From: Cohaesibacter sp. ES.047
GTDB taxonomy: Bacteria; Pseudomonadota; Alphaproteobacteria; Rhizobiales; Cohaesibacteraceae
Direction: 5' to 3'
NCBI RefSeq assembly: GCF_900215505.1
Contig: NZ_LT907844.1
Span: forward strand, 2,576,501 to 2,640,500
Length of the DNA: 64,000 bases
A program made the translations under genes and the position numbers. Every line of letters starts with the position of its first letter. Position 1 is the first letter of the stretch. Shown here piece by piece: positions 1 through 64,000 of this stretch. Below the pieces are notes generated by a model. The model was given only the letters and a program-made list of their open reading frames with translations, did not search any database and was not told the DNA's origin.

Positions 1-517
1 CGCCTGGGGGCGGCATTGCTCTGGGGGGGGCGTCATTCTGGCGATTGTCGCGCCGACGCCAGAACAGGCTTTCATCAATGTCGCTGATCCGAACCGTTCC
101 GTGGGCAAGGCCTGCGCGGTACTCCAGTTTGCCCGCCAGAGCTGCTTCCAGCGTTCCTGCCTTTGGTACGGAAAGCGGGGTCTCGTCCCGGATCGAGTAG
201 AGAACGGTCTGGCCACCCGCAGCCTGAATGACCCGGGCATGGACGCTCTCATCGGTCTGGTTCAGCACCCGCACCAAGGATGCTGTGCGATCAAGCACCT
301 GTCCGCGATAGGTCATGACCGCAACCTGAGAGCGCTCGTTGGCAAAGATGAAGATCGTAATCACCTGTGCAATGACCAGCGCGATCAACAGGGCCGCAAC
401 AAGCTGTCCTGCTAGCGACAGCGGCCACAGCCGCAAACGACGCCAGAACGGAGTGGCCTTCCGGCCCTTTTTATCCTTGTTGGGGGAGGCGTCTGGGGCG
501 GGAGAGGCATCTGGCAT
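1..517 (-). CDS. Probable sensor histidine kinase, N-terminal part only
   Basis: This frame is read on the minus strand from an ATG at 515-517 and runs off the left edge of the window, so only the first 172 residues are visible. They show a charged, Pro-rich cytoplasmic start, a membrane segment at about residues 34-59, and the beginning of a periplasmic region. No kinase domain lies within the window. The identification as a sensor kinase rests on position: the start codon follows the stop of an OmpR-type response regulator after a single base, the usual arrangement of a coupled two-component operon. A different membrane protein cannot be excluded. The ligand cannot be inferred. Confidence 0.7.
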   Translation of the reverse strand, partial: MPDASPAPDASPNKDKKGRKATPFWRRLRLWPLSLAGQLVAALLIALVIAQVITIFIFANERSQVAVMTYRGQVLDRTASLVRVLNQTDESVHARVIQAAGGQTVLYSIRDETPLSVPKAGTLEAALAGKLEYRAGLAHGTVRISDIDESLFWRRRDNRQNDAPPRAMPPPG

Positions 518-518
518 G

Positions 519-1286
519 CTAAAGCGCGTCTCCCAGATCAGATATGTCGAGGTCGCTGGATGAGACCTTGCCGGTCACCTTGCCTGTGAAGACATAGCCT
601 CCACCGCGCACGGTCTTGATCAGCTTGGGGGTCTTGGGATCTTCCTCGATCTTCTTGCGCAGACGAGAGACCTGATTGTCGATGGATCGATCAAAGATCT
701 GCGCGGTGCGGCCTGAGGTGAGGTCCAGAAGCTGGTCTCGCGACAGCACCATCGTCGGGCGTTTCAGGAAGGTGACAAGCAGACGATAGTCCGCAGCGCT
801 GAGCGGCACGGTGACGCCTTTTGGGCTGAGCAGCTCGCGCTGATGCACATGCAGCTCCCAGTCCTCGAATTTAAGGACATCAGGCTCTTCGGTCTTCTGG
901 GCTTCCGGCGGCAAGGATTTGCTGCGCCGCAGAACGGACTTGATGCGCGCCAGCAGTTCGCGTGGATTGAATGGCTTGGACAGATAATCATCGGCGCCGA
1001 TCTCAAGGCCGACGATCCGGTCGGTTTCCTCGCCAAGCGCAGTCAGGAGGATGACTGGAATATTCTCGTTCTCGCGAACATACCGGCAGAGTGTCAGGCC
1101 ATCTTCTCCCGGCATCATCACGTCAAGCACGATGAGATCAATGGCAGCTGTTTTGAGAACCTGCCGCATCTTGGTGCCACCATCCGCGTCGCTGACACGA
1201 AAGCCGTTCTTGGAAAGATACTTGGACAAGAGTTCGCGGATATCTTGATGATCATCCACCACCAGAATATGAACCGACTGTTCCAT
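519..1286 (-). CDS. OmpR/PhoB-family response regulator
   Basis: The N-terminal receiver domain carries the expected residues: the acidic pair near residues 11-12, phosphoacceptor Asp55 in VLDVMMP, Thr82 and Lys104. The C-terminal half is a winged-helix DNA-binding domain ending in the typical TVRGGGYVF stretch. The frame opens five codons earlier, but a GGAGAG ribosome site lies 7 nt before the ATG at 1286, so that start is preferred. The partner kinase follows directly downstream. A tail of about 15 residues after the winged helix is unusual but not disruptive. The gene is divergent from a secreted EF-hand protein, which is a plausible target. The regulon and signal are unknown. Confidence 0.93.
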   Translation of the reverse strand: MEQSVHILVVDDHQDIRELLSKYLSKNGFRVSDADGGTKMRQVLKTAAIDLIVLDVMMPGEDGLTLCRYVRENENIPVILLTALGEETDRIVGLEIGADDYLSKPFNPRELLARIKSVLRRSKSLPPEAQKTEEPDVLKFEDWELHVHQRELLSPKGVTVPLSAADYRLLVTFLKRPTMVLSRDQLLDLTSGRTAQIFDRSIDNQVSRLRKKIEEDPKTPKLIKTVRGGGYVFTGKVTGKVSSSDLDISDLGDAL

Positions 1287-1470
1287 TGCCATTCTCTCCA
1301 TTGCATCCTGTCAAACCGGACCGTGCCAGCAATTGCTGTCAGGGATGACAAGATCCCGATCAACCCGGATAGATCTGTGTCACCATTTGCTTCGTTCTTC
1401 TTCAGATAACACGAAAATTACGATGACCAAGACAGAATAACGCGTTTTCGGGAGCGGAATTGCGGTAAAT

Positions 1471-1487
1471 TGTAACCCTGTGTAACC
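1471..1487. promoter_or_regulatory. Candidate response-regulator box in divergent promoter gap
   Basis: The 426-base gap between the response regulator (minus) and the EF-hand gene (plus) contains two direct copies of TGTAACC at 1471-1477 and 1481-1487, a 10-bp period. A degenerate third copy starts at 1461 (TGCGGTAAAT). Direct repeats with about one helical turn spacing are the usual binding arrangement for OmpR/PhoB-type dimers, so this is a candidate site for autoregulation and control of the EF-hand gene. No strong -35/-10 pair or hairpin was recognised elsewhere in the gap. Binding is inferred. Confidence 0.4.
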
Positions 1488-1712
1488 AGTTCTCATGGCG
1501 ATACAGAGTGCGACAAAATCGCCGTTTCCCGGGATAGATTCGCGACAAATACCCCCTATCTTCACTTCATCGGCAGGGCAAAAACCTCTCTACAGGTCAC
1601 CCGCCGACACCCAACCGGCCCCGGGATACGGAAGGCCAGTCACCTGACCCTTGCGGCCTGACGGGCCCGCCGCCAATGAGAAATTGGCACAGTTTGATAG
1701 AGGAACAAAGAG

Positions 1713-2396
1713 ATGAAAAACCTGAGCAAAATCACCCTGGCAATTGCCCTGATCGGTGGTGTATCCGCAACTGCGCTGACCATCGACAACGCAACGGCAC
1801 GCGGGTTTGAACGCGGCCCGAACATGGGGCAGGGCTATATGGGCCAAGGCTTCATGGGGCACGGCTTTAAAGGGCGTGGCGGCAAAGGCATGATGGGCCC
1901 GCGGGGAATGTTCATGGCGCTTGATGCCGACAAGGACGGCACCTTGACCAAAGAGGAACTGACCACAGGGCTTGAAGCCAAGATCAAGGACAATGACACC
2001 GACGGCGACAATGCGATCACCCTTGAAGAATTCAAGACCGAATGGCAAAAGATCACCCAGCAGGCGATGGTTCGCGCCTTTCAGCGGATGGACCGCGATG
2101 GCAGTGGCAAGGTAACCCTTGAAGAAATTCAGCAACCGGCGACCTTCATGTTCGGTCGCATGGATCGCAATGACGATGGCAAGATCGACAAATCCGATCG
2201 TCCGAACCGTGGCATGATGAACAAGCGCGGTGGGCCTCGCGGCCATCACTTCGGACCCGGCATGGGGCGCCAGTTTCAGGGCAACACCATGGGCCAGAAC
2301 AATCAGCGTGGCTGGTCCCAGCGCGGCTGCTTCAATCAGCAGCAGTCCCCGGCTCCGCAGGCACCGGATCAGACCGCACCTGACAGCCAGAATTAA
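1713..2396 (+). CDS. Secreted EF-hand calcium-binding protein
   Basis: The 227-residue product begins with a Sec-type signal peptide (about residues 1-29). A Gly/Met-rich stretch full of GQGYMGQGF-like motifs follows, and then four EF-hand loops at about residues 70-160: DADKDGTLTKEE, DNDTDGDNAITLEE, DRDGSGKVTLEE and DRNDDGKIDKSD. All have Asp/Asn at the key coordinating positions. The tail is rich in Gly, Gln and Pro. It is probably a periplasmic or exported calcium sensor or buffer. An AGAGG element lies upstream of the ATG. Divergence from a two-component system suggests it is either regulated by that system or modulates its sensor. The exact function is unknown. Confidence 0.85.
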   Translation: MKNLSKITLAIALIGGVSATALTIDNATARGFERGPNMGQGYMGQGFMGHGFKGRGGKGMMGPRGMFMALDADKDGTLTKEELTTGLEAKIKDNDTDGDNAITLEEFKTEWQKITQQAMVRAFQRMDRDGSGKVTLEEIQQPATFMFGRMDRNDDGKIDKSDRPNRGMMNKRGGPRGHHFGPGMGRQFQGNTMGQNNQRGWSQRGCFNQQQSPAPQAPDQTAPDSQN

Positions 2397-2444
2397 AAGT
2401 TCAGCTCTCTTTTGATAACTGAACGCTCAGTATCATGTGTTTGA

Positions 2445-2478
2445 AGCATTTCCGAGATCACATGGTCTCGGAAATGCT
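2445..2478. terminator. Inverted repeat between convergent genes
   Basis: A perfect 13-bp stem (2445-2457 pairing with 2466-2478, core GCATTTCCGAGA) closes an 8-nt loop in the gap between the EF-hand gene (plus) and the acetyltransferase (minus). Its position fits a bidirectional terminator, but neither side has a clear run of T, so it may act with Rho or as an mRNA-stabilising hairpin. Confidence 0.5.
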
Positions 2479-2499
2479 CATTTGCATGAGCGCACGCGG

Positions 2500-2982
2500 C
2501 TAGTTTGCATCAAGCCGGTAGCAATATTCCCAAGTGTCCGAGACATCGCCCAGAAAGCGCACCACAGGCACGCGCTCAAAGCCGATTTTGTCATAGAAGG
2601 CATGGCCTTCGACAAAACGGGTGTCGGTCCAAAGCCTGATCGCTTTGCCGCCTCTTTCGTCGATCAGATCCGTTGCCAGATTGTACATCGACCAGGCGAG
2701 GCCCTGACCGCGCGCCGACTTGGCAACATAGACCTTGAACAGCTCGAACAGGCCCTCGACCGTTGTCTCCCCGACGGCAAGACAGCCCACGATCTCACCG
2801 CCCTGTTCTGCCACCCACATCTGGCCACCAAGCGCAGCGTAATAGCTTTGCGGGTGCTCAAGCTCGGGGAACTCCTCTTCGGCGAAGAAGCAATGGTCAT
2901 AATCTTTGAAAATGGTGGCGATCAGAGCCTTGATGGCCGGACCGTCGTCATCCGTGGCCGGACGAATAAGAGAATAGCTCAT
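2500..2982 (-). CDS. GNAT-family N-acetyltransferase
   Basis: The 160-residue protein has a single GNAT fold. The acetyl-CoA binding motif A is seen as VYVAKSARGQGLA near residues 85-97, and the C-terminal motif B region is seen as FYDKIGFERVPVV. Members transfer the acetyl group of acetyl-CoA to an amine, but the substrate cannot be deduced. The gene follows a small 88-residue gene after a 10-nt gap, and the two probably share a transcript. It converges on the EF-hand gene. Confidence 0.85.
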   Translation of the reverse strand: MSYSLIRPATDDDGPAIKALIATIFKDYDHCFFAEEEFPELEHPQSYYAALGGQMWVAEQGGEIVGCLAVGETTVEGLFELFKVYVAKSARGQGLAWSMYNLATDLIDERGGKAIRLWTDTRFVEGHAFYDKIGFERVPVVRFLGDVSDTWEYCYRLDAN

Positions 2983-2992
2983 CAGTGAAAGC

Positions 2993-3259
2993 CTAACGAT
3001 AAATCGCAGCGCCGATACCGTTGCGGCGCGCCTTGTCCACCATATCAGCGATGACTGGATCCTTCAGATCGCCGGTCACCCGCAAGTGGCCAATGACGGA
3101 AATGAAGTCGTAACCGCCAGCCTTCATGAATGCCGTTGCTTTTTCGTCTGCATCGGCCGTTGACGCGCATTCAACCGCGACCATGAAATTGCGGCGCTGC
3201 GGCTTGGTCTGTGGCGGTTTGGGGGCTTCGCTCGCCCGTCCCCGTACAATCAGGATCAT
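2993..3259 (-). CDS. Small hypothetical protein upstream of the acetyltransferase
   Basis: I chose the ATG at 3257-3259 because AAGAGGTG precedes it at good spacing. A longer upstream extension lacks this signal and has an unlikely composition. The 88-residue product starts with a hydrophobic-basic stretch (MILIVRGRASEAP). It has a compact C-terminal half (AGGYDFISVIGHLRVTGDLKDPVIADMVDKARRNG) and no recognised motif. Proximity to the acetyltransferase suggests a shared operon. I do not recognise the family and assign no function. Confidence 0.6.
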   Translation of the reverse strand: MILIVRGRASEAPKPPQTKPQRRNFMVAVECASTADADEKATAFMKAGGYDFISVIGHLRVTGDLKDPVIADMVDKARRNGIGAAIYR

Positions 3260-3409
3260 GAAAACACCTCTTCTGGGAGACTTGTCGCTCCTTGATACTG
3301 GATCTGTCATACTGAGCCAGATCGCATCTGTCGAGAGAAGATCGGTGCACGGCCACTGTTCAAAAGAAAACAGCACGGCGAGAAAAAGGATAGAACGTGG
3401 AGGACGGAG

Positions 3410-4903
3410 CTAGACCGCTTCTTTCTGCGCCCAGCTCATGCGTTTGCGATAAATCGTCGAAGGGCTGATTTCGAGCGCGGCAGCAGCGCGGGAGATGTTG
3501 CCATCAAAATGGTTCAGCGCCCCTTCGATGATCTGCTTTTCCTGTTTCCAGAATGGCTCGATGTGGGACGCCATGATTTGTCCGACATTGCGCAGATTGC
3601 TGATGGCCTCGTTGAGGTCGCTGTCATAAAAGGTGTCATCGCCCAGAAGGTCCGGCAGATGTTCCACTTCGACCACGCTGCCATCATACATCACCGTTAG
3701 CCGGCGAATGATGTTCTGCAACTGCCTGACATTGCCCGGCCAGCGATAGGCCTTGAGCATGCTTTCTGCCTCAAGCGAGAAGAGTTTGAAGCCCTTGCTT
3801 TCCTCGAGCGCATATTGCGACAGGAAAGAGCGGGCGAGAGGCATGATATCTCCGACACGCTCGCGCAGGGGCGGCAGGTGGATCGGCAGCACATGCATGC
3901 GGTAGAACAGATCTTCACGGAAACGCCCTGCGCGGACCTCTTCCAGAGGATCCCGGTTTGTCGCCGCCACAAAGCGGATGTCGAGCGAGATTTCCTTGCT
4001 GCCGCCAACGCGCCTGAGGCTGCCAGTCTGGATGAGCCGCAACAGTTTGGCCTGAAGGTCAAGCGGCATTTCGCCAATCTCGTCAAGGAACAATGTGCCA
4101 CCATCGGCCATTTCGGCTGCGCCCTTGCGGTCTTCGGTCGCGCCGGTAAAGGCGCCGCGCATGTGGCCGAACAGCTCTGATTCCATCAGATCCTTGGGGA
4201 TGGCGCTGCAGTTGATGGCGATAAAGGAGCCCGAGCCGCGGCTGGAGCGGGCATGCAGGGCCTGCGCGCAGACTTCCTTGCCCGTGCCGGATTCGCCTGT
4301 GATGAACACCGGCGCCCTTGATGCGGAGACCCGCATGATCTGGTCATAGACCCCCTGCATGGCAGGGGAATTGCCGATGAAGCCTTCGAAATCCTTGATC
4401 ACATCTTCCTCAGCCACGATATCCTCACCGCGCGTCAGAATCTCGGCTGTCGCGTGGCCGGGCTTCGGCGAGGCCACGCTCGCCACCGGATCGGCATGAG
4501 GGGCAGGGCGGTGATGAACAAGCAGATCACTGAGGCGGTTGGCCAAAGCATCGGCTGAAACAGGGCGCGCAACAAAATCATGAGCCCCGGCCTGCATGGA
4601 GGCAACGGCGCGCGACACCGAGCCATTTTCACTCAGCGCCAGCAACAGCATGTTGGGATGGCGGCTGGCAAGGCGCGACAGGACCTTCAGCTCTTCGTCT
4701 TCCTCAAAGGTGATGAGGGCGCACGCAGGCTCCATCAGAAAGCTCGCAGGGACTTTGCCGTCAAAGATCTGGAAGTCACAGCCGCGCTGCAGCTTGGACT
4801 CGAGAGTGCCTGACAACTGGTCGCTGATCATGCGGCGGAAGGCGGGGTCAGAACTGACAACTGCAATGCGGATTGAATTGGCATCCGCGTGTCCTGAATT
4901 CAT
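3410..4903 (-). CDS. Sigma-54-dependent transcriptional activator with degenerate receiver
   Basis: There are three domains. A receiver-like domain spans roughly residues 10-130. A sigma-54 AAA+ domain follows, with Walker A GESGTGKE at about 203-210, GAFTGA at 250-255 and Walker B LFLDE near 271-275. A Fis-type helix-turn-helix lies at the C-terminus (NISRAAAALEISPSTIYRK). The receiver lacks the phosphoacceptor Asp (ACALITFEED aligns with the DLVLLD position), and the conserved Lys of the KP motif is Arg. It is therefore probably not controlled by ordinary phosphorylation. The frame opens at a TTG, but an ATG six codons later (4901-4903) is preferred. No kinase gene is adjacent. The targets are unknown. 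Confidence 0.9.
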   Translation of the reverse strand: MNSGHADANSIRIAVVSSDPAFRRMISDQLSGTLESKLQRGCDFQIFDGKVPASFLMEPACALITFEEDEELKVLSRLASRHPNMLLLALSENGSVSRAVASMQAGAHDFVARPVSADALANRLSDLLVHHRPAPHADPVASVASPKPGHATAEILTRGEDIVAEEDVIKDFEGFIGNSPAMQGVYDQIMRVSASRAPVFITGESGTGKEVCAQALHARSSRGSGSFIAINCSAIPKDLMESELFGHMRGAFTGATEDRKGAAEMADGGTLFLDEIGEMPLDLQAKLLRLIQTGSLRRVGGSKEISLDIRFVAATNRDPLEEVRAGRFREDLFYRMHVLPIHLPPLRERVGDIMPLARSFLSQYALEESKGFKLFSLEAESMLKAYRWPGNVRQLQNIIRRLTVMYDGSVVEVEHLPDLLGDDTFYDSDLNEAISNLRNVGQIMASHIEPFWKQEKQIIEGALNHFDGNISRAAAALEISPSTIYRKRMSWAQKEAV

Positions 4904-5003
4904 GATGAAGGCGCCTTTCAAAAAATACTGCTTACCGAGACATGTTGCTCAAACAGGGTAAACAAAGTCTTTGCATTTCAGCCTTCTGATGAAAAACAGG
5001 AAT

Positions 5004-5018
5004 ATTTTGCTGCAAAAT
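5004..5018. promoter_or_regulatory. Palindrome upstream of sigma-54 activator
   Basis: ATTTTGC-T-GCAAAAT is a perfect 7-bp inverted repeat around one central base, about 100 bp upstream of the activator start codon. It may be an operator or an upstream activator site. A partial GCAAAA repeat follows at once. No regulator can be named from sequence alone. Confidence 0.35.
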
Positions 5019-5019
5019 G

Positions 5020-5044
5020 CAAAAAATCCCTGATCGCTCGGGAT
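5020..5044 (-). terminator. Rho-independent-like terminator after disrupted membrane gene
   Basis: On the minus strand a short ATCCC/GGGAT stem (5040-5044 with 5026-5030) is followed by TTTTTT. It lies 20 nt past the stop codon at 5063. The stem is only 5 bp, so the assignment is moderate. Confidence 0.45.
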
Positions 5045-5795
5045 GAAACCGGAGCAATAGGGTTAAGAAATCAAACCAAACAGCTGCAAGGTGAATTCGA
5101 CGGTGTAGCGCAATGCCTTGGCGCCAGCTCCAAAATTCTCGAAAAGCCAGGGGCAAAGCTCGAAAAAAAAGGCAAGGATGAGCATGGCATACCCTGTCAT
5201 GAACAAAGCGAAGCTTGTTACCCCGAGCAACCGGTTTCCATCATGGCCTTCACTATCAATCTTCAATGCCATCCACTGCTTGGCACCGATGCGAATCCAC
5301 GTGGTGGCGCTCAGCATGACGATGACAAGATGCATAGCCGTAGGCACCAGCGTGGTGAGCAGGCTGACATAGAGCCATGTATAGGCCCCTCGGCTATTAT
5401 CATCTTCCAGAGCGTCAAGCAGCGGTCCGAGAGGCAGGAGCGGGGTTGCGGAAGTGTGGTTGATGAGACTGAGGCAAAGGGAGGCGCTGAGAGCGACCCC
5501 ATAAAGGATGAGGATCGCAGCACCAATATCGACCAGCCCGTAGATGAGCTTTCGTGAGCCTCTGCTGACCAACCCCTTGCGCAGCAAGCAAGACGTCGTG
5601 CCATAGGACAAATAGTCAAAGCTGGCGTTGATGAGGGGTAAAACACCAATCGAGAAACTGGTCAGAAGTAGTTCATGTTTGGGGGCGGTTGCTAAATGCG
5701 ATGCCAGAATGATCGCAATTTGGGCTGCAGCCAAATATACGAGGATAAGTGAACCATAGGCCAAGCGTCCAAAGCCACGTTCGGTAAAATAGGCA

Positions 5796-5963
5796 ACTGC
5801 GACTGCGCCTGCGACTGCGACTGCGAATGCGCCTGCGCCTGCGCCTGCGCCTGCGAATGCGACTGCGCCTGCGCCTGCGAATGCGACTGCGCCTGCGAAT
5901 GCGACTGCGCCTGCGAATGCGACTGCGCCTGCGCCTGCGAATGCGACTGCGAATGCGCCTGCT
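5796..5963. repeat. Hexanucleotide tandem repeat, 28 units
   Basis: There are twenty-eight consecutive 6-bp units of the form NNTGCG on the plus strand (ACTGCG, CCTGCG, AATGCG; the last is CCTGCT). Read on the coding minus strand they give GCAGTC, GCAGGC and GCATTC, that is Ala-Val, Ala-Gly and Ala-Phe. The period is a multiple of three, so gain or loss of units preserves the frame and changes only the length of a hydrophobic segment. Groups of units also repeat as a higher-order pattern (AAT-ACT-CCT), which suggests slippage or unequal exchange. Confidence 0.97.
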
Positions 5964-6214
5964 ATCCAAAACAGCCAGCCCGAACGCTTTTTCACAGTCG
6001 CGTTCGGGCTGGCTGACGCCAGAATACCAAAGACAATCATGAGCGCAATGAGACAGGTCAGGCCGTAACGAATCCAAGCGTTTGCGGCTTTGAAAATAAT
6101 GATACTTCCAAAGCCGGTATCCTCTCCTGTAATGGTCCATTGAAGCAGCATGAAGAGCAGCGGATAGGCTACAGCGAGGCGCAGTGAAAGGTCGATCACC
6201 GGCCAGGAAAATGC

Positions 6215-6220
6215 ACTAGG
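6215..6220. repeat. Left target-site duplication of IS481-family element
   Basis: ACTAGG immediately precedes the left inverted repeat and is repeated exactly at 7223-7228. The 6-bp size and the CTAG core match the NCTAGN target reported for IS481. Confidence 0.93.
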
Positions 6221-7222
6221 TGTTTGATCCCATGCTTTGATGGTGCACCTTTCTCATTTGAATGGAGGGAAGCACTATGGGCCAAGTTCTACACGGCAGC
6301 GCCACGACGACAGAGGCAGTCCGTCGAGCAATACAAAATAGTCAAGAGAGCCTGAGAGTGCTTTCCAAGCGATACGGCATCAATCAGAAAACGGTCGTCA
6401 AGTGGAAGACGCGCACCTCACAAGCGGACTTAAGAACCGGACCGAAGGAGCCACGTTCGACTGTGCTTTCGCGGCAAGAAGAAGCGACCATTGTCGCCTT
6501 CCGCAGGCATACCTTGTTGCCTCTCGACGACTGCCTTTATGCACTCCAGCCGACAATCCCGCATCTGACGCGCTCTTCACTGCACAGATGCCTGCAACGA
6601 CACGGAGTTTCGCGACTACCGAGTGTCGAAGGCGACAAGCAGCCAAAGAAGCGTTTCAAGAGCTATCCGATCGGCTATTTCCATATCGATATTGCCCAGG
6701 TACAGACAGCTGAAGGCAAGCTCTATCTCTTTGTGGCTATTGACCGGACTTCCAAGTATGCCTTCGTTGAACTCTATACCAAGGCAGGAAAGATGAATGC
6801 TGCACAGTTCCTGCGCAATCTGGTCGCCACTGTGCCCTATACCATCCATACTGTTCTGACCGACAATGGCATCCAGTTCACCAATCGGTCTCGCGATCTC
6901 CATGAGTTCCAGCACATCTTTGACCGGGTCTGCACTGGAAACGGCATTGAACACCGCCTGACAAAAGTGAAGCACCCATGGACCAACGGTCAGGTCGAGA
7001 GGATGAACCGGACTATTAAGGATGCCACCGTCAAACGGTTCCATTACGACGATCACGAGCAACTCCAGAAGCATCTGGCTGTTTTCATAGATGCCTACAA
7101 CTTCGCTAGACGATTGAAGACGCTAAGGGGCCTGACCCCATACGAATTTATCTGCAAAAAGTGGACAGAGGATCCGGAAAGATTCAAAATGAATCCGATC
7201 CATCAAATCCCGGGACCGAACA
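6221..7222 (+). mobile_element. IS481-family insertion sequence, complete, 1002 bp
   Basis: The ends are 23-bp imperfect inverted repeats (6221-6243 and 7200-7222) with 18 matches. The left begins TGTTTGATCCC and the reverse complement of the right begins TGTTCGGTCCC; both end TTTGATGG. The element is flanked by exact ACTAGG duplications and carries one intact transposase gene. Intact ends, intact gene and perfect duplications suggest a fairly recent and possibly still mobile insertion. It lies opposite in orientation to the membrane-protein gene it interrupts. Confidence 0.95.
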
Positions 7223-7227
7223 ACTAG
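6277..7227 (+). CDS. IS481-family transposase
   Basis: The protein has an N-terminal helix-turn-helix region (about residues 10-45) and an rve/DDE integrase core. The acidic triad is visible as Asp138 (FHIDIAQ), Asp196 (LTDNG) and Glu241 (NGQVERMN). The ATG at 6277 has GGAGGGA just upstream and is preferred to an ATG five codons earlier. The last codon and the TAG stop are not wholly inside the element: the stop is supplied by the CTAG core of the target duplication. It would catalyse cut or copy of the surrounding element. The frame appears intact. Confidence 0.93.
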   Translation: MGQVLHGSATTTEAVRRAIQNSQESLRVLSKRYGINQKTVVKWKTRTSQADLRTGPKEPRSTVLSRQEEATIVAFRRHTLLPLDDCLYALQPTIPHLTRSSLHRCLQRHGVSRLPSVEGDKQPKKRFKSYPIGYFHIDIAQVQTAEGKLYLFVAIDRTSKYAFVELYTKAGKMNAAQFLRNLVATVPYTIHTVLTDNGIQFTNRSRDLHEFQHIFDRVCTGNGIEHRLTKVKHPWTNGQVERMNRTIKDATVKRFHYDDHEQLQKHLAVFIDAYNFARRLKTLRGLTPYEFICKKWTEDPERFKMNPIHQIPGPNN

Positions 7228-7228
7228 G
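7223..7228. repeat. Right target-site duplication of IS481-family element
   Basis: ACTAGG directly follows the right inverted repeat and matches 6215-6220. Its CTAG core also supplies the stop codon of the transposase. Confidence 0.93.
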
Positions 7229-7573
7229 GCGCCGCTCTGCGTCCAAACCGGCTCTCATCTGGGCCTTTGAAATATAGCCAGAGAAGAACCTGTCAAACCA
7301 CCGGACGAGCGTAGAATAGACCCAGATATTGTCCCGCTTGCGGATCCATTTGAGAACCCCCTCTCTCACCGGTGGTTGTGCGTCAACAAGCGTAAGAATG
7401 GAGAGAAAAACGGCAAACAGGATGAAAAAGATCGCCGCCCAGATTGCTCCGTTTAAAACAGGAGATCCTTGGGTGATAAAAATACCGCCCAATCCGGCCA
7501 GAATAGCACCGATTACACCGGCAATGCCCGAAAGGGAAAAAGTCAAATTCCGAAAGATTGATCTATCTGACAT
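7223..7573 (-). pseudogene. 5' portion of membrane-protein gene split by an IS element
   Basis: Translation starts at the ATG at 7571-7573, which is preceded by GGGGA. It gives 117 residues with two membrane helices (about residues 11-35 and 42-65) and a basic loop (RKRDNIWVYSTLVRWFDR) before the IS boundary. In the present sequence the frame runs on into the IS for 13 missense codons and stops at 7184. Joining codon AGT at 7223-7225 to GCA at 6212-6214 continues the frame as RRPSAFSWPVIDLSL. The intact allele would be a 500-residue inner-membrane protein of unknown function. Confidence 0.85.
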
Positions 7574-7703
7574 GCGTTTCCCCGTCTTGAAACCAAGACT
7601 GCACAGAACGGGAAGATATGGCAAGCCGCGCACACGCAAAAGATGTGAAAAAAGCGGGACTTGCCCGCTTCCTTTAGATGTCTGGTCGTATTTGCTCAGG
7701 TCA

Positions 7704-7901
7704 TCAGGCGAGTTGGGCGGGGAAGCCCGCTTCCTCAATGGTCTGGCGCACGGTTTCGGGCGCGGCGGACGAGGTGACTTCCACGGTGCCGCTTTCAAGG
7801 TCTGCATTGACCTCGGCGCTGCCATCAACGGCGGTGATTGCCTCCTTGATGGATTTCACACAGCCACCACAGGCCATTTCCTGAACATTGAGTTTGATCA
7901 T
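7704..7901 (-). CDS. Heavy-metal-associated (HMA) domain protein, CopZ-like
   Basis: The 65-residue protein is a single ferredoxin-like HMA domain. The metal ligands are Cys11 and Cys14 in MACGGC. Such proteins carry Cu(I) or a related soft metal to P-type ATPases. AGGAGA precedes the ATG at 7899-7901. No metal ATPase or metalloregulator lies in the window, so the partner is elsewhere. It follows the thiolase on the same strand by 29 nt, which may be fortuitous cotranscription. Confidence 0.88.
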   Translation of the reverse strand: MIKLNVQEMACGGCVKSIKEAITAVDGSAEVNADLESGTVEVTSSAAPETVRQTIEEAGFPAQLA

Positions 7902-7930
7902 CGGACTGTCTCCTATTCTGTTTGGGCGCA

Positions 7931-9064
7931 CTATACGTCCGGGTTGGTGGCCTTGGCAATGAGGGCCGTGCCCAATCCACCAGCCGCCGCGATGGCCGCA
8001 AGACCGGTGCCGCCGCGTTGCTTGAGTTCGGTATAAAGGCGGGTGGCCAGAATGGCCCCGGACGCGCCGACAGGATGGCCGCGCGCAAGCGAACCGCCGC
8101 CAAGATTGACGATGTCCATGGGCAGGTCGCCACCGCGCTGGCAGGCAATCGCCTGCACCGCAAAGGCTTCCATAATTTCCGCCACCGTCAGTTCGGAAGG
8201 CCGGACACAAGCCTTGCCAAGACAGCCGGTGATCGCCTTGACCGGTGCAAGACCGGGCATAGCCGGATCACCGCCGACCGTGCCGCCGCAGACAATCTCC
8301 ATCCGAAAACAGGAGAGGGACCGCGCGATCCGTTCCGAAACCACAAGGCAAAAGGCCGCCCCGTCCGCCGCAACGCTCATGTTGGCCGAGGTGATGCTGC
8401 CCGCATGCACCGGCGCACGATCGCACAGGCGTTCACTAAGCGGACGGGTGAAGGCATCGGACGCGATCCCGTCGATGGCAACGATATCTTCCAGCCGGTT
8501 CTCCATCTGGGCAGCCAGCGCCTTCTTGTGGCTTTCGATGGCGTATAGGTCCTGCTCCTTGCGGCCAACCCCCATATGCTCGGCAAGCGCATTGGCGGCT
8601 TCTGCCATATCCGGATCCCGATCCGGCCATGGCGTGAAGGGGGATTGCTCATAAGGCTCCGGTGCAGACCCATCGGCAAAAGTGCGAAACCGCAAGGGAC
8701 GGCGGGAATAGCTCTCCACACCACCAGCCAGAACAATCTCGTGTCGACCGGAGCGGATCAGCGCATCGGCCAGCATCAGCGCATCAAGGCCGCCCGCACA
8801 TTGCCGGTCGACGGAAAGCCCGGCCACGGTCTCCGGCAGGCCTGCCGCAAGGGCCGAGACCCGGGCCGGGTTGCCGCCGCCACCAAGGGCGTTCGACAGG
8901 ATGACTTCCTCCACCGCATCACCGCTTAGCCCGGCATCCGCAAGACAAGCCTTGATCACCGGTGTCGACAACTCGTGACTGGCAAGGTGGGCAAAGGCCC
9001 CGCTGCGCGGGGCAACCGGGCTGCGCCTTGCCGCGATGACATAGGACGGAGAGAGAGGGGTCAT
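7931..9064 (-). CDS. Thiolase-family protein lacking the second catalytic cysteine
   Basis: The protein has the thiolase fold over about 377 residues. The acylated cysteine is present (Cys89 in DRQCAGG) and so is the GHP histidine (His330 in RGHPVGASG). The C-terminal CxGGGxG motif reads AAAGGLG, so the usual proton-relay Cys is Ala. This argues against a standard degradative or acetoacetyl-CoA thiolase and leaves room for a specialised condensing or acyl-transfer role. The ATG at 9062-9064 overlaps the ligase stop as ATGA, so translation is probably coupled to the acyl-activating enzyme. The substrate is unknown. Confidence 0.85.
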   Translation of the reverse strand: MTPLSPSYVIAARRSPVAPRSGAFAHLASHELSTPVIKACLADAGLSGDAVEEVILSNALGGGGNPARVSALAAGLPETVAGLSVDRQCAGGLDALMLADALIRSGRHEIVLAGGVESYSRRPLRFRTFADGSAPEPYEQSPFTPWPDRDPDMAEAANALAEHMGVGRKEQDLYAIESHKKALAAQMENRLEDIVAIDGIASDAFTRPLSERLCDRAPVHAGSITSANMSVAADGAAFCLVVSERIARSLSCFRMEIVCGGTVGGDPAMPGLAPVKAITGCLGKACVRPSELTVAEIMEAFAVQAIACQRGGDLPMDIVNLGGGSLARGHPVGASGAILATRLYTELKQRGGTGLAAIAAAGGLGTALIAKATNPDV

Positions 9065-10314
9065 TGGCACGCTTCCTGTCGTTGCTGAAGCCAGAGTTCG
9101 AGTGTCTTGAGATCCGGCTTGCCTGACGCAAGCATCGGCATGGCATCAATGAAGCGGATCTGCCTTGGGGCTGCAAGCGGGCCGAGGGCTGCGCGGCCCA
9201 GCGACACGAGCGCTTCGGCCAAAGCCCCATCCGCAATGGAGCCGTCGGCAACCTCGACCACACCAACCAGCACATGTCCGCGCACCCTGTCGGTCTCGGC
9301 CAACACGGCGCAAAGCCGCACTCTTGGGTCGGCGAGGAGAACCGCTTCCGCATCTTCCAGAAATACATTCTGGTCAGCGATGGTGACCATGCGGCTGCGG
9401 CGGCCTTTGAGGAACAGATTGCCAGTCTCATCCAGCGCGCCCATTTCCCCAACGCTGACCCAGCCATCTTGCCAGCGAGTGTCGCCACTGTCCGGCCCCT
9501 CATATCCATCAAACAGGTAAGGGCTTCTGACCCAGATGTCCCCCACACCATCTTGCGCAGGCTCCGATGCTTCCCCAATCCGCAGGTCGACACCGGGATA
9601 GGCGCGTCCCACCGAGCCGGCTGGGGTGCTTTCATCCCAGATGGTGATGAAGCTGGTCTCTGATGCGCCATAGAATTCATAAAGCGCGGCCCCGGGAAAT
9701 CGGCGTTTCAAACCCAAACGGGTTGGTTCATCGAGCTTGCCACCACCGCAGAAAATCAGGCGAACAGCCTCGGCCTCCGCTTTGCCTGTTTTGTCTGTGC
9801 TTTTCGTCTCCAGCATCAGGCGTAATTGTGATGGCGTCGCATAAACCACGCTCACCGCGCCCGACTGCAGCACCGCATATTGGCTGCGCGGCTTAAGGCC
9901 GGAAAGACAATGGCAGTCAGCCCCCAGATGCATTGCTTCCATCAGACCATAAAGGGTCAGAGAATGGCTCAGGGCTCCGAGCACCGCATAGGTGTCCTCC
10001 GGCCCGACACCGAAGCGCGCTGCGGTCACGTCAAAGCTCGCAATCCACGAGGCTGGTCTGCGCCTGATCGTTTTGGCCCTGCCTGTCGAGCCCGAGCTCT
10101 GACAATAGAGCCATTGCCCGTCCATTGCATCCTCTGGTGACCGAATAGCAATGCCGTCCGGAGACGCATGGATGCTGTGGCCAAGCGCAATCCCTTTGCA
10201 CAGCGCATCGACTTGAGCCGACAGGTCGGCGCGATGCGAAGGAATGTGGATCGTGCTTTTGGCCGAACGCCGAAATATGGGTGCGGAACAGGTCTGATGA
10301 AACAATTTTGTCAA
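9061..10314 (-). CDS. Short class I adenylate-forming enzyme (acyl-CoA ligase-like)
   Basis: ANL-superfamily motifs are clear: the P-loop SSGSTGRAK at about residues 73-81, YEFYGASE (A5), GWVSVGEMG (A7), GRRSRMV (A8) and the C-terminal lysine Lys399 in SGKPDL. At 417 residues it is about 100 shorter at the N-terminus than typical fatty acyl-CoA synthetases. The start is a TTG at 10312-10314; there is no in-frame ATG before residue 64, and an upstream stop limits extension. It probably activates a carboxylic acid as acyl-AMP and then as a thioester for the coupled thiolase. The substrate is not predictable. Confidence 0.83.
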   Translation of the reverse strand: MTKLFHQTCSAPIFRRSAKSTIHIPSHRADLSAQVDALCKGIALGHSIHASPDGIAIRSPEDAMDGQWLYCQSSGSTGRAKTIRRRPASWIASFDVTAARFGVGPEDTYAVLGALSHSLTLYGLMEAMHLGADCHCLSGLKPRSQYAVLQSGAVSVVYATPSQLRLMLETKSTDKTGKAEAEAVRLIFCGGGKLDEPTRLGLKRRFPGAALYEFYGASETSFITIWDESTPAGSVGRAYPGVDLRIGEASEPAQDGVGDIWVRSPYLFDGYEGPDSGDTRWQDGWVSVGEMGALDETGNLFLKGRRSRMVTIADQNVFLEDAEAVLLADPRVRLCAVLAETDRVRGHVLVGVVEVADGSIADGALAEALVSLGRAALGPLAAPRQIRFIDAMPMLASGKPDLKTLELWLQQRQEACQ

Positions 10315-10360
10315 AATCCAGATATAAATCCTGTATCAGCGTAAGAGGGGCGCGCCAATT

Positions 10361-10384
10361 GTGTCAATCTAGCCAGATTGATAC
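10361..10384. promoter_or_regulatory. Palindromic operator candidate in ligase/patatin divergent gap
   Basis: GTGTCAATCT at 10361-10370 and AGATTGATAC at 10375-10384 form a 10-bp inverted repeat with one mismatch around AGCC. It lies midway between the divergent ligase and patatin starts, so it could control both. It differs from the CGTGTATATACAYG sites of the nearby MarR gene. The binding protein is unknown. Confidence 0.45.
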
Positions 10385-10484
10385 ATTCGGCACGGTTTGG
10401 CCTTTGCCTTTCAACGGCAGCCTGGTCAAAATTCCCTTGATTCCGATCAACTTTTTGAGTTTGCCCAACAGTTGGATAACGGCG

Positions 10485-11321
10485 ATGAGTGAAAAAACAG
10501 TCGGCATAGCCTTTGGTGGCGGCGGCGCGCGAGGCCTTGCGCATATCTGGATCATGGAAGCGCTGGATGAATTGGGCATCAAGCCGTTTGCTCTTTCCGG
10601 CTGCTCCATCGGTGCCCTTGCCGCTGCCTGTTATGGCTCGGGCATGTCCGGGGCCGACCTCAGAACCTATGTGGTCGACCTGTTCGGCAACCGCGGCGAA
10701 GTGCTGTCACGCCTTTGGCAGAACCGACCCAAGAGCTTCTCCGAGCTGTTCGCAACGCCCGGACACATCGGCAATTGGGCGCAGTTTGATCCCGAATGGC
10801 TCGCCGAGGCTTTTCTGCCGCCTGAGATCAAGCCCGATTTCGCGGATTTTTCCATTCCCGTGACCATGTCCGCGACCAATTATTTCAGCGGTGAAGAAGT
10901 GATCATGCGCGAGGGGAGCGTCATGAAAGCCATGGCTGCCTCAATGGCAATACCGGCTTTGTTCCGCCCGGTGTTGATCGGGGATGAGGTGTTGATCGAC
11001 GGTGGCTGCGTCAATCCCATGCCGGTTGATCATCTCAGGGGCGCGGTGGACATCATCATTGCCATCGATGTGGTCGGCCTGCCGCAAAAGCCTGCTGATG
11101 GCAAAGTCGGATCGTTCGAGATGGGGTTCGGTGCAACGCAGATCCTGATGCAGACGATTCAGCGCGAGAAGATGCGTCACGACAAGGTTGATATTCTGGT
11201 CCAACCGCTGATCGCCAGTTTCCGTCCGCTCGACTTCCTCAAGGCTGCCGATATCCTTGCTTCCAGCGAAGCAAGCAAGGATGAGGTCAAGCGCTCTTTG
11301 TCGCTTTTGATGGAAAGCTGA
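10485..11321 (+). CDS. Patatin-like phospholipase
   Basis: The 278-residue protein shows the patatin signature: oxyanion-hole loop GGGGARGLAH near residues 12-21, nucleophile motif GCSIG (GxSxG) near residues 41-45, and the DGG catalytic Asp motif in LIDGGCVNPMP. This is an RssA-type cytoplasmic serine esterase/phospholipase architecture. The ATG at 10485 is chosen because the protein begins right before the conserved strand; the upstream open extension lacks family similarity. It is divergent from the ligase and precedes marR and the ketosynthase, pointing to a lipid-related cluster. Confidence 0.88.
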   Translation: MSEKTVGIAFGGGGARGLAHIWIMEALDELGIKPFALSGCSIGALAAACYGSGMSGADLRTYVVDLFGNRGEVLSRLWQNRPKSFSELFATPGHIGNWAQFDPEWLAEAFLPPEIKPDFADFSIPVTMSATNYFSGEEVIMREGSVMKAMAASMAIPALFRPVLIGDEVLIDGGCVNPMPVDHLRGAVDIIIAIDVVGLPQKPADGKVGSFEMGFGATQILMQTIQREKMRHDKVDILVQPLIASFRPLDFLKAADILASSEASKDEVKRSLSLLMES

Positions 11322-11384
11322 ACCCTTCACCACCGCGATAAAACCCGATGTGGCTGGCTTGCAGAGTGGGGGCCATCTTGACTT

Positions 11385-11398
11385 CGTGTATATACATG
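11385..11398. promoter_or_regulatory. MarR-type operator upstream of marR
   Basis: CGTGTATATACATG is a 14-bp palindrome with one mismatch. It differs by one base from the perfect palindrome upstream of the ketosynthase gene. Its position just before the marR start suits autorepression. Confidence 0.7.
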
Positions 11399-11438
11399 AT
11401 ACCGTGCCGCCATGCGTGATGATGGAAAACAAACTGAC

Positions 11439-11867
11439 ATGAGCGTCAACGTGGAAGAAGAATACCCACGGTGCCTGTTCCTCAATACAGTCAAGACAGC
11501 CCGGTCCCTGACCCGCAAATATGACCGCACGCTGGCACCATACGGCACCACCTCCATGCAATATTTCGTCATGATGTTCCTGCGCTACAACGAAGGCAGG
11601 ACAATCAACGAAATCGCCACGCTGATGGATCTTGATCGGTCAACCTTGACCCGCAATCTCGATGGGCTGGTCCGCAAGGAACTGGTTGTCAAAAAACGAG
11701 CCGACAAGGGCAATGGCAGGGTCTGCATGTTGACCGACAAGGGTCAGGCTCTGCTCGATCAGCTCATTCCGCTGTGGCTTGAGGCCCGAGAGACCATGAA
11801 AACCCGACTTGCTGAACAGGATGTCGACGAATATCGCGCCGTGTTGCACCTGCTCGGCACCATGTAA
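11439..11867 (+). CDS. MarR-family transcriptional regulator
   Basis: The winged-helix core is seen as INEIATLMDLDRSTLTRNLDGLVRKELVVKKRADKGNGRVCMLTDKG, with the recognition helix followed by the beta-hairpin wing. The frame opens at 11412, but the ATG at 11439 has GGAAAA at suitable distance and gives the usual family N-terminus, so it is preferred. MarR dimers bind short palindromes, and two nearly identical ones flank this gene. The likely role is repression of itself and of the downstream ketosynthase, relieved by a small ligand such as an acyl or aromatic compound (inference). Confidence 0.88.
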   Translation: MSVNVEEEYPRCLFLNTVKTARSLTRKYDRTLAPYGTTSMQYFVMMFLRYNEGRTINEIATLMDLDRSTLTRNLDGLVRKELVVKKRADKGNGRVCMLTDKGQALLDQLIPLWLEARETMKTRLAEQDVDEYRAVLHLLGTM

Positions 11868-11881
11868 AATTTTCGCTTTAA

Positions 11882-11895
11882 CGTGTATATACACG
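11882..11895. promoter_or_regulatory. MarR-type operator upstream of ketosynthase gene
   Basis: CGTGTATATACACG is a perfect 14-bp palindrome 24 bp before the ketosynthase start codon. It is almost identical to the site before marR. It lies in the 52-bp gap between the two genes, so the ketosynthase has its own regulated promoter or a site for roadblock. Confidence 0.72.
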
Positions 11896-11919
11896 AAATA
11901 TGATGAAAAGGAATGAACA

Positions 11920-13209
11920 ATGCGCAATCTGGAGGAAAGGACCGACGATCCGATCGTCGTCACGGGACTAGGGGCAGTCAGCCCGCTGGGGGTTGGTGTT
12001 GCGACAAACTGGAAGCGTCTCATTGCCGGTCAAAGCGGCATTGTCACCAACACCCGGTTCGATACCGCAGACTATGGCTGCAAGATTGCCGGTCTGGTGC
12101 CAACCAAACAGGATGACCCGCACGGCTTTGATGCTCTGGATCATATGGACGCCAAGGACATGCGCAAGATGGATCTCTTCATCCAGTATTCGCTGGCGGC
12201 AACTGAAGAAGCGTTGGCGCAAGCGGGATGGAAGCCGGAAGATGAGGAGCAAAAAGACCGAACAGCAACGATCATCGCAACTGGTGTTGGCGGTTTTCCT
12301 GTGATTACCCAAGCGGTGACAACAGTACAGCAACGCGGCCCGCGCAAGCTTTCACCGTTCGTCGTGCCGTCCTTTCTTGCCAATCTGGCCGCAGGTCAGG
12401 TCTCCATCCGTTATGGATTTTCCGGACCGGTTGGCTGTCCGGTGACCGCATGTGCTGCATCCTTACAGGCAATCGGCGATGGCATGCGGCTGATTGCATC
12501 AGGCGAAGCGGATGTTGCCGTTTGCGGCGGTGCGGATGCCTGTGTGGATCCGGTATCCATCGGTGGCTTTTCTGCTGCCAGAGCCTTGTCGGTCAGCCAC
12601 AATGCCGAGCCGCAAAAGGCCTCGCGTCCTTTTGACAAGGGCCATGACGGCTTTGTGCTGTCCGAAGGTGCCGCGACCCTCGTGCTTGAACGATTGAGCC
12701 ATGCCAGAAAAAGGGGGACTATTCCTCTAGCGATGCTCGCAGGCTACGGCACGACGGCCGATGCCTATCATGTCACCGCTGGTCGTCCGGATGGATCCGG
12801 TGCCGCACGATCCATGCGGCTTGCCTTGAAAATGGCCGGAGCCGACGCGGCCGACATCGACTATATCAATGGGCACAGCACCTCAACGCCGGTCGGAGAT
12901 GCAGCCGAGATCGCCGCGATCCGGTCTGTCTTCCCGCAACGCGGCAAGGATCTTGCCGTCACTTCATCCAAATCGGCTATTGGACATTTGCTCGGAGCCG
13001 CTGGAGCCATTGAAGCGGTTTATTCGGTGCTGGCTCTGAGGGAGGATCTGGTGCCGCCGGGCCTTAACATCGACGAGTCGGAAGCCGACGCCGATATCTT
13101 CGAGCTTTCGCCCAACAAGGTGACGAAGAAGCGGCTTAACAGCATTCTTTCGAACGGTTTCGGATTCGGTGGTGTCAACGCGGCGCTGGTCATGCGCAAG
13201 GTTTCGTGA
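11920..13209 (+). CDS. Beta-ketoacyl-ACP synthase II (FabF-type)
   Basis: The 429-residue protein has the complete ketosynthase active site: Cys178 (TACAAS), His319 (NGHSTSTP), and Lys351 with His356 (SSKSAIGHLLGAAG). These enzymes condense an acyl-enzyme with malonyl-ACP by decarboxylation. An AAGGA element precedes the ATG. It is not in a fab operon with acpP or fabG. It stands with a MarR regulator, a patatin lipase, an acyl ligase and an atypical thiolase, so it may be a specialised synthase rather than the housekeeping FabF. Confidence 0.9.
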   Translation: MRNLEERTDDPIVVTGLGAVSPLGVGVATNWKRLIAGQSGIVTNTRFDTADYGCKIAGLVPTKQDDPHGFDALDHMDAKDMRKMDLFIQYSLAATEEALAQAGWKPEDEEQKDRTATIIATGVGGFPVITQAVTTVQQRGPRKLSPFVVPSFLANLAAGQVSIRYGFSGPVGCPVTACAASLQAIGDGMRLIASGEADVAVCGGADACVDPVSIGGFSAARALSVSHNAEPQKASRPFDKGHDGFVLSEGAATLVLERLSHARKRGTIPLAMLAGYGTTADAYHVTAGRPDGSGAARSMRLALKMAGADAADIDYINGHSTSTPVGDAAEIAAIRSVFPQRGKDLAVTSSKSAIGHLLGAAGAIEAVYSVLALREDLVPPGLNIDESEADADIFELSPNKVTKKRLNSILSNGFGFGGVNAALVMRKVS

Positions 13210-13264
13210 TCAGCGAGGGGAGCCTTGGTGGCGCGACCAACAGCGGGCACGCCCGCAGCACAAA

Positions 13265-13912
13265 TCAGGTGCGGGCGATAATTTCACGGCCAGATACATT
13301 GGCAAGTTCACCGCTGATGCCAACCTTGCGCCGTACGAGGAAGCGTGGGCGCCGTGCCGCGAACTGGGCGTGATGGCGGCGCGGTTTGATCGGTCCGGGA
13401 GCCAGTCCCGCCGGTACACCGCGTTCCCAGTCGACGGTGACATATCCGTCCGCATCGAGCGGCTGGTGCAGCATCGATAGACCATAGCGTCGAGACCAGC
13501 TTTTCCAGTCAACGGCCGCCTCTTCCAGATCGGTGGTGGCCATGACCGGAACCGTCAGATTCGGATCGTCATGGACGAGTTCCAGAATACAGATGAGCGG
13601 AGAGCCTTCACGCTTGCCAACGACAAAGCGCGCACCAACGCCCTTGAAATAGGACATGGGAACCCGAACGATCAGCGGCAGACCGCAGGTCAGGATGCTT
13701 TCGACAAGGGCATAATCTTCCTTGATCTGCACCATGCCGGGCACCTGACTGCCAAACAGGTCTGCTTCGTCCTGCCCTGCCAGTCTGGCGACTTTCGATC
13801 GGATGTCCGAGGATTGGAAATATTTCATCAGGTCGTGGGGGTCGACGCGTGCCGCCCCCTCGATCTGGTAGGAAATGGCTTCCGTGTATTTATGATTGTC
13901 GTGACGCCTCAC
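13265..13912 (-). CDS. DUF6101-like conserved alphaproteobacterial protein
   Basis: The start is a GTG at 13910-13912 with AGGAGAAGG upstream. The 215-residue protein has a central hydrophobic segment (LPLIVRVPMSYFKGVGARF), an aspartate-rich LVHDDPNLTVPV motif, a WKSWSRRYGLSML motif and a basic Arg-rich tail (RRPRFLVRRK). This pattern matches my recollection of DUF6101 proteins, which occur widely in alphaproteobacteria without a known role. It converges on the ketosynthase gene. No catalytic motif is evident. Confidence 0.65.
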   Translation of the reverse strand: MRRHDNHKYTEAISYQIEGAARVDPHDLMKYFQSSDIRSKVARLAGQDEADLFGSQVPGMVQIKEDYALVESILTCGLPLIVRVPMSYFKGVGARFVVGKREGSPLICILELVHDDPNLTVPVMATTDLEEAAVDWKSWSRRYGLSMLHQPLDADGYVTVDWERGVPAGLAPGPIKPRRHHAQFAARRPRFLVRRKVGISGELANVSGREIIART

Positions 13913-14203
13913 GTGCCTTCTCCTGTGAGCTCCTGTTCGGATGCTTCTTTCTTGATGCCTCCAAGCTAGCAGGAACCATTGTTTATTTGCTTAAGTCGCA
14001 GGGTTAAAAAAGCGTGATATTTTATAGGGTTAGGGAATGGTTACCGAGGTGGGAGATTCACTTTTCCCTAACCAATCAAACGACTGGTTGCGTCAATGGG
14101 CCAATGCCTTTTTACTTGCTCCGTTTCCTAAGAGCCCCTAAGACTGAGGAATCCGAACGCCTCTCGCGTAATCGATTTCCGGAACCGCAAGCAAAGAGCC
14201 TTC

Positions 14204-15574
14204 ATGTCAGACCTTCTCGACCAGTCCGTAAACCTTGAACGAGCCCAACATCTTGTTGAGGCTGCAATCAAAGCCGGCGCAGACTCCGCAGATGCCGTTG
14301 CCGCCCGCGCGGTTTCCAGTTCGGTCGGCCTGCGCGACGGAGCGCCTGAGGAGAATGAACACTCGGAGAATGACTCGCTGGCTTTGCGGGTCTTCATCGA
14401 TGGCTGCAAGGCGTCCATTTCGACCAACACCACATCGGATCCCGAAATTCTGGCCAAGCTGGCAGAACGCGCCGTTGCTATGGCCCGCTTGTCGCCGCGC
14501 GATCCTTTCGCACGTCTGGCGGCACGCAGTGACCTGATGGAAAATGACATCGTCATCGACCGCGTCGCTGCGATTGATCCTTATGATCCGAGCATTCCCA
14601 CCACCGAAGAGCTGCTCAAGATGGCCTATGAGGCCGAAGAGGGGGCGCTGCAAGTGGACGGGGTCACCAAATCGGGTGGCGCCACCGCAGGTCATTTTCT
14701 GGGTGGAGCCGTGCTGGCCACCTCGCATGGCTTTGTCGGTGCCTATCTGACTTCGCGCATTTCCTTCTCGGCCACCGCCATTGCCGGGCTGGGCATGAAT
14801 ATGGAGCGGGACTATTCCTTCTCGGCGGCCGTGCACAGAGAAGACCTCAAGGACCCCGCCTATGTGGGGCGCAGGGCAGGCGAACGCGCCACGGGGCGGG
14901 TCAATCCTGCCAAGATGGAAACCGGCACCTACGACGTCATTTTCGAGCCCAGAGTTGCCAACTCGCTGATTGGCCATTTGGCTTCGGCCATCAACGGCAC
15001 CGCGATCGCGCGCCACACCTCGTTCCTGATGGATCGTCTCGGGCGTCAGATTTTCCCCAAAGGCATCAGCATAACCGATGACCCGACATTGGTCCGCGGC
15101 CTTGGCTCCCGTCCGTTCGATGGCGAAGGCGTGGATTGCAAACCACTGGCGCTGGTTGAGGATGGCTATCTGAACCAATGGGTGCTCGACAGCGCCACAG
15201 CTGCCGAACTGGGCCTGAAGACCAACGGCAGGGCAACGCGCTCCGGTGCAAACCCCTATCCGTCGACGACCAACCTGACGCTTACGCCAGGGTCACAGAC
15301 CAAGGAAGACCTGATCCGTGGTGTCAAGGACGGGGTCTTTATCACCGACCTCATCGGGCACGGTGTCAACGGCGTGACGGGCGACTACTCGCGCGGTGCT
15401 GCAGGGTTCCGTATCCGCAACGGCGAGCTCGCCGAATCCATCTCCGAAATCACCATTGCGGGCAATCTCAGCGACATGTTCGCGCGGATCATTCCTGCGG
15501 ATGACCTGAATTTCGAACAGGCGGTCAACGCGCCATCCATTCTGATCGAGGGAATGACTGTTGCAGGACGATAA
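14204..15574 (+). CDS. pmbA: PmbA/TldE metallopeptidase subunit
   Basis: The 456-residue protein matches the TldE/PmbA family over its length: an N-terminal alpha/beta domain with the GLRDGAPEENEHSEND region and a C-terminal barrel with NGTAIARHTSFLMDRLGRQIF, GATRSGANPYPSTTNL-like and LIGHGVNGVTGDYSRGAAGF segments. It lacks the HExxxH of TldD, as expected. TldD and TldE form a heterodimeric protease that trims unfolded or modified peptides. The TldD partner is encoded at 27650-29149 in this window. The downstream phosphatase-family gene starts two bases after this stop. Confidence 0.92.
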   Translation: MSDLLDQSVNLERAQHLVEAAIKAGADSADAVAARAVSSSVGLRDGAPEENEHSENDSLALRVFIDGCKASISTNTTSDPEILAKLAERAVAMARLSPRDPFARLAARSDLMENDIVIDRVAAIDPYDPSIPTTEELLKMAYEAEEGALQVDGVTKSGGATAGHFLGGAVLATSHGFVGAYLTSRISFSATAIAGLGMNMERDYSFSAAVHREDLKDPAYVGRRAGERATGRVNPAKMETGTYDVIFEPRVANSLIGHLASAINGTAIARHTSFLMDRLGRQIFPKGISITDDPTLVRGLGSRPFDGEGVDCKPLALVEDGYLNQWVLDSATAAELGLKTNGRATRSGANPYPSTTNLTLTPGSQTKEDLIRGVKDGVFITDLIGHGVNGVTGDYSRGAAGFRIRNGELAESISEITIAGNLSDMFARIIPADDLNFEQAVNAPSILIEGMTVAGR

Positions 15575-15575
15575 G

Positions 15576-16391
15576 ATGACGCCTTGCGCGGACTATCATG
15601 CCTTTCGTGAAGACACCAAGCTCCTTGAACAGGTTGCGCGTGAGGCGGGGGACGTTGCGCTCAAATTCTTCAAGAAGGACCCAGAGGTCTGGACCAAGAA
15701 AAATGACAGTCCGGTCACCGAAGCCGATCTGGCCGTCAACAATCTGATTGCAGAGCGCCTCATGGCGGCGCGCCCGAATTATGGCTGGCTGTCCGAGGAA
15801 AGCGAAGACAGCGACGACCGCCTCGAGAAGCGGCGGGTCTTTGTCATTGATCCCATCGACGGAACCCGCGCCTTCATTGATGGCGGCACCGAATGGACGA
15901 TTTCCCTTGCCGTGGTGGAAAACGGCAGGCCGGTGGCCGCCGCTCTTTATGCACCTGTGCGGCATGAAATGTATCTGGCTTCCAAACTGTCAGGTTCAAC
16001 CCTGAACGGAGCCAGACTGCGCTGTCCGCAACTGCGCACGCTCGAGGGCGCACGCGCCGCCGGTCCGCGTATTGTGATCGACAAGGGGCCGCTGGCCCGG
16101 GCCGGGGTTGAAGGGCGTGGCTATATTCGCTCGTTGGCCTATCGCATTGTGATGGTCGGCAATGGTGCGCTTGATCTGGCGCTTGCCCGTGAACATGCCA
16201 ATGACTGGGATCTGGCCGCCGCTGATCTCATTCTCGAGGAAGCCGGTGGTGTTCTGCGTGACAATGCCAACCAGCCTCTTCGATACAATCGCAAAGACTG
16301 TCGCCACGGGTGCCTTTGTGCAGCCGGTCACCCGATTGCGGACCTGATGGCAGCCATCATGCCGGTTCTGCCGTTCCCCAAACGGCACTGA
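15576..16391 (+). CDS. Inositol monophosphatase-family enzyme (CysQ/SuhB-like)
   Basis: The metal-binding signatures of the lithium-sensitive phosphatase family are present: LSEESED near residue 70, DPIDGTRAF near 90-98, and DWDLAAADLILEEAGG near 200-215. The ATG at 15576 follows the pmbA stop by one base and has AGGACG upstream; a TTG five codons earlier would overlap pmbA. Substrates in the family include inositol phosphate and 3'-phosphoadenosine 5'-phosphate. The exact one is not decided here. In rhizobia a similar gene commonly precedes DUF4170 and waaA. Confidence 0.88.
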   Translation: MTPCADYHAFREDTKLLEQVAREAGDVALKFFKKDPEVWTKKNDSPVTEADLAVNNLIAERLMAARPNYGWLSEESEDSDDRLEKRRVFVIDPIDGTRAFIDGGTEWTISLAVVENGRPVAAALYAPVRHEMYLASKLSGSTLNGARLRCPQLRTLEGARAAGPRIVIDKGPLARAGVEGRGYIRSLAYRIVMVGNGALDLALAREHANDWDLAAADLILEEAGGVLRDNANQPLRYNRKDCRHGCLCAAGHPIADLMAAIMPVLPFPKRH

Positions 16392-16593
16392 GGGCACTCT
16401 TCGGAACTCGACTTTCGCAGTATCTGGGGCATCAATCCCCACATTATGCGCAGTCGACTCTGGCCCTTTCTGTTCTTTACGGATAGATCTGCCAAGGAAC
16501 AAACCATGTGCCTGTAAGGATGCTGACGAGGCGAACGGCCTCTATTCGTTGACCTCGACAGGCGCGGACTGACCAAAGGACTGGAGAGAGACT

Positions 16594-16827
16594 ATGTCTG
16601 AAGAACAGCCAAAACAGCTTTTGCATATGGTGTTCGGTGGCGAACTGACCGATCTGGAAAGCATTGAATTCAAGGATCTCGACAAGCTCGATATCGTTGG
16701 CATCTATCCCAATTATGCGACCGCATTCGATGCCTGGAAATCCAAGGCGCAAAGCACGGTTGATAATGCACACATGCGCTATTTCGTCGTCCACATGCAT
16801 CGTCTGATGGACCCTGAGGAAGAATAG
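16594..16827 (+). CDS. DUF4170 family protein
   Basis: A 77-residue acidic protein with the DUF4170 pattern (HMVFGGELTDLESIEFKDLDKLDIVGIYPNYATAFDAWKSKAQ..RYFVVHMHRLMDP). GGAGAGAG precedes the ATG. In alphaproteobacteria it regularly lies between a phosphatase-family gene and the lipid A genes, as here, which suggests an envelope-linked role, but the biochemical function is unknown. Confidence 0.85.
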   Translation: MSEEQPKQLLHMVFGGELTDLESIEFKDLDKLDIVGIYPNYATAFDAWKSKAQSTVDNAHMRYFVVHMHRLMDPEEE

Positions 16828-16953
16828 GCGGTTCAGGCGATTGCCCACAAGCGCTTCCCGCGCAAAGGAGGAGGTGCCCATTTCGGCTCACTTCCTGTGA
16901 CAGAGTGGTGCGTTGCCCTTTCCTTTAAGGTCAAATAGCCCTATATCAGGGCC

Positions 16954-16988
16954 GCACCCCATTGCACAACTTATGTGCAATGGGGTGC
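16954..16988. repeat. Perfect 15-bp inverted repeat
   Basis: GCACCCCATTGCACA at 16954-16968 and its exact reverse complement at 16974-16988 enclose a 5-nt loop (ACTTA). It lies in the 197-base gap between DUF4170 and the acyltransferase, 36 nt before the TTG start of the latter. It lacks a T run, so it is more likely an RNA structure in the leader of the next gene, a protein-binding site or a REP-like element than a simple terminator. Confidence 0.7.
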
Positions 16989-17024
16989 CTGCGGCGTATG
17001 GAAAGACCGGGGAAGACGTAAAAA

Positions 17025-17729
17025 TTGCCAGAATTGAAGAAAATCGCCCGCTCGAAGACCGTACTGACCATCGCAGGGCGATTGATTGCGCTTTGGCTCC
17101 GGCTTGTTCACCACACCACGCGCATCGTGACCGACTACGACGACGCCTATGACCGGGTACAGGCTGAGGAACCGGTGATCGTCGCGGTCTGGCATGGACA
17201 GCATTTCATGATGCCGCTGGTGCGCCGCAAAAGCTTCCGGATGCGTCTTCTGATTTCGCGCTCTGGCGACGGCCATCTCAACAGCGTTGCTGCTGAGAGC
17301 CTCGGGGTGGAAGTGGTGCGCGGCTCCGGTGGCCGCAATCGAGCCAAGACCATGACAAAGGGCGGCATCGCGGCGCTGAAGAACCTTGTCTCCTCTCTTG
17401 CAGAAGGCGTGAATGTCGGAATGACGGTCAACGTGCCGAAAACCGGTGCGCGCCAGTGCGGCCTCGGCGTTGTCACGCTGGCCAAGCTTTCGGGCCGTCC
17501 TATCGTGCCCATCGCCTACGCATCCTCCTGCCGAATTGATCTCAACACGTGGGACAAGGCTTCGATCAACTTGCCGTTCGGCAAGGCAGGGTTCGTGATT
17601 GGCGATCCGATCTATGTTGATCACGATGCTGACGCGGACGCCCTCGAAGAGGCACGCAAGACCGTGGAGGCGCAGCTCAACGCCGTGACCGACAGAGCAT
17701 ATGGCAGCCTGCGTTCTAAACGTGGGTGA
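17025..17729 (+). CDS. DUF374-type lysophospholipid acyltransferase family protein
   Basis: The 234-residue protein has one N-terminal membrane-associated helix and the DUF374 layout: VAVWHGQH near residue 46-53, ISRSGDGHLNSVAAESLGVEVVRGSGGR near 75-105, and a late GVVTLAKLSGRPIVPIA block. The segment that usually reads DGPRGP reads NVPKTG, a departure in the substrate loop. The start is TTG at 17025 with GGGGAAG upstream; no nearby ATG exists. The neighbours waaA and lpxK imply acylation in lipid A or phospholipid metabolism at the inner membrane. Confidence 0.82.
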   Translation: MPELKKIARSKTVLTIAGRLIALWLRLVHHTTRIVTDYDDAYDRVQAEEPVIVAVWHGQHFMMPLVRRKSFRMRLLISRSGDGHLNSVAAESLGVEVVRGSGGRNRAKTMTKGGIAALKNLVSSLAEGVNVGMTVNVPKTGARQCGLGVVTLAKLSGRPIVPIAYASSCRIDLNTWDKASINLPFGKAGFVIGDPIYVDHDADADALEEARKTVEAQLNAVTDRAYGSLRSKRG

Positions 17730-18119
17730 AGCTGCTTGACGCGGGATGCATTTGGTCATGACCAGCGCGAGGCCTTCTTGAGGTGCTAGGCGCTGTTTCA
17801 ATGTGTTTATCCATTGGTAAATATAGCATTTTTTACAAAAAAATATTCAAAATACTGGGAATTTATCCCTGTTGCCGAAAAAAGGAATCTCTAAATCCCC
17901 ACCGAGATGGTATAGGTGCGAAAAGGTTTGTAGAGCCCCGTGCAAACATGGACCCGCATCCGGGTTGGCAGAACAGTCTTATTATCTTTGAGGGCAGCAA
18001 GGTGCGCGTGTCTGGCGCATCGTGTCAGCATAGCATTGTTTGATCGGGATGCGGCCCTGCTTCTGCCATCTTTAGCCCATAAGCCGCCCACTGGATAAAC
18101 GGAACGGAACAGAACAGGT
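17730..18119. other. AT-rich intergenic region before waaA
   Basis: This 390-base gap has no convincing gene. Its 17805-17890 segment is clearly AT-rich against GC-rich surroundings, with A and T tracts (GCATTTTTTACAAAAAAATA) and a small GGGA-ATTTA-TCCC hairpin. It most likely holds the promoter for waaA-lpxK, but I could not fix a -35/-10 pair. Confidence 0.5.
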
Positions 18120-19451
18120 ATGGACTGGTCAGGACGCATCGCACTTTCGGCATATCGCACTGCTGGTTATGCCTTCAGCCCGATCGTTCCCCTGTTTCTG
18201 ACATTGCGGGATTCGCGCGGCAAGGAGATCCGGGCAAGGCGGAACGAGCGCTACGGCAAAGCCTCCTTTGATCGTCCCTCTGGCCCGTTGGTCTGGGTGC
18301 ATGCGGCATCGGTGGGCGAAACCAATGCCATCATTCCGCTCATCGAGCAGATCGTCGAGACCGGAACGCGGGTTCTGCTGACAACCACCACGGTGACATC
18401 TGCCCAAGTTGCCGAGCAGCGCTTGCCGAAAGGCGCGATGCACCAGTTCGTTCCGCTCGACATTCTTCCTTTCGTGAAGCGTTTTCTGAACTTCTGGCAG
18501 CCTGACCTCGCCCTGTTTGTCGAGTCAGAGCTTTGGCCCAATATCATGACCGAGCTCAGCCACCGGGACATTGCTTTGATCATCGTCAACGGGCGCATGT
18601 CCGAGCGATCCTACGAACGCTGGTCCAAGTTTCCCTTTGCGGTGCGGCAAATGTTCGGCAATGTGCCTTTGTGTCTCGCCCAGACCGAAGAGGACCGCAC
18701 CCGATACCTTCAGCTCGGGGTGGCCAATGTGGAAGTGACGGGCAATCTCAAGTTCGATGTGCCGCCGCCCGCCGCCGACGAGCAGGAGCTTCGGACCCTG
18801 CGCGAAGTGATCGGCAGCCGGCCCGTCTGGATCGCCGCGAGTACGCATCCCGGAGAGGAGCGCCTGCTGGCTCAGGCTCACAAGCGCATGGCGCAACGCA
18901 TGCCCCAGCTCCTCACGATCATCGTGCCGCGTCATCCCGAAAGGGGCGAGGAGATCGAAAGGGAAGTCAAGCTGCTGGTCCCCAACGTTCAGCGCCGCTC
19001 CGTTGCACCGGGCCTTAATCCCCAGACCAGCGTCTATCTTTGCGACACGCTGGGAGAACTCGGGCTTTTTTACCGCTTGTCACGGGTTGCCTTCGTCGGT
19101 GGGTCTCTGGTGAACCATGGCGGGCAGAATCCCATTGAACCCGCCCGCCTCGGCTGCGCGATCCTGCATGGGCCTCATACCGGCAATTTCGGCGATATCT
19201 ACGAGGCTCTTGACCGGATTGGCGGGGCCGAACGCCTCAATTCCGAGCGCGATCTCATCCAGACTCTGGCGCGTCTCTTCTCCTCCTCCGCCGAGGTGCA
19301 CAGGCGTTCGGAACTGGCACGTCAGGCCCTGCGCCCCTTTGCTGGGGCGCTTGATCGGACAATGATGGAGTTGACGCCGTTTCTCAATCCGCTCAAGATC
19401 AATGCGGAACTGAATCGCGCCAACACCGATGCAGGGTTTCGCGCACCTTAA
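18120..19451 (+). CDS. waaA: 3-deoxy-D-manno-octulosonic acid transferase
   Basis: The 443-residue GT-B glycosyltransferase has the WaaA landmarks: an N-terminal membrane anchor, HAASVGE near residue 60-66, PLDILPFVKRFL and FVESELWPNI near 120-140, and C-terminal GGSLVNHGGQNPIEPARLG for CMP-Kdo binding. It transfers Kdo from CMP-Kdo to the lipid IVA precursor at the cytoplasmic face of the inner membrane. lpxK follows after 14 nt, so both probably share a transcript. Confidence 0.97.
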   Translation: MDWSGRIALSAYRTAGYAFSPIVPLFLTLRDSRGKEIRARRNERYGKASFDRPSGPLVWVHAASVGETNAIIPLIEQIVETGTRVLLTTTTVTSAQVAEQRLPKGAMHQFVPLDILPFVKRFLNFWQPDLALFVESELWPNIMTELSHRDIALIIVNGRMSERSYERWSKFPFAVRQMFGNVPLCLAQTEEDRTRYLQLGVANVEVTGNLKFDVPPPAADEQELRTLREVIGSRPVWIAASTHPGEERLLAQAHKRMAQRMPQLLTIIVPRHPERGEEIEREVKLLVPNVQRRSVAPGLNPQTSVYLCDTLGELGLFYRLSRVAFVGGSLVNHGGQNPIEPARLGCAILHGPHTGNFGDIYEALDRIGGAERLNSERDLIQTLARLFSSSAEVHRRSELARQALRPFAGALDRTMMELTPFLNPLKINAELNRANTDAGFRAP

Positions 19452-19465
19452 GGAGAAAATCGGAC

Positions 19466-20488
19466 ATGAAGGCTCCAGGTTTCTGGAAGGAGCGGGGCAT
19501 GCTTGCCTGGCTGCTCTATCCCGTCAGCTTTCTCTATGGCCGTATTTCTTTATCCCGATTCAACAAACCGGCTCGCTACAAGGCTCACCTTCCTGTGCTT
19601 TGTGTTGGCAATCTGGTTGCCGGTGGAGCGGGCAAGACCCCGATGGTCATCGCAATCGGGGCTGCTGCCCGCGCGATCGGACTGTCCCCCATTTTCCTGA
19701 CACGCGGCTACGGCGGAACCGAGGGCGGCCCCCTGAAGGTCGATCCCAAGACGCACCGTGTCCGGGATGTCGGTGATGAAGCCTTGCTGCTCGCGCGGAT
19801 CGGGCCGACCATCGTGGCCAGAGACAGGGTAGGGGGCGCCAAGTTGGCCGAGGACGTCGCCTCAAGCGGTGACGGTGGCGGTATCATCATCATGGATGAC
19901 GGGTTCCAGAACCCCTATCTCTACAAGGATTTGACGCTCGTGGCGGTCGACGCACAGCAGAGCATCGGCAACGGCTTTGTCCTGCCTGCCGGTCCCTTGC
20001 GCGCTCCGCTGCTGCCACAGGTGCGCCGGGCGGATCAGTTCATCGTCATCGGCGAAGGGGAACGGGCACCGCGCCTCAGGCAGTTGGCGGCAAAGCTTGG
20101 CAAGGCATCCAATCATGCAAGCCTGCGCCCCGGCAAGTGCAATCTTCTGGGCGGTACGCACGTTCTTGCATTCTGCGGTATCGGACGCCCGGAGAAATTC
20201 TATCATACGCTGGATGAGCTGGAACTGGAGCGGGTCGACCAGATGGAGTTTGCTGACCATCACCCCTACACCGAGGCGGAAGCCGAAGCCATTCTCAAGC
20301 GGGCCAAGGACCAGAATCTGTCCATCGTGACCACGGCCAAGGACCACGTCCGTCTCGTGGGGTTGGGTAAGGCAGGTGACAAGCTGGCACGCAAGGCCCA
20401 TGTGGTCGAAGTCAACATGGTCTTTGACGACCGGGCTTTTCCGCGACGGGCCATCGAACAGGCGCAGCGCAAATTCTCGCGCCGCTAA
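19466..20488 (+). CDS. lpxK: Tetraacyldisaccharide 4'-kinase
   Basis: The 340-residue enzyme has an N-terminal membrane helix and a P-loop GNLVAGGAGKT at about residues 48-58. TRGYGG follows, then the MDDGFQN motif near 146-152 and the C-terminal FADHHPYTEAEA and VTTAKDHVRL motifs. It phosphorylates the 4' position of the lipid A disaccharide with ATP. AAGGAG precedes the ATG. The order waaA-lpxK-DUF2093 is common in Hyphomicrobiales. Confidence 0.97.
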   Translation: MKAPGFWKERGMLAWLLYPVSFLYGRISLSRFNKPARYKAHLPVLCVGNLVAGGAGKTPMVIAIGAAARAIGLSPIFLTRGYGGTEGGPLKVDPKTHRVRDVGDEALLLARIGPTIVARDRVGGAKLAEDVASSGDGGGIIIMDDGFQNPYLYKDLTLVAVDAQQSIGNGFVLPAGPLRAPLLPQVRRADQFIVIGEGERAPRLRQLAAKLGKASNHASLRPGKCNLLGGTHVLAFCGIGRPEKFYHTLDELELERVDQMEFADHHPYTEAEAEAILKRAKDQNLSIVTTAKDHVRLVGLGKAGDKLARKAHVVEVNMVFDDRAFPRRAIEQAQRKFSRR

Positions 20489-20540
20489 GGTATCCGTTCG
20501 GCCCATCCCGAGCATCCCGAGCCTGAGCCTTAAAGGTCGC

Positions 20541-20753
20541 TCAGGCCTTCATGGCTTTCTTCTCGGCTTCATAGGACGCTGCGGCATCCACATAGGGCTC
20601 TTGGCGAGCGACAGACCAGTATTTCAGGTCTTCAAGCGCAATGGGGCGACCTGTAACGGCACAGGTGACAAAGGTGCCGCCGGACAAGATCTGGTAGTCC
20701 GCGTCCAGATAGCGGATTTTGGCTTCCTTGCCGGAGCTTGGCAGTGTGATCAT
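20541..20753 (-). CDS. DUF2093 small protein
   Basis: A 70-residue protein with the DUF2093 core (AKIRYLDADYQILSGGTFVTCAVTGRPIALEDLKYWSVARQEPY). The ATG at 20751-20753 is chosen because the core starts right after it and AGAGAAG lies upstream. It converges on lpxK, an association seen in relatives. The function is unknown. A short GCCTGAGC/GCTCAGGC inverted repeat spans the junction with lpxK. Confidence 0.85.
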   Translation of the reverse strand: MITLPSSGKEAKIRYLDADYQILSGGTFVTCAVTGRPIALEDLKYWSVARQEPYVDAAASYEAEKKAMKA

Positions 20754-20888
20754 AATCTTCTCTTGGCTCCTGATCGTCAGTGTCTGTTGTTCGTTTGCGT
20801 TCTTTCTAGCGCCATGGAGCTTTGTTGACCAGCGCTGTGATGCGAAAAGTCTCGCCAATGAACATGGTTGGCCAGCCTTTAATGCGCA

Positions 20889-22367
20889 TCACATGTTGGC
20901 CTTGCCCGAGGAGAGTGGCGATAGCGCCCGCTGCGAATAGTAATCCCCGGGCCCCTCTGATCCGTCCGGATCAATATCGGCCTTTTTGCGGCTGATGACA
21001 TAAAAGCACGTCAGGATCGCAGCAAGACCGAAGACGCAGTTGCCGATTGCCTGTCCCAACAGCGCCCCTTCAGCTCCGGCAAGATGGGTCCCCAACATGA
21101 CGGGAGGGATCGTGCCAATCGTCGCGCGGCCCCAGTTGAACCCGGTGGAATAGGTCGGATACCCAAGATTGTTGAACGCGGCATTGGTGACAAACAGGAA
21201 GCCCAGAAAGATGCCGCTTGGCGCTATCCAGGTGCAATAGTAGCGCACGAACTGCGCGGTGTTGCCTTCGGCACCAAAGGCCATGACGATCCAGCCCTGC
21301 GCGACAAACAGGATAAGCCAGACGAGTGTCGTATATCCCAGAATGAAATACATCGAGGATTTGAGGGTTTCCTTGACGCGGTCCATCTGCCCGACCCCCA
21401 GATTTTGCCCGAAGATCGGCCCGACCGAACCGGACAGGGCAAAGAGCGCGGTATAGGACAGCGGAATGATCCGCCCGACAATCGCCCAGCCTGCGACCAC
21501 TTCGTCGCCATAAGGCGCGATAGCCATCGTCACATAGGCATTTCCGACCGGCGTGGCGACATTGGTCAGAATGGCGGGCAGGGCAATTGGCAGCAGAACC
21601 TTCCAATGCTCGACAACCTCTTTGAGGCTGCGCGGCAGGTGTACCAGATTATGCAGATAAACAGCGCCCCGCAAACCGACGCCGATCATCACCAACCGCG
21701 ACAGAACCGATGCGATAGCCGCGCCTTCAACGCCCATATCAAACCCGAAAATGAAGATCGGGTCGAGAATCGCCGAGGCAAAGCCGCCCGAAAGGGTAAC
21801 GAACATCGAGCCTTTCGCATCACCACTGGCGCGCAGAAAACCGGCCAGCATCATGGAAATGCCGAGCAGCGGCAGGGAGGGAATGACGATGGACAAGAAA
21901 CCCACGGCGACGGTGTGCGCCTCACCGGCGGCACCAATCAGGGTCAGCAGCTCGGGAATGAACATGTAGATCGAGCTCGCCAGTATCGCCATGAGGCCAA
22001 GCACTGTGAGCAGGGCGCTCCCGGCTCGTCGTCTTGCCAGTTCCTTGTCTCCCGGCCCAAGGGCCCTCGCCACGATGGCCGAGCCACCGATGGTCATGCC
22101 GATGCCCACCGCGTTGTTGAAGAACATGATCGTTGCGGAATAGCCGATCGCCGCCGCCAATTCAGTTTCGCCCAACAGAGAGATATAGAACAGGTTGGCA
22201 AAGTCCACGGAAAAGACAGCCAGAAGGCCGACCGATCCCGCAGCCGTCATGGTGACGACGTGGTGGAAGATGGATCCGGTGACGAACTTGCCGCGTTGAG
22301 CGGCGGTTTGGGGAGACGGTTGCTCTTTTGAACGGGAGTCTTCGGGCTGCGTGTCCTCAGTTGTCAT
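20889..22367 (-). CDS. MATE-family multidrug/Na+ antiporter
   Basis: The 492-residue protein has about twelve hydrophobic helices in two similar halves, as in the MATE (NorM/DinF) family. Representative segments are GETELAAAIGYSATIMFF in the first half and GSVGPIFGQNLGVGQMDR in the second. A 30-residue polar N-terminal tail is longer than usual. Members export cationic drugs or metabolites by exchange with Na+ or H+. No regulator is adjacent. The substrate is unknown. Confidence 0.92.
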   Translation of the reverse strand: MTTEDTQPEDSRSKEQPSPQTAAQRGKFVTGSIFHHVVTMTAAGSVGLLAVFSVDFANLFYISLLGETELAAAIGYSATIMFFNNAVGIGMTIGGSAIVARALGPGDKELARRRAGSALLTVLGLMAILASSIYMFIPELLTLIGAAGEAHTVAVGFLSIVIPSLPLLGISMMLAGFLRASGDAKGSMFVTLSGGFASAILDPIFIFGFDMGVEGAAIASVLSRLVMIGVGLRGAVYLHNLVHLPRSLKEVVEHWKVLLPIALPAILTNVATPVGNAYVTMAIAPYGDEVVAGWAIVGRIIPLSYTALFALSGSVGPIFGQNLGVGQMDRVKETLKSSMYFILGYTTLVWLILFVAQGWIVMAFGAEGNTAQFVRYYCTWIAPSGIFLGFLFVTNAAFNNLGYPTYSTGFNWGRATIGTIPPVMLGTHLAGAEGALLGQAIGNCVFGLAAILTCFYVISRKKADIDPDGSEGPGDYYSQRALSPLSSGKANM

Positions 22368-22646
22368 ATACCATCCTGTGGGGTCTATGCCGGAGCGCGC
22401 GGGCGCTGACGGCTCAAGGCCTCTTTCGAGACAGCTTTATACATCTTTGGCGGGCAGCATATCCCTCAATCGCCGAACAATCCAATGTATCGGGTGACAA
22501 GGGCCATAAAAACAGTTGGGCATGTCGGATGACATCGTCACCTGGCATGCCCGTCGTAGAGAGTAGATCATCAATATAGACGCGTCTGGGCAAAATAAAA
22601 AGAGGCAAGAGCCTTGTTATCTATGCTCATTCGCGATGGCAGATAA
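22368..22646. other. Intergenic region upstream of MATE gene
   Basis: No gene is supported here. It contains a GGGCATG (22518-22524) / CATGCCC (22546-22552) inverted repeat with a long, partly self-complementary loop. This could belong to the MATE promoter or be an RNA structure. Confidence 0.4.
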
Positions 22647-22672
22647 GATAAAGCCGCATATGCAGCTTTATC
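22647..22672 (-). terminator. Probable terminator of the DEAD-box helicase gene
   Basis: GATAAAGC (22647-22654) and GCTTTATC (22665-22672) form an 8-bp stem just past the helicase stop codon at 22687. On the minus strand the stem is followed by TTATCT, a weak T-rich tail. Confidence 0.45.
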
Positions 22673-22686
22673 CCTGCAATCCCTGA

Positions 22687-24516
22687 TCAGACCCGATCAG
22701 TGGCGAACTTGCCTGACGCTTTGCCGCGATTTTCCTTGCGCCCCTTGGGGTGGCCTTCGCCATTGCTGCGTTTGCGACCGTCAAACCGTCCTTCGCTGCG
22801 CCCTTCTGTGCGCTTGTCAAACCGTTTGTTGCCGCCACGTCTGCGATCATCATCGCCCTGAGTGTTTTTCTTGCCCCGCGGCGCGCCGCGCCCTGAAGAG
22901 CCGAGCAATTGTTCGGGACGGTCACCGATTTTGGTGATGCGCAGGCTTTTCTCGCCGGTTCCTTCGGTCTCGGTGATGTCTTCAAAGCGATCCGCAACAT
23001 CGGGAGCCAATTCGAAGATGGTCTCGCCATCAAGAATGCGGATGAAGCCGACTTTCTTTTTGGAGAAACCGCCAACACGGCAGATGAGCGGCAACAGCCA
23101 GCGCGGCTCTGCACGGTGCTTGCGGCCCGCATTGATGCGGAACCAGATGCCGTTCTCGAAGTCGTTGCGTTCGCGGGGCTCACGTTTCTCATCGCGCGTC
23201 TCGATGATGTCGGAGACATCCTCGGGCGCTTGATAGTAAGCTTGCTGGGTCGACAGGAAAGCGGCTGCAATCTGTTCTGCGCCATAAGTGGACAGCAGCG
23301 AGCGCGCCAATTCCATCGTAGCGTCGTCATGCCCGGTCGTCAGTGCCTCATGGGTGAAGATGCGGCTCTGGTCCTGACGCACGATATCGTCGATGCTCGG
23401 AACCGGACCCCAGTGCACACGCACATTGGCGGTTTTCAGAAGGCGGTTAATGACGTGGCGCTTGTTGTGCGGGACGATCAGTGCGCAAGCACCCTTGCGG
23501 CCTGCGCGGCCTGTTCGGCCCGAACGGTGCAGAAGGGCTTCCGCATTGTTGGGAAGATCCGCGTGGATCACCAGATCGAGGTTCGGCAGATCAATGCCGC
23601 GTGCCGCAACATCGGTCGCGACACAGACACGGGCCCGGCCATCGCGCATGGATTGCAGCGCATGGGTGCGTTCCGTCTGGCTCAACTCGCCGGACAGCGC
23701 CACAACGGCAAAGCCGCGGTTGCTGAGGCGTGAGGAGAGATGGCGCACCATTTCGCGGGTTGCGCAGAAGATCATGGTGCTCGGCGCTTCGTGGAAGCGC
23801 AGCACGTTGATGACGGCTCTTTCCTTGTCTTTGGCCGAAATCTGATGGGCGTGATAGTCGATGTCAGCATGCTGCTGGCGTTCTTCTGCCGTGCTGATGC
23901 GCAGGGCATCGCGCTGATAGGTCTTGGCCAGCTGCGCAATGGGACGCGGCACGGTTGCCGAGAAGAGGAAGGTCCGGCGTTCCTCGGCTGCCGTTGACAG
24001 GATGAATTCCAGATCCTCACGGAAGCCAAGATCGAGCATCTCGTCTGCTTCATCGAGAACAGCGACGCGAAGCCATTTGAGATCAAGCGTGCCGCGTTCG
24101 ATATGGTCGCGCAAACGCCCCGGCGTCCCGACGAGGATGTGACAGCCACGCACCAGATCGCGCCGTTCGCTGCGGATATCCATGCCGCCGACGCAGGATG
24201 CAATGATGGCACCGCATTCGGCGTAAAGCCAGGTAAGCTCTTGTTTGACCTGAAGTGCAAGTTCGCGGGTTGGTGCAATCACCAGAGCCAGAGGCTCCGC
24301 TGCACGGGGAAGGGCACCTTCTTCGTCCAGCAGGTTTTCGGCCATGGCAAGGCCAAAGGCAACCGTTTTGCCCGAGCCGGTCTGAGCCGAGACGAGAAGG
24401 TCGCGGCCCTTGGCTTCGTCTTCGATAACAGCCGTCTGAACAGAAGTGAGATTTTCATAGCCACGCGCAGTCAATGCACTCCCGAGAGCGGGATGCACAG
24501 CGTCGAATTGAGTCAT
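22687..24516 (-). CDS. DEAD-box ATP-dependent RNA helicase with DbpA-type RNA-binding domain
   Basis: From the ATG at 24514-24516 the helicase motifs run in order: Q motif (GYENLTSVQ), AQTGSGKT at residues 44-51, PTREL, TPGR, DEAD at 155-158, SAT at 186-188, ARGID and HRSGRTGRAGR. A DbpA-like RNA-recognition domain follows (GIWFRINAGRKHRAEPRWLLPLICRVGGFSKKKVG). The tail is about 100 residues, rich in Arg, Gly and Lys. This is the CsdA/DeaD architecture acting in ribosome assembly and cold-adapted RNA remodelling. An upstream 35-codon extension of the frame has no family similarity and was excluded. Confidence 0.93.
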   Translation of the reverse strand: MTQFDAVHPALGSALTARGYENLTSVQTAVIEDEAKGRDLLVSAQTGSGKTVAFGLAMAENLLDEEGALPRAAEPLALVIAPTRELALQVKQELTWLYAECGAIIASCVGGMDIRSERRDLVRGCHILVGTPGRLRDHIERGTLDLKWLRVAVLDEADEMLDLGFREDLEFILSTAAEERRTFLFSATVPRPIAQLAKTYQRDALRISTAEERQQHADIDYHAHQISAKDKERAVINVLRFHEAPSTMIFCATREMVRHLSSRLSNRGFAVVALSGELSQTERTHALQSMRDGRARVCVATDVAARGIDLPNLDLVIHADLPNNAEALLHRSGRTGRAGRKGACALIVPHNKRHVINRLLKTANVRVHWGPVPSIDDIVRQDQSRIFTHEALTTGHDDATMELARSLLSTYGAEQIAAAFLSTQQAYYQAPEDVSDIIETRDEKREPRERNDFENGIWFRINAGRKHRAEPRWLLPLICRVGGFSKKKVGFIRILDGETIFELAPDVADRFEDITETEGTGEKSLRITKIGDRPEQLLGSSGRGAPRGKKNTQGDDDRRRGGNKRFDKRTEGRSEGRFDGRKRSNGEGHPKGRKENRGKASGKFATDRV

Positions 24517-24960
24517 AGAGAGACTTTCCGGGATGTCCACGCCGAACCAAGGGTCCGGCTTTTCAAAAAATAATCCCGCGTCTCGAAGCCCTACCCCAAA
24601 ACGACAGGTCGGTCTGGCCACCTGTCATCAATCAATCGGCTACTGTTGCACGGGGTGAGCGCTCCTTCTATAGCAGGCTCGCCGAAAGGTCAATTCTTGC
24701 CCGGCTGTTTTATGAGTTATTCAGGCTCGCAGCTTCAATGAGGCTGCCGAACCGATTCTCTCCTCACATCTTCAAAGCGCCTCAAAAGGGCCTAGGTGGG
24801 ACGGGTGAAGTACGCAAGGAGCGGTGATGCGACCTTGGGAGCGCTGCTAAAAGGAAGGGAATGCTCAACAATTGGTAAAAAAGTGGCGTTGATTCACCTG
24901 GTGTTAATCTAAATAGGGAGAATCAAAGGGGTCATTGCTTGAACGAGTTTGGATTTCGCC
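24517..24960. other. Divergent promoter region of helicase and MipA genes
   Basis: About 440 bases separate the helicase (minus) and MipA (plus) starts. No gene is evident. The stretch just before mipA contains TTGATT followed after 15 bases by TAAATA, a weak sigma-70-like pair. The length would allow a long 5' leader on the helicase transcript, as is known for cold-shock helicases, but no structure was identified. Confidence 0.35.
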
Positions 24961-25842
24961 ATGGCTACAAATTATACCACGCTGCGCGCAAGGCTCTCTT
25001 GCGCCGTACCTCTTCTTATGCTCGGCACGGTTCTGCCTGCACAGGCGGATAATGTCTACGACACACTGATGGCAGGCGGCTATTCCGACGCCAGCTATTG
25101 GGATATCTCTCTAGGGGGAGGGCTGTTTGTCACCCCCGAATATGAGGGCTCCGAGCACTACAAGGTCATGCCCGTCCCCTTTGTCAGCATCGTCTGGAAC
25201 GACACGTTGTTCTTCGATGTCCGCAAGGGATTGGGCATTAATGTCTTTTCGCACAACGGCTTCAAGCTGGGCACGGCCCTTGGCTACAATTTCGGTCGCA
25301 AGGAAAAGGACAGCCGCTCCGAATTGAACGGACTGGGCGATATTGATGGTGGCCTCAACGCCAAGGCGTTCATCGAATATGATGCCGGACCGGTCAAGGC
25401 CTACAGCAACGTGACCAAGTATTTCGCCGGCTCCAAAGGTGTGAGCGGCGAATTCGGGATCAAGACCTTCATACCGCTGGCCATGGTTGGCGGTGCGGAT
25501 GCCGGTGCAGTGCGCCCCGACCCCAATGTGCCCGGACACGGCATGACGGGGCCAGCTCTGAGCCTTGGCATGTCTGCCGAATGGGCCGACAAGGTCTACA
25601 TGAAGGAATATTATGGCGTAACAGCCACCCAGTCGGCACGCTCGGGCAAGTCGGTGTTTGGCGCGGCCGCGGGCTTCAAGGCCCTGGGCGTCGAGGCTGG
25701 ACTCTATAAGCCGGTCGGCCCCAATCTTCTGCTCGGCACCACGATCAAATACAAGCGTCTTGTTGGCGATGCAGACAAGAGCCCGGTTTCAAGCACCAGC
25801 AACCAGATGTCTGGATCGGTGTTCGCAACCTACAGCTTCTAG
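24961..25842 (+). CDS. mipA: MipA/OmpV-family outer-membrane protein
   Basis: The 293-residue product has a signal peptide (about residues 1-30, ending AQA-DN). It then has the family pattern of alternating beta strands starting SLGGGLFVTPEYEGSEHYKVMPVP and ending with an aromatic Phe (SGSVFATYSF), the outer-membrane insertion signal. MipA is known as a scaffold linking MltA and PBP1b in E. coli; OmpV-like members may act in export. The ATG at 24961 gives a proper signal peptide; a TTG four codons earlier is less likely. Confidence 0.88.
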   Translation: MATNYTTLRARLSCAVPLLMLGTVLPAQADNVYDTLMAGGYSDASYWDISLGGGLFVTPEYEGSEHYKVMPVPFVSIVWNDTLFFDVRKGLGINVFSHNGFKLGTALGYNFGRKEKDSRSELNGLGDIDGGLNAKAFIEYDAGPVKAYSNVTKYFAGSKGVSGEFGIKTFIPLAMVGGADAGAVRPDPNVPGHGMTGPALSLGMSAEWADKVYMKEYYGVTATQSARSGKSVFGAAAGFKALGVEAGLYKPVGPNLLLGTTIKYKRLVGDADKSPVSSTSNQMSGSVFATYSF

Positions 25843-25911
25843 CCGATCGGGCGCAGAATGACAGGCGGGGAAGGGGGCTTTTCAAGCGGGCGGTGTCCCG
25901 CAAGGAAAGGT

Positions 25912-26217
25912 TCAGCTTCCCCGTTCTTTTTCAATGGCAAGCTTGGTGCGCAAGTCGGCGATCTGTTGCTCGATCGCCCTGCGGGCGAGCGGATCATCCG
26001 TTTCGGTCATGCGCGTCAGCAAGGCTTGCAATTTGCCATTGAGCAGAACGAAGGCGGGCTTGCCACCTTGCTCGCGCATCACGCGGGCGAGGGTATCCTC
26101 GGTGCTCTCGGCCAGATTGGCTATGGGTTTTCCTGCGTTGGGCAGATCTGAAAGATCGCCCTTTTCCATTGCTTCCCTGATGCGCTCTTCAATCACATGT
26201 TCAAGCGGATGGCCCAT
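25912..26217 (-). CDS. DUF1992 (DnaJ homologue subfamily C28-like) protein
   Basis: A 101-residue helical protein with the DUF1992 signature: IEERIREAMEKGDLSDLPNAGKPI near residues 8-32 and repeated Arg/Glu-rich helices after it. The ATG at 26215-26217 is preceded by AGGGAT and starts directly before the domain. The J domain itself is absent, as in bacterial members. The function is unknown. Confidence 0.85.
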   Translation of the reverse strand: MGHPLEHVIEERIREAMEKGDLSDLPNAGKPIANLAESTEDTLARVMREQGGKPAFVLLNGKLQALLTRMTETDDPLARRAIEQQIADLRTKLAIEKERGS

Positions 26218-26339
26218 GGCGGCGATATCCCTGACGTTGGACGGATACCAAAGTGTTGGGCCAATGCCCGGTCTTGTCAAGAAACGTGCACATCAAGGAG
26301 CCGTGATCGACCCGGCCAGAGCCAAATTTAGCGCCAGTG

Positions 26340-27287
26340 CTAGAGCAGGCTGCGCATCAGCAACATGAGATTCTTCGGATTTTCGCCGATCCTGCGAATG
26401 GCATACGGCCACCAATCTGAACCGAATGGCAGATAAAGCCGGATGGCTTCGCCTCTTCGCGCCAGATCAGCCGCCACATCATCCCGTGCCCCATACAGCA
26501 TTTCGAATTCGTAGGAGCCTTTCGACCAGCCCATTTCAGCCGCTTTCTCGATGACATAGGCGTGGATTTCGTGATCGTGGGTTCCAAACACCGGGCAAAA
26601 ATCATTGTCACGGGCTTCCTTGGACAGCATCAGGTCAATGAGGCGGTAGTAGTTGGCCTTGACGGCCCGCTCACCGACGTAGGCGATGTTACCGCCAGCC
26701 ACAAAAGCCCCCTTGACCAGACGCACTCGACCGCCGCGCGCAATGACCGACACCAGATCATCAGCAGTACGCCTGAGATAGGCCTGCAGGGTCAGGGCGA
26801 CAGGAAACCCTTCATCAGACAATGCGTTGTGTAGGTCGACCGTCTGCCCAACAACGCTATGATCTTCCATGTCGATCATGATGCAATGAGCCCCCGGGCG
26901 GCTGTTGACAGCCTTTTTGAGCGCTTTGCAGAGTGGGCGAAAGGCGGCAGCGCCGCTGTTCCAGTCGATGGAGCAGCCGACCTGCGTCGGATCGACAGAG
27001 ATGTTGCCCTCAATCGGTGCCTTTTCGATCAGGTTGATCAGGCTCTGCAGTGCGTTAATGTTTTGTTCTACCAGCTTTGGGCTGTCTACATACTCACCCA
27101 GATAGAAAAAGGAGCTGCTGATCCCTTGCTCGGCCAGCCGAACGGCACAATCCATCGCTTCGACGGCATTTGCCCCTCCGACATAACGCTTGGCAAGCGC
27201 AGTCGTACTCCTGTTATTTTGCATGAATGACTTCATGGCCTGAGATCGCGCAAGAGCGATCATCCCGGCCTGCCAGGTTCTTCTCAA
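26340..27287 (-). CDS. Proline dehydrogenase-family FAD enzyme
   Basis: The protein matches monofunctional PRODH barrels: IMIDMEDHSVV near the middle, RLVKGAF, FGTHDHEIHAYV and the C-terminal FEMLYGARDDVAADLARRGEAIRLYLPFGSDWWPYAIRRIGENPKN, which holds the proline-binding RR pair. It would oxidise L-proline to pyrroline-5-carboxylate with FAD. No P5C dehydrogenase is fused or adjacent. The start is uncertain: the chosen TTG at 27287 has GGGGGA seven bases upstream, and the first ATG is at 27263. Confidence 0.87.
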   Translation of the reverse strand: MRRTWQAGMIALARSQAMKSFMQNNRSTTALAKRYVGGANAVEAMDCAVRLAEQGISSSFFYLGEYVDSPKLVEQNINALQSLINLIEKAPIEGNISVDPTQVGCSIDWNSGAAAFRPLCKALKKAVNSRPGAHCIMIDMEDHSVVGQTVDLHNALSDEGFPVALTLQAYLRRTADDLVSVIARGGRVRLVKGAFVAGGNIAYVGERAVKANYYRLIDLMLSKEARDNDFCPVFGTHDHEIHAYVIEKAAEMGWSKGSYEFEMLYGARDDVAADLARRGEAIRLYLPFGSDWWPYAIRRIGENPKNLMLLMRSLL

Positions 27288-27649
27288 TTTGCTATCCCCC
27301 AATTGTAGCAAAGATCAGAAACTGTGTCGCAATTTGCATAGCCTTGCAAGCGCTTCCTTCTATCGAGCGCATGACTGAAGACGCCTCAAGACAAGAGATG
27401 AGACGTGTTTGCAGTGTCTTGGCGACATTGCCCAGCGACAGGGCATCAAGGCACACGCTCGTCTAGCGACCGCTGGTTCACACGCCTTTGATGTCGATTT
27501 GCCTGTGCGCAAGTGTCGCAGCTAGCATGAGACGGAAAGCGGCAGAGGGAAGACGAGCACGAGCGCTGCCGTCAGATCGGCACGGCGAGTGGACTGCGTG
27601 CCGCACTGCTGGCGCGAACGCGATTCTGAAGACAGCGCGCCTCGCCTGA
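27288..27649. other. Intergenic region between tldD and proline dehydrogenase
   Basis: About 360 bases lie between the tldD stop and the proline dehydrogenase start. They contain only low-quality frames with Arg/Ala/Pro-rich composition. I see no convincing gene, terminator or operator in it. Confidence 0.4.
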
Positions 27650-29149
27650 TCAGGTTCGGGTGCCGCCGACCGTGATGCCGTTAAGACGCAACGTCGGCTG
27701 ACCGACACCCACCGGCACACCCTGACCCTGCTTGCCGCAGGTGCCAATGCCGGTATCAAGCGCGACATCATTGCCGATCATCGAGATCCGTTTCATCGCT
27801 TCGGGGCCATTGCCGATCAGCGTTGCGCCCTTGACCGGCGGACCGATCTTTCCATCTTCGACAAGATAGGCTTCGGTGCAGGAGAAGACGAACTTGCCCG
27901 AGGTGATATCGACCTGACCACCACCGAAATTCACCGCATAGAGGCCATTTTTGACCGATTTCAGAATTTCTTTGGGGTCGTGATTGCCCGCTTCCATGAG
28001 CGTGTTTGTCATGCGCGGCATGGGCAGGTGCGCATAGGACTGGCGGCGGCCATTGCCGGTCGATGAGGTGCCCATCAGGCGACCATTCTGCCGATCCTGC
28101 ATGTAGCCCACCAGAACGCCATCCTCAATGAGGGTGGTGCGCTGGGTCGGGGTGCCTTCATCGTCGATCTGCAAGGAACCACGTTTGCCTGAAAGGGTGC
28201 CGTCATCAACGACCGTGACGCCTTTTGCCGCCACCTGCTGGCCCATCAACTCAGAAAAGGCCGAACTCTTGCGCCGGTTGAAATCCCCTTCAAGACCGTG
28301 GCCCACCGCCTCATGCAGCAGGACGCCAGGCCAGCCGGGCCCGAGCACCACATCGAGTTCGCCTGCCGGTGCGTCGACGGCTTCCAGATTGACGAGGGCC
28401 TGACGGATTGCTTCATCGGCAGCATTTTGCCAGCCACCTTCAAGGCCATTGTCCTTGAGATAGAATTCATAGGAATCCCGACCGCCAAAGCCGTGACTGC
28501 CTGTCTCTTTGCGCGATCCTTCGCCCACAACAACGGAGATATTGATCCGCACGAGAGGGCGGAAATCTTCAACCAGTTCGCCCGTGGCGCGCAGGATCGC
28601 AACCCGTCGCCAGCCGCCTGACAGGGACGCGGTGACTTGCCGCACGCGAGGATCCTTGTCGCGCGTATAGGCATCGATTTCCTCGAGCAGGGCGATCTTT
28701 GCACCCAGTGCCATGTCGTCGACCGGATTGATGGCTTCATAGAATTTGTGATTGGCCCGCGGCGGGGGCCCTGCTACGATGCCGCTGTAGCCTTTTGCAA
28801 CATTGCGCACGCTGTCGGCGGCCCGACGCAGCGCATTCATGTCCATTTCGCCCGAATGGGCATAGCCAGCCAGTTCTCCAGCAATAGCGCGCATGCCAAA
28901 CCCCTGACCGGTATCGAAGGCAGAGCTTCTCAGGCGACCATTGTCGAAGATGAGGCTCTCCGACTGGGTTTGCTCGAAGAACAGCTCGCCGTCATCCGAG
29001 CCCTGAATTGTATCAGCCAGAAGACGCCGCAATTCTTCCTTGTCGAGCCCGTAGCTGTTGAGCATATCGCCGCCTTGTCCCAGCACGAGACTGCTGGCGG
29101 GCGCGATGGCTTGTAGGGAGGCTGGCAGGGCGGAGGAAAAGGAATGCAT
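27650..29149 (-). CDS. tldD: TldD metalloprotease subunit
   Basis: The 499-residue protein carries the catalytic zinc motif HEAVGHGLEGD at about residues 279-289 and the TldD C-terminal pattern (GQVDITSGKFVFSCTEAYLVEDGKIGPPVKGATLIGNG). With PmbA/TldE, encoded about 12 kb to the left on the other strand, it forms the TldD/E peptidase that degrades unstructured peptides. The ATG at 29147-29149 gives the usual N-terminus; 16 more codons are open upstream. Confidence 0.95.
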   Translation of the reverse strand: MHSFSSALPASLQAIAPASSLVLGQGGDMLNSYGLDKEELRRLLADTIQGSDDGELFFEQTQSESLIFDNGRLRSSAFDTGQGFGMRAIAGELAGYAHSGEMDMNALRRAADSVRNVAKGYSGIVAGPPPRANHKFYEAINPVDDMALGAKIALLEEIDAYTRDKDPRVRQVTASLSGGWRRVAILRATGELVEDFRPLVRINISVVVGEGSRKETGSHGFGGRDSYEFYLKDNGLEGGWQNAADEAIRQALVNLEAVDAPAGELDVVLGPGWPGVLLHEAVGHGLEGDFNRRKSSAFSELMGQQVAAKGVTVVDDGTLSGKRGSLQIDDEGTPTQRTTLIEDGVLVGYMQDRQNGRLMGTSSTGNGRRQSYAHLPMPRMTNTLMEAGNHDPKEILKSVKNGLYAVNFGGGQVDITSGKFVFSCTEAYLVEDGKIGPPVKGATLIGNGPEAMKRISMIGNDVALDTGIGTCGKQGQGVPVGVGQPTLRLNGITVGGTRT

Positions 29150-29401
29150 GATGTGTCCGGGTGCTTTGTTGCAATTCTGTGAACTCCAACTAGACATAAG
29201 GGTCTTGGCGCTGAATATCCAGAAAAACCTTTAGCCCGATCGACTTCAGATGCAGTAAAATTTCTTTGATCCCCACTGTTGAATGCGCCTATGTTCACGA
29301 CTTCGTTGCCTTTTTTCAGACATGGTAAAGGAACTTTGAATCGAAAGAATCCATTAACCCTACCCAGATACACTTGGAAACATTCAAAGGAGGTTCTGTG
29401 T

Positions 29402-29839
29402 ATGTTTGTGTCGTCCGGGTTTGCTCCAATTTTCCGCATCAGCGAAAAAGATGCCGTTGACATCATGGTCAAACGGTTCGATGTGGACAAAAGCGGCGAT
29501 CTGAATGTCGATGAAGCACAGAGTGTTCCCATCCTCAGCCGCGCCAACTTCGAGGTTGCAGATACCTTTGGCGATGGAAGACTGACCAAGGATGAATTTG
29601 TCAGCTATCTTACGGACATGAAAATGCAGATCGCCAAGGGTACAAGTCAGTCCCCGGCTTCTCTGCTGTTCGGCGGTAGCAGCATCAACGAATCCACCTT
29701 CTCGGAAATCATTGAGGACGGCAAGAACCGGCAGTCCAAGATGACCTTCATCAACTATATGAACAAGCTGACCGATGACTACGAAGCAGCCCAGCAGTTG
29801 GGCAAGGGCGGCGCAAAAGCCCTCGACAAGTCTGCCTGA
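29402..29839 (+). CDS. EF-hand-like hypothetical protein
   Basis: The ATG at 29402 is set by a strong AAAGGAGGT ribosome site; an upstream extension lacks this. The 145-residue protein has one good EF-hand loop (DVDKSGDLNVDEA, about residues 27-39) and a second, DTFGDGRLTKDEF, in which some ligands differ. No signal peptide is obvious, so it is probably cytoplasmic. The rest is helical and unrecognised. It is unrelated in sequence layout to the four-EF-hand protein at 1713-2396. The function is unknown. Confidence 0.72.
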   Translation: MFVSSGFAPIFRISEKDAVDIMVKRFDVDKSGDLNVDEAQSVPILSRANFEVADTFGDGRLTKDEFVSYLTDMKMQIAKGTSQSPASLLFGGSSINESTFSEIIEDGKNRQSKMTFINYMNKLTDDYEAAQQLGKGGAKALDKSA

Positions 29840-29963
29840 TCGAGCTTCGTATGTTCCGTTCTCCCTGACCGTTTTGCACAAATTAGCCCTTGCATCCTGA
29901 TGCGTGGTCGCCGACATCTTGAAGTCCGTGACAATTGGCAACAAGGGATTCGAGACGACCGAC

Positions 29964-31070
29964 ATGACGGCCACCCACTTCCCCACTGGATCAGACACAA
30001 AATCGAATGGCCCGAATGCGAAGGCGCTGCTTGCATGGTACGACCGCCATCATCGCGAGCTGCCGTGGCGCGTCAGCCCTCGCGATGCTGATGTGGGTGT
30101 CATCGCCGATCCCTATCATGTCTGGATGTCCGAAATCATGTTGCAGCAGACAACGGTCGGAGCGGTCAAAAGCTATTTCGAGAAGTTTCTGGCGCTTTGG
30201 CCGACGGTAGACGATCTGGCCGCAGCCGATGAGGACGATGTCCTGAGGGCTTGGGCTGGCTTGGGGTATTATTCCCGTGCCCGCAATCTGCACAAATGCG
30301 CCTGTGTCGTGGTCGATGACCATGGTGGACGCTTTCCTCAGACCGCTGCAGAGCTCAAGCAATTGCCCGGTATCGGGGATTATACCTCCGCAGCGATTGC
30401 CGCTATTGCTTTTGACGAGCAGGTTCCGGTGGTGGATGGCAACATCGAGAGGATCATTTCGCGCCTCTATCGGATCCACGAGCCTTTGCCTGCAGCCAAG
30501 AAACCCATACGGGCCCGGATGGCAGACCTGATGCCCAAGGACCGTCCGGGCGATTTTGCCCAGGGCATGATGGATCTGGGCGCGAGCCTTTGCAGCCCCA
30601 AAAAGCCCGCCTGTGCGCTTTGTCCCTTCACCGGATTGTGCGAGGCCGAGCGCATGGGCGATATGGAAGCCTTTCCCGTCAAGGCGGCCAAAAAGCAAAA
30701 GCCGATCCGGCGTGGTGCGGCTTTTCTCATTGTGCGTGAGGATGGTGCTGTCTGGATGCAAAAACGAGCGCCGCGTGGCCTGCTTGCCTCCATGACCGAA
30801 GTGCCAACGACCAACTGGTCAGATAAGCGGGAAGGGGAGGCTTTTGATCCTGCCTCCGCGCTCGACGTTGCCCCGTCCGGTCTCGAGTTTCGCAAGCGCA
30901 CCGGGCAGGTGACGCACACATTCACCCATTTCCATCTCGAACTGGATGTTTATGAGGCCAAAAGCGAGCATAACAGCCCCACGGACAAGGGCTGGTGGTC
31001 TTCGCCTGAGGAGTGGCAGGATGAAGCCTTGCCAACCGTCTTTCGAAAAGTGGTTCAACTGGCCGGCTGA
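29964..31070 (+). CDS. mutY: A/G-specific adenine glycosylase
   Basis: From the ATG at 29964 the 368-residue enzyme shows catalytic Glu57 (WMSEIMLQQT), the helix-hairpin-helix LPGIGDYTSAAI near 134-145, and catalytic Asp158 (VVDGN). A 4Fe-4S cluster is formed by Cys210, Cys217, Cys220 and Cys226. The C-terminal NUDIX-like domain reads 8-oxoG. It removes A mispaired with 8-oxoguanine. The frame is open from a GTG 20 codons earlier. The 3' end overlaps the convergent tetR gene by 16 bp. Confidence 0.95.
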   Translation: MTATHFPTGSDTKSNGPNAKALLAWYDRHHRELPWRVSPRDADVGVIADPYHVWMSEIMLQQTTVGAVKSYFEKFLALWPTVDDLAAADEDDVLRAWAGLGYYSRARNLHKCACVVVDDHGGRFPQTAAELKQLPGIGDYTSAAIAAIAFDEQVPVVDGNIERIISRLYRIHEPLPAAKKPIRARMADLMPKDRPGDFAQGMMDLGASLCSPKKPACALCPFTGLCEAERMGDMEAFPVKAAKKQKPIRRGAAFLIVREDGAVWMQKRAPRGLLASMTEVPTTNWSDKREGEAFDPASALDVAPSGLEFRKRTGQVTHTFTHFHLELDVYEAKSEHNSPTDKGWWSSPEEWQDEALPTVFRKVVQLAG

Positions 31071-31663
31071 GCACCATAGGCGCCAAGGAAGGCCGCAACT
31101 GCATAGTCGACGGCTTCATCAAAGGTCACATGCGGTTCGCAGCCATACCGTAATGGCTCGAGAATGCCGCTTTCCAGGAGCCCTTTTAACTGTAGACTGG
31201 CCACGAGCGCAGAAGGGGCCGACAGCGCTCCCTCATCCAATTTGGCCGTCATGAAGTGTTCGACGCGCCGCCAGCCTTTTTGAGAACCGTTCTTGTACAG
31301 CTCCGGGCCGAGATCCTCGGAGAATTTCTGCGTCATGGCATTCTGGCCAAGGGACATGACTTCCGGCGTTGTAACGAACGTCAGATAGGCATGCCCGAAC
31401 TCATGAAGCACGGTTTTAAGATCAGCATCATGTCGCGTCTCGAGGGCATCAAATACCTGGGAGCCATATTCTTCCAGAGCGTCGGTCAACACGGCGGCGA
31501 ACAATTGTTCCTTGGATTTGAAATAGCCATAAAGCGTCGCCTTCGATCCGCCCAGTGCCGCTGAGATCGCCGACATGCTGGCTTCGTGATAGCCCATCTC
31601 TCCAAAGATCTTTGTTGCGACGGCGACAATCTCCTGCCGCTTTTCGTCCGTTTTGACGCGCAT
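31055..31663 (-). CDS. TetR-family repressor of the adjacent efflux operon
   Basis: The 202-residue protein has an N-terminal TetR helix-turn-helix (ASMSAISAALGGSKATLYGYFKSKEQLFAAV, about residues 28-58) and a helical ligand-binding C-terminal part of the AefR-like type. It is divergent from a three-gene efflux operon, and a perfect 15-bp palindrome lies in the shared 136-bp gap. It most likely represses the pump until a drug or toxic metabolite binds. Its 3' end overlaps mutY by 16 bp. Confidence 0.9.
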   Translation of the reverse strand: MRVKTDEKRQEIVAVATKIFGEMGYHEASMSAISAALGGSKATLYGYFKSKEQLFAAVLTDALEEYGSQVFDALETRHDADLKTVLHEFGHAYLTFVTTPEVMSLGQNAMTQKFSEDLGPELYKNGSQKGWRRVEHFMTAKLDEGALSAPSALVASLQLKGLLESGILEPLRYGCEPHVTFDEAVDYAVAAFLGAYGAQPAS

Positions 31664-31706
31664 TAACCCATCCTTCTATTCGTGAACCTAAGTGTACAGT
31701 TTTGGC

Positions 31707-31735
31707 TTGACGAGCGCAAGCTCAGAAGCTAATAA
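31707..31735 (+). promoter_or_regulatory. Sigma-70-like promoter of efflux operon
   Basis: TTGACG at 31707-31712 and TAATAA at 31730-31735 are separated by 17 bases, the optimal spacing, and point to transcription of the outer-membrane-factor gene. The -10 is only a fair match. Confidence 0.55.
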
Positions 31736-31749
31736 CGCTTCAAAATAGT

Positions 31750-31764
31750 ACCGTACAGTACGGT
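31750..31764. promoter_or_regulatory. TetR operator candidate
   Basis: ACCGTAC-A-GTACGGT is a perfect 15-bp palindrome just downstream of the predicted promoter, where a bound repressor would block transcription. A related half-site, GTGTACAGT, occurs at about 31692-31700 near the tetR start, so the repressor may also control itself. Confidence 0.7.
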
Positions 31765-31799
31765 TAAGTATTTATCCCGAATGTCTGGATGATCTGATC

Positions 31800-33245
31800 A
31801 TGTCGCTTTTCAAACAAGAGTTTTCGCGCACCAAGCCGTTGGTCTTGTCCCTCATATGCCTACTGGCTGGCTGCGCTATTCCTCCCAAGGAAGGCGACCT
31901 GGCGCACATCAAGCCCGTTACCGCCTACCAAACGGACGGGGCACTCAAATCAGGTCTTGCTGCGTGGCCGTCGGATCACTGGTGGCGGGTCTATGGTGAT
32001 GCACAACTCTCCGAACTGATGGAAGAGGGCCTTCTTGGTGCAAATGACATGCGAATCGCGGCCGCACGCCTCAAGCTTGCGCGCGCAAAGACCGGCATGA
32101 CCAAGTCCAGCCTGCTGCCGTTCGTCAATGCACAGGCAACCGCCAAACAGGAACATCAGAGCTACAATTATCTGATGGATGAAGCGTTCGTGCCCAAGGG
32201 GTGGAACGATGCCGGGATCGCATCTCTCAACTTCAACTGGGAAATCGACTTCTGGGGTAAGAACCGTTCGGCTCTTGCTGCGGCAAAGGGCGAGCAGCAG
32301 GCCGCCGAGGCCGAAGCTGCCGCAGCTCGTCTCGCCATTTCGTCCGGTATCGCGGGCACGTATGCCAAGATAGCCGCTCTTTATGCCAGCCGTGACGCTG
32401 CCATCAATGCCTTGCGTGTTCGCAAGTCGACGGTAAAGCTCATCCAGTCGCGCTTCGATCAGGCACTTGAAAACGAAAGCGCACTCGAACGCGTCAAGTC
32501 GTCCGAGCAAAGCACCCGCGCTCGCCTTGCCGCAATCGACGAGGAGATCGGTCTCGCACGCAACCAGATGGCGGCTCTGCTTGGCAAGGGGCCGGATCGT
32601 GGACAGTCCATCAAGCGACCGAAGGTGCGCGGCGGGCGTTACTCCGGCTTGCCAAAGAACCTGCCGCTCGACCTGATTGGACGGCGTCCGGATGTGGTCG
32701 CGGCACGCTTGCGAGCGGAAGCGGCTCTCAGCCGGATCGACGAAGCCAAAGCATCGTTCTACCCGAACGTCAATCTGGTCGCCATGATCGGCAAGCAGTC
32801 ACTGGGGCTGGATTTGCTGACCCGCACCAATTCCACCCTTGGCTCGGTTGGTCCTGCTGTCTCCCTGCCAATTCTGGACGGAGGGCGCTTGCGTTCCAGC
32901 TACCGCATGGCCAGAGCCAGTCACGATCTTTCGGTTGCGACCTATGACCAGACACTGGTTCAGGCGCTCAAGGATGTGGCCGACGCTGTGGTCAGTAAAC
33001 GCCAGTTGCGCAAACGCCTTTACGCGACGCAGAAGTCCGCCGAAGCCGCCAGAAAAGCCCACGATCTTGTCAAGCAGCGCTACAATGGCGGGCTTGCCAC
33101 ATATCTTGAAGTCCTAGCCGCAGAGGACGCCATGATTGGTGCCCGCAGTGCAACCGCAGCGTTAAGAGCACGCAGTTTTGCCCTCGATGTGCAAATGGTC
33201 CGTGCGCTTGGTGGAGGCTTTCGCAAAATGGAGACAAACAAGTGA
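31800..33245 (+). CDS. NodT-family outer-membrane factor lipoprotein of an efflux system
   Basis: A lipoprotein signal peptide with lipobox LLAGC (Cys25) is followed by the TolC-like outer-membrane-factor pattern: DHWWRVYGD, two repeats of long helices, LPLDLIGRRPDVVAARLRAEAA near the middle and VKQRYNGGLATYLEVLAAEDA near the end. It forms the trimeric exit duct. The next gene (EmrA) starts on a GTG overlapping this stop (GTGA), implying coupling. Confidence 0.93.
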   Translation: MSLFKQEFSRTKPLVLSLICLLAGCAIPPKEGDLAHIKPVTAYQTDGALKSGLAAWPSDHWWRVYGDAQLSELMEEGLLGANDMRIAAARLKLARAKTGMTKSSLLPFVNAQATAKQEHQSYNYLMDEAFVPKGWNDAGIASLNFNWEIDFWGKNRSALAAAKGEQQAAEAEAAAARLAISSGIAGTYAKIAALYASRDAAINALRVRKSTVKLIQSRFDQALENESALERVKSSEQSTRARLAAIDEEIGLARNQMAALLGKGPDRGQSIKRPKVRGGRYSGLPKNLPLDLIGRRPDVVAARLRAEAALSRIDEAKASFYPNVNLVAMIGKQSLGLDLLTRTNSTLGSVGPAVSLPILDGGRLRSSYRMARASHDLSVATYDQTLVQALKDVADAVVSKRQLRKRLYATQKSAEAARKAHDLVKQRYNGGLATYLEVLAAEDAMIGARSATAALRARSFALDVQMVRALGGGFRKMETNK

Positions 33246-34423
33246 ACAAAATGAGTGACATTGCGATCAAGTCTGACGAAAAAAACGTAACGGCCCTGCC
33301 GGGAAAGGCCGATACGGCCTCGCATGAACCTGACAAGAAGGCAAAGCGCGGGCCTTTGTTCCTTGGCCTTATCGCTGCTGTCGCCATCGTTGGCGGCAGC
33401 TACTATGCCTATGATGTGCTTTATGCCTCCAAGCATGTGGTCACAGATAACGCCTATGTCGGGGCGGAGATTGCCAACATCACACCGATGATCGCCGCAC
33501 AGGTGACCGAGGTGAAAGTCGCCGACACCCAGCATGTTTCGAAGGGCGATGTCCTTGTCGTGCTCGACAGCACCGACGCAACCTTGCGCCTGAAGCAGGC
33601 GGAAGCCGCCTACCAGCAATCCTTGCGCTCAGTCAGGGCCATTCAGGCGACCAACAAGACCCTTTTGGCCGAAATCGAAGGTGGTAAAGCAGGCAAGCTC
33701 CGAGCCGAGGCGCAGCTTGGGACCGCGCAGGCGAACTTCGAAAAGGCCAAGATCGGTCTTGAGCGACGCAAGACCCTCGCAGAAGGCGGCTCCGTATCCG
33801 GGGACGAACTAACCGGGGCCGAAACCGGCTTCAAGATTGCCAAGGCAAATCTGCAAGGGGCGCAGGCCTCGCTTACGGCTGCACAGGCCGGATTGGAGGC
33901 AGCCGAAGGCGCTCAACAGGCCAACGCAGCGATGATTGAAGGGGCGAGCCTTGAGGAAAATCCGCAAGTCCTTGCCGCTAAGGCCGCACGGGATCAGGCA
34001 CAGGTCAACCTTGACCGCACAGTGATCCGAGCACCCATCGATGGCGTCATTTCGCGGCGACAGGTCCAGATCGGTGAGCGGGTTCAGCCCGGCATGCGGT
34101 TGATGGCAGTCGTGCCATTGCATGAAGTCTATGTTGATGCCAACTACAAGGAAGTCCAGCTGTCAAACGTCAAACCCGGTCAGTCTGTCTCGTTGCATTC
34201 CGATCTCTATGGTGATGACGTCACCTTCGACGGAACCGTGGTCGGCTTTTCGGGTGGTACGGGCGCAGCCTTCTCGGCGGTGCCGGCCCAGAACGCCACC
34301 GGCAACTGGATCAAGGTTGTCCAGCGCCTTCCGGTCCGCATCAAGCTTGATCCCGAGCAACTGAAATCCCATCCGCTCGAAGTCGGCCTGTCGATGGCAG
34401 CCGACATCCACGTCGCGGAATAG
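33242..34423 (+). CDS. emrA: EmrA-type membrane fusion protein
   Basis: The 393-residue HlyD-family adaptor has an N-terminal cytoplasmic tail, one membrane helix (about residues 38-62), a split biotinyl/lipoyl domain (VTEVKVADTQHVSKGDVLVVLD and RAPIDGVISRRQVQIGERVQPG) and a central coiled-coil hairpin. It links EmrB to the outer-membrane factor. The GTG at 33242 overlaps the preceding stop and has GGAGAC at good distance; an ATG lies three codons later. Confidence 0.92.
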   Translation: MNKMSDIAIKSDEKNVTALPGKADTASHEPDKKAKRGPLFLGLIAAVAIVGGSYYAYDVLYASKHVVTDNAYVGAEIANITPMIAAQVTEVKVADTQHVSKGDVLVVLDSTDATLRLKQAEAAYQQSLRSVRAIQATNKTLLAEIEGGKAGKLRAEAQLGTAQANFEKAKIGLERRKTLAEGGSVSGDELTGAETGFKIAKANLQGAQASLTAAQAGLEAAEGAQQANAAMIEGASLEENPQVLAAKAARDQAQVNLDRTVIRAPIDGVISRRQVQIGERVQPGMRLMAVVPLHEVYVDANYKEVQLSNVKPGQSVSLHSDLYGDDVTFDGTVVGFSGGTGAAFSAVPAQNATGNWIKVVQRLPVRIKLDPEQLKSHPLEVGLSMAADIHVAE

Positions 34424-34442
34424 AGGCAGGGGATCGTGCACC

Positions 34443-35960
34443 ATGTCATTTGATGATAGCAAAAGCGAGCCCCTCACTGGGGCTCGCCTGTTGATTGCTG
34501 CCCTTGCGATCGGTACGGGCAACTTTCTGGTGGTGCTCGACAGCACCATCGCCAACGTCTCCACACCCACGATTGCCGGCTCGCTCGGTGTCTCCATGTC
34601 GCAAGGCACATGGGTGATCACGTCCTATGCGGTGGCCGAGGCGATCACCGTCCCGCTCACCGGCTGGCTGTCGATGAAGTTCGGTGCCATGCGCACCTTC
34701 ATCTTCTGCTTTTTCGGCTTCGCGCTTATCTCGCTTTACTGCGGCATGGCCAACTCGCTCACCACGCTGGTTGCTGGACGCGTTCTTCTGGGGCTAGTCG
34801 GCGGACCGATCATGCCCCTGTCGCAGATGCTGCTGGTGCGCATCTTCCCCAAGGAAAAGGCAACCGCAGCCTCGGTCCTGTGGGCCATGACATCGCTGAT
34901 CGGCCCGATCGCAGGCCCCATTCTGGGCGGTATCATCTGTGACAGCTACGGCTGGGAGTGGATCTTCTTCATCAAGGTGCCCGTAGCGCTCGCAGGCGGC
35001 TTCGTGGTCTGGGCGCTGTTGCGCCATCAACCCGATCCGAAAGCCAAGGCTCGCATCGATGTCGTGGGGTTGGGGCTTCTCGTCGTCTGGGTCGGGGCCT
35101 TGCAGATATTGCTTGAAGAAGGGCGCAACAAGGACTGGTTCGCCTCGCCGGAGATCTGCATTCTGGCAGCGGTGGCCGTGATTGGCTTTCTGGCGTTTCT
35201 CATCTGGGAACTCACCGATGACAATCCCATTGTCGACCTGCGCATTTTCAGGCATCGGGGCTTTACCGCTGCGTCGATCACCTTTGCTGCCGGTTTTGGT
35301 GCGTTTTTCGCCTCGGTGGTGATCCTGCCATTGTGGCTGCAGCAGAATATGGGCTACACCGCGACATGGGCCGGATATGCGACAGGCATGATGGGCATTC
35401 TCGCCTTCGTCTCCGCACCGATTATCGGCAAGCTCAACGATGTGATCGATTCCCGTATCATTCTGTCAACGGGCATTCTGGGCCTTGGTGCCATGATGGT
35501 CTGGCGCATGACCTTCAACGGCGATGTCACCTTTTTGCAGATGGCGTGGCCGACCCTCCTCACTGGCCCCTTCATGGTGATGTTCTTTGTCCCGGTAACC
35601 GGCCTTGCTCTGGCTACGGTGGAGCCGCATGAAATGGCCAATGCTGCAGGCCTGTCCAACTTCATGCGAACACTCGCTGGAGCCTTCGCCACGTCGCTGG
35701 TGCAAACCGGTTGGCAAAACTCGGCACGGGTCAAGCAGAACGAGCTCGTCAATGCCATGCCCAACACGGATAGCGTCATCTATGACATGATGCAGCAAGG
35801 CATGTCGCATGAGGCTGCCGTCGGCAGTCTCACTGGCACCGTCTATCACCAGAGCGTCCTGTTATCGACGTTGGAAATGTTCGGTATCATCGCCGTGGTG
35901 TTCATGCTGGCTGCCTTTCTGCCGTGGCTGGCACCGCGGGTCAAAGGCGGGCATCACTAG
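34443..35960 (+). CDS. emrB: EmrB/QacA-type DHA2 MFS drug exporter
   Basis: The 505-residue protein has about fourteen membrane helices and DHA2 motifs: VVLDSTIANVSTPTIAG in helix 1, WVITSYAVAEAITVPLTGWL in helix 2, GRVLLGLVGGPIMPLSQ and motif C in helix 5 (ALIGPIAGPILGGI-like). It uses proton exchange to expel lipophilic compounds through EmrA and the outer-membrane factor. It is the last gene of the operon and is followed by a terminator. Confidence 0.94.
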   Translation: MSFDDSKSEPLTGARLLIAALAIGTGNFLVVLDSTIANVSTPTIAGSLGVSMSQGTWVITSYAVAEAITVPLTGWLSMKFGAMRTFIFCFFGFALISLYCGMANSLTTLVAGRVLLGLVGGPIMPLSQMLLVRIFPKEKATAASVLWAMTSLIGPIAGPILGGIICDSYGWEWIFFIKVPVALAGGFVVWALLRHQPDPKAKARIDVVGLGLLVVWVGALQILLEEGRNKDWFASPEICILAAVAVIGFLAFLIWELTDDNPIVDLRIFRHRGFTAASITFAAGFGAFFASVVILPLWLQQNMGYTATWAGYATGMMGILAFVSAPIIGKLNDVIDSRIILSTGILGLGAMMVWRMTFNGDVTFLQMAWPTLLTGPFMVMFFVPVTGLALATVEPHEMANAAGLSNFMRTLAGAFATSLVQTGWQNSARVKQNELVNAMPNTDSVIYDMMQQGMSHEAAVGSLTGTVYHQSVLLSTLEMFGIIAVVFMLAAFLPWLAPRVKGGHH

Positions 35961-35979
35961 CCAGCAATTACCAAACGTG

Positions 35980-36013
35980 CACCCTCGTTCTGCTCAGGAA
36001 CGGGGGTGTCCTT
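35980..36013 (+). terminator. Terminator of efflux operon
   Basis: CACCCTCGTTC (35980-35990) pairs with GAACGGGGGTG (35998-36008) in an 11-bp stem with one T-G wobble. The loop is 7 nt and TCCTTTT follows, 20 nt past the emrB stop. Confidence 0.75.
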
Positions 36014-36041
36014 TTGGTCCCGAAGCATCCTGCCGCATCGG

Positions 36042-36308
36042 CTAGAAGCCATGTTCGATCTTGTCATAGACCAGATCGGTGAAGCTGGCGATCTTTGCCC
36101 CCACGAAGGTGCCGCTGGCGATAAGGGTGAGGAAGATGACGAGGATCTTGGGAATGAAGGTCAACGTCATTTCCTGCACTTGTGTAAGCGCCTGGAACAG
36201 GGCGATTGTCACCCCGATGATCATTGCAGCTGCAACGGCCGGGCCCGAGCTGATGATGATCGTCCAGAAGGCCTCCCGGACCAGGTCGAGTGCGTCTACC
36301 TCATTCAT
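36042..36308 (-). CDS. fliQ: Flagellar export apparatus protein FliQ
   Basis: The 88-residue protein has two membrane helices and the FliQ pattern (VREAFWTIIISSGPAVAAAMIIGVTIALFQALTQVQEMTLTFIPKI). It is part of the FliPQR export gate. Its ATG overlaps the flgD stop by ATGA, so it is the last gene of the flgE-fliQ cluster on this strand. FliP is not in the window; FliR is at 50865-51617. Confidence 0.96.
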   Translation of the reverse strand: MNEVDALDLVREAFWTIIISSGPAVAAAMIIGVTIALFQALTQVQEMTLTFIPKILVIFLTLIASGTFVGAKIASFTDLVYDKIEHGF

Positions 36309-36709
36309 TGAGAAATGGTGACCCCCGGACCGACAAGAACGTTGGAACCATCTTCAAGTGTCGCAACCACGCCATCGGTATAGATGCCAACGGCATCCAC
36401 CTTGCCGGAGATTCCATCTGCCGAAGTGATGGTTTTGCCGACAAGCGATGCGGACTGGTTGACATAAAGCTGCGACAGTACGGAATCGAGCTTGTTGTTG
36501 GTCTGGATATTCTGCTCCACATTCGAGAATGAGGCCAGCTGCGACATCTGCTCGGCCATATCGGTCGGAGCGGTCGGATCCTGATTTTGCATTTGGGTGA
36601 CCAGGAGCTGCAGGAACGAGTCATAGTCCATGGTCGTGGCGTCGGCTGTGGTGGTTGCGGCGGCCGTGGCGTGATTGCCACCAACGCCGGAAACGTTTGA
36701 AACACTCAT
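36305..36709 (-). CDS. flgD: Flagellar hook-capping protein FlgD (short alphaproteobacterial form)
   Basis: The 134-residue protein contains the conserved N-terminal FlgD region (MDYDSFLQLLVTQMQNQDPTAPTDMAEQMSQLASFSNVEQNIQTN) and a short C-terminal beta part. The E. coli protein is about 230 residues; the reduced form is usual in rhizobia. It caps the growing hook. It lies between flbT and fliQ and is coupled to the latter. Confidence 0.95.
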   Translation of the reverse strand: MSVSNVSGVGGNHATAAATTTADATTMDYDSFLQLLVTQMQNQDPTAPTDMAEQMSQLASFSNVEQNIQTNNKLDSVLSQLYVNQSASLVGKTITSADGISGKVDAVGIYTDGVVATLEDGSNVLVGPGVTISQ

Positions 36710-36756
36710 CGGTCATGATCCTTCATGATAGGGGAAGAACAACGGGTTGGCGGCGG

Positions 36757-37230
36757 CTAGAACCCACCGGCCATCGAAACGGGGGCGGGGTCTGCTTCTG
36801 GTGCGGCTGCCTCGTCTGAGGAGCTGGACCATTCCAGATCGCTTCCCTTGAGAATGCTTTCTTCGAGCGGATAGAGCTTTCTGATCTGCTTCATGGCGTC
36901 ATAGGTTTTGCCGGCATTCATCATGTCGACGACCACCTGAAGGCCTGCACACAGGCTGTAATGGTCGACCGACTGGGTCAGGCTGCGGGCAAAATGCATG
37001 AAGGTGTCTTGAGCGTTTGTCGCGTTCGAGGGAGACGTCAGGATCATCTGTGCGACGAAATAGAGCTGACGCAGCGGCGTCGTTGTATCGTCCATCTGCA
37101 TGATCTGGCTCTCGAGGAGGAACTCGGCATTGTTGAGCAACTCCAGTGTCGTCCGCTGCGGAAACCGGATCACGGCGCCATTGATATAAAGACGCTCACC
37201 GGGTTTGAAGGTCAGTCGCATGGGTTTCAT
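36757..37230 (-). CDS. flbT: Flagellin synthesis regulator FlbT
   Basis: The 157-residue protein matches FlbT (LTFKPGERLYINGAVIRFPQRTTLELLNNAEFLLESQIM) with an extra acidic tail. In Caulobacter FlbT acts on flagellin mRNA to couple its translation to assembly; in some rhizobia it is an activator. The ATG overlaps the flaF stop by 4 nt. The presumed target, a single flagellin gene, is at 49237-50184. Confidence 0.95.
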   Translation of the reverse strand: MKPMRLTFKPGERLYINGAVIRFPQRTTLELLNNAEFLLESQIMQMDDTTTPLRQLYFVAQMILTSPSNATNAQDTFMHFARSLTQSVDHYSLCAGLQVVVDMMNAGKTYDAMKQIRKLYPLEESILKGSDLEWSSSSDEAAAPEADPAPVSMAGGF

Positions 37231-37592
37231 TGCACAAGTCCGTCCCTGATTGCCGTGTTGATATCAATCAGTCCGGCGACGTCACTCTCGATGTCTTCGG
37301 ACTGGGCCTGAAAGATCCGCCCGATCTGCTTGATGATGAAGATGCCGATGGAAATGAGATCCGCTCGGAGCTGTTCTGGAAAATCATTGTCGTTGTCGCT
37401 CAGATCTTCGAGCAGAAAGCTCCACACCATGAGGGTGTTGTGTAAGGCCTGTCTGGCCTGAGTGGTGGTGTAGCCCTCTTCCTTGGCCATTTTCAGCCCT
37501 GAAATCACATTATCCAGAGCTGACCATTCGTTATTGCGGCTCAGTTCGCTCGAAAGATCGGAGCATTCAGCGTAATAGGCGGTATACATCAT
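37227..37592 (-). CDS. flaF: Flagellar biosynthesis regulator FlaF
   Basis: The helical 121-residue protein matches FlaF (ALDNVISGLKMAKEEGYTTTQARQALHNTLMVWSFLLEDL). FlaF and FlbT act together on flagellin synthesis and secretion in alphaproteobacteria. There are two consecutive ATG codons; the second has better spacing to AAGGA. It lies between flgL and flbT, the classical rhizobial order. Confidence 0.94.
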   Translation of the reverse strand: MMYTAYYAECSDLSSELSRNNEWSALDNVISGLKMAKEEGYTTTQARQALHNTLMVWSFLLEDLSDNDNDFPEQLRADLISIGIFIIKQIGRIFQAQSEDIESDVAGLIDINTAIRDGLVQ

Positions 37593-37648
37593 CGTCCTTG
37601 CTACACTTTGGTATCTGTGGCTTTTGCTTCATGCAAAAACCGAGGAAT

Positions 37649-38692
37649 CTAGAGATAGTTGAGCAGGCTCATGCCCTGCATCCGGCCTGTGACCGAATAG
37701 GTGACTTCAAGCTGCGTCAAGGCGTTGGACAGCAGCACCGAAACTTCGGTCTTGTCGACATTCTCCAGCGCCAAAATCCTCTCGTTTATCAGGTCGGTTT
37801 GCACAGAAAGCTTCTCCGAGGCGCGTGCAACACGGGCCTGAGCGTTGCCAACCTTGCCGACAGCGTTGTTCATGCCTTCGACAGCCTCGCCCAGAATTTC
37901 GACGGCTCTTTGTGCCACGACATCGAAGGTCTCTTGCTTCATGTCCGCGCCCTTAAGCTCGGCAACCATGGTGAAGGCCTTAGCCACTTTGCGCATCGGG
38001 TCGATATTGGCGCTGACGGATGTTTCGATGGTTTCGGAGGTTGAGATCCGGTTCACGGTTTCGAAATCCGAGGCGGTGGACCAGTTGCTCCAGCCTCCAG
38101 GAGTGGCGAACTCCGCTTCAAAATCGGTATCGAGATAGGCCTGCATCTGCGCTGGCGTTAACGCATCAACCGTTGTCGAGTTGGTTGTCAGAAAGCTCGC
38201 AAACGAGGAATCGATCGCTGCTTTGCTCGCGGAGCCCGCCGGATTGTAATAATCGGTCAGGGGCGGGTTGCTTACATCGATGCCCGCAAACAGGTGGGAG
38301 CCGCTGAACGAGGTGTTGAGGGTGGCGACAAACTGTTCAAGGTTGTTTTTCGATTCCGAAATGGTAACCTCGCGACCGGTTTCGCTACCGATGCTCGCAA
38401 CAAGCGTGGCCAGCATGTTCTGGGCGCTGTCCCTGAGGTTGATCATCGCGGTCTCGGTCACATCAAGCCGGCTCGTCACCAGCGCATTGGTATCGACGAT
38501 TGTGTTGAGACGGGCAAATTCGCTGCGCAGGGAAATGGTTTCGCCCGTGCCGATGCCCAGATCCAGACCGACATCATATTTGCGCCCCGAAGAGACTTCC
38601 TTTTGCAGTTTGGCCAGAGAAATGCTCTGGTCCATGATCGAGCTGCGTGTATTGTTGGTCAGTGAGGCCGTGGAAATGAAAGCGGTTTTCAT
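37649..38692 (-). CDS. flgL: Flagellar hook-filament junction protein FlgL
   Basis: The 347-residue protein has flagellin-like N- and C-terminal coiled regions (STASLTNNTRSSIMDQSISLAKLQKEVSSGRKYDVG and ALTQLEVTYSVTGRMQGMSLLNYL) and a variable middle. It forms the second junction zone between hook and filament. It starts 3 nt after the flgK stop. Confidence 0.94.
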   Translation of the reverse strand: MKTAFISTASLTNNTRSSIMDQSISLAKLQKEVSSGRKYDVGLDLGIGTGETISLRSEFARLNTIVDTNALVTSRLDVTETAMINLRDSAQNMLATLVASIGSETGREVTISESKNNLEQFVATLNTSFSGSHLFAGIDVSNPPLTDYYNPAGSASKAAIDSSFASFLTTNSTTVDALTPAQMQAYLDTDFEAEFATPGGWSNWSTASDFETVNRISTSETIETSVSANIDPMRKVAKAFTMVAELKGADMKQETFDVVAQRAVEILGEAVEGMNNAVGKVGNAQARVARASEKLSVQTDLINERILALENVDKTEVSVLLSNALTQLEVTYSVTGRMQGMSLLNYL

Positions 38693-38695
38693 GGC

Positions 38696-40186
38696 TTACC
38701 CCGCAAGATCGAGCAATTGCTCGAGCATCTGGTTGATGGTGGTGATGAGTTTGGCAGTGGCTGAGTAGCTGCGTTCAATCTCCAGCATTGCCTGCATTTC
38801 ATCGTCGATATTGACGCCTGTTATGTTCGACAGGGATTCAGCGGTTCGGGCGACTACGACCGAGGTGCGTTCGTTGACACCGTCAGCCTGTTTGCGTTCC
38901 CCCTCCAGCCAGCTCGCGGATGAGGAAGCAAAGCTTGCCAGAGGGTTGCTGGGGTCGACCTTGGCGGTCGGATCAAAGCTCATCGGCTTGTCGAGCTCGG
39001 TGATGATCTCCTGAAGACGCGCGACATAGCCCGCTTCTCCGCCTGTGTTGTAGACATAGTCTGCGTCATACGGCTCGGAGATGCCTCCATCTCGTAGCCG
39101 ATTGATATCGCCACCACTGTCAGGATCGACGGAACTGGCAATGGATATATCGCCAGCCAACCCGGCAATGACGGTTCCACTTGCCGGAACGGCTGGCGCG
39201 CCGGAATAGGTGAAGAGGCCAACGCGGTCCGGTTTGGTGCCCGCACCCTGATCGGTTTCCTTGAACGCCGTCACGAGGCCGCGCGCGATTTCGTCAAGCT
39301 GGGTCTGATAGGTGACCGCAACATCATCGCGGATATTCATCAGCCCGACGATCTTGCCTTCGGAAACCGGCATCGTTGCGCCCGGCCCGGCGATCCGTAC
39401 ACCATCCACCAGCAACGCGTTGCCGCTCGCTCCAGCCACAAAGGTCGTTTTCTGCTCGAACTTCACCTCGCGCGGCGTTGTTTCGAACAGCATCACACCG
39501 CTGTCGGTGGTGATGATCATGTCATTGCTGCCGCGGGTCTCCGCACGCACACCCATGAATTCGGACAGCTCCAGAACAATCTGGTCCCGCTGGTCCAGTG
39601 CAGAGGTGATATCGTTGCCCGAATTTGTGCCGCGAACAACCTCGTTGTTGACGGCCTCGAAGTCGCTGAGCAATGTGTTGATGGTGGTCACGGAGTCCGC
39701 GAGCAGGGAATCGGCCCGTTCGCGTTCGGCCTGAACCGCCCGTGTTGCGGTGTTTAGCGTGTTGGCAAGATCTTCGGCGCTGGTCAGTACCGCACCGGCC
39801 AGAACCGTGTTTTGCGGTTCGGCGCTATATTGCTGCAGGGCGTTGACGAAGTTGCCAAGAGCGGCACTCGGTGAACGCCCTTCGATCGGATCTCCAATGG
39901 TTTGTGACAGACGCTGAATACCATCGAGATAGGCTTCGCCTGTCATCGCAGATGAGGTCGCCGCTATCAGATTGGACAAGAGGGCCTGATCCGTTGCCCG
40001 AGATATGGAATCCACGGTGATGCCACCGCTTGTTCCGTTTTGCGAGCGCAGGGACGAGACCAGAGCCGATTTGCGGCTATAGCCATCGGTCGTTGCGTTG
40101 GTGATGTTCTGTGCCAGGACGGACGTCTCTCTCTGACGGGTGGTCAGAGCGGACTGGGCAACCTGAAGTGCGACTGAAAGACTCAT
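38696..40186 (-). CDS. flgK: Flagellar hook-associated protein FlgK
   Basis: The 496-residue protein has the FlgK N-terminal rod-like motif (QSALTTRQRETSVLAQNITNATTDGYSRKSALV), the central DQRDQIVLELSEFMGVR block and the C-terminal Asp-containing helix (VNIDDEMQAMLEIERSYSATAKLITTINQMLEQLLDLAG). It forms the first junction layer. It is in one cluster with flgE and flgL. Confidence 0.96.
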   Translation of the reverse strand: MSLSVALQVAQSALTTRQRETSVLAQNITNATTDGYSRKSALVSSLRSQNGTSGGITVDSISRATDQALLSNLIAATSSAMTGEAYLDGIQRLSQTIGDPIEGRSPSAALGNFVNALQQYSAEPQNTVLAGAVLTSAEDLANTLNTATRAVQAERERADSLLADSVTTINTLLSDFEAVNNEVVRGTNSGNDITSALDQRDQIVLELSEFMGVRAETRGSNDMIITTDSGVMLFETTPREVKFEQKTTFVAGASGNALLVDGVRIAGPGATMPVSEGKIVGLMNIRDDVAVTYQTQLDEIARGLVTAFKETDQGAGTKPDRVGLFTYSGAPAVPASGTVIAGLAGDISIASSVDPDSGGDINRLRDGGISEPYDADYVYNTGGEAGYVARLQEIITELDKPMSFDPTAKVDPSNPLASFASSSASWLEGERKQADGVNERTSVVVARTAESLSNITGVNIDDEMQAMLEIERSYSATAKLITTINQMLEQLLDLAG

Positions 40187-40212
40187 TGGATGAACCTGTT
40201 ACTTGATCCTTC

Positions 40213-40249
40213 GGGCTGCACCGACATCACGGCAATGACCGTGCAGCCC
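40213..40249. repeat. Hairpin in flgE-flgK gap
   Basis: GGGCTGCAC at 40213-40221 pairs exactly with GTGCAGCCC at 40241-40249. An alternative inner CACGG/CCGTG stem overlaps. It has no T run. It could be a processing or attenuating structure that sets relative flgE and flgK levels. Confidence 0.5.
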
Positions 40250-40259
40250 TCTAGGAGTC

Positions 40260-41570
40260 CTATCTTGAGAGGTTGACGACCTCGGTCAGAAGATCCGACC
40301 CGGTCTGGAAAACCTTGGAGTTGGCGGAGAAGGCCCGCTGGGCCACGACAAGGTTGGTCAACTCGGTTGCCAGATCCACGTTGGATCCCTCGATTGCCAT
40401 GGACCGCATCGTCCCAAGCCCACTTTCACCGGCGAAGCCGACCATCACGTCACCACTGTCGCTGGTGGTCCGGAACACCTCGCCGCCCATTGGCTTGAGA
40501 TTGTCCGGGCTGGCCACATTGGCCAGCGGGATTTTGTAACGGGCCTCGCGGTTGCCGTTTTCATAGATCGCATAGAGGGTGCCATCGCTGCTGATTTCGA
40601 CCGTCTCCACCTGCTGGGGCGGGTTGCCGTTCATTTTCGGATCAACGGTGATGAAGTCGGACGCCAACTGGGTCATGCCGGTGAACGACAGGTCCACAGC
40701 CGCGGTGCCGTCGGGAATGTTGAAGGCGACAGCGTCCGGACCGGTCAGTTCGCCGGTGGTGTTGTCAAAGGTTAGCGTGGTGGTGCCAAGCGGGTTGGTG
40801 TAGGGCGTGCCAAGCGGCGTGGTGCCAGCCATGGCATAGGGGAAGCCGCCATCAGTGGAATCAGCCTTGTTGAAGACGCTGACTTCCCAGGTCGAGTTGC
40901 CCGTAGTATCGGTTAGCTTGGTGAAGTAGATGTCCACTGTGACCTCATTGCCGAGGTTGTCATAGGTGACCATCGAGGTTTTCGCGTCGAACTCGGCCCC
41001 CGGAAGACCCGACGAGGGCAATGGTGGGATCGGCGTTTTGTCAGCGTTCGCCACGGCACCGGCTGGCAGGTTGCCTTTCATGGAGCCTTCTGTCGTGGGA
41101 TCGGTGGCCAGACGCATGTCGGTGATGTTCACCGTCTCCATGCCTGTCATCTGGTTTGCCACCACGGTGGGGACCCCATTTTCCAGATCATAGCCCTGAA
41201 GATAGTAGCCCGCTGTGTTGACCAGATCGCCGTTCTCATCGGGAACGAACCGTCCGGCACGGGTGAGGGATGGTGTGCCATCGGCATCATTGACGATGAA
41301 GAAGCCATTGCCTTCGATCGCCAGGTCGGTCACCGATGTTGTGAAGTCGAGGTTGCCGGCGGTTGAAATCGCGTAGCGAGACCGCGCCTCGATGGCTCCT
41401 GAGTTATAGGAGCCTTCGCCGGAAGACATGGTGATTGAACGGAATTCGGTTTCAACGCGTTTGTATCCAACGGTTGCCGAGTTGACGATGTTATCAGAGA
41501 CGGCGCCGAGCTTGCTGGACTGGGCTGACATGCCTGAAACACTTGAACGCATTACGCCGTATAGGCTCAT
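40260..41570 (-). CDS. flgE: Flagellar hook protein FlgE
   Basis: From the ATG at 41568-41570 (AGGAGA upstream) the 436-residue protein shows the N-terminal MSLYGVMRSSVSGMSAQSS start and the SATVGYKR form of the rod/hook motif. The FlgE hook domain lies in the middle, and the C-terminal helix is TELTNLVVAQRAFSANSKVFQTGSDLLTEVVNLSR. It polymerises into the hook. It starts the flgE-K-L-flaF-flbT-flgD-fliQ cluster. Confidence 0.96.
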   Translation of the reverse strand: MSLYGVMRSSVSGMSAQSSKLGAVSDNIVNSATVGYKRVETEFRSITMSSGEGSYNSGAIEARSRYAISTAGNLDFTTSVTDLAIEGNGFFIVNDADGTPSLTRAGRFVPDENGDLVNTAGYYLQGYDLENGVPTVVANQMTGMETVNITDMRLATDPTTEGSMKGNLPAGAVANADKTPIPPLPSSGLPGAEFDAKTSMVTYDNLGNEVTVDIYFTKLTDTTGNSTWEVSVFNKADSTDGGFPYAMAGTTPLGTPYTNPLGTTTLTFDNTTGELTGPDAVAFNIPDGTAAVDLSFTGMTQLASDFITVDPKMNGNPPQQVETVEISSDGTLYAIYENGNREARYKIPLANVASPDNLKPMGGEVFRTTSDSGDVMVGFAGESGLGTMRSMAIEGSNVDLATELTNLVVAQRAFSANSKVFQTGSDLLTEVVNLSR

Positions 41571-41685
41571 GTTTGCTCTCCTGTCTGTTCCGCGCGCCGC
41601 TCCGATTTCCAATGGAACACCAGCGCGCTACCAAGCCCGATGCGGACTCATGAGGTGACTGTATTGGACAAGATAGTTTGGGAGC

Positions 41686-41695
41686 CTTGCGCGAA
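41686..41695 (-). promoter_or_regulatory. TTCGCGCAAG flagellar motif upstream of flgE
   Basis: Read on the coding strand this is TTCGCGCAAG, 116 nt before the flgE start codon. It is identical to the elements before fliF and motA and in the same orientation. It is a candidate binding site of a flagellar activator or part of a promoter. Confidence 0.5.
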
Positions 41696-41749
41696 ACTGA
41701 TCAGGCGAAGGGTTTAAATTACTGAATTAATTAAATTTTTAAGAGAATA

Positions 41750-41778
41750 GCGAAAAGAAAAGCCCGGTATGTCGGGCT
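41750..41778 (-). terminator. Terminator after transglycosylase gene
   Basis: On the minus strand AGCCCG (41778-41773) and CGGGCT (41766-41761) form a 6-bp stem followed by TTTCTTTTC. It closes the fliF-to-transglycosylase cluster before flgE. Confidence 0.65.
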
Positions 41779-41835
41779 GGTTTTCGAGGCCGCGGAGGGG
41801 TGTTCCCCAGCTCGGTCTTACGCCGGGTTGGCTGG

Positions 41836-42420
41836 TTACTTGCAGAATTTGCGCGTCGTTGGCGTCCAGTTTCCAAAGCCGCTGGCAACCAGATTGCGGA
41901 TCACTGCACAGACATATCGCTTCTGGGCCGGGTTGTTGTTGGGACCGGCATGGTAGCGGGCAACCGCCATTGTCCAGCTTCCCTGACGCTTTCGCAGCCG
42001 TTTGAGAAAGCGGGCGGCATAAAACACATTCGCGCGGGGATCGATCATGTGATCAAGCGAAGAAAACTCGCTGCGATGATAATGGTGATTGATCTGCATG
42101 CAGCCGATGTCGATCAGCTTCTTGCCATGCTTGCGGGCGGTCTTCACCGTCTGAAGCGCTTCCTGCTTGGAGGTGGCAAACACCGACTTGCCCTCGATAT
42201 TCAGGGCAAAGGGATGAAGCTTCTTGCCGCGTCCCGTCTCGGCCAGGCCGACAGCATAAAGGATGCCGAGAGGCACACCCTCGGCAGCTGCGGCGGCGCG
42301 CATTTCCTTCTCGCAAACGGGGTCAAAAGTAGCCTGACCCGCGTTTGCGCCATGATGGCTCATGGCAAGGAGGAAGCTAAAGAGTAATGCCTTTGGCGTG
42401 CCGTGTCGTATCCTGATCAT
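41836..42420 (-). CDS. Lytic transglycosylase (SLT fold) in flagellar cluster
   Basis: The ATG at 42418-42420 has GAGG upstream and overlaps the fliK 3' end by 44 nt. The 194-residue product has a signal peptide (about residues 1-28) and an SLT lysozyme-like domain with catalytic Glu in GLAETGRGK. ALNIEGK, IGCMQINHHYH and VARYHAGPNNN complete the fold. It would cut peptidoglycan locally for rod passage. Its place in the flagellar cluster suggests it replaces the muramidase domain missing from the FlgJ-like protein. Confidence 0.88.
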   Translation of the reverse strand: MIRIRHGTPKALLFSFLLAMSHHGANAGQATFDPVCEKEMRAAAAAEGVPLGILYAVGLAETGRGKKLHPFALNIEGKSVFATSKQEALQTVKTARKHGKKLIDIGCMQINHHYHRSEFSSLDHMIDPRANVFYAARFLKRLRKRQGSWTMAVARYHAGPNNNPAQKRYVCAVIRNLVASGFGNWTPTTRKFCK

Positions 42421-43807
42421 TGTGAGCCTCATCGGATGCAGAGTGCGACGCATCGACTGCCGCGCCGGAATACGGGTCTTCATGGCCGGACGGCTGCTGC
42501 TGATCGCCGCTGTCCTGCTGGGCATTGCCGCCCTCACCAGCAAAGGCGCCTGACTGGCCTTGCTGTCCCTGCTGGTTGGGCTGGTTCTGAGCGTTGTTGT
42601 TGGGTGAGGGGGGCGTGATTTGAGCGCCGCTCTTGTCGTCTATGGCGACGATCGAAATGTGATCCGCCCGATATCCCGCCCGATTCAAAAGCATGTCGAG
42701 CATCTGCTTGTTGCCTTCGAGGACTTTAGCCGTCGAGGCGTTTGTTACTTCCACACGCACGTCCACCGAGGTTTCATTGAGCCGGATCGACAGCCGCACC
42801 TTGCCCAGATCCGCAGGATGAAGCTGGATATCGAGCACCCGCAGGGCATCACCGCCACTCGCCATGCGGAAACCGCCGGAGGCAGATTGCTGAGCTGCAT
42901 TCGAAGACGAGGCAGAAGCCTCCCCCTTGGCGAGTGTCGACGGAGACAGATCATTGGCAATGGCCGTGCTGATCTGTTGGAAGATCGCGTTCGTGGTCGC
43001 CATATTGGAGGCATCAACCGACGCTGTCGGTGCGAAGTGGGTTTCCTGCCGCATCACCGTAAAGCCGTCTCTCAGGGCCTTTTGCGACGGTGACAGCACG
43101 GCTTCCTTCACGACGGGCACGATCTTGTCGAAGGCGGAAACGGATTTTGTCTCAACGGAATAAGCATCGAAAAGCCCGGGTTTGGCATTGACCGTCTCCC
43201 CATTGGCCACGGTTCCGGGCATCTGGGAGGCGTTGGACTTCTGGTCAAACAGCAAGGCCATGGTTGCTTTGGATGCAGACTGGTCGCTGCCCGCTGCCTG
43301 AGCTCCGGTCTTGCCGCTTAGCTGGTTGGCGGACATCACGTTCGAAAGCGCATCCTCTGCTGCGGCTCCCGCTTTGCCTTGTGCGCCCTGTTGGGCGTCG
43401 GCTGCTGCCTTGGCATCAGCGGATGAAAGCCCCTCGAAGAGTTTCGCAAGAAGACTGTCTGAGGAGACGCCGGCCCCATTCTGGCCGGTCGCGTCTGAGC
43501 CGTCGTTCATCGCATCCGGCGAGCTTGTTTGATCCTTCCCGCCAGCCTCTTTCTGTCCCTTGCCTTTGAGCGCGCGAAGCAAGGCGTCGAAATCCGGCCC
43601 GTCCTTTTTGGCGTCCGCCTTGTCGCTGTCCTTTGAAGCCTTGTCCGATGAGCCGCTGGCCTGTTCGGTAAAGTCACCGTCATCAGGATCTTCCACCATG
43701 CCATTCTGTCTGGAGTTCTGGCCGGAAAACTGTCCCTTGCCTCCGCCGGCAGTGACGCGGGACCCATTGTTCATGCCAAGGGATGCGGAAATGCTTTGCT
43801 GGGTCAT
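42377..43807 (-). CDS. fliK: Flagellar hook-length control protein FliK (MotD)
   Basis: The 476-residue protein has a long low-complexity N-terminal part rich in Ala, Gly, Ser, Asp and Gln. It has one conserved C-terminal Flg_hook domain (LDIQLHPADLGKVRLSIRLNETSVDVRVEVTNASTAKVLEGNKQMLDMLLNRAGY). This domain signals hook completion to FlhB. In S. meliloti the equivalent gene was first named motD. It overlaps motC by ATGA and the transglycosylase by 44 nt. Confidence 0.92.
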   Translation of the reverse strand: MTQQSISASLGMNNGSRVTAGGGKGQFSGQNSRQNGMVEDPDDGDFTEQASGSSDKASKDSDKADAKKDGPDFDALLRALKGKGQKEAGGKDQTSSPDAMNDGSDATGQNGAGVSSDSLLAKLFEGLSSADAKAAADAQQGAQGKAGAAAEDALSNVMSANQLSGKTGAQAAGSDQSASKATMALLFDQKSNASQMPGTVANGETVNAKPGLFDAYSVETKSVSAFDKIVPVVKEAVLSPSQKALRDGFTVMRQETHFAPTASVDASNMATTNAIFQQISTAIANDLSPSTLAKGEASASSSNAAQQSASGGFRMASGGDALRVLDIQLHPADLGKVRLSIRLNETSVDVRVEVTNASTAKVLEGNKQMLDMLLNRAGYRADHISIVAIDDKSGAQITPPSPNNNAQNQPNQQGQQGQSGAFAGEGGNAQQDSGDQQQPSGHEDPYSGAAVDASHSASDEAHNDQDTTRHAKGITL

Positions 43808-45270
43808 CGGGAGGCCTGCTTCATTGGTTTGTCTGCGTAGCTGAGAATATCATCAGCCTGCTCAAGCTGCTTGCGGGCGTCGGTCATTGTGTCCAACTCC
43901 CAGTCCTTGTTTTCCGGAACGGGATCAACATCCTTGTCCGCAAATTCCGACAAGGCTTCCTTGGCTTCCGGCCAGTGACGGATGCCATTGAGGATTTCCG
44001 TGACGCGCTCCGCCAGAAGCATGTCGCGCGGGTCAAGATCCTTGCGCCGCACGGCCCACAGATGCTCAAGGGCCTGGTCGAGTGTCTCGGCCTTGAGCAT
44101 CGAACCGGCGATATAGAGCTCGGCGCGAGACCGATCTGCCGTATTTTTCATGGTGAGCGGCAGGGCCTTGGTCGCGGCCTGGAGCGCCAGATGCAGATTG
44201 CCCTCCACAAGACCGGCATGGGCCAGCAGAAGATAAAATTGCCGCTGGCTATCGAGATCGAATTCCGAGATGACGATATCGAGATCGGCAAAGGTCTGTT
44301 CATTCTCACTGGTCCCGAAGCGACGCATGGAAAAGCCGAAGCGGCGACGGAAATCCGAATTGTAGATCGAGTTGTGATAGTGACGGATATATTGAATGGC
44401 GTAGGTCTGGAACAGCTCGGGATCTTTCATGGCCGCAGCAATGGAGACACCACGCCGCAAGGCCGCTTCCTCGATGAGCGAGCCGGGCATCAGCAAGCGT
44501 GCCTTGTCGACCGCCTCAAGCGCGCTATTCAGATCGTGAGGCAGAAACAGAACCGCCTGCACCAGCGCGATCTGCCCACCCAGGCTCGGTTCCATCTGTA
44601 GCGGATCAAGCGCCGAAAAGCCCCTGTAGGCGTCCGACTTCTGCCCCTTGATATAAGCAAGGGACGCCGAAATCAGGCTCGTGTCGACGTGGTTCGGCAA
44701 GTCCATCTCCAGCAGCCGCGTGCCGATCGCGGGATGGCCACCGGACAGCATGAACAGGGTGACCGCTCGGATGTTGCGCTGGTCTTCCCACACCACCGGA
44801 TCAATCTTAGCAAACTGATCGTTCATCCGGGCCAGAAGCGACCGTTGCGCTCTGAGCGCATGGGTAGAGCCCTTGGCGGTTTGTGCTTGAAGATCCTGCA
44901 ACAGGCGCACCATCATATAGGGCTGATCATCGCGGGCGACACGTCCGCTATCCGGCTTGTCGTATGTCTGATCCACCGCTAGATCCACTGGGGTCTCCAC
45001 ACCCTGATCTGCCACCTGATCCACTGCTTGGGCGACATTAGATTCAGGAGATTCAGACGCACCGCTTGTGCTCTTCTGTGATGTGGTAAAGGGCGGCGGT
45101 GTTCCGATGACACGCACGGGGCGAGTATTCTCTGTTATGGGCGTTTTGGCTTCATCGGAAGAGGGTTCGGCAGAGAATGCCGCTCCAACGCTCAAAGCCG
45201 TGGCGGAAATCAAGAGCGCAGCACCAAGACGCATGGCTTGGGACCAACGGGTGGGGCCAAGGGACGTCAT
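43804..45270 (-). CDS. motC: Periplasmic motility protein MotC
   Basis: The 488-residue protein has a signal peptide (MRLGAALLISATALSVGAAFSA, about residues 13-34), a Pro/Asp-rich linker and the MotC domain (QPYMMVRLLQDLQAQTAKGSTHAL through SRAELYIAGSMLKAETLDQALEHLWAVRRKDLDPRDMLLAERV). In S. meliloti it binds MotB in the periplasm and is essential for motor rotation. It is restricted to rhizobia-like bacteria. It overlaps motB and fliK by ATGA at both ends. Confidence 0.95.
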   Translation of the reverse strand: MTSLGPTRWSQAMRLGAALLISATALSVGAAFSAEPSSDEAKTPITENTRPVRVIGTPPPFTTSQKSTSGASESPESNVAQAVDQVADQGVETPVDLAVDQTYDKPDSGRVARDDQPYMMVRLLQDLQAQTAKGSTHALRAQRSLLARMNDQFAKIDPVVWEDQRNIRAVTLFMLSGGHPAIGTRLLEMDLPNHVDTSLISASLAYIKGQKSDAYRGFSALDPLQMEPSLGGQIALVQAVLFLPHDLNSALEAVDKARLLMPGSLIEEAALRRGVSIAAAMKDPELFQTYAIQYIRHYHNSIYNSDFRRRFGFSMRRFGTSENEQTFADLDIVISEFDLDSQRQFYLLLAHAGLVEGNLHLALQAATKALPLTMKNTADRSRAELYIAGSMLKAETLDQALEHLWAVRRKDLDPRDMLLAERVTEILNGIRHWPEAKEALSEFADKDVDPVPENKDWELDTMTDARKQLEQADDILSYADKPMKQASR

Positions 45271-46721
45271 TCGGTTGCTCCTGCGGTTGGCTGTACCAGT
45301 ATTTCGATACGGCGGTTGTCATCGGCTTCCGGTTTATCGGGATGCTTGAGCTGCTGATCTGCGTAGCCTTCCACGCGCAACAGCCGTTTTTCATCAAAGC
45401 CTCCGCGGACCAACATGAACCGCGCCATATGGGCCCGAGCGGTCGACAGGCGCCAGTTGTCGTAATCCTTGGCGCGGAAGGGCCGGCCGTCGGTATGGCC
45501 GCGAATGATGATCTTGCCTTTGATGCCGGACAGGCTGTGTGCGATCTTTTCCAAAAGGGCGATGGACCGGGCTGAGGGTTCGCTTGAGCCGACCGCGAAC
45601 ATCCCCCAGGACGGGCTGTCGGTGACATCGATCAGGAGGCCATCCCCCTTGTCACGAACCGAGAGCTCTTTGCCGATGTCCAGTTTCGGTGCCTTGTTGA
45701 GTTCGGATTTGAGCGCCGCACGATAGTCTTCAAGAAGGGCTGAAGGAGATGTCTCGGTCTTCTCTGCTCCCTTGGTCTGTTCCTGTGCCAGCGCTGCTTT
45801 CTTGGCTTCCGGTCCTCCGGTCATGGCCACCGTCGAGCCGGTCTTCGAGGCAATAGCTGAAAGGCTGGACCCATCACCCTTGCTGTCTTTCTGTTTGGCC
45901 TGATCCGCTTTTACGGAGAGAGCGGGTGTGGGCTCCACCCCCTCAGTCAGAGATGCCATCCGCGTGCCTGAAGCGGGACCCATGGAAATGTCGGAGACGG
46001 GATCGGGACCGGTGATCAGACCATCGAGTTCGTTGGCTTCTCCGAGTTGGGGATCCATCCTTGGCTGCTGCGGCTGCTGCATATCAGCAACGAGCGCACC
46101 ATCGGTCGGCTGGTTTGGCTCCAGTCGCCAATAGAGAGGGTCAAACGGATCGCGCAGGGCTTCACCGCCCTTGGTCCCGATGCGCGATTCTGTTCCCGCG
46201 CTTTCATCACTTTGCTGTGCGTCGAATTGCCCGGAGGCTTCTGCCGACATCATGATGCGGTTTAGGACGCCATATGGATCGGAAAAAATCTCTGCCTCGG
46301 TGTAGGTTGGTATGGCTTCGGCCGTGATGGCGCCTTCCTCAAAGGTGCGATTGCCGGCTTCCCCGAATTTGCGCACGTCGGAGGAAATATTCTCCGTCAC
46401 ATGAGCCGAGCCCTTCTTCACCGCCTGTGATGCAGCATCCGCCTCCGCGCTTCCCGCCTTGGGTTCCGGATCGGCAATGCCTTTTTGATATTGGGACATT
46501 TCCGCCAGTTTGACCGGATTGAAATATTGGGCAATCTCGCGCTTGGCGGCATCATCGGTGGTGGAAATCAGCCACATGACAAGGAAAAACGCCATCATCG
46601 CTGTCATGAAGTCGGCATGCGCAATCTTCCAGACACCGGTTTTTGCATTATCGAGATCCATGTCAGGACGGCGGCGCACGATGATAAGCTCGTGTTCGCC
46701 TTGTTTGGTAATCTCATTCAT
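45267..46721 (-). CDS. motB: Flagellar stator protein MotB
   Basis: From the ATG at 46719-46721 the 484-residue protein has a cytoplasmic tail and a single membrane helix with the channel aspartate (Asp37 in HADFMTAMMAFFLVMWLI). A long variable periplasmic linker of about 250 residues follows, and then an OmpA-like peptidoglycan-binding domain (IIIRGHTDGRPFRAKDYDNWRLSTARA). It pairs with MotA, whose gene is apart at 59154-60062. It overlaps the FliH-like gene by 8 nt and motC by 4 nt. Confidence 0.95.
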   Translation of the reverse strand: MNEITKQGEHELIIVRRRPDMDLDNAKTGVWKIAHADFMTAMMAFFLVMWLISTTDDAAKREIAQYFNPVKLAEMSQYQKGIADPEPKAGSAEADAASQAVKKGSAHVTENISSDVRKFGEAGNRTFEEGAITAEAIPTYTEAEIFSDPYGVLNRIMMSAEASGQFDAQQSDESAGTESRIGTKGGEALRDPFDPLYWRLEPNQPTDGALVADMQQPQQPRMDPQLGEANELDGLITGPDPVSDISMGPASGTRMASLTEGVEPTPALSVKADQAKQKDSKGDGSSLSAIASKTGSTVAMTGGPEAKKAALAQEQTKGAEKTETSPSALLEDYRAALKSELNKAPKLDIGKELSVRDKGDGLLIDVTDSPSWGMFAVGSSEPSARSIALLEKIAHSLSGIKGKIIIRGHTDGRPFRAKDYDNWRLSTARAHMARFMLVRGGFDEKRLLRVEGYADQQLKHPDKPEADDNRRIEILVQPTAGATE

Positions 46722-47403
46722 CCTGAACGGCCTCTCTGAGTTGCGCCACAAAAGGCTTCAATCGGGTCTCAAAAACTGTCTTGTCGATTGTCAGTGACAG
46801 TTCGTCCTGTTGGGTGTGCGTGCTGTCGTCTGCCTCGCCTTCGGCGCTTTCTTGCGCGCACGCCTTCAGGTAGCTCTGGCAAATGGTGAGTTGTTCAAGC
46901 AGCTGCCTCGGGCCTTTCAGGATCGGTGTTCCTTCAACCGCCTCTTTCATTGCCACCTTCGCCACTTCGGCGAAACGTTGTGTCATCAAGGCTGATGCCT
47001 GCTCTTCGAGAAACGGCTCAAGAAGCTCTGCAAGTGTGTCCGCCAACCGATTTGATATGTCTTGAAACTGCCGATCGATCTGGCCGGAAAGCGAGATATG
47101 CAGAAGATTGGCGAGATCTTCCTTTTCACGGCTGAACTGGGCACGCAGCTCTCCCAGATCCTTGATTTTCTGTTCCTGCCACAGCGTTTCCGCTTCGAGC
47201 AGACCGCGGGACCAGGCCTCCGTCTTGAGGCTCTGTTCATCCTGCGGTTCCGGAGGCAAGGCCACCTGCACGGACTTTTTCAGCAGCACCTCGAGCCCGC
47301 CGAAAACAGCCTGATCCGGTGCCATCGGCGTGCCCTGCCTTGCTGGCGAGGGCTGTTCGGAGATGCTCACGTTGGGCAGGAGATCTTTGATCGCGCGTGC
47401 CAT
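46714..47403 (-). CDS. Probable FliH-like flagellar protein
   Basis: The ATG at 47401-47403 overlaps the fliF stop by one base (TAATG). The 229-residue protein has a central coiled coil (EAETLWQEQKIKDLGELRAQFSREKEDLANLL). Its C-terminal part (DISNRLADTLAELLEPFLEEQASALMTQRFAEVAKVAMKEAVEG) resembles the layout of FliH/HrpE stalk proteins that tether the FliI ATPase. The sequence match is not strong. Position after fliF supports a flagellar role. The name is an inference. Confidence 0.6.
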   Translation of the reverse strand: MARAIKDLLPNVSISEQPSPARQGTPMAPDQAVFGGLEVLLKKSVQVALPPEPQDEQSLKTEAWSRGLLEAETLWQEQKIKDLGELRAQFSREKEDLANLLHISLSGQIDRQFQDISNRLADTLAELLEPFLEEQASALMTQRFAEVAKVAMKEAVEGTPILKGPRQLLEQLTICQSYLKACAQESAEGEADDSTHTQQDELSLTIDKTVFETRLKPFVAQLREAVQDE

Positions 47404-49037
47404 TATGCGCTCTCCGTTTGGTAGAACCATTGTTTGAGAATGGCGGCGGACTGCTCTTCATGCAGATCGACAACCTGCTCAAGCTTGCGAACTGGCGATG
47501 CTTCAAGCTTGCGCGAGAGGTCTTCAAGGAGCGGCCCGTGGATGGAGCTTTCCACTCCGCCCATTTCCAGCTCTGTCTCAAAGGTGTCCTCGGTGTCCGG
47601 CGCTTCATTGTCGTTGGCAATGAACTTGGGCATCAGCGAATTGATCGCCGGGCGCAGGCCGAACCAGATGAGGAGACCGGACACCACGAGAATGCTGACT
47701 GCGTTGGCAATGTTGCCGGACTGTCGAAGCAGAACCTGTGTGATGGACAGGGGCTCAAGCGGAGCCAGATCACCGGTGCCGACTTCGAAGTTGACCATGG
47801 ACACCTTGATCTGGTCGCCCCGAGCCTCATCGAAGCCAGCGGAAGACGTCGCCAATGCGCGGATTTCATCCATGTGGGTTTTAAGTGCTTGATTGATCGT
47901 CTCTTCGCTAGCTTTCTCGCCAAGTCCGTCGATCAGATGCTGGCGGTTGACCAGAACGGCGATTGACAGGCGTTCGATGTCATAGCCTTCGCGCGTTTGT
48001 TCGACCTTCTTGGATGAAATTTCATAGTTGACGGTTTCCTCGCGGCGTTCATTCTCTTCGATCGACTGATCTTCACCACCGGCATTTACATCCGTATCAG
48101 GCAGGTTCTGTTCGACCGTGGTTGGACGTTGTGAGGTCGCATTCTGCGCACTTTCGCTGGCGCGAACGGTCTGCACCGAACGCTCGATCCTGCTGTTGGG
48201 ATCAAAGATTGTTTCTGCAATCCTCTGTTTATCCGTGTTCAGCGCCGTGTTGACCGAAACCTGGAAGTTGGAAAGACCGAGATAGGGGGTCAGGGTTTTG
48301 CGGATGTTTTCCTGAATGCGGGACGAAATACGCGAGGCAAGGCCTTCCATCTCACCGGCGGAGCTGTTTTCTTCGCCAGACCCGGAGGCCAGCAGTGTGC
48401 CGGTGGAGTCAAGGACCGTTACCTTGCTGGGCACCATGCCCGGAACGGCAGCAGCAACGAGATGGCGAATGGCCTGCGCCGTCTTGGAATCCCCCGAGCC
48501 GAGCGTCTTGATAACAACGGATGCCGAGGGCGGCTGGTCCTTGGAGCGGAAGGATCCCTTTTCGGGAAACACGATATGGACCCTTGCAGCCTGAACGTCT
48601 TTCATCGACTGGATCGTTCGGCCCAATTCCCCTTCGATCGCCCTGACGCGGGTTATTTCCTGCATGAAGGAGGTCAGGCCCAGCGAGCCGAGATCATCAA
48701 ACAATTCATAGCCGGCGCTCTTGCCTCTGGGCAATCCACGCTCGGCTAGCAGCATACGCGCCCGCGTTGTTGATGAATAATTGACGAGGACTGCGGAGCT
48801 CTCGGTGTTCACATCAAACTGGATCCCGGCATCCTGCAGAGCAGAGCCGATCCGGGTGATGTCATCCCGATCGAGACCGGAATAAAGGGTGGTCATCTGC
48901 GGTCGGGACAGGAGATAAGCTCCACCGCCAACAAGCACCAGCGTCAAAACGCCGATAATGCCCAGCGCCATGAGGCGTTTGGGGCCCAGATCTTTTAGAT
49001 TGGACCAGATTTTCTCGGCTTGTTCACTTCCTGGCAT
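47403..49037 (-). CDS. fliF: Flagellar MS-ring protein FliF
   Basis: The 544-residue protein has two membrane helices (about residues 20-40 and 440-460) around a large periplasmic ring-building region. That region includes TTLYSGLDRDDITRIGSALQDAGIQFDV, ERGLPRGKSAGYELFDDLGSLGLTSFMQ and ARVHIVFPEKG. The C-terminal FliG-binding helix (LEQVVDLHEEQSAAILKQWFYQ) is present. It starts the fliF-fliH-like-motB-motC-fliK-transglycosylase cluster. Confidence 0.97.
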   Translation of the reverse strand: MPGSEQAEKIWSNLKDLGPKRLMALGIIGVLTLVLVGGGAYLLSRPQMTTLYSGLDRDDITRIGSALQDAGIQFDVNTESSAVLVNYSSTTRARMLLAERGLPRGKSAGYELFDDLGSLGLTSFMQEITRVRAIEGELGRTIQSMKDVQAARVHIVFPEKGSFRSKDQPPSASVVIKTLGSGDSKTAQAIRHLVAAAVPGMVPSKVTVLDSTGTLLASGSGEENSSAGEMEGLASRISSRIQENIRKTLTPYLGLSNFQVSVNTALNTDKQRIAETIFDPNSRIERSVQTVRASESAQNATSQRPTTVEQNLPDTDVNAGGEDQSIEENERREETVNYEISSKKVEQTREGYDIERLSIAVLVNRQHLIDGLGEKASEETINQALKTHMDEIRALATSSAGFDEARGDQIKVSMVNFEVGTGDLAPLEPLSITQVLLRQSGNIANAVSILVVSGLLIWFGLRPAINSLMPKFIANDNEAPDTEDTFETELEMGGVESSIHGPLLEDLSRKLEASPVRKLEQVVDLHEEQSAAILKQWFYQTESA

Positions 49038-49094
49038 CGAACGGGAACCTCTTACAAGACTGATTACTTCTGATATCCAATATGAGCGGGCAAA

Positions 49095-49104
49095 CTTGCG
49101 CGAA
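49095..49104 (-). promoter_or_regulatory. TTCGCGCAAG flagellar motif upstream of fliF
   Basis: On the coding strand the element reads TTCGCGCAAG, then TTTGCCCGC, 58 nt before the fliF start. It is identical in its core to those at flgE and motA. Confidence 0.5.
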
Positions 49105-49149
49105 GCCTGCCAAGGCGGATCATCAGAGCCAAAGAACGGGAAAACTCAG

Positions 49150-49187
49150 TTCCAAAAAAGGAAAAGACACGCCCTCGGGAGGGCGTG
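49150..49187 (-). terminator. Terminator of flagellin gene
   Basis: On the minus strand CACGCCCT (49187-49180) and AGGGCGTG (49175-49168) form an 8-bp GC-rich stem with a 4-nt loop. TCTTTTCCTTTTTT follows, about 50 nt past the flagellin stop. This is a textbook intrinsic terminator. Confidence 0.88.
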
Positions 49188-49236
49188 CCTTTGTTGACTG
49201 TCGCAGTTGACTTCCAGAGCCTCACTCTGCCTGATC

Positions 49237-50184
49237 TTAACGGAACAGGGACAGAATGTTGTCGGAGCTGGAGTTTGCAATCGAAAGAGCCTGGATACCC
49301 AGCTGCTGCTGAACCTGCAGAGCTTTAAGGCGGGTGGACTCTTCGTTCATGTCAGCGTCAACCAGCTGGCCGATACCGCGGTCAAGAGCATCCGTCAGTG
49401 CACCAACGAAGTCTTTCTGCAGGTCAACACGGGTTTTGACGGAACCCAGGGTCGTTGCAGCATCAGTGATTTTACCCAACTGTGTGTCAACGGCCTGAAT
49501 TACCAGTTCAAGGTCGGCGAGGTCGTTAGCATCATCAGTTACAGCACTGATATCGATGTTTACAACATTCGAGGTCGTACCCATGTTGGAGCCACCCCAC
49601 GAGAAACCGAGATCTGCGTCAAGAATACCAGTCTCGGAACCGCCCGCGTTGGAAGCGTTAGTGTCAAACAACTGAACACCGGTGATGTCAACATCAATAG
49701 TCTGAATGCTGATGGATCCGCCGGCGCGGCTGAACGAACTAACGATCTCTTTTTTGTTAACGGTCGCTACGTCGGAAGACAGCCAGTTTTCAGAGTTGAA
49801 CACGGCCGAGTCGGACGTACTACGGAGCTGGTTCTGCAGCTCGTTGATGTCGGACTGGATTTTGCCGCGGTCAACACCTGGCTGCTTGGCAGCAACCAGT
49901 TTTGCCTTGATTTCATCAACGACTTTAACAGTGGCATTCAGTGCGGTGTACATGGTGTCAACCGTTGCGGCACCGAGACCAAGGGCATCCTGTACGGCGG
50001 ACAAAGCGTTGTTGTCCGAACGCATGGTGGTTGCAATGGACCAGTAGGCAGCGTTGTCCTGAGCGGACGATACGCGCTGGCCAGTAGAAATGCGGTTCTG
50101 AACTTCCGACATGGATTTGTTGGTTGCGTTCAGGGTCTGCAAAGCGGTCATTGCAGATGCATTGGTCAGAATACTGTTAGACAT
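49237..50184 (-). CDS. fla: Flagellin
   Basis: From the ATG at 50182-50184 (AAAGGGAC upstream) the 315-residue protein has the D0/D1 helices at both ends: ALQTLNATNKSMSEVQNRISTGQRVSSAQDNAAYWSIATTMRSD and QKDFVGALTDALDRGIGQLVDADMNEESTRLKALQVQQQLGIQALSIANSSSDNILSLF. The short middle leaves little room for large outer domains. It is the only flagellin gene in the window, has its own terminator, and is the expected target of FlbT/FlaF. Confidence 0.97.
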   Translation of the reverse strand: MSNSILTNASAMTALQTLNATNKSMSEVQNRISTGQRVSSAQDNAAYWSIATTMRSDNNALSAVQDALGLGAATVDTMYTALNATVKVVDEIKAKLVAAKQPGVDRGKIQSDINELQNQLRSTSDSAVFNSENWLSSDVATVNKKEIVSSFSRAGGSISIQTIDVDITGVQLFDTNASNAGGSETGILDADLGFSWGGSNMGTTSNVVNIDISAVTDDANDLADLELVIQAVDTQLGKITDAATTLGSVKTRVDLQKDFVGALTDALDRGIGQLVDADMNEESTRLKALQVQQQLGIQALSIANSSSDNILSLFR

Positions 50185-50329
50185 GATGATGTCCCTTTCA
50201 ATGTGTGATTGTGACAAATAATGGGGACATTCCGGATTTTCACCGGCACGAGAGGAGCGGCGTCATGCCTTTGAACCTTGGTTTGGGTTGTGGTCCAACC
50301 TCTCGCAAGATTGACACTACGCACACAAG

Positions 50330-50348
50330 CTTGCCTGAACCTGACCTG
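50330..50348 (-). promoter_or_regulatory. Flagellar motif upstream of flagellin
   Basis: On the coding strand this reads CAGGTCAGGTTCAGGCAAG. It matches 17 of 19 bases of the element before motA, about 146-165 nt upstream of the flagellin start, in the same relative orientation. Confidence 0.5.
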
Positions 50349-50383
50349 ATCGGCGGTTGAAGACATCTTTTTCTGTTGAAAAG

Positions 50384-50418
50384 AAAAAGGCCATTTCCTG
50401 GTGGGAAATGGCCTTTTT
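50384..50418. terminator. Strong bidirectional terminator after FliJ-like gene
   Basis: AAAAAGGCCATTTCC (50384-50398) and GGAAATGGCCTTTTT (50404-50418) form a perfect 15-bp stem with a 5-nt loop and A/T tails on both sides. It lies 36 nt past the stop of the FliJ-like gene and separates the flhA-fliR cluster from the flagellin. Confidence 0.92.
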
Positions 50419-50453
50419 ATCAAGGGCTTATGAGCTGATTGAGGAGCTTCGGT

Positions 50454-50849
50454 TTACAGCCCTTCGCTCTGATAAGCGGTTTGTTCGATGATTTCCTGAT
50501 GGTTCTTTTTTTCCGCTTCGCTGCGTTCTTCCTGTTCAAGAACCGACGCCATGCGTTTGACGGCCTCCATGAAGACGGCCTGCTTGCGTGTTTCCGATTT
50601 GAGCGTCTCCAGGGCATCCTGCATGTCGTTCTTGCGCTGGTTGACCTGTCGGATCTGGTTGACATGGGAGTTCATCAGCGCATTGACGAGCAGCGGGTCG
50701 CCATCAGACATGAGGGACAGCAGCTCCATCTCCTTCTGGCGCAGATAGTCCAGTTCCTTGGAGGCCTTATCCACGGCGCGTTGCGCGTTGCGTTGCATTT
50801 GTTCCTGCGCCTTGAGCAGGACGCGCATTCGGTTGAGTCGTTGAGACAT
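50454..50849 (-). CDS. FliJ-like coiled-coil flagellar protein
   Basis: The 131-residue protein is nearly all alpha-helical coiled coil (MRVLLKAQEQMQRNAQRAVDKASKELDYLRQKEMELLSLMSDGDPLLVNALMNSHVNQIRQVNQRKNDMQDALETLKSETRKQ). Size, charge and position after fliR match FliJ, which shuttles export chaperones at the FliI ATPase. Sequence conservation in FliJ is low, so the name is an inference. Confidence 0.65.
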   Translation of the reverse strand: MSQRLNRMRVLLKAQEQMQRNAQRAVDKASKELDYLRQKEMELLSLMSDGDPLLVNALMNSHVNQIRQVNQRKNDMQDALETLKSETRKQAVFMEAVKRMASVLEQEERSEAEKKNHQEIIEQTAYQSEGL

Positions 50850-50864
50850 GGATCGTTTCTCCGG

Positions 50865-51617
50865 TTAGCGGCTCAGCACTTGAGACAGGTGATCAACAAA
50901 AATGCCCATCATTTCGCCGATGACGAACATCATCAGGAAAAGGCCGCCTGCGATGACAAACGGCATGGCAATGAAATAAACGGGGATCTGCGGCGTCAGC
51001 TTGTTGGTCAATCCCAGCGCCAGATTGACAACCACCGCATAGATGACGAACGGACTGGCGATACGCAGTGCCAGAAGAAAGGCTTCCCGAAGCGCATCCG
51101 TTGCCTGAATGAGCGTGTCCTGCGCATCGATGATCATCGCTGGCGGCACGGCCGAATAGGAGGAAACCAGACCATCGATGATCTGCCAGTGCAGCCCTGA
51201 AATGAAAATCAGGGTGATGGCAGTCAGCGTCATGAGGTTGACGAGAGCCGGGACGGGTTCGCTGTCTTCGATGGGAGCACCGGCCATGCCGGAAAGGTTC
51301 ATGGACATGGCGGCAAAACTGCCCATCGTCTGCAGGGCGGCAATGAAGACGCGACCAATAAACCCGATGGTTGCCCCGATGAGAATCTCTGCTGCGATGA
51401 GAAACATCAGATGGGCACTGGTGACCTGTGTCACGGTCGGTAACACCTTTGCAACAAGCAGGGGAGACAGGGCCAACGACAAGGACAAGGCAATGAACAG
51501 GCGAATGCTCGGGGAAACCCGAGCACTGCTGAAGCCTGGAACGATCATCAGGCAGGCACCGATGCGGCAAAAGATCAGAAAGACCGCAACGAGCGTATTT
51601 GGCTGAAGCCAGAACAT
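50865..51617 (-). CDS. fliR: Flagellar export apparatus protein FliR
   Basis: The 250-residue protein has about six membrane helices and the FliR pattern (FLIFCRIGACLMIVPGFSSARVSPSIRLFIALSLSLALSPLL; GFIGRVFIAALQTMGSFAAMSMNLSGM). It is part of the FliPQR gate. The ATG at 51615-51617 has AGGTG upstream; a GTG two codons earlier is less likely. It follows flhA by 9 nt. Confidence 0.95.
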   Translation of the reverse strand: MFWLQPNTLVAVFLIFCRIGACLMIVPGFSSARVSPSIRLFIALSLSLALSPLLVAKVLPTVTQVTSAHLMFLIAAEILIGATIGFIGRVFIAALQTMGSFAAMSMNLSGMAGAPIEDSEPVPALVNLMTLTAITLIFISGLHWQIIDGLVSSYSAVPPAMIIDAQDTLIQATDALREAFLLALRIASPFVIYAVVVNLALGLTNKLTPQIPVYFIAMPFVIAGGLFLMMFVIGEMMGIFVDHLSQVLSR

Positions 51618-51626
51618 GGTCACCTG

Positions 51627-53720
51627 TTAAGATACGTTGCCAATGGTGATGAGATCGACGCCTCGGACCACCTCGAGATGAGACAGAACGGGCAGGGTGG
51701 GGAACAGCCGTTCGACAATCATGCGAACGTAGCTGCGGGCATCAGGCGTTGTCAGAATGGCATAGCTCTGATGGTTGCCGGATTTTTCGCGCACCAGCTT
51801 GGTGAGATCTTCGCCAAATTGCTCCACCAGATGCGGATCGATGTCAAATTCGACAACTTCGCCTTTCGCATCGCGTTTGAGCGCATCATGGAAGGCCAGA
51901 TCCCACTTGTTGCCAAGGCGGATGACGGCGAGTTTGCCGCCCTTGGCCAGATCACCACAAATCTGCTGCCCCATGCGAATGCGCACATGTTCCACAACCT
52001 GTTCGGAGCGGCGCACATGCGGTGCGATTTCCGCGATCGCTTCAAGGATCAAATGCAGGTTGCGGATCGAGACGCGCTCGGCCAGCAACAGCTTGAGGAC
52101 AGCTTGAAGACCCGAGTAGGAAATGTGGGCCGGACAGATGTCGTCAATCAGACGCTTGTATTCCTTGTCCAGACGATCCAGCAGCGAGCGCATGTCCTTG
52201 TAGGAGAGGAGCTGCGGCAGGTTGTTGCGGATCACTTCGCTAAGGTGCGTGAGAACGATAGAGGTGTTGTCGACCGATTCCATGCCGATGCGCTTGACTT
52301 CATCCGCATAGGCTGAAGGCACCCAGATGCCTGGCATGCCGAAGGCGGGTTCGCGTGTCGGCTCACCGGGCAACTTGCCGGTGTTCTCCGGGCCTGACAG
52401 CACAAGCAGCTCACCGACACGCAACTCATGGCTGGCAATCACGGTGCCGTGGATCCGGATTTCATAGCTTTTCGGGTTGATGCTCAGGCTGTCCGTCAGC
52501 TGGATATCCGGGACAACAAAGCCATATTCCTCGGCAAATTTGCGGCGCATCTTGGCGACGCGGTTGGCCAGATCATCTCGCGACGTCAGCATCTGGGCCG
52601 TCAACTGTTTGCCAAGGCACAGCTCGATTTCCGATGCCTTGAGGTTCTGTTTCACGGACATCCGCTCGTCCAGTTCGCGCTGGCGAGCCGCAACAGCAGT
52701 CTTGCGATCAACCTCGTCCTGCGCGGCAGCCAGCTTGCGCGGAATGGTGTAACCGGTAAAGGACATGATGGCCGCCAGAATGGCGAATGGCAGGAACGGA
52801 AGACCGGGCATGAGAGCCAGAATGATCATCAGACTGGACGCAACAAACAAGGCGCGTGGATACTTGCCAAGCTGTCCCAGGACCGCCTTTTCTGCCGAGC
52901 CACGGGTGCCGCCCTTGGAGACCAGAAGACCGGCAGCCAGTGACACGATCAGCGCGGGGATCTGAGAGACCAGACCATCCCCGACCGACAGTTTGGTGAA
53001 GACGTCGGAGGCTTCGCCAAGGCTCATGTCATAGCGGGTGGCACCGATGACGATGCCGCCAAAGATGTTCACCGCCGTGATGATCAGGCCGGCAATCGCA
53101 TCGCCGCGGACGAATTTGGAGGCACCATCCATGGCACCGAAGAAGGAGCTTTCCTCCTCCAGCTCCCGGCGGCGCAACTGGGCTTCCTTTTCGTCAATCA
53201 GCCCGGCATTGAGGTCGGCGTCGATCGCCATCTGCTTGCCGGGGATCGCATCAAGGGTGAAGCGGGCGCCAACCTCGGCGATGCGCGTCGCACCCTTGGT
53301 AATCACGAGAAAGTTGACGATCACGAGAATGGCAAAGACGATCAAACCGATCACGAAGTCGCCGCTCATCACGAATTGCGAGAAGCCGTTGATGATCGCG
53401 CCCGCCGCATGCAGGCCCTCATGGCCTTGTGACAGGATCATCCGCGTCGTTGCAATATTGAGCGACAGGCGCAGCATCGTGGCGATCAGCAGAATTGTGG
53501 GAAAGGATGAAAACTCAAGCGGTTTCTCGATCCACAATGCGACCATCAGGATCAGGATCGAAAGAGCGATGGACAGCGATAGCCCAATGTCAATCATGAA
53601 GGCGGGAATTGGCAGGAACAGGATCGTCAGAATGATGACGATACCGAAGGCAAAGCCAACATCACGGCTGGTCTTCTCAGGCGGTAGGCTAACACCTGCG
53701 ACGACGTTCAAGTCAGACAT
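51627..53720 (-). CDS. flhA: Flagellar export gate protein FlhA
   Basis: From the ATG at 53718-53720 (GGAGAG upstream) the 697-residue protein has eight membrane helices in its first half, with the FHIPEP motif region ([51 protein letters not shown]). The second half is the cytoplasmic docking domain, which binds chaperone-substrate complexes and FliI/FliJ. It heads the flhA-fliR-fliJ-like cluster. Confidence 0.97.
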
Positions 53721-53770
53721 GTCGCTCTCCAATGCGGGTCAATTGCTTTTGGGGATAATGACGCGGCAAA

Positions 53771-53780
53771 CTTGCGTTGG
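53771..53780 (-). promoter_or_regulatory. Flagellar motif variant upstream of flhA
   Basis: On the coding strand the element reads CCAACGCAAG followed by TTTGCCGCGTCAT, 51 nt before the flhA start. The CGCAAGTTTGCC part and what follows closely match the fliF element (CGCAAGTTTGCCCGCTCAT). Confidence 0.4.
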
Positions 53781-53860
53781 GCTTGTGGGATGCCTCTCGC
53801 GAAGGTTTGCTGTGCATGGCGTCTGGCGTTCGGGCAAAAAAATAGGGAGCAAAGCGCCCC

Positions 53861-54313
53861 CTATCCGGCATGAACCATGGAACTTGGGAAAAAGCTGAAT
53901 TCCTCGACCAGAATGTCGTGCACCAGATTGCCGCGCATCCGCGCGTTGACATTGGTTCGGATCTTGCTGGTCAGACCGTCAAGGTCATAGCGCTTGAGGT
54001 CGCTGAAATCGATTTCTCGGTCGTTGTAGATGGCGCGAAAGGCCTCATCGACGATAAACGGGTTGGGCGGCACCGAGAGGGTGGTCAGCTTGCTGCCATC
54101 GATGGTGTAGACAAACTGGGCGACCACATAGCCATGCACCTTGCCGTCGGCAATCATCGGGACGCTGATGGCGCGTGTCTTCTCATAATCCATGCCTGCT
54201 TGCGGCGACTCGGCAATTTCCATCAAGGTCTGCCGGTTCATCCAGATGCCGGAGAAATAGGCCGAGAGCAGCGCAACCGCACCAATCCAGAAACCCAGCA
54301 AGGTATATCGCAT
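53861..54313 (-). CDS. Membrane-anchored periplasmic protein in flagellar cluster, FliL-like
   Basis: The 150-residue protein has one N-terminal membrane helix (about residues 5-24) and a periplasmic domain (SVPMIADGKVHGYVVAQFVYTIDGSKLTTLSVPPNPFIVDEAFRAIYNDREIDFSDLKRYDLDGLTSKIRTNVNARM). Size and topology recall FliL, which supports the stator, but the sequence match is weak. It starts 3 nt after the FlgN-like stop, so it belongs to the same transcript. The function is not assigned. Confidence 0.5.
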   Translation of the reverse strand: MRYTLLGFWIGAVALLSAYFSGIWMNRQTLMEIAESPQAGMDYEKTRAISVPMIADGKVHGYVVAQFVYTIDGSKLTTLSVPPNPFIVDEAFRAIYNDREIDFSDLKRYDLDGLTSKIRTNVNARMRGNLVHDILVEEFSFFPSSMVHAG

Positions 54314-54316
54314 GAT

Positions 54317-54781
54317 CTATTTTGCCTCCAGATGCTGGGCCGGGCTGGACGAGTAGGTCCCGTCGGATTCAGCCTTGATCATCGTGGCTGAAAGCAGATC
54401 CGTAATCTCGCGAACCGCTTCGAGATGTTGTGCGAGCAGGCGTTCATTGTCATCAAGCACCTCGCGCAGCAGGCGCAATTCGTTGACAACGCTGGTGGGG
54501 ACATCGCGCATATCGATATCGCTCATCACCCGGTTCAGATCGAGCAGGGCGCGTGACTTCGCATCGGAGTAGGGTTTGAGATCGACGACCAACTTGGATC
54601 GCAGGGCGCTGGTCTCGTCGGAGACGACGGATATGGCGCGGTTCACCGTGGTGAGCATCTTCTCTTCAAGATAGAAGGACGCCTCATCGGCGGATGCCGG
54701 GAGGGATTGGCTCAACGGGCGCAATACAATGGCCGACGCTTCATTGTCATTCAGTTCGGTGGCTTCATGTGTGGTCGTCAT
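54317..54781 (-). CDS. FlgN-like flagellar chaperone candidate
   Basis: The 154-residue helical protein has a conserved C-terminal pattern (VVNELRLLREVLDDNERLLAQHLEAVREITDLLSATMIKAESDGTYS) that resembles the FlgN chaperones of alphaproteobacteria for FlgK and FlgL. It lies 6 nt after the FlgJ-like stop. The evidence is pattern and context, not a clear family match. Confidence 0.55.
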   Translation of the reverse strand: MTTTHEATELNDNEASAIVLRPLSQSLPASADEASFYLEEKMLTTVNRAISVVSDETSALRSKLVVDLKPYSDAKSRALLDLNRVMSDIDMRDVPTSVVNELRLLREVLDDNERLLAQHLEAVREITDLLSATMIKAESDGTYSSSPAQHLEAK

Positions 54782-54787
54782 GTGACA

Positions 54788-55267
54788 TCAACCCTGTGAT
54801 ACGGTCTTGTTGCTATTGGGGATCTTGAGATAGTCGGCAAGGCCGACGGCATGGGATTTGGCGAGCTGGTCGCCAAGCTGTTCGGCCATCATCGAGCGCC
54901 AGATTTCGCCTGCTGTGCCCTTGCCGAAAAACGCTTCGGAATCCCGAGGCAGCATTTCGCCCAGAAACTGGTTGAGCAGCATGGCTTCAAATTTCACGCC
55001 AAGATCTGAACGTTTGGGCGACATGTTATAGCGCGAGACACCGCTGCTTGCGTCGGTCAGAAAGGCGGGATTTGTAATGGACGAATAGGTGTCCTTGAAA
55101 TCCATGCTGTCCTGATTGGTCGACTGGGTGGCGAGAGAGGCAAATTCCGTTGCAGGTGCGCCTGGCACCGAAGATGTGCCAAGCCGCATCGTTGCATTCT
55201 GTTGCGCGACCGGATCGGCTGCCCGGACCACATCAAGTACCAGATCGGAAGGTATGGAAATCGCCAT
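54788..55267 (-). CDS. FlgJ-like rod-binding protein without muramidase domain
   Basis: The 159-residue protein carries the rod-binding domain of FlgJ at its C-terminal half (LGVKFEAMLLNQFLGEMLPRDSEAFFGKGTAGEIWRSMMAEQLGDQLAKSHAVGLADYL) and has no peptidoglycan hydrolase domain. Alphaproteobacteria often split these functions; the SLT transglycosylase at 41836-42420 may supply the other half. It heads a three-gene group with the FlgN-like and FliL-like genes. Confidence 0.82.
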   Translation of the reverse strand: MAISIPSDLVLDVVRAADPVAQQNATMRLGTSSVPGAPATEFASLATQSTNQDSMDFKDTYSSITNPAFLTDASSGVSRYNMSPKRSDLGVKFEAMLLNQFLGEMLPRDSEAFFGKGTAGEIWRSMMAEQLGDQLAKSHAVGLADYLKIPNSNKTVSQG

Positions 55268-55387
55268 TTCAGGTCTCTCGCTTGATGATGAAAAGGTCTG
55301 TTCTGGATGATAGGAGTGCTGGCTTGCGTGTGGCTTGCCGATCTGATGACCGAGCGTGTCTTGCGTGATCCGTCATTTGACCTGTCT

Positions 55388-56818
55388 TCAGGTTGCTGCC
55401 TCCTGGGCAGCAAGGGCCTCTGACAGTGCGCGGAACGGATCCTCGACTTCCGAGCTGCTCACGCTGTCGTGTGGGGCCTGGCACAGAATGTCGTAGATGC
55501 GCGGAATGAGTACCATCGCGTGGTCAAGGTCCGGATCAGCCCCCTTGGTGTAGCCACCCAACAGACGCAGGTCTCTGGTTTCCTCAAAGCGCGCGATCAT
55601 CCCCTTCAAGCGCAGGATCAACTGGTTCTCGTTTTTCGACCAAGCCTTGTTGGCCATTCGGGAGACCGATGACAGCACGTTGATCGCAGGATAGCGCCCT
55701 TGATCTGCGATGGCGCGATCAAGCACGATATGCCCATCGAGAATGCCTCGGATCGAATCCGCAACCGGATCATTATGGTCGTCGCCATCGACCAGAACCG
55801 CAAAAATGCCGGTGATCGCACCGCAAGGCTCAGATGAGCCGTGTGGCTGGCGCCCCGGTCCAGCCCGCTCAAGCAGACGGGGGAGTTCTGAGAAGACGCT
55901 GGGCGTGAAGCCGCGCGAAACCGCCGGTTCCCCCGATGCCATGGCCACATCGCGCGCGGCCTGAGCAAAGCGCGTGGCAGAGTCCATGATCATCAGGACG
56001 GACTTGCCCTGATCGCGGAAAAACTCGGCAATCGCCATAGCTGTCTTGGGAGCCTGACGCCGCATCATCGGGCTTTCATCGCCTGTGGCGACCACGACAA
56101 TCGACTTCTGCAACGCATCACCGAGCGTGCCTTCAATGAATTCTCGCACCTCTCGGCCCCTTTCGCCGACGAGGGCCACAACAACCACCTCGAAATCGAG
56201 CGCCTTGGCAAACATGGCCAGAAGCGTCGACTTGCCAACCCCGGAGCCGGCAAACACCCCGATGCGCTGTCCCACGCAAAGCGGTGTGAACAGGTCGACG
56301 GCCCGCACACCGGTACGGACGGGCTTGTCGATCATTGCCCGTTCCATGGCTGGCGGCGGGTCGCTTTCAAGCGCCACAGGGTCGCGGCCGGGGACGAGCA
56401 TGCCGCGTCCGTCGATGGGGCGTCCCAACGCGTCGATGACCCGGCCGGTCCAACTATGGTCCGGGCAGAGTTGCACTGGTCCCATGCACAGAACCCGTGT
56501 GCCAATGCCGACATCGAGATTCTGGCTGTAGGGTTTTGCGTAGACCTTGCCTTCGTCGATGCGGATGATTTCGGCGCGGGCTGGTCCACGCCCATTGGCG
56601 CGGCGCACATCGAGCTCGACGCAGTCGCCGATGCAGACATGCTTGTCCAGCCCGCTGATGCCATAATATCCCGGTGTGATCTGGGTGACCGCACCACACG
56701 TGCGCAACGAGGTCGTGTCATCCTGTAGCAGTCGGATGACACCGTGCAGCCGATCAAGCTTGTTTGCGCGCGCTGGCCGCGCCGGGCTCGGTTGGCTGCT
56801 GGAGGTCTGATGATCCAT
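55388..56818 (-). CDS. fliI: Flagellar type III export ATPase FliI
   Basis: The 476-residue F1-like ATPase has Walker A GSGVGKST at residues 191-198, VVALVGERGREVREF, the Walker B region KSVLMIMDSATRFAQA and the export-ATPase-specific C-terminal helix region. It energises and unfolds export cargo at the base of the flagellum. It starts 3 nt after an unknown gene and has GAGGG upstream of its ATG. Confidence 0.97.
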   Translation of the reverse strand: MDHQTSSSQPSPARPARANKLDRLHGVIRLLQDDTTSLRTCGAVTQITPGYYGISGLDKHVCIGDCVELDVRRANGRGPARAEIIRIDEGKVYAKPYSQNLDVGIGTRVLCMGPVQLCPDHSWTGRVIDALGRPIDGRGMLVPGRDPVALESDPPPAMERAMIDKPVRTGVRAVDLFTPLCVGQRIGVFAGSGVGKSTLLAMFAKALDFEVVVVALVGERGREVREFIEGTLGDALQKSIVVVATGDESPMMRRQAPKTAMAIAEFFRDQGKSVLMIMDSATRFAQAARDVAMASGEPAVSRGFTPSVFSELPRLLERAGPGRQPHGSSEPCGAITGIFAVLVDGDDHNDPVADSIRGILDGHIVLDRAIADQGRYPAINVLSSVSRMANKAWSKNENQLILRLKGMIARFEETRDLRLLGGYTKGADPDLDHAMVLIPRIYDILCQAPHDSVSSSEVEDPFRALSEALAAQEAAT

Positions 56819-56821
56819 GGG

Positions 56822-57427
56822 CTAGCCCTCTTGGGGGAACTGTTTCAGATAGCGTTCCTGCAAAAGCTGAAGGGTTTCTGCAGGCAGCCGGTTCGATGGA
56901 TGATGAACCAGACCGGAAACGGCGGGGAGAGCGGGTTTCAGGGCATCAAGATTGCTGTCCCCATCACGCGTCGCCTCGATACTGGCTGTCTTGGTGGTCG
57001 TTGTCGGGTCAATCCCGGCCATGGTGTCGAGCTTGAGCAGCCTTGACAAATCAAGAGCGCTATCCCCGGAGGTGGATTTGAGAGCTTCGGGCTGCTGAGC
57101 CGATGCATGAAGCTGGGAGGGGGGCGGCGGTGTCGAATCCTGTGCCATCCTGTTGCCATCAAGACCGGACGGCTGAGTGTGGAACAGCGATGACACCATC
57201 GACAGGAAGTCACCGACCAGCGGAATGTCTTCAAGCGAAAATCCGAAATCGATGGAAGGCGCATCCGCCACCCCCGGGTTTGTGGCCCGGGTTGTCCAGC
57301 GCGCATCGGCTTGTGTCGCGTGATGAGAGGTTTCGGGGCGAAAGGAGCCAAAGTCCTGAGTGATCCGGCTGAGATCAACAGGATCTGAGGCCGCGATCGA
57401 GTGTGTGGCTGTGACTGGGGTGGTCAT
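56822..57427 (-). CDS. Unknown protein between flgF and fliI
   Basis: The 201-residue protein starts on an ATG overlapping the flgF stop by 4 nt. It is rich in Ser, Thr, Pro and Asp and looks mostly disordered. There is a hydrophobic patch (FGFSLEDIPLVGDFLSMVSSLF, about residues 61-82) and a short C-terminal helix (LPAETLQLLQERYLKQF). No family is recognised. Rhizobia often have an unnamed gene at this place, so it is probably a flagellar accessory or regulatory factor. Confidence 0.65.
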   Translation of the reverse strand: MTTPVTATHSIAASDPVDLSRITQDFGSFRPETSHHATQADARWTTRATNPGVADAPSIDFGFSLEDIPLVGDFLSMVSSLFHTQPSGLDGNRMAQDSTPPPPSQLHASAQQPEALKSTSGDSALDLSRLLKLDTMAGIDPTTTTKTASIEATRDGDSNLDALKPALPAVSGLVHHPSNRLPAETLQLLQERYLKQFPQEG

Positions 57428-58149
57428 GAATCGCTTCCCAATTCACGAATGGCTTGGCTTTGCGCATTCTCGGTTGTTTCCATGGCCTTGGCTGCGCTCT
57501 CGAAGCTGCGGCTGATCATGATGAGTTTGGTCATTTCGGTCATGGCGTTGACATTGGAGCCCTCGACATAGCCCTGAACCACCCGGGCCTTCGTCGGATC
57601 CTGCACGGGGAAGGGGACGCCATCCGTTACGACGGCCGAGCCGCCATAGCGCGTGAGCTTGTCTTCTTCACTGATCTCGAACAGGCCGAGACGGCCCTGA
57701 CCCTGACCATCCTGCATGATCTCGCCATCCGCCTGAATGATGGGCTTGCCGCCTTCCGGATCCATCTGGATGGGCGCGCCGGATGCGGACAGGATTGGTT
57801 CGCCATTGACGGTCGTCAGCATGCCGGTCTGATCCATCGTCAGGCGCCCGTCCCTCGTATAGGCAATTTCCTGACCGCGCTGGATCGAGAACCAGGCTTC
57901 CCCCTCAATGGCGACATCAAAGGGATTGTCTGTCTTGGTGATCGCACCCTGCCGCCGCGAGATGTAAGTGTCCCCCATGGACACGAAACTCACGTCATTC
58001 TTGCCCGCATGGGTCAGGGTTTCGGAAAAGCTGATTTCCTCAGCGCGGTATCCGGAGGTGTTGACGTTGGCAACGTTGCGCGCAATGGAGTTCATGCGGT
58101 TTTCCATCGACACCTGAGCGGAGAGAGAGACATAGAGCGAAGATGGCAT
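57424..58149 (-). CDS. flgF: Flagellar basal-body rod protein FlgF
   Basis: The 241-residue protein has the rod N-terminal motif (MENRMNSIARNVANVNTSGYRAEE), the FlgF/G hook-like middle domain (PFDVAIEGEAWFSIQ..AYTRDGRLTMDQTGMLTT) and the C-terminal helix (GSNVNAMTEMTKLIMISRSFESAAKAMETTE). It is a proximal rod subunit. Its ATG overlaps the DUF1217 stop by one base (TGATG). flgB, flgC and flgG are outside the window. Confidence 0.96.
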   Translation of the reverse strand: MPSSLYVSLSAQVSMENRMNSIARNVANVNTSGYRAEEISFSETLTHAGKNDVSFVSMGDTYISRRQGAITKTDNPFDVAIEGEAWFSIQRGQEIAYTRDGRLTMDQTGMLTTVNGEPILSASGAPIQMDPEGGKPIIQADGEIMQDGQGQGRLGLFEISEEDKLTRYGGSAVVTDGVPFPVQDPTKARVVQGYVEGSNVNAMTEMTKLIMISRSFESAAKAMETTENAQSQAIRELGSDS

Positions 58150-58931
58150 CAGAACCCTCCCAGTTTCAGCCCTTGCAGGCTTGCCAAAAGGCTTTCATCC
58201 ATGCTGACCATGTTGTTGCCATTGAGCAGTATGTTGGGCACCGATGCCGAAACATTCTGGTTCTCCAGATCCCACAGGGCCGTAAAGCGAACCAGCAGTT
58301 CCTTGACCTTGTCGGGATCCTGTAAATCCTCGATATCAATGCGCTCTTCGATCATGGCTGCCTGCACATCAAGATCGGCCCCGGCGGCTTCATTGGGAAT
58401 GCCAGCCAATGTCCGGGCCACCTCGGCGAGCGCCGGGTCGGCGAGCAGCTCGAGTGGGTTTTTGATTTCAGAGGCCTTGCGCTGGAAGTAGAGACCGAGC
58501 TGCACACCGGCATTCTCCTCCCCTTCCTGATCCTCAAGCGACTGGCGGACATATTTGTCGACAACGCCCTGTTGGACCTCTTCGAACGAGGTGGTCGCCT
58601 CGCCGAATTGTTCAAAGTTGAACGCCTCGGCAAAGGTTCTGAACCGTTCATCGGTGATTTTGTTGGCAAAGGCGTCATCGCTGCTGATGCCCTCTTCAAG
58701 CACCTTGTGCATATAGGCCTTGGCATAGGTCATGTCTTCCAGACCATAGGCCTTCATCGCATAGCTGAAGACGTCATAGTCTTCGATGAACTCATCGATG
58801 GTTTTGATGTCGCGGATTTTATCGAGATATTTTTCGCTCAGCCGGTCAACAAGAGGGTCTTTTCTGACCGTATCAAGCGACTTGCTCATATTGGAATTGA
58901 GCATGGTCAGCCGTAGGGATGTATCTATCAT
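58149..58931 (-). CDS. DUF1217 flagellar-associated protein
   Basis: From the ATG at 58929-58931 (AGGAG upstream) the 260-residue protein has the helical DUF1217 pattern (DPLVDRLSEKYLDKIRDIKTIDEFIEDYDVFSYAMKAYGLEDMTYAKAYMHKVLEEG). The family is confined to alphaproteobacteria and is normally encoded beside flgF, as here. No function is established. Its promoter region is shared with motA. Confidence 0.87.
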   Translation of the reverse strand: MIDTSLRLTMLNSNMSKSLDTVRKDPLVDRLSEKYLDKIRDIKTIDEFIEDYDVFSYAMKAYGLEDMTYAKAYMHKVLEEGISSDDAFANKITDERFRTFAEAFNFEQFGEATTSFEEVQQGVVDKYVRQSLEDQEGEENAGVQLGLYFQRKASEIKNPLELLADPALAEVARTLAGIPNEAAGADLDVQAAMIEERIDIEDLQDPDKVKELLVRFTALWDLENQNVSASVPNILLNGNNMVSMDESLLASLQGLKLGGF

Positions 58932-59082
58932 AACGGGCACTCCTGAAGTTACTGCAGCGAAAATGCACCCCGCAGCTTGTCCCAGGCTGACCATGTCTTT
59001 TGCCGTGTGTTTCGCGCGCCCACCGCTGTCATTTCTTCGCTCTTTATAATGGAGCCGATGCCCGCCTCCCAAGCTGGCCGCT

Positions 59083-59101
59083 CAGGTCAGGTTCGCGCAA
59101 G
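59083..59101 (+). promoter_or_regulatory. Flagellar motif upstream of motA
   Basis: CAGGTCAGGTTCGCGCAAG ends 53 nt before the motA start. Its last ten bases are identical to the elements before flgE and fliF, and all 19 match the flagellin element except two. Confidence 0.55.
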
Positions 59102-59153
59102 ACAGACCTTCTAGGTTGTTCTCAACGACAATTCTAAATCGGGAGAGCCGATC

Positions 59154-60062
59154 TTGAGTGTATTTCTCGGACTTTTCATCGCAATGGCTTCATTGCTGGG
59201 TGGCTTCGCTGCCATGGGTGGCCATGTTGCTGTGCTGCTGCAGCCATGGGAATTCGTCATCGTGTTTGGCGTCGCCTTCGGCACCTTCGTGATTGCCAAC
59301 CCTCTTAAGACGGTGCGCGACACCGGGATCGCCTTCACCGAAGCGGTGTCCAACTCGGTGCCCAAGAAGAAGGACTATCTCGATGTCCTCGGGCTGCTCT
59401 ACACGCTGATGCGTGAATTGCGGGCCAAGGGCCGCAACGAGGTCGAGCCCCATATCGAAACGCCGGAAACTTCGGAAATCTTCGCCCATTATCCCGCCAT
59501 CCAGCGCAACATCGCCCTGCGGGATTTCATTTGTGACTATTTCCGCCTGCTCATTGTGTCCAATGCGCGCCCGCACGAAATCGAGGGCCTTATGGATGAA
59601 GAGCTGATGACCCGCATGCGCGATCAGATGAAACCCTATCTGGCTCTGAGTGCACAGGCGGAAAGCCTGCCTGCCATCGGCATCGTTGCCGCAGTGCTCG
59701 GTGTCATCAAGGCAATGGGCGCGATCGATCAGAGCCCGGCCATCCTGGGAGGCCTGATCGGCGCGGCACTGGTTGGCACGTTTGCCGGTATCTTTGCCGC
59801 CTATGCGCTCGTTGGTCCGCTCGCCAACAAGGTCAAGTCGGTACGTGAGAAGAAAAGCCGCCAATATGTGCTGGTCAAGCAGACGTTGCTGGCCTTCATG
59901 AATGGGGCCGCCCCCCAGATTGCCCTTGAGCATGGACGCAAGACCATTTCCGAACTGGACCGCCCGAGCATTGACGAGGTCGAGAACCAGACCATGAATG
60001 CCGGTACCTTCTCGCCAGCCGAAGGCTCCGTCCATGAGTTGAACCAGAAGGGAGCTGCGTAA
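59154..60062 (+). CDS. motA: Flagellar stator protein MotA
   Basis: The start is TTG at 59154 with GGGAGAG six bases upstream, giving the usual N-terminal helix. The 302-residue protein has four membrane helices and a large cytoplasmic loop with the FliG-contact charged residues (LLYTLMRELRAKGRNEVEPHIETPETSEIFAHYP). The later helices carry PAIGIVAAVLGVIKAMGAI, which lines the proton path. It heads the motA-fliM-DUF6468-fliN-fliG-flhB cluster. Confidence 0.96.
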   Translation: MSVFLGLFIAMASLLGGFAAMGGHVAVLLQPWEFVIVFGVAFGTFVIANPLKTVRDTGIAFTEAVSNSVPKKKDYLDVLGLLYTLMRELRAKGRNEVEPHIETPETSEIFAHYPAIQRNIALRDFICDYFRLLIVSNARPHEIEGLMDEELMTRMRDQMKPYLALSAQAESLPAIGIVAAVLGVIKAMGAIDQSPAILGGLIGAALVGTFAGIFAAYALVGPLANKVKSVREKKSRQYVLVKQTLLAFMNGAAPQIALEHGRKTISELDRPSIDEVENQTMNAGTFSPAEGSVHELNQKGAA

Positions 60063-60066
60063 GTCG

Positions 60067-60993
60067 ATGATGCAAGCCCATCACACGCCCATTACCGACA
60101 GTCTGCTCGATGCTGCGGGCACGTCGATTGAACGCCTGCCGATGCTGCCGATCATTTTCGACAGGGCAGCCCGGGTCTTTGCTGACACCATGCGCCAGCG
60201 TGCAGCCTCTCCGGTCTATGTCTCCGTGAGCTACGTCGGCAACGAACGGATTGGCGATGTTCTGGATGCCAACGAAGCCAATGCTCTGGCCGCCGTTGTC
60301 TATACGCCAGAATGGGATACCCGCCTGCTGATCGGGTTCGACCGGGATTTCATCTTTTCGATGATGGAAGTCATGTTCGGAGCCGATGGCACCGAGCCGC
60401 CGGTTGATGACGAGCGCGCCTTCTCCAACATCGAGACGCGCGTCTCCCGCTCCCTGTTCGCCGATGCGATCAAGTGTCTTGAGGATGCCTTCAAGTCGAT
60501 CTCCGACATCACCTTGAAGTTCGAGCGGATCGAAAGCCGCATGGACTTTGCTGTCATCGGCCGCAGAAACAACACAGCCGTTGTTGGTCGTCTGCTTTTG
60601 CAGGCGATCGGGCGGGGCGGCGAGATGTTCGTTGTCATACCGCACAATGCCCTGACGCCCTTGCGACAGAACCTGACGCAGGTCGTCTCTGGCGAAGGCA
60701 ACAATCGCGACAAGAAATGGACCCAGCAGTTCCAGGCCGAGATCCAGAGAACCAACGTGAAACTGGACGCGGTCCTTGAGGAACGCTCGATCTCACTGGA
60801 CGAATTGTCGGACCTGAAGGTGGGCGATGTGCTGCAACTTCAGGCGACGCCGCGAAGCAAGGTCACCTTGCGCTGCAACAATCAATCCCTGTTCGCCTGC
60901 ACCATGGGTCAGGCCGATGGATCCTATTGCCTCAAGGTCGAGGATTCCATCCATCAGAAAGAGGACATTCTCGATGATATCCTATCTCGCTGA
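60067..60993 (+). CDS. fliM: Flagellar motor switch protein FliM
   Basis: The 308-residue protein has the CheC-like middle domain (ASPVYVSVSYVGNERIGDVLDANEANALAAVV) and a C-terminal SpoA/FliN-like domain (NVKLDAVLEERSISLDELSDLKVGDVLQLQATPRSKVTLRCNN). The N-terminal CheY-P binding peptide is not the classical one, as in other rhizobia. It starts 4 nt after motA. Confidence 0.92.
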   Translation: MMQAHHTPITDSLLDAAGTSIERLPMLPIIFDRAARVFADTMRQRAASPVYVSVSYVGNERIGDVLDANEANALAAVVYTPEWDTRLLIGFDRDFIFSMMEVMFGADGTEPPVDDERAFSNIETRVSRSLFADAIKCLEDAFKSISDITLKFERIESRMDFAVIGRRNNTAVVGRLLLQAIGRGGEMFVVIPHNALTPLRQNLTQVVSGEGNNRDKKWTQQFQAEIQRTNVKLDAVLEERSISLDELSDLKVGDVLQLQATPRSKVTLRCNNQSLFACTMGQADGSYCLKVEDSIHQKEDILDDILSR

Positions 60994-61480
60994 CGGCATT
61001 TTGATGACCGCTCTCGTCGTGACCTGTGTGTGGGTCCTGAAAATGAATTCGCGGCTCCAGAAACTGCGGGACAACCAGTTCGAGTTCCGCCGCATCATGG
61101 AACAGACCACGCAGGCGCTTGAAGGTATCGAGCTGTCCATCGACGAAATCAACATTCGTGGCCAGCAGGTGCTGAATGCCCTTGGCAGCCGCATTGATGA
61201 AGCGCGGGACATCGTGACCGATATCGACCAGATGACCCGGGAAGTGCGCAAGCAGCAGAAAGAGTTGCGGCTCGAGATGATCACCTTTCAGGAGCAGATC
61301 GGCAAGGAATGCTCCAACCAGATCGACATCCTAAAGAAAGTGAGCGAAGCGGCAAATAGCGTGTCCGGAAGCCGGGGCCGTGAGGACGCAACAAGCGGAC
61401 CTTCAGCTGTAGAACCCAGCTTTCACCGTCTGGAAGATCAGCTTCCACCCATGCTTCGCAAGGTCCGTCTCAAGTCCTGA
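60974..61480 (+). CDS. DUF6468-like membrane-anchored coiled-coil protein
   Basis: The ATG at 60974-60976 lies within fliM and overlaps its end by 20 nt. The 168-residue product has an N-terminal membrane helix (YLADGILMTALVVTCVWVLKMN) and a long coiled coil (LQKLRDNQFEFRRIMEQTTQALEGIELSIDEINIRGQQVLNALGSRIDEARDIVTDIDQMTREVRKQQKELRLEM). The place between fliM and fliN fits DUF6468, a motor-associated family of unknown function in alphaproteobacteria. Confidence 0.72.
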   Translation: MISYLADGILMTALVVTCVWVLKMNSRLQKLRDNQFEFRRIMEQTTQALEGIELSIDEINIRGQQVLNALGSRIDEARDIVTDIDQMTREVRKQQKELRLEMITFQEQIGKECSNQIDILKKVSEAANSVSGSRGREDATSGPSAVEPSFHRLEDQLPPMLRKVRLKS

Positions 61481-61528
61481 GCTGACCATTCGCCCGACAA
61501 ACCCAATTCGTAAGAAGGATTTTGACAG

Positions 61529-61951
61529 ATGTCCGACGAAATTGAATTCCAGAAAATCAGCCCCGAAGATATGCCCAACCCTCCGCTTGAGGATGCCGTG
61601 CACAAGGAACCCAGATTCGAGGACTTTGGCGAGCAAACCGTCAAGGAACAGACCTTCGGTTCCACCATCGATAGCGATCGCAACCTCGATACCGTTCTGG
61701 GCATTTCGGTCGACATTCAGGTCGTGCTCGGCTCTGCGTCCATGCTGGTGTCCAATCTTCTCAAGCTGGGACGCGGGGCGGTGATCCCGCTCGACCATCG
61801 GGTTGGCGAGCCGGTCGAGGTCGTGGTCAATGGCCGCGTCATTGCTCGCGGTGAGGTCATTGTCGTTGAAGACGACAACTCCCGCTTTGGCGTCTCGTTG
61901 ACCGAGATTGTCGGCACCAACGCGTCAGCCTCCACCGAAACAGTGAACTGA
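61529..61951 (+). CDS. fliN: Flagellar motor switch protein FliN
   Basis: The 140-residue protein has an acidic N-terminal tail of about 50 residues and the SpoA domain (DTVLGISVDIQVVLGSASMLVSNLLKLGRGAVIPLDHRVGEPVEVVVNGRVIARGEVIVVEDDNSRFGVSLTEI). It forms the lower C-ring with FliM. Confidence 0.96.
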   Translation: MSDEIEFQKISPEDMPNPPLEDAVHKEPRFEDFGEQTVKEQTFGSTIDSDRNLDTVLGISVDIQVVLGSASMLVSNLLKLGRGAVIPLDHRVGEPVEVVVNGRVIARGEVIVVEDDNSRFGVSLTEIVGTNASASTETVN

Positions 61952-62042
61952 CGGCGCTTGGAGCGCTCCCCTCAAGACGGTCTTCGCGGGCAGGTCTGCG
62001 AAGACATGACGGACAAAAAGAATAGCCCAACAGAGGTATGTC

Positions 62043-63092
62043 ATGACGGCATTGGCACCGGTTTCGAACGAAGTTCAGCTTTCTCAGCCACAGAAGAGGA
62101 AGTTCCGCGGCATTGACAAGGTGGCGGCTCTGATGCTCGGCATGGGCCAGACCAACGCCTCCAAAATGCTGCGCCATTTCGACAGCGATGAAATTCGGCT
62201 GATCACACGCGCTGCGGCACAGCTAGGCAGTGTCAGCGCTAACGAAATGGAAGAGATCATCGAAGAATTCGTCGAGCAATTCTCCGACGGCTCGAGCCTT
62301 TATGGATCGGTAAACGAGGTCCAGAAGCTCCTCACGGGCGTGTTGTCCGACGATGAAGTGTCTGACATCATGGCTGATGTCGCCGGTGCGTCCAACTGGT
62401 CCATTTGGGACAGGATCTCGACCATCTCCGAAAGTGCGATTGCCAATTATCTGCGCAAGGAACATCCCCAGACAGCTGCTTTCATCCTGTCGCGCAGCAA
62501 ACCCGCAGCAGCCGCCAAGATCATGAACCTGCTTCCGGCGGATCTGCGCAACCAGCTGATGCGTCGCATGCTGTCGATCAAGCCGATTGTGCAGGATGCC
62601 TCAAGGGACATCGAAAAGGTATTGCACGAAGACTTCCTGCTGAACTTCTCGGGCAACATGGAGGCGGATACCTTCTCGCGTATGGCCAATATCCTCAACC
62701 AGATGGAACGCGACCAGATGGAAGCGGCTCTGAACAATCTCGAGGATCGCCAGCCCAAATCGGCCGAAGCGCTCAAGAGCCTGCTCTTCACTTTCGACGA
62801 TATCGTCAATCTTACGCCGCGCGCCCGCATGGCGATCTTCGATCAGATCAATTCCGATCAGATTGTCATGGCGCTCAAGGGGACGGATGTCAATCTCAGA
62901 CAGTCCATCCTGTCGACCCTCGCAAGCCGGACACGGCGCATGGTCGAGCACGAACTGGCAAGCAGCCAGCCAGCGGCAGAACGAGACGTTCTGGCAGCCC
63001 GGCGCGAGATCACCGATCTCGCCCTGGAAATGGCCGGGCGCGGCGAAATCGATCTCAATCCGAAGCAGGAAGGAGGAGCCCTGTTGCAATAG
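62043..63092 (+). CDS. fliG: Flagellar motor switch protein FliG
   Basis: The 349-residue protein has the three FliG domains: N-terminal FliF-binding (DKVAALMLGMGQTNASKMLRHFDSDEIRLITRAAAQLG), middle FliM-binding (EHPQTAAFILSRSKPAAAAKIMNLLPADLRNQLMRRML, with the EHPQ motif) and C-terminal torque helix (LTPRARMAIFDQINSDQIVMALKGTDVNLRQSILSTLASRTRRMVEHEL). It forms the rotor track facing MotA. Confidence 0.96.
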   Translation: MTALAPVSNEVQLSQPQKRKFRGIDKVAALMLGMGQTNASKMLRHFDSDEIRLITRAAAQLGSVSANEMEEIIEEFVEQFSDGSSLYGSVNEVQKLLTGVLSDDEVSDIMADVAGASNWSIWDRISTISESAIANYLRKEHPQTAAFILSRSKPAAAAKIMNLLPADLRNQLMRRMLSIKPIVQDASRDIEKVLHEDFLLNFSGNMEADTFSRMANILNQMERDQMEAALNNLEDRQPKSAEALKSLLFTFDDIVNLTPRARMAIFDQINSDQIVMALKGTDVNLRQSILSTLASRTRRMVEHELASSQPAAERDVLAARREITDLALEMAGRGEIDLNPKQEGGALLQ

Positions 63093-63128
63093 TCACGACG
63101 CCCCCTTCACAAAACTGCGTGACCATAA

Positions 63129-64000
63129 ATGTCGGATGAAAACAAAGACAGCAAGACAGAAGAACCCACGGAGAAGAAGATCCGTGATGCCATCGAAAAG
63201 GGGAACATTCCGCTTTCGAAGGAAGTCAACGTCTTCTCTGGCATATTGGGCCTTCTCATCGTTCTGGGATATGCGATCAGCTCGCAAGTTTCGAGATTGT
63301 CGGTCGTCATGGGACGAATACTCGATGGAACAGGAGATATCCGAATTGAAAACCAAACGGATTTCATACAGCTCGCGAGTGCCGTCGGTATTGAAATTGC
63401 CCGGTTTCTCGTTGTTCCTGTCTCGATCTTTCTCGTCTTCGGGTTGGCCGCGACATGGTTTCAGCATCCACCGCAAGTGTCTTTCGAAAGACTTAAGCCT
63501 GATCTTTCGAAACTCTCTCCCGGCAAGGGCTTCAAACGCATGTTTGGCGCTCAGGGAGGAGTGGAGTTTCTCAAGGCTCTTGCCAAATTCATTATTCTTG
63601 CTGTTGTCATTGGCATTCTTTTGTCAAACGAGCGTCAGGTACTGGCCAACATGATGTTTACTGATCCCACTCTGCTGCCAGAAGAATTGCTCACGATTAC
63701 GATACGCCTGATTTCCGGGATCTGTGTCGCAATCATCGCGCTCGTCGCACTCGATGTCATCTGGGTGCGCGGTCACTGGCGGCGTGAACTGCGCATGAGC
63801 CGCAAGGAACTCAAGGACGAGTACAAGCAAACCGAAGGGGATCCGATGGTCAAGGGGCGTATGCGGTCTCTGGCTCGGGACAGGGCCCGCAATCGCATGA
63901 TGGCCTCTGTTCCGGAGGCGACCATTGTGATCGCAAACCCGACCCATTTCGCGGTTGCGCTGCGCTATGTTCACAATGATGACAAGGCACCGATGGTCGT
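63129..64000 (+). CDS. flhB: Flagellar export switch protein FlhB, 5' part
   Basis: The frame runs from the ATG at 63129 off the right edge; 290 codons are visible. It begins with the FlhB start (SDENKDSKTEEPTEKKIRDAIEKGNIPLSKEV) and has four membrane helices. The autocleavage motif NPTH lies at residues 270-273 in ANPTHFAVALRY, as in E. coli (about 269). Cleavage lets FliK switch export from hook to filament substrates. It lies 36 nt after fliG. Confidence 0.95.
   Translation, partial: MSDENKDSKTEEPTEKKIRDAIEKGNIPLSKEVNVFSGILGLLIVLGYAISSQVSRLSVVMGRILDGTGDIRIENQTDFIQLASAVGIEIARFLVVPVSIFLVFGLAATWFQHPPQVSFERLKPDLSKLSPGKGFKRMFGAQGGVEFLKALAKFIILAVVIGILLSNERQVLANMMFTDPTLLPEELLTITIRLISGICVAIIALVALDVIWVRGHWRRELRMSRKELKDEYKQTEGDPMVKGRMRSLARDRARNRMMASVPEATIVIANPTHFAVALRYVHNDDKAPMV

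Follow-up and report, generated by a model that had tools for sequence, protein, structure and literature searches.

The locus and its insertion element

The window considered here is a stretch of 64,000 nucleotides from Cohaesibacter sp. ES.047 (contig NZ_LT907844.1, positions 2,576,501 to 2,640,500), and coordinates, unless given for another locus, count from its first letter. At the locus of interest, what is best read as a single gene for a predicted membrane protein lies on the minus strand in two pieces, an N-terminal piece of 117 codons (7223..7573) and a C-terminal piece of 383 codons plus a stop (5063..6214), with an insertion sequence of 1002 bp (6221..7222, plus strand) between them. 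Two further genes of the minus strand flank this arrangement. One encodes what we take, from its sequence, to be a sigma-54-type response regulator (3410..4921); the other, likewise judged from its sequence, encodes a 65-aa protein that is presumably heavy-metal-associated (HMA-like; 7704..7901).

The element encodes a 321-aa transposase in an open ORF (6262..7227, plus strand), which scores 295.4 bits against the NCBIfam IS481 model NF033577 (cut-off 224) and contains the integrase core domains rve and rve_3 above cut-off. Its ends are imperfect terminal inverted repeats (6221..6243, plus strand, and 7200..7222, minus strand) that match at 18 of 23 positions, and it is bounded by a duplicated target, ACTAGG, of the NCTAGN type, whose copies occupy 6215..6220 and 7223..7228. 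The ends, the duplication and the open transposase had all been placed correctly in an earlier, sequence-only reading of this DNA. What that reading overlooked is that the transposase stop, TAG (7225-7227), sits inside the duplicated target, so that the final residue of the transposase would vary with the target site. Judged by its NF033577 score, its NCTAGN target and its target-borne stop, the element is a textbook member of the IS481 family.

The genome of ES.047 (5.1 Mb, one contig) holds 11 copies of the element that are 100% identical over 1002 bp, the window copy included, together with two loci near full length at 98-99% identity and four shortened ones; these 17 loci account for 18 of 21 search rows, three short and distant rows having been left out. 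The 11 identical copies stand at different sites, which implies that they moved recently. The insertion in the window is accordingly recent by the measure of copy identity (the sequence-only reading had suggested either a recent loss of function or an intact allele in the population), and the element appears to have been very recently active in its own genome. Exact 6-bp duplications bound six of the identical copies (TCTAGA, CCTAGC, CCTAGA, GTTAGG, ACTAGT and ACTAGG), five of them of the NCTAGN form, and the duplication in the window is thus no coincidence. Elsewhere in the genus the element is scarce, with a full-length copy in two of 18 genomes (that of ES.047 and G004, at 95% identity) and parts of it in three others; it was not found in G016, the genome with the most similar neighbouring regulator (86%). 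Five of the 11 identical copies (L001, L002, L005, L086 and L090) have no exact duplication, two of them differing at one of the 6 bases and three mismatching, and these may have been rearranged through recombination between copies.

Two pieces of one gene

One copy of the duplication and the element together measure 1008 bp, or 336 codons, and consequently both pieces share one frame, with the insertion point between codons 117 and 118. The pieces can be rejoined in frame, as the sequence-only reading proposed, into one gene running from 7573 to 5063. Both are open across all 500 codons, the most strongly conserved of the core residues described below are retained, and a repeat array in the C piece is in frame. 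Since a target duplication implies flanks that were once contiguous, the arrangement itself argues for a single ancestral gene. As it now stands, the frame of the N piece, read onward, stops after 12 more codons in the element (stop ending at 7184).

Homologues point the same way. The two pieces were searched separately rather than joined, in a database of 25 frames, and an uninterrupted frame of 555 codons (L073, from a record of an uncultured Rhodobacteraceae) matches the N piece and then the C piece, in that order: residues 19-117 of the N piece align to 44-132 of L073 at 29% identity (E 1e-8), and residues 2-362 of the C piece to 159-534 at 37% identity over 389 alignment columns (E 8e-54). 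Correspondingly, a profile of 33 homologues from which the window was excluded places the N piece at 22-102 (only 16.7 bits; E 1e-4 for a search space fixed at 1000) and assigns 109-493 to the C piece (E 4e-83); it was built from 33 of 36 full-length frames, with L081, L084 and L124 left out. In homologues, the N-terminal part and the core lie in one reading frame, which in the window is cut by the element in the linker immediately ahead of a conserved hydrophobic segment. Uninterrupted homologues of similar length had been predicted before any search, and they exist, in distant relatives only, L073 being the best of them at the identity just given. Frames closed at both ends measure 448-652 codons from stop to stop in 36 of 41 cases, and 246-424 in the other five. 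The duplication, the identical copies of the element and the junction-spanning homologues together support the reading that an IS481-family element recently split a single gene.

An accessory gene within the genus

The regulator gene occurs in all 18 genus genomes, that of ES.047 included, and the HMA-like gene lies beside it in 15 of the 17 congener loci, across a gap of 202-644 bp; at the other two it was not found within 1500 bp of the regulator. Aligned to G016, the window is matched at 4841-5030 and again from 7704 to 8100, and 69 bp without likeness stand in place of the intervening stretch (5031..7703). No match to either piece was seen in any of the 17 congener loci. In the genomes of 100 other relatives, 17 of them congeners, nothing matches the C piece at E 0.001, and no close homologue of it was found in genome contigs, plasmids, phages or those relatives; the N piece has no congener match and, outside the genus, two matches near E 0.001 among the 100 relatives, which we take as chance.

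Sister genomes that lack the fused frame, with no element at the site, had been named beforehand as evidence against a split gene, and they are literally what all 17 congeners present. The split reading stands nonetheless, because it is the whole gene that is absent there. The empty site in congeners shows the gene, at least for the genomes compared, to be an accessory insertion between two genes conserved in the genus, predating the arrival of the element; it is, in a sample of one genome per species, accessory rather than a conserved gene since lost. Just upstream of the inserted gene, at 7652-7680, we observed by eye, on the minus strand, a hairpin with a run of T after it, terminator-like with respect to the HMA-like gene.

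A sporadic family of predicted membrane proteins

The family to which the split gene belongs is thinly spread. With the C-terminal part as query, 6 of the 385 class genomes gave a match (own included), and a profile search raised this to 9 of 385, again including the own genome and with three of the matches weak. At the level of the phylum, profile matches occur in 8 of 398 genomes including the own; four of the eight fall in one other class (4 of 48 genomes there), and since these are the same four they add no evidence of their own. In the family f74 of the same class the profile matches 37 of 394 genomes, mostly one genome per genus. Records of members that carry a name (8 loci) are from Minwuia, Rhodobacteraceae, Roseovarius gaetbuli and uncultured Alphaproteobacteria. 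In assembling the set of family frames, L069, L070, L076 and L097 were set aside as repeat fetches of L063, L067, L062 and L080, as were 10 of the 40 f74 match rows that lacked a locus, and L126 gave no passing frame.

The members share a C-terminal core with the motif LPLxNAxFDxLSxGxTR, in which N, D, D and P are invariant over an 18-row alignment that includes the window, and the cores are mostly about 17-35% identical to that of the window. No Pfam, NCBIfam, PHROGs or PADLOC family was matched by the C piece. The N piece matched Bax1-I only, at 16.9 bits (cut-off 34.1); from PHROGs it drew two hits, both weak (E 0.048 and 0.44). Seven homologues had no Pfam match. A PDB sequence search with the C piece returned two matches only (E 0.096 and 0.64). 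AlphaFold2 models are helical and fairly confident both for the window C piece (mean pLDDT 79, pTM 0.71, with residues 91-126, inside the array, under 50) and for an array-poor member, L108 (mean pLDDT 82, pTM 0.81); comparison of the former with the PDB by Foldseek, and of the latter with VIA-align and the viral library, gave no convincing fold match. Viral contigs searched with the family alignment yielded no match, and no conserved partner gene was noticed beside the family in 7 + 2 loci read frame by frame. No paper on the family was among the matches listed in a literature search of sources outside subscription journals. A defence function was considered and set aside, there being no PADLOC match for any of the six proteins scanned. 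We describe the family, therefore, as a sporadic and unnamed one of predicted polytopic membrane proteins, a location suggested by hydropathy and by the predicted helices.

Several individual loci deserve mention. Two genomes carry paired family genes, L064/L068 (G345, side by side) and L063/L067 (G388), and in each pair an Ala-X array is present in just one of the two genes. In L081, from another class, Val-Gly-rich repeats precede the core instead of Ala-X. The copy in Roseovarius gaetbuli (L075, 3429-4690) appears to be spread over three reading frames and has, by eye, a decayed look.

The hexanucleotide array

Within the C piece lies an array that the sequence-only reading overlooked, comprising 27 perfect in-frame units of the form GCAKKC (5801..5962, minus strand; 5796-5962 with period 6 according to TRF), which encode Ala followed by Gly (12 units), Val (8) or Phe (7). 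Outside the array, GCA accounts for 7 of the 33 Ala codons in the C piece. Six GCAKKC units in a row occur in the own genome only at this site and in none of 100 relatives, and the reversed control pattern gave none. In many members of the family an array occupies the same position, a hydrophobic stretch just before the C-terminal core, and three array-poor members have ordinary hydrophobic segments in its place.

A frame was counted as having an array when its runs of 5 or more Ala-X pairs added up to at least 8 units, and 20 of 51 frames (50 plus the window) qualify; the 51 include two truncated second views of the paired genes L064/L068, and L110, although rich in short Ala-X runs, falls under the threshold. 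Over the 448 units of these arrays, departures from the mode of the array concerned number 32 at the silent positions (3 and 6) and 249 at the replacement positions (4 and 5). Mean entropy at unit positions 1 to 6 is 0, 0, 0.15, 0.85, 0.75 and 0.25 bits, where positions 1 and 2 are fixed by the way units were selected (Ala, then not Ala). The pattern of fixed silent and variable replacement sites holds in 19 of the 20 arrays, the reverse being seen in L074 (4 silent against 3 replacement departures). The silent letters themselves differ among members, which show GCA-NNC, GCT-NNC, GCC-NNT or GCC-NNA units; as letter pairs these are AC in 12 arrays, TC in 3, CT in 3 and CA in 2.

At positions 4 and 5, 856 of 896 cells hold G or T. 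Where TT encodes Phe, it is common in many arrays, and some arrays contain Ile and Ser variants. In the two GCC-NNA arrays (L082 and L085, both of one class), T at position 4, which would encode Leu, is absent from 24 of 24 units. Among arrays capable of encoding Phe, L110 and L074 have none and L068 has 3 in 58. In only 4 of 10 long arrays, that of the window included, do multi-unit blocks recur more than they do after shuffling. In the family member L072 (1209-1268), GCT-TCC (Ala-Ser) is repeated ten times without change, unlike the Val/Phe/Gly arrays.

The distribution of these traits was examined on a rapidly built tree of C-terminal parts (48 rows), in which 11 of the 45 inner branches have good support; its rows omit L085 and both truncated views, and arrays were called at a less strict threshold, hence tallies that differ from the count of 20 arrays. 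Over the 25 array-bearing rows, the silent letters require 4 changes (minimum 3, shuffled mean 8.5, and 0 of 300 shufflings as low). Presence or absence of an array is scattered, needing 16 changes where shuffling gives 14.5 on average. If rows without an array are treated as a further state, 18 changes are needed (shuffled mean 20.7, 20 of 200 as low), and the states are hardly more clustered than by chance.

Origin of the split and proposed turnover of the array

The history that we consider very probable, taken as a whole, is that an IS481-family element inserted at ACTAGG and cut an accessory gene that had arrived earlier and that belongs to a family of array-bearing membrane proteins, whose array most likely slips under selection. 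The gene would have come first to lie between the regulator and the HMA-like gene. The element would later have entered at a target of the CTAG type, in the way usual for it, cutting the gene between codons 117 and 118 and leaving an N-terminal part that ends 12 codons into the element and a C-terminal part without its own start region; for both reasons the full-length protein is most likely no longer made. One might suppose instead that the flanks never formed one gene, being two genes or a frame left open by chance, with the element merely between them, given that the C piece could start on its own at a GTG (6199) to give a 378-aa ORF and that neither piece occurs in any of the 17 congeners. 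This is hardly conceivable when the target duplication indicates flanks formerly joined and homologues cross the junction in a single frame, and, barring homologues that are fusions in their own right, we rejected it on the evidence of L073 and the 33-homologue profile, both of which span the two pieces. A subtler objection accepts the split and holds that the gene was already non-functional or neutral when the element arrived, in which case the insertion had no effect. The sporadic and dispensable character of the family (no match in 17 of 17 congeners) and the Roseovarius gaetbuli copy in three frames lend this some plausibility, but 500 open codons, retained core residues and an array still in frame make it, in our judgement, unlikely.

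With respect to the array, evolution by slippage in hexamers together with selection on the mix of residues seems to us the most likely account. Replication slippage in whole hexamers would add or remove units without ever shifting the frame, and repeated loss and gain would make the silent sites uniform. Turnover alone should level the replacement sites too, and their variety thus suggests that selection maintains Val, Phe and Gly together, the segment staying moderately hydrophobic. A rather more serious competitor, still improbable on balance, is that fixed silent sites record recent and independent expansions, each from one local seed, with no continuing turnover. That different members fix different silent letters (AC in 12 of 20 arrays, the remainder TC, CT or CA) and that array-less rows are scattered on the tree would both follow. 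Against this, the silent frame follows the tree in 4 changes (none of 300 shufflings as low) even though cores have mostly diverged to some 17-35% identity with that of the window, and each fresh array would need to regain Val, Phe and Gly. Targeted or biased mutation toward G or T, in place of selection, could also generate the Val/Phe/Gly variation, and the near confinement of positions 4 and 5 to these two letters is what it would produce; Leu is nevertheless missing from every unit of the GCC-NNA arrays, where a T at position 4 would create it, and some arrays include Ile and Ser. The GCC-NNA arrays point to selection on residues, thinly, as they are two arrays from one class, and the argument is weakened by this number and by the Phe-poor arrays of L110, L074 and L068. 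We consider mutation bias less likely as the cause of the mix on that same thin evidence, and give it a slim chance. Under the preferred account of slippage with selection, we propose that the array may form a tunable hydrophobic segment of a membrane protein. That such a self-renewing array lets a transmembrane segment be re-tuned rapidly and without risk to the frame, perhaps in recognition among strains or in action against phages, is a speculation that probably will not hold.

Significance and comparison with known systems

The split is ordinary, and it is the array-bearing family that is of interest. An insertion of this sort is an everyday genome change that matters for annotation only, in that two hypothetical pieces are better recorded as one interrupted gene. 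The family matters more, being unnamed in the libraries searched and yet present in 37 of 394 genomes of f74. Its arrays reverse the usual pattern, with silent sites fixed and replacement sites free, and they make it possible to test how concerted evolution and selection act within one membrane segment.

Of known systems, the nearest to the element is ISLxc2, an IS481 member of Leifsonia xyli described as duplicating an NCTAGN target that also supplies the transposase stop (PMC2516522). The window element shares with it a single IS481-type transposase ORF in about 1 kb, imperfect inverted ends beginning TGT, the NCTAGN duplication and the target-derived stop (PMC2516522); no notable difference emerges, and the element is new by its host. 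The interrupted gene resembles ordinary IS-interrupted genes in its insertional disruption, its duplication and its open flanks, and differs from them in being itself accessory, not found elsewhere in the genus (17 genomes sampled).

The array invites comparison with systems of programmed variation. In phase-variable contingency loci, gain or loss of units shifts the frame, whereas the 6-bp unit of the window array keeps it. Targets of diversity-generating retroelements show adenine-specific changes to any base, copied from a template repeat; the variable positions in the arrays of this family hold G or T (856 of 896 cells), which looks unlike that pattern. Closest are bacterial proteins with coding tandem repeats or low-complexity regions, which likewise contain short in-frame repeats whose number slippage can change; hydrophobic and aromatic residues are described as under-represented in the low-complexity regions of prokaryotes (PMC6821194). 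By comparison with the proteins described there (PMC6821194), the array is distinguished by its alternation of Ala with Val, Phe or Gly in a membrane protein, and by silent sites that are fixed while replacement sites vary.
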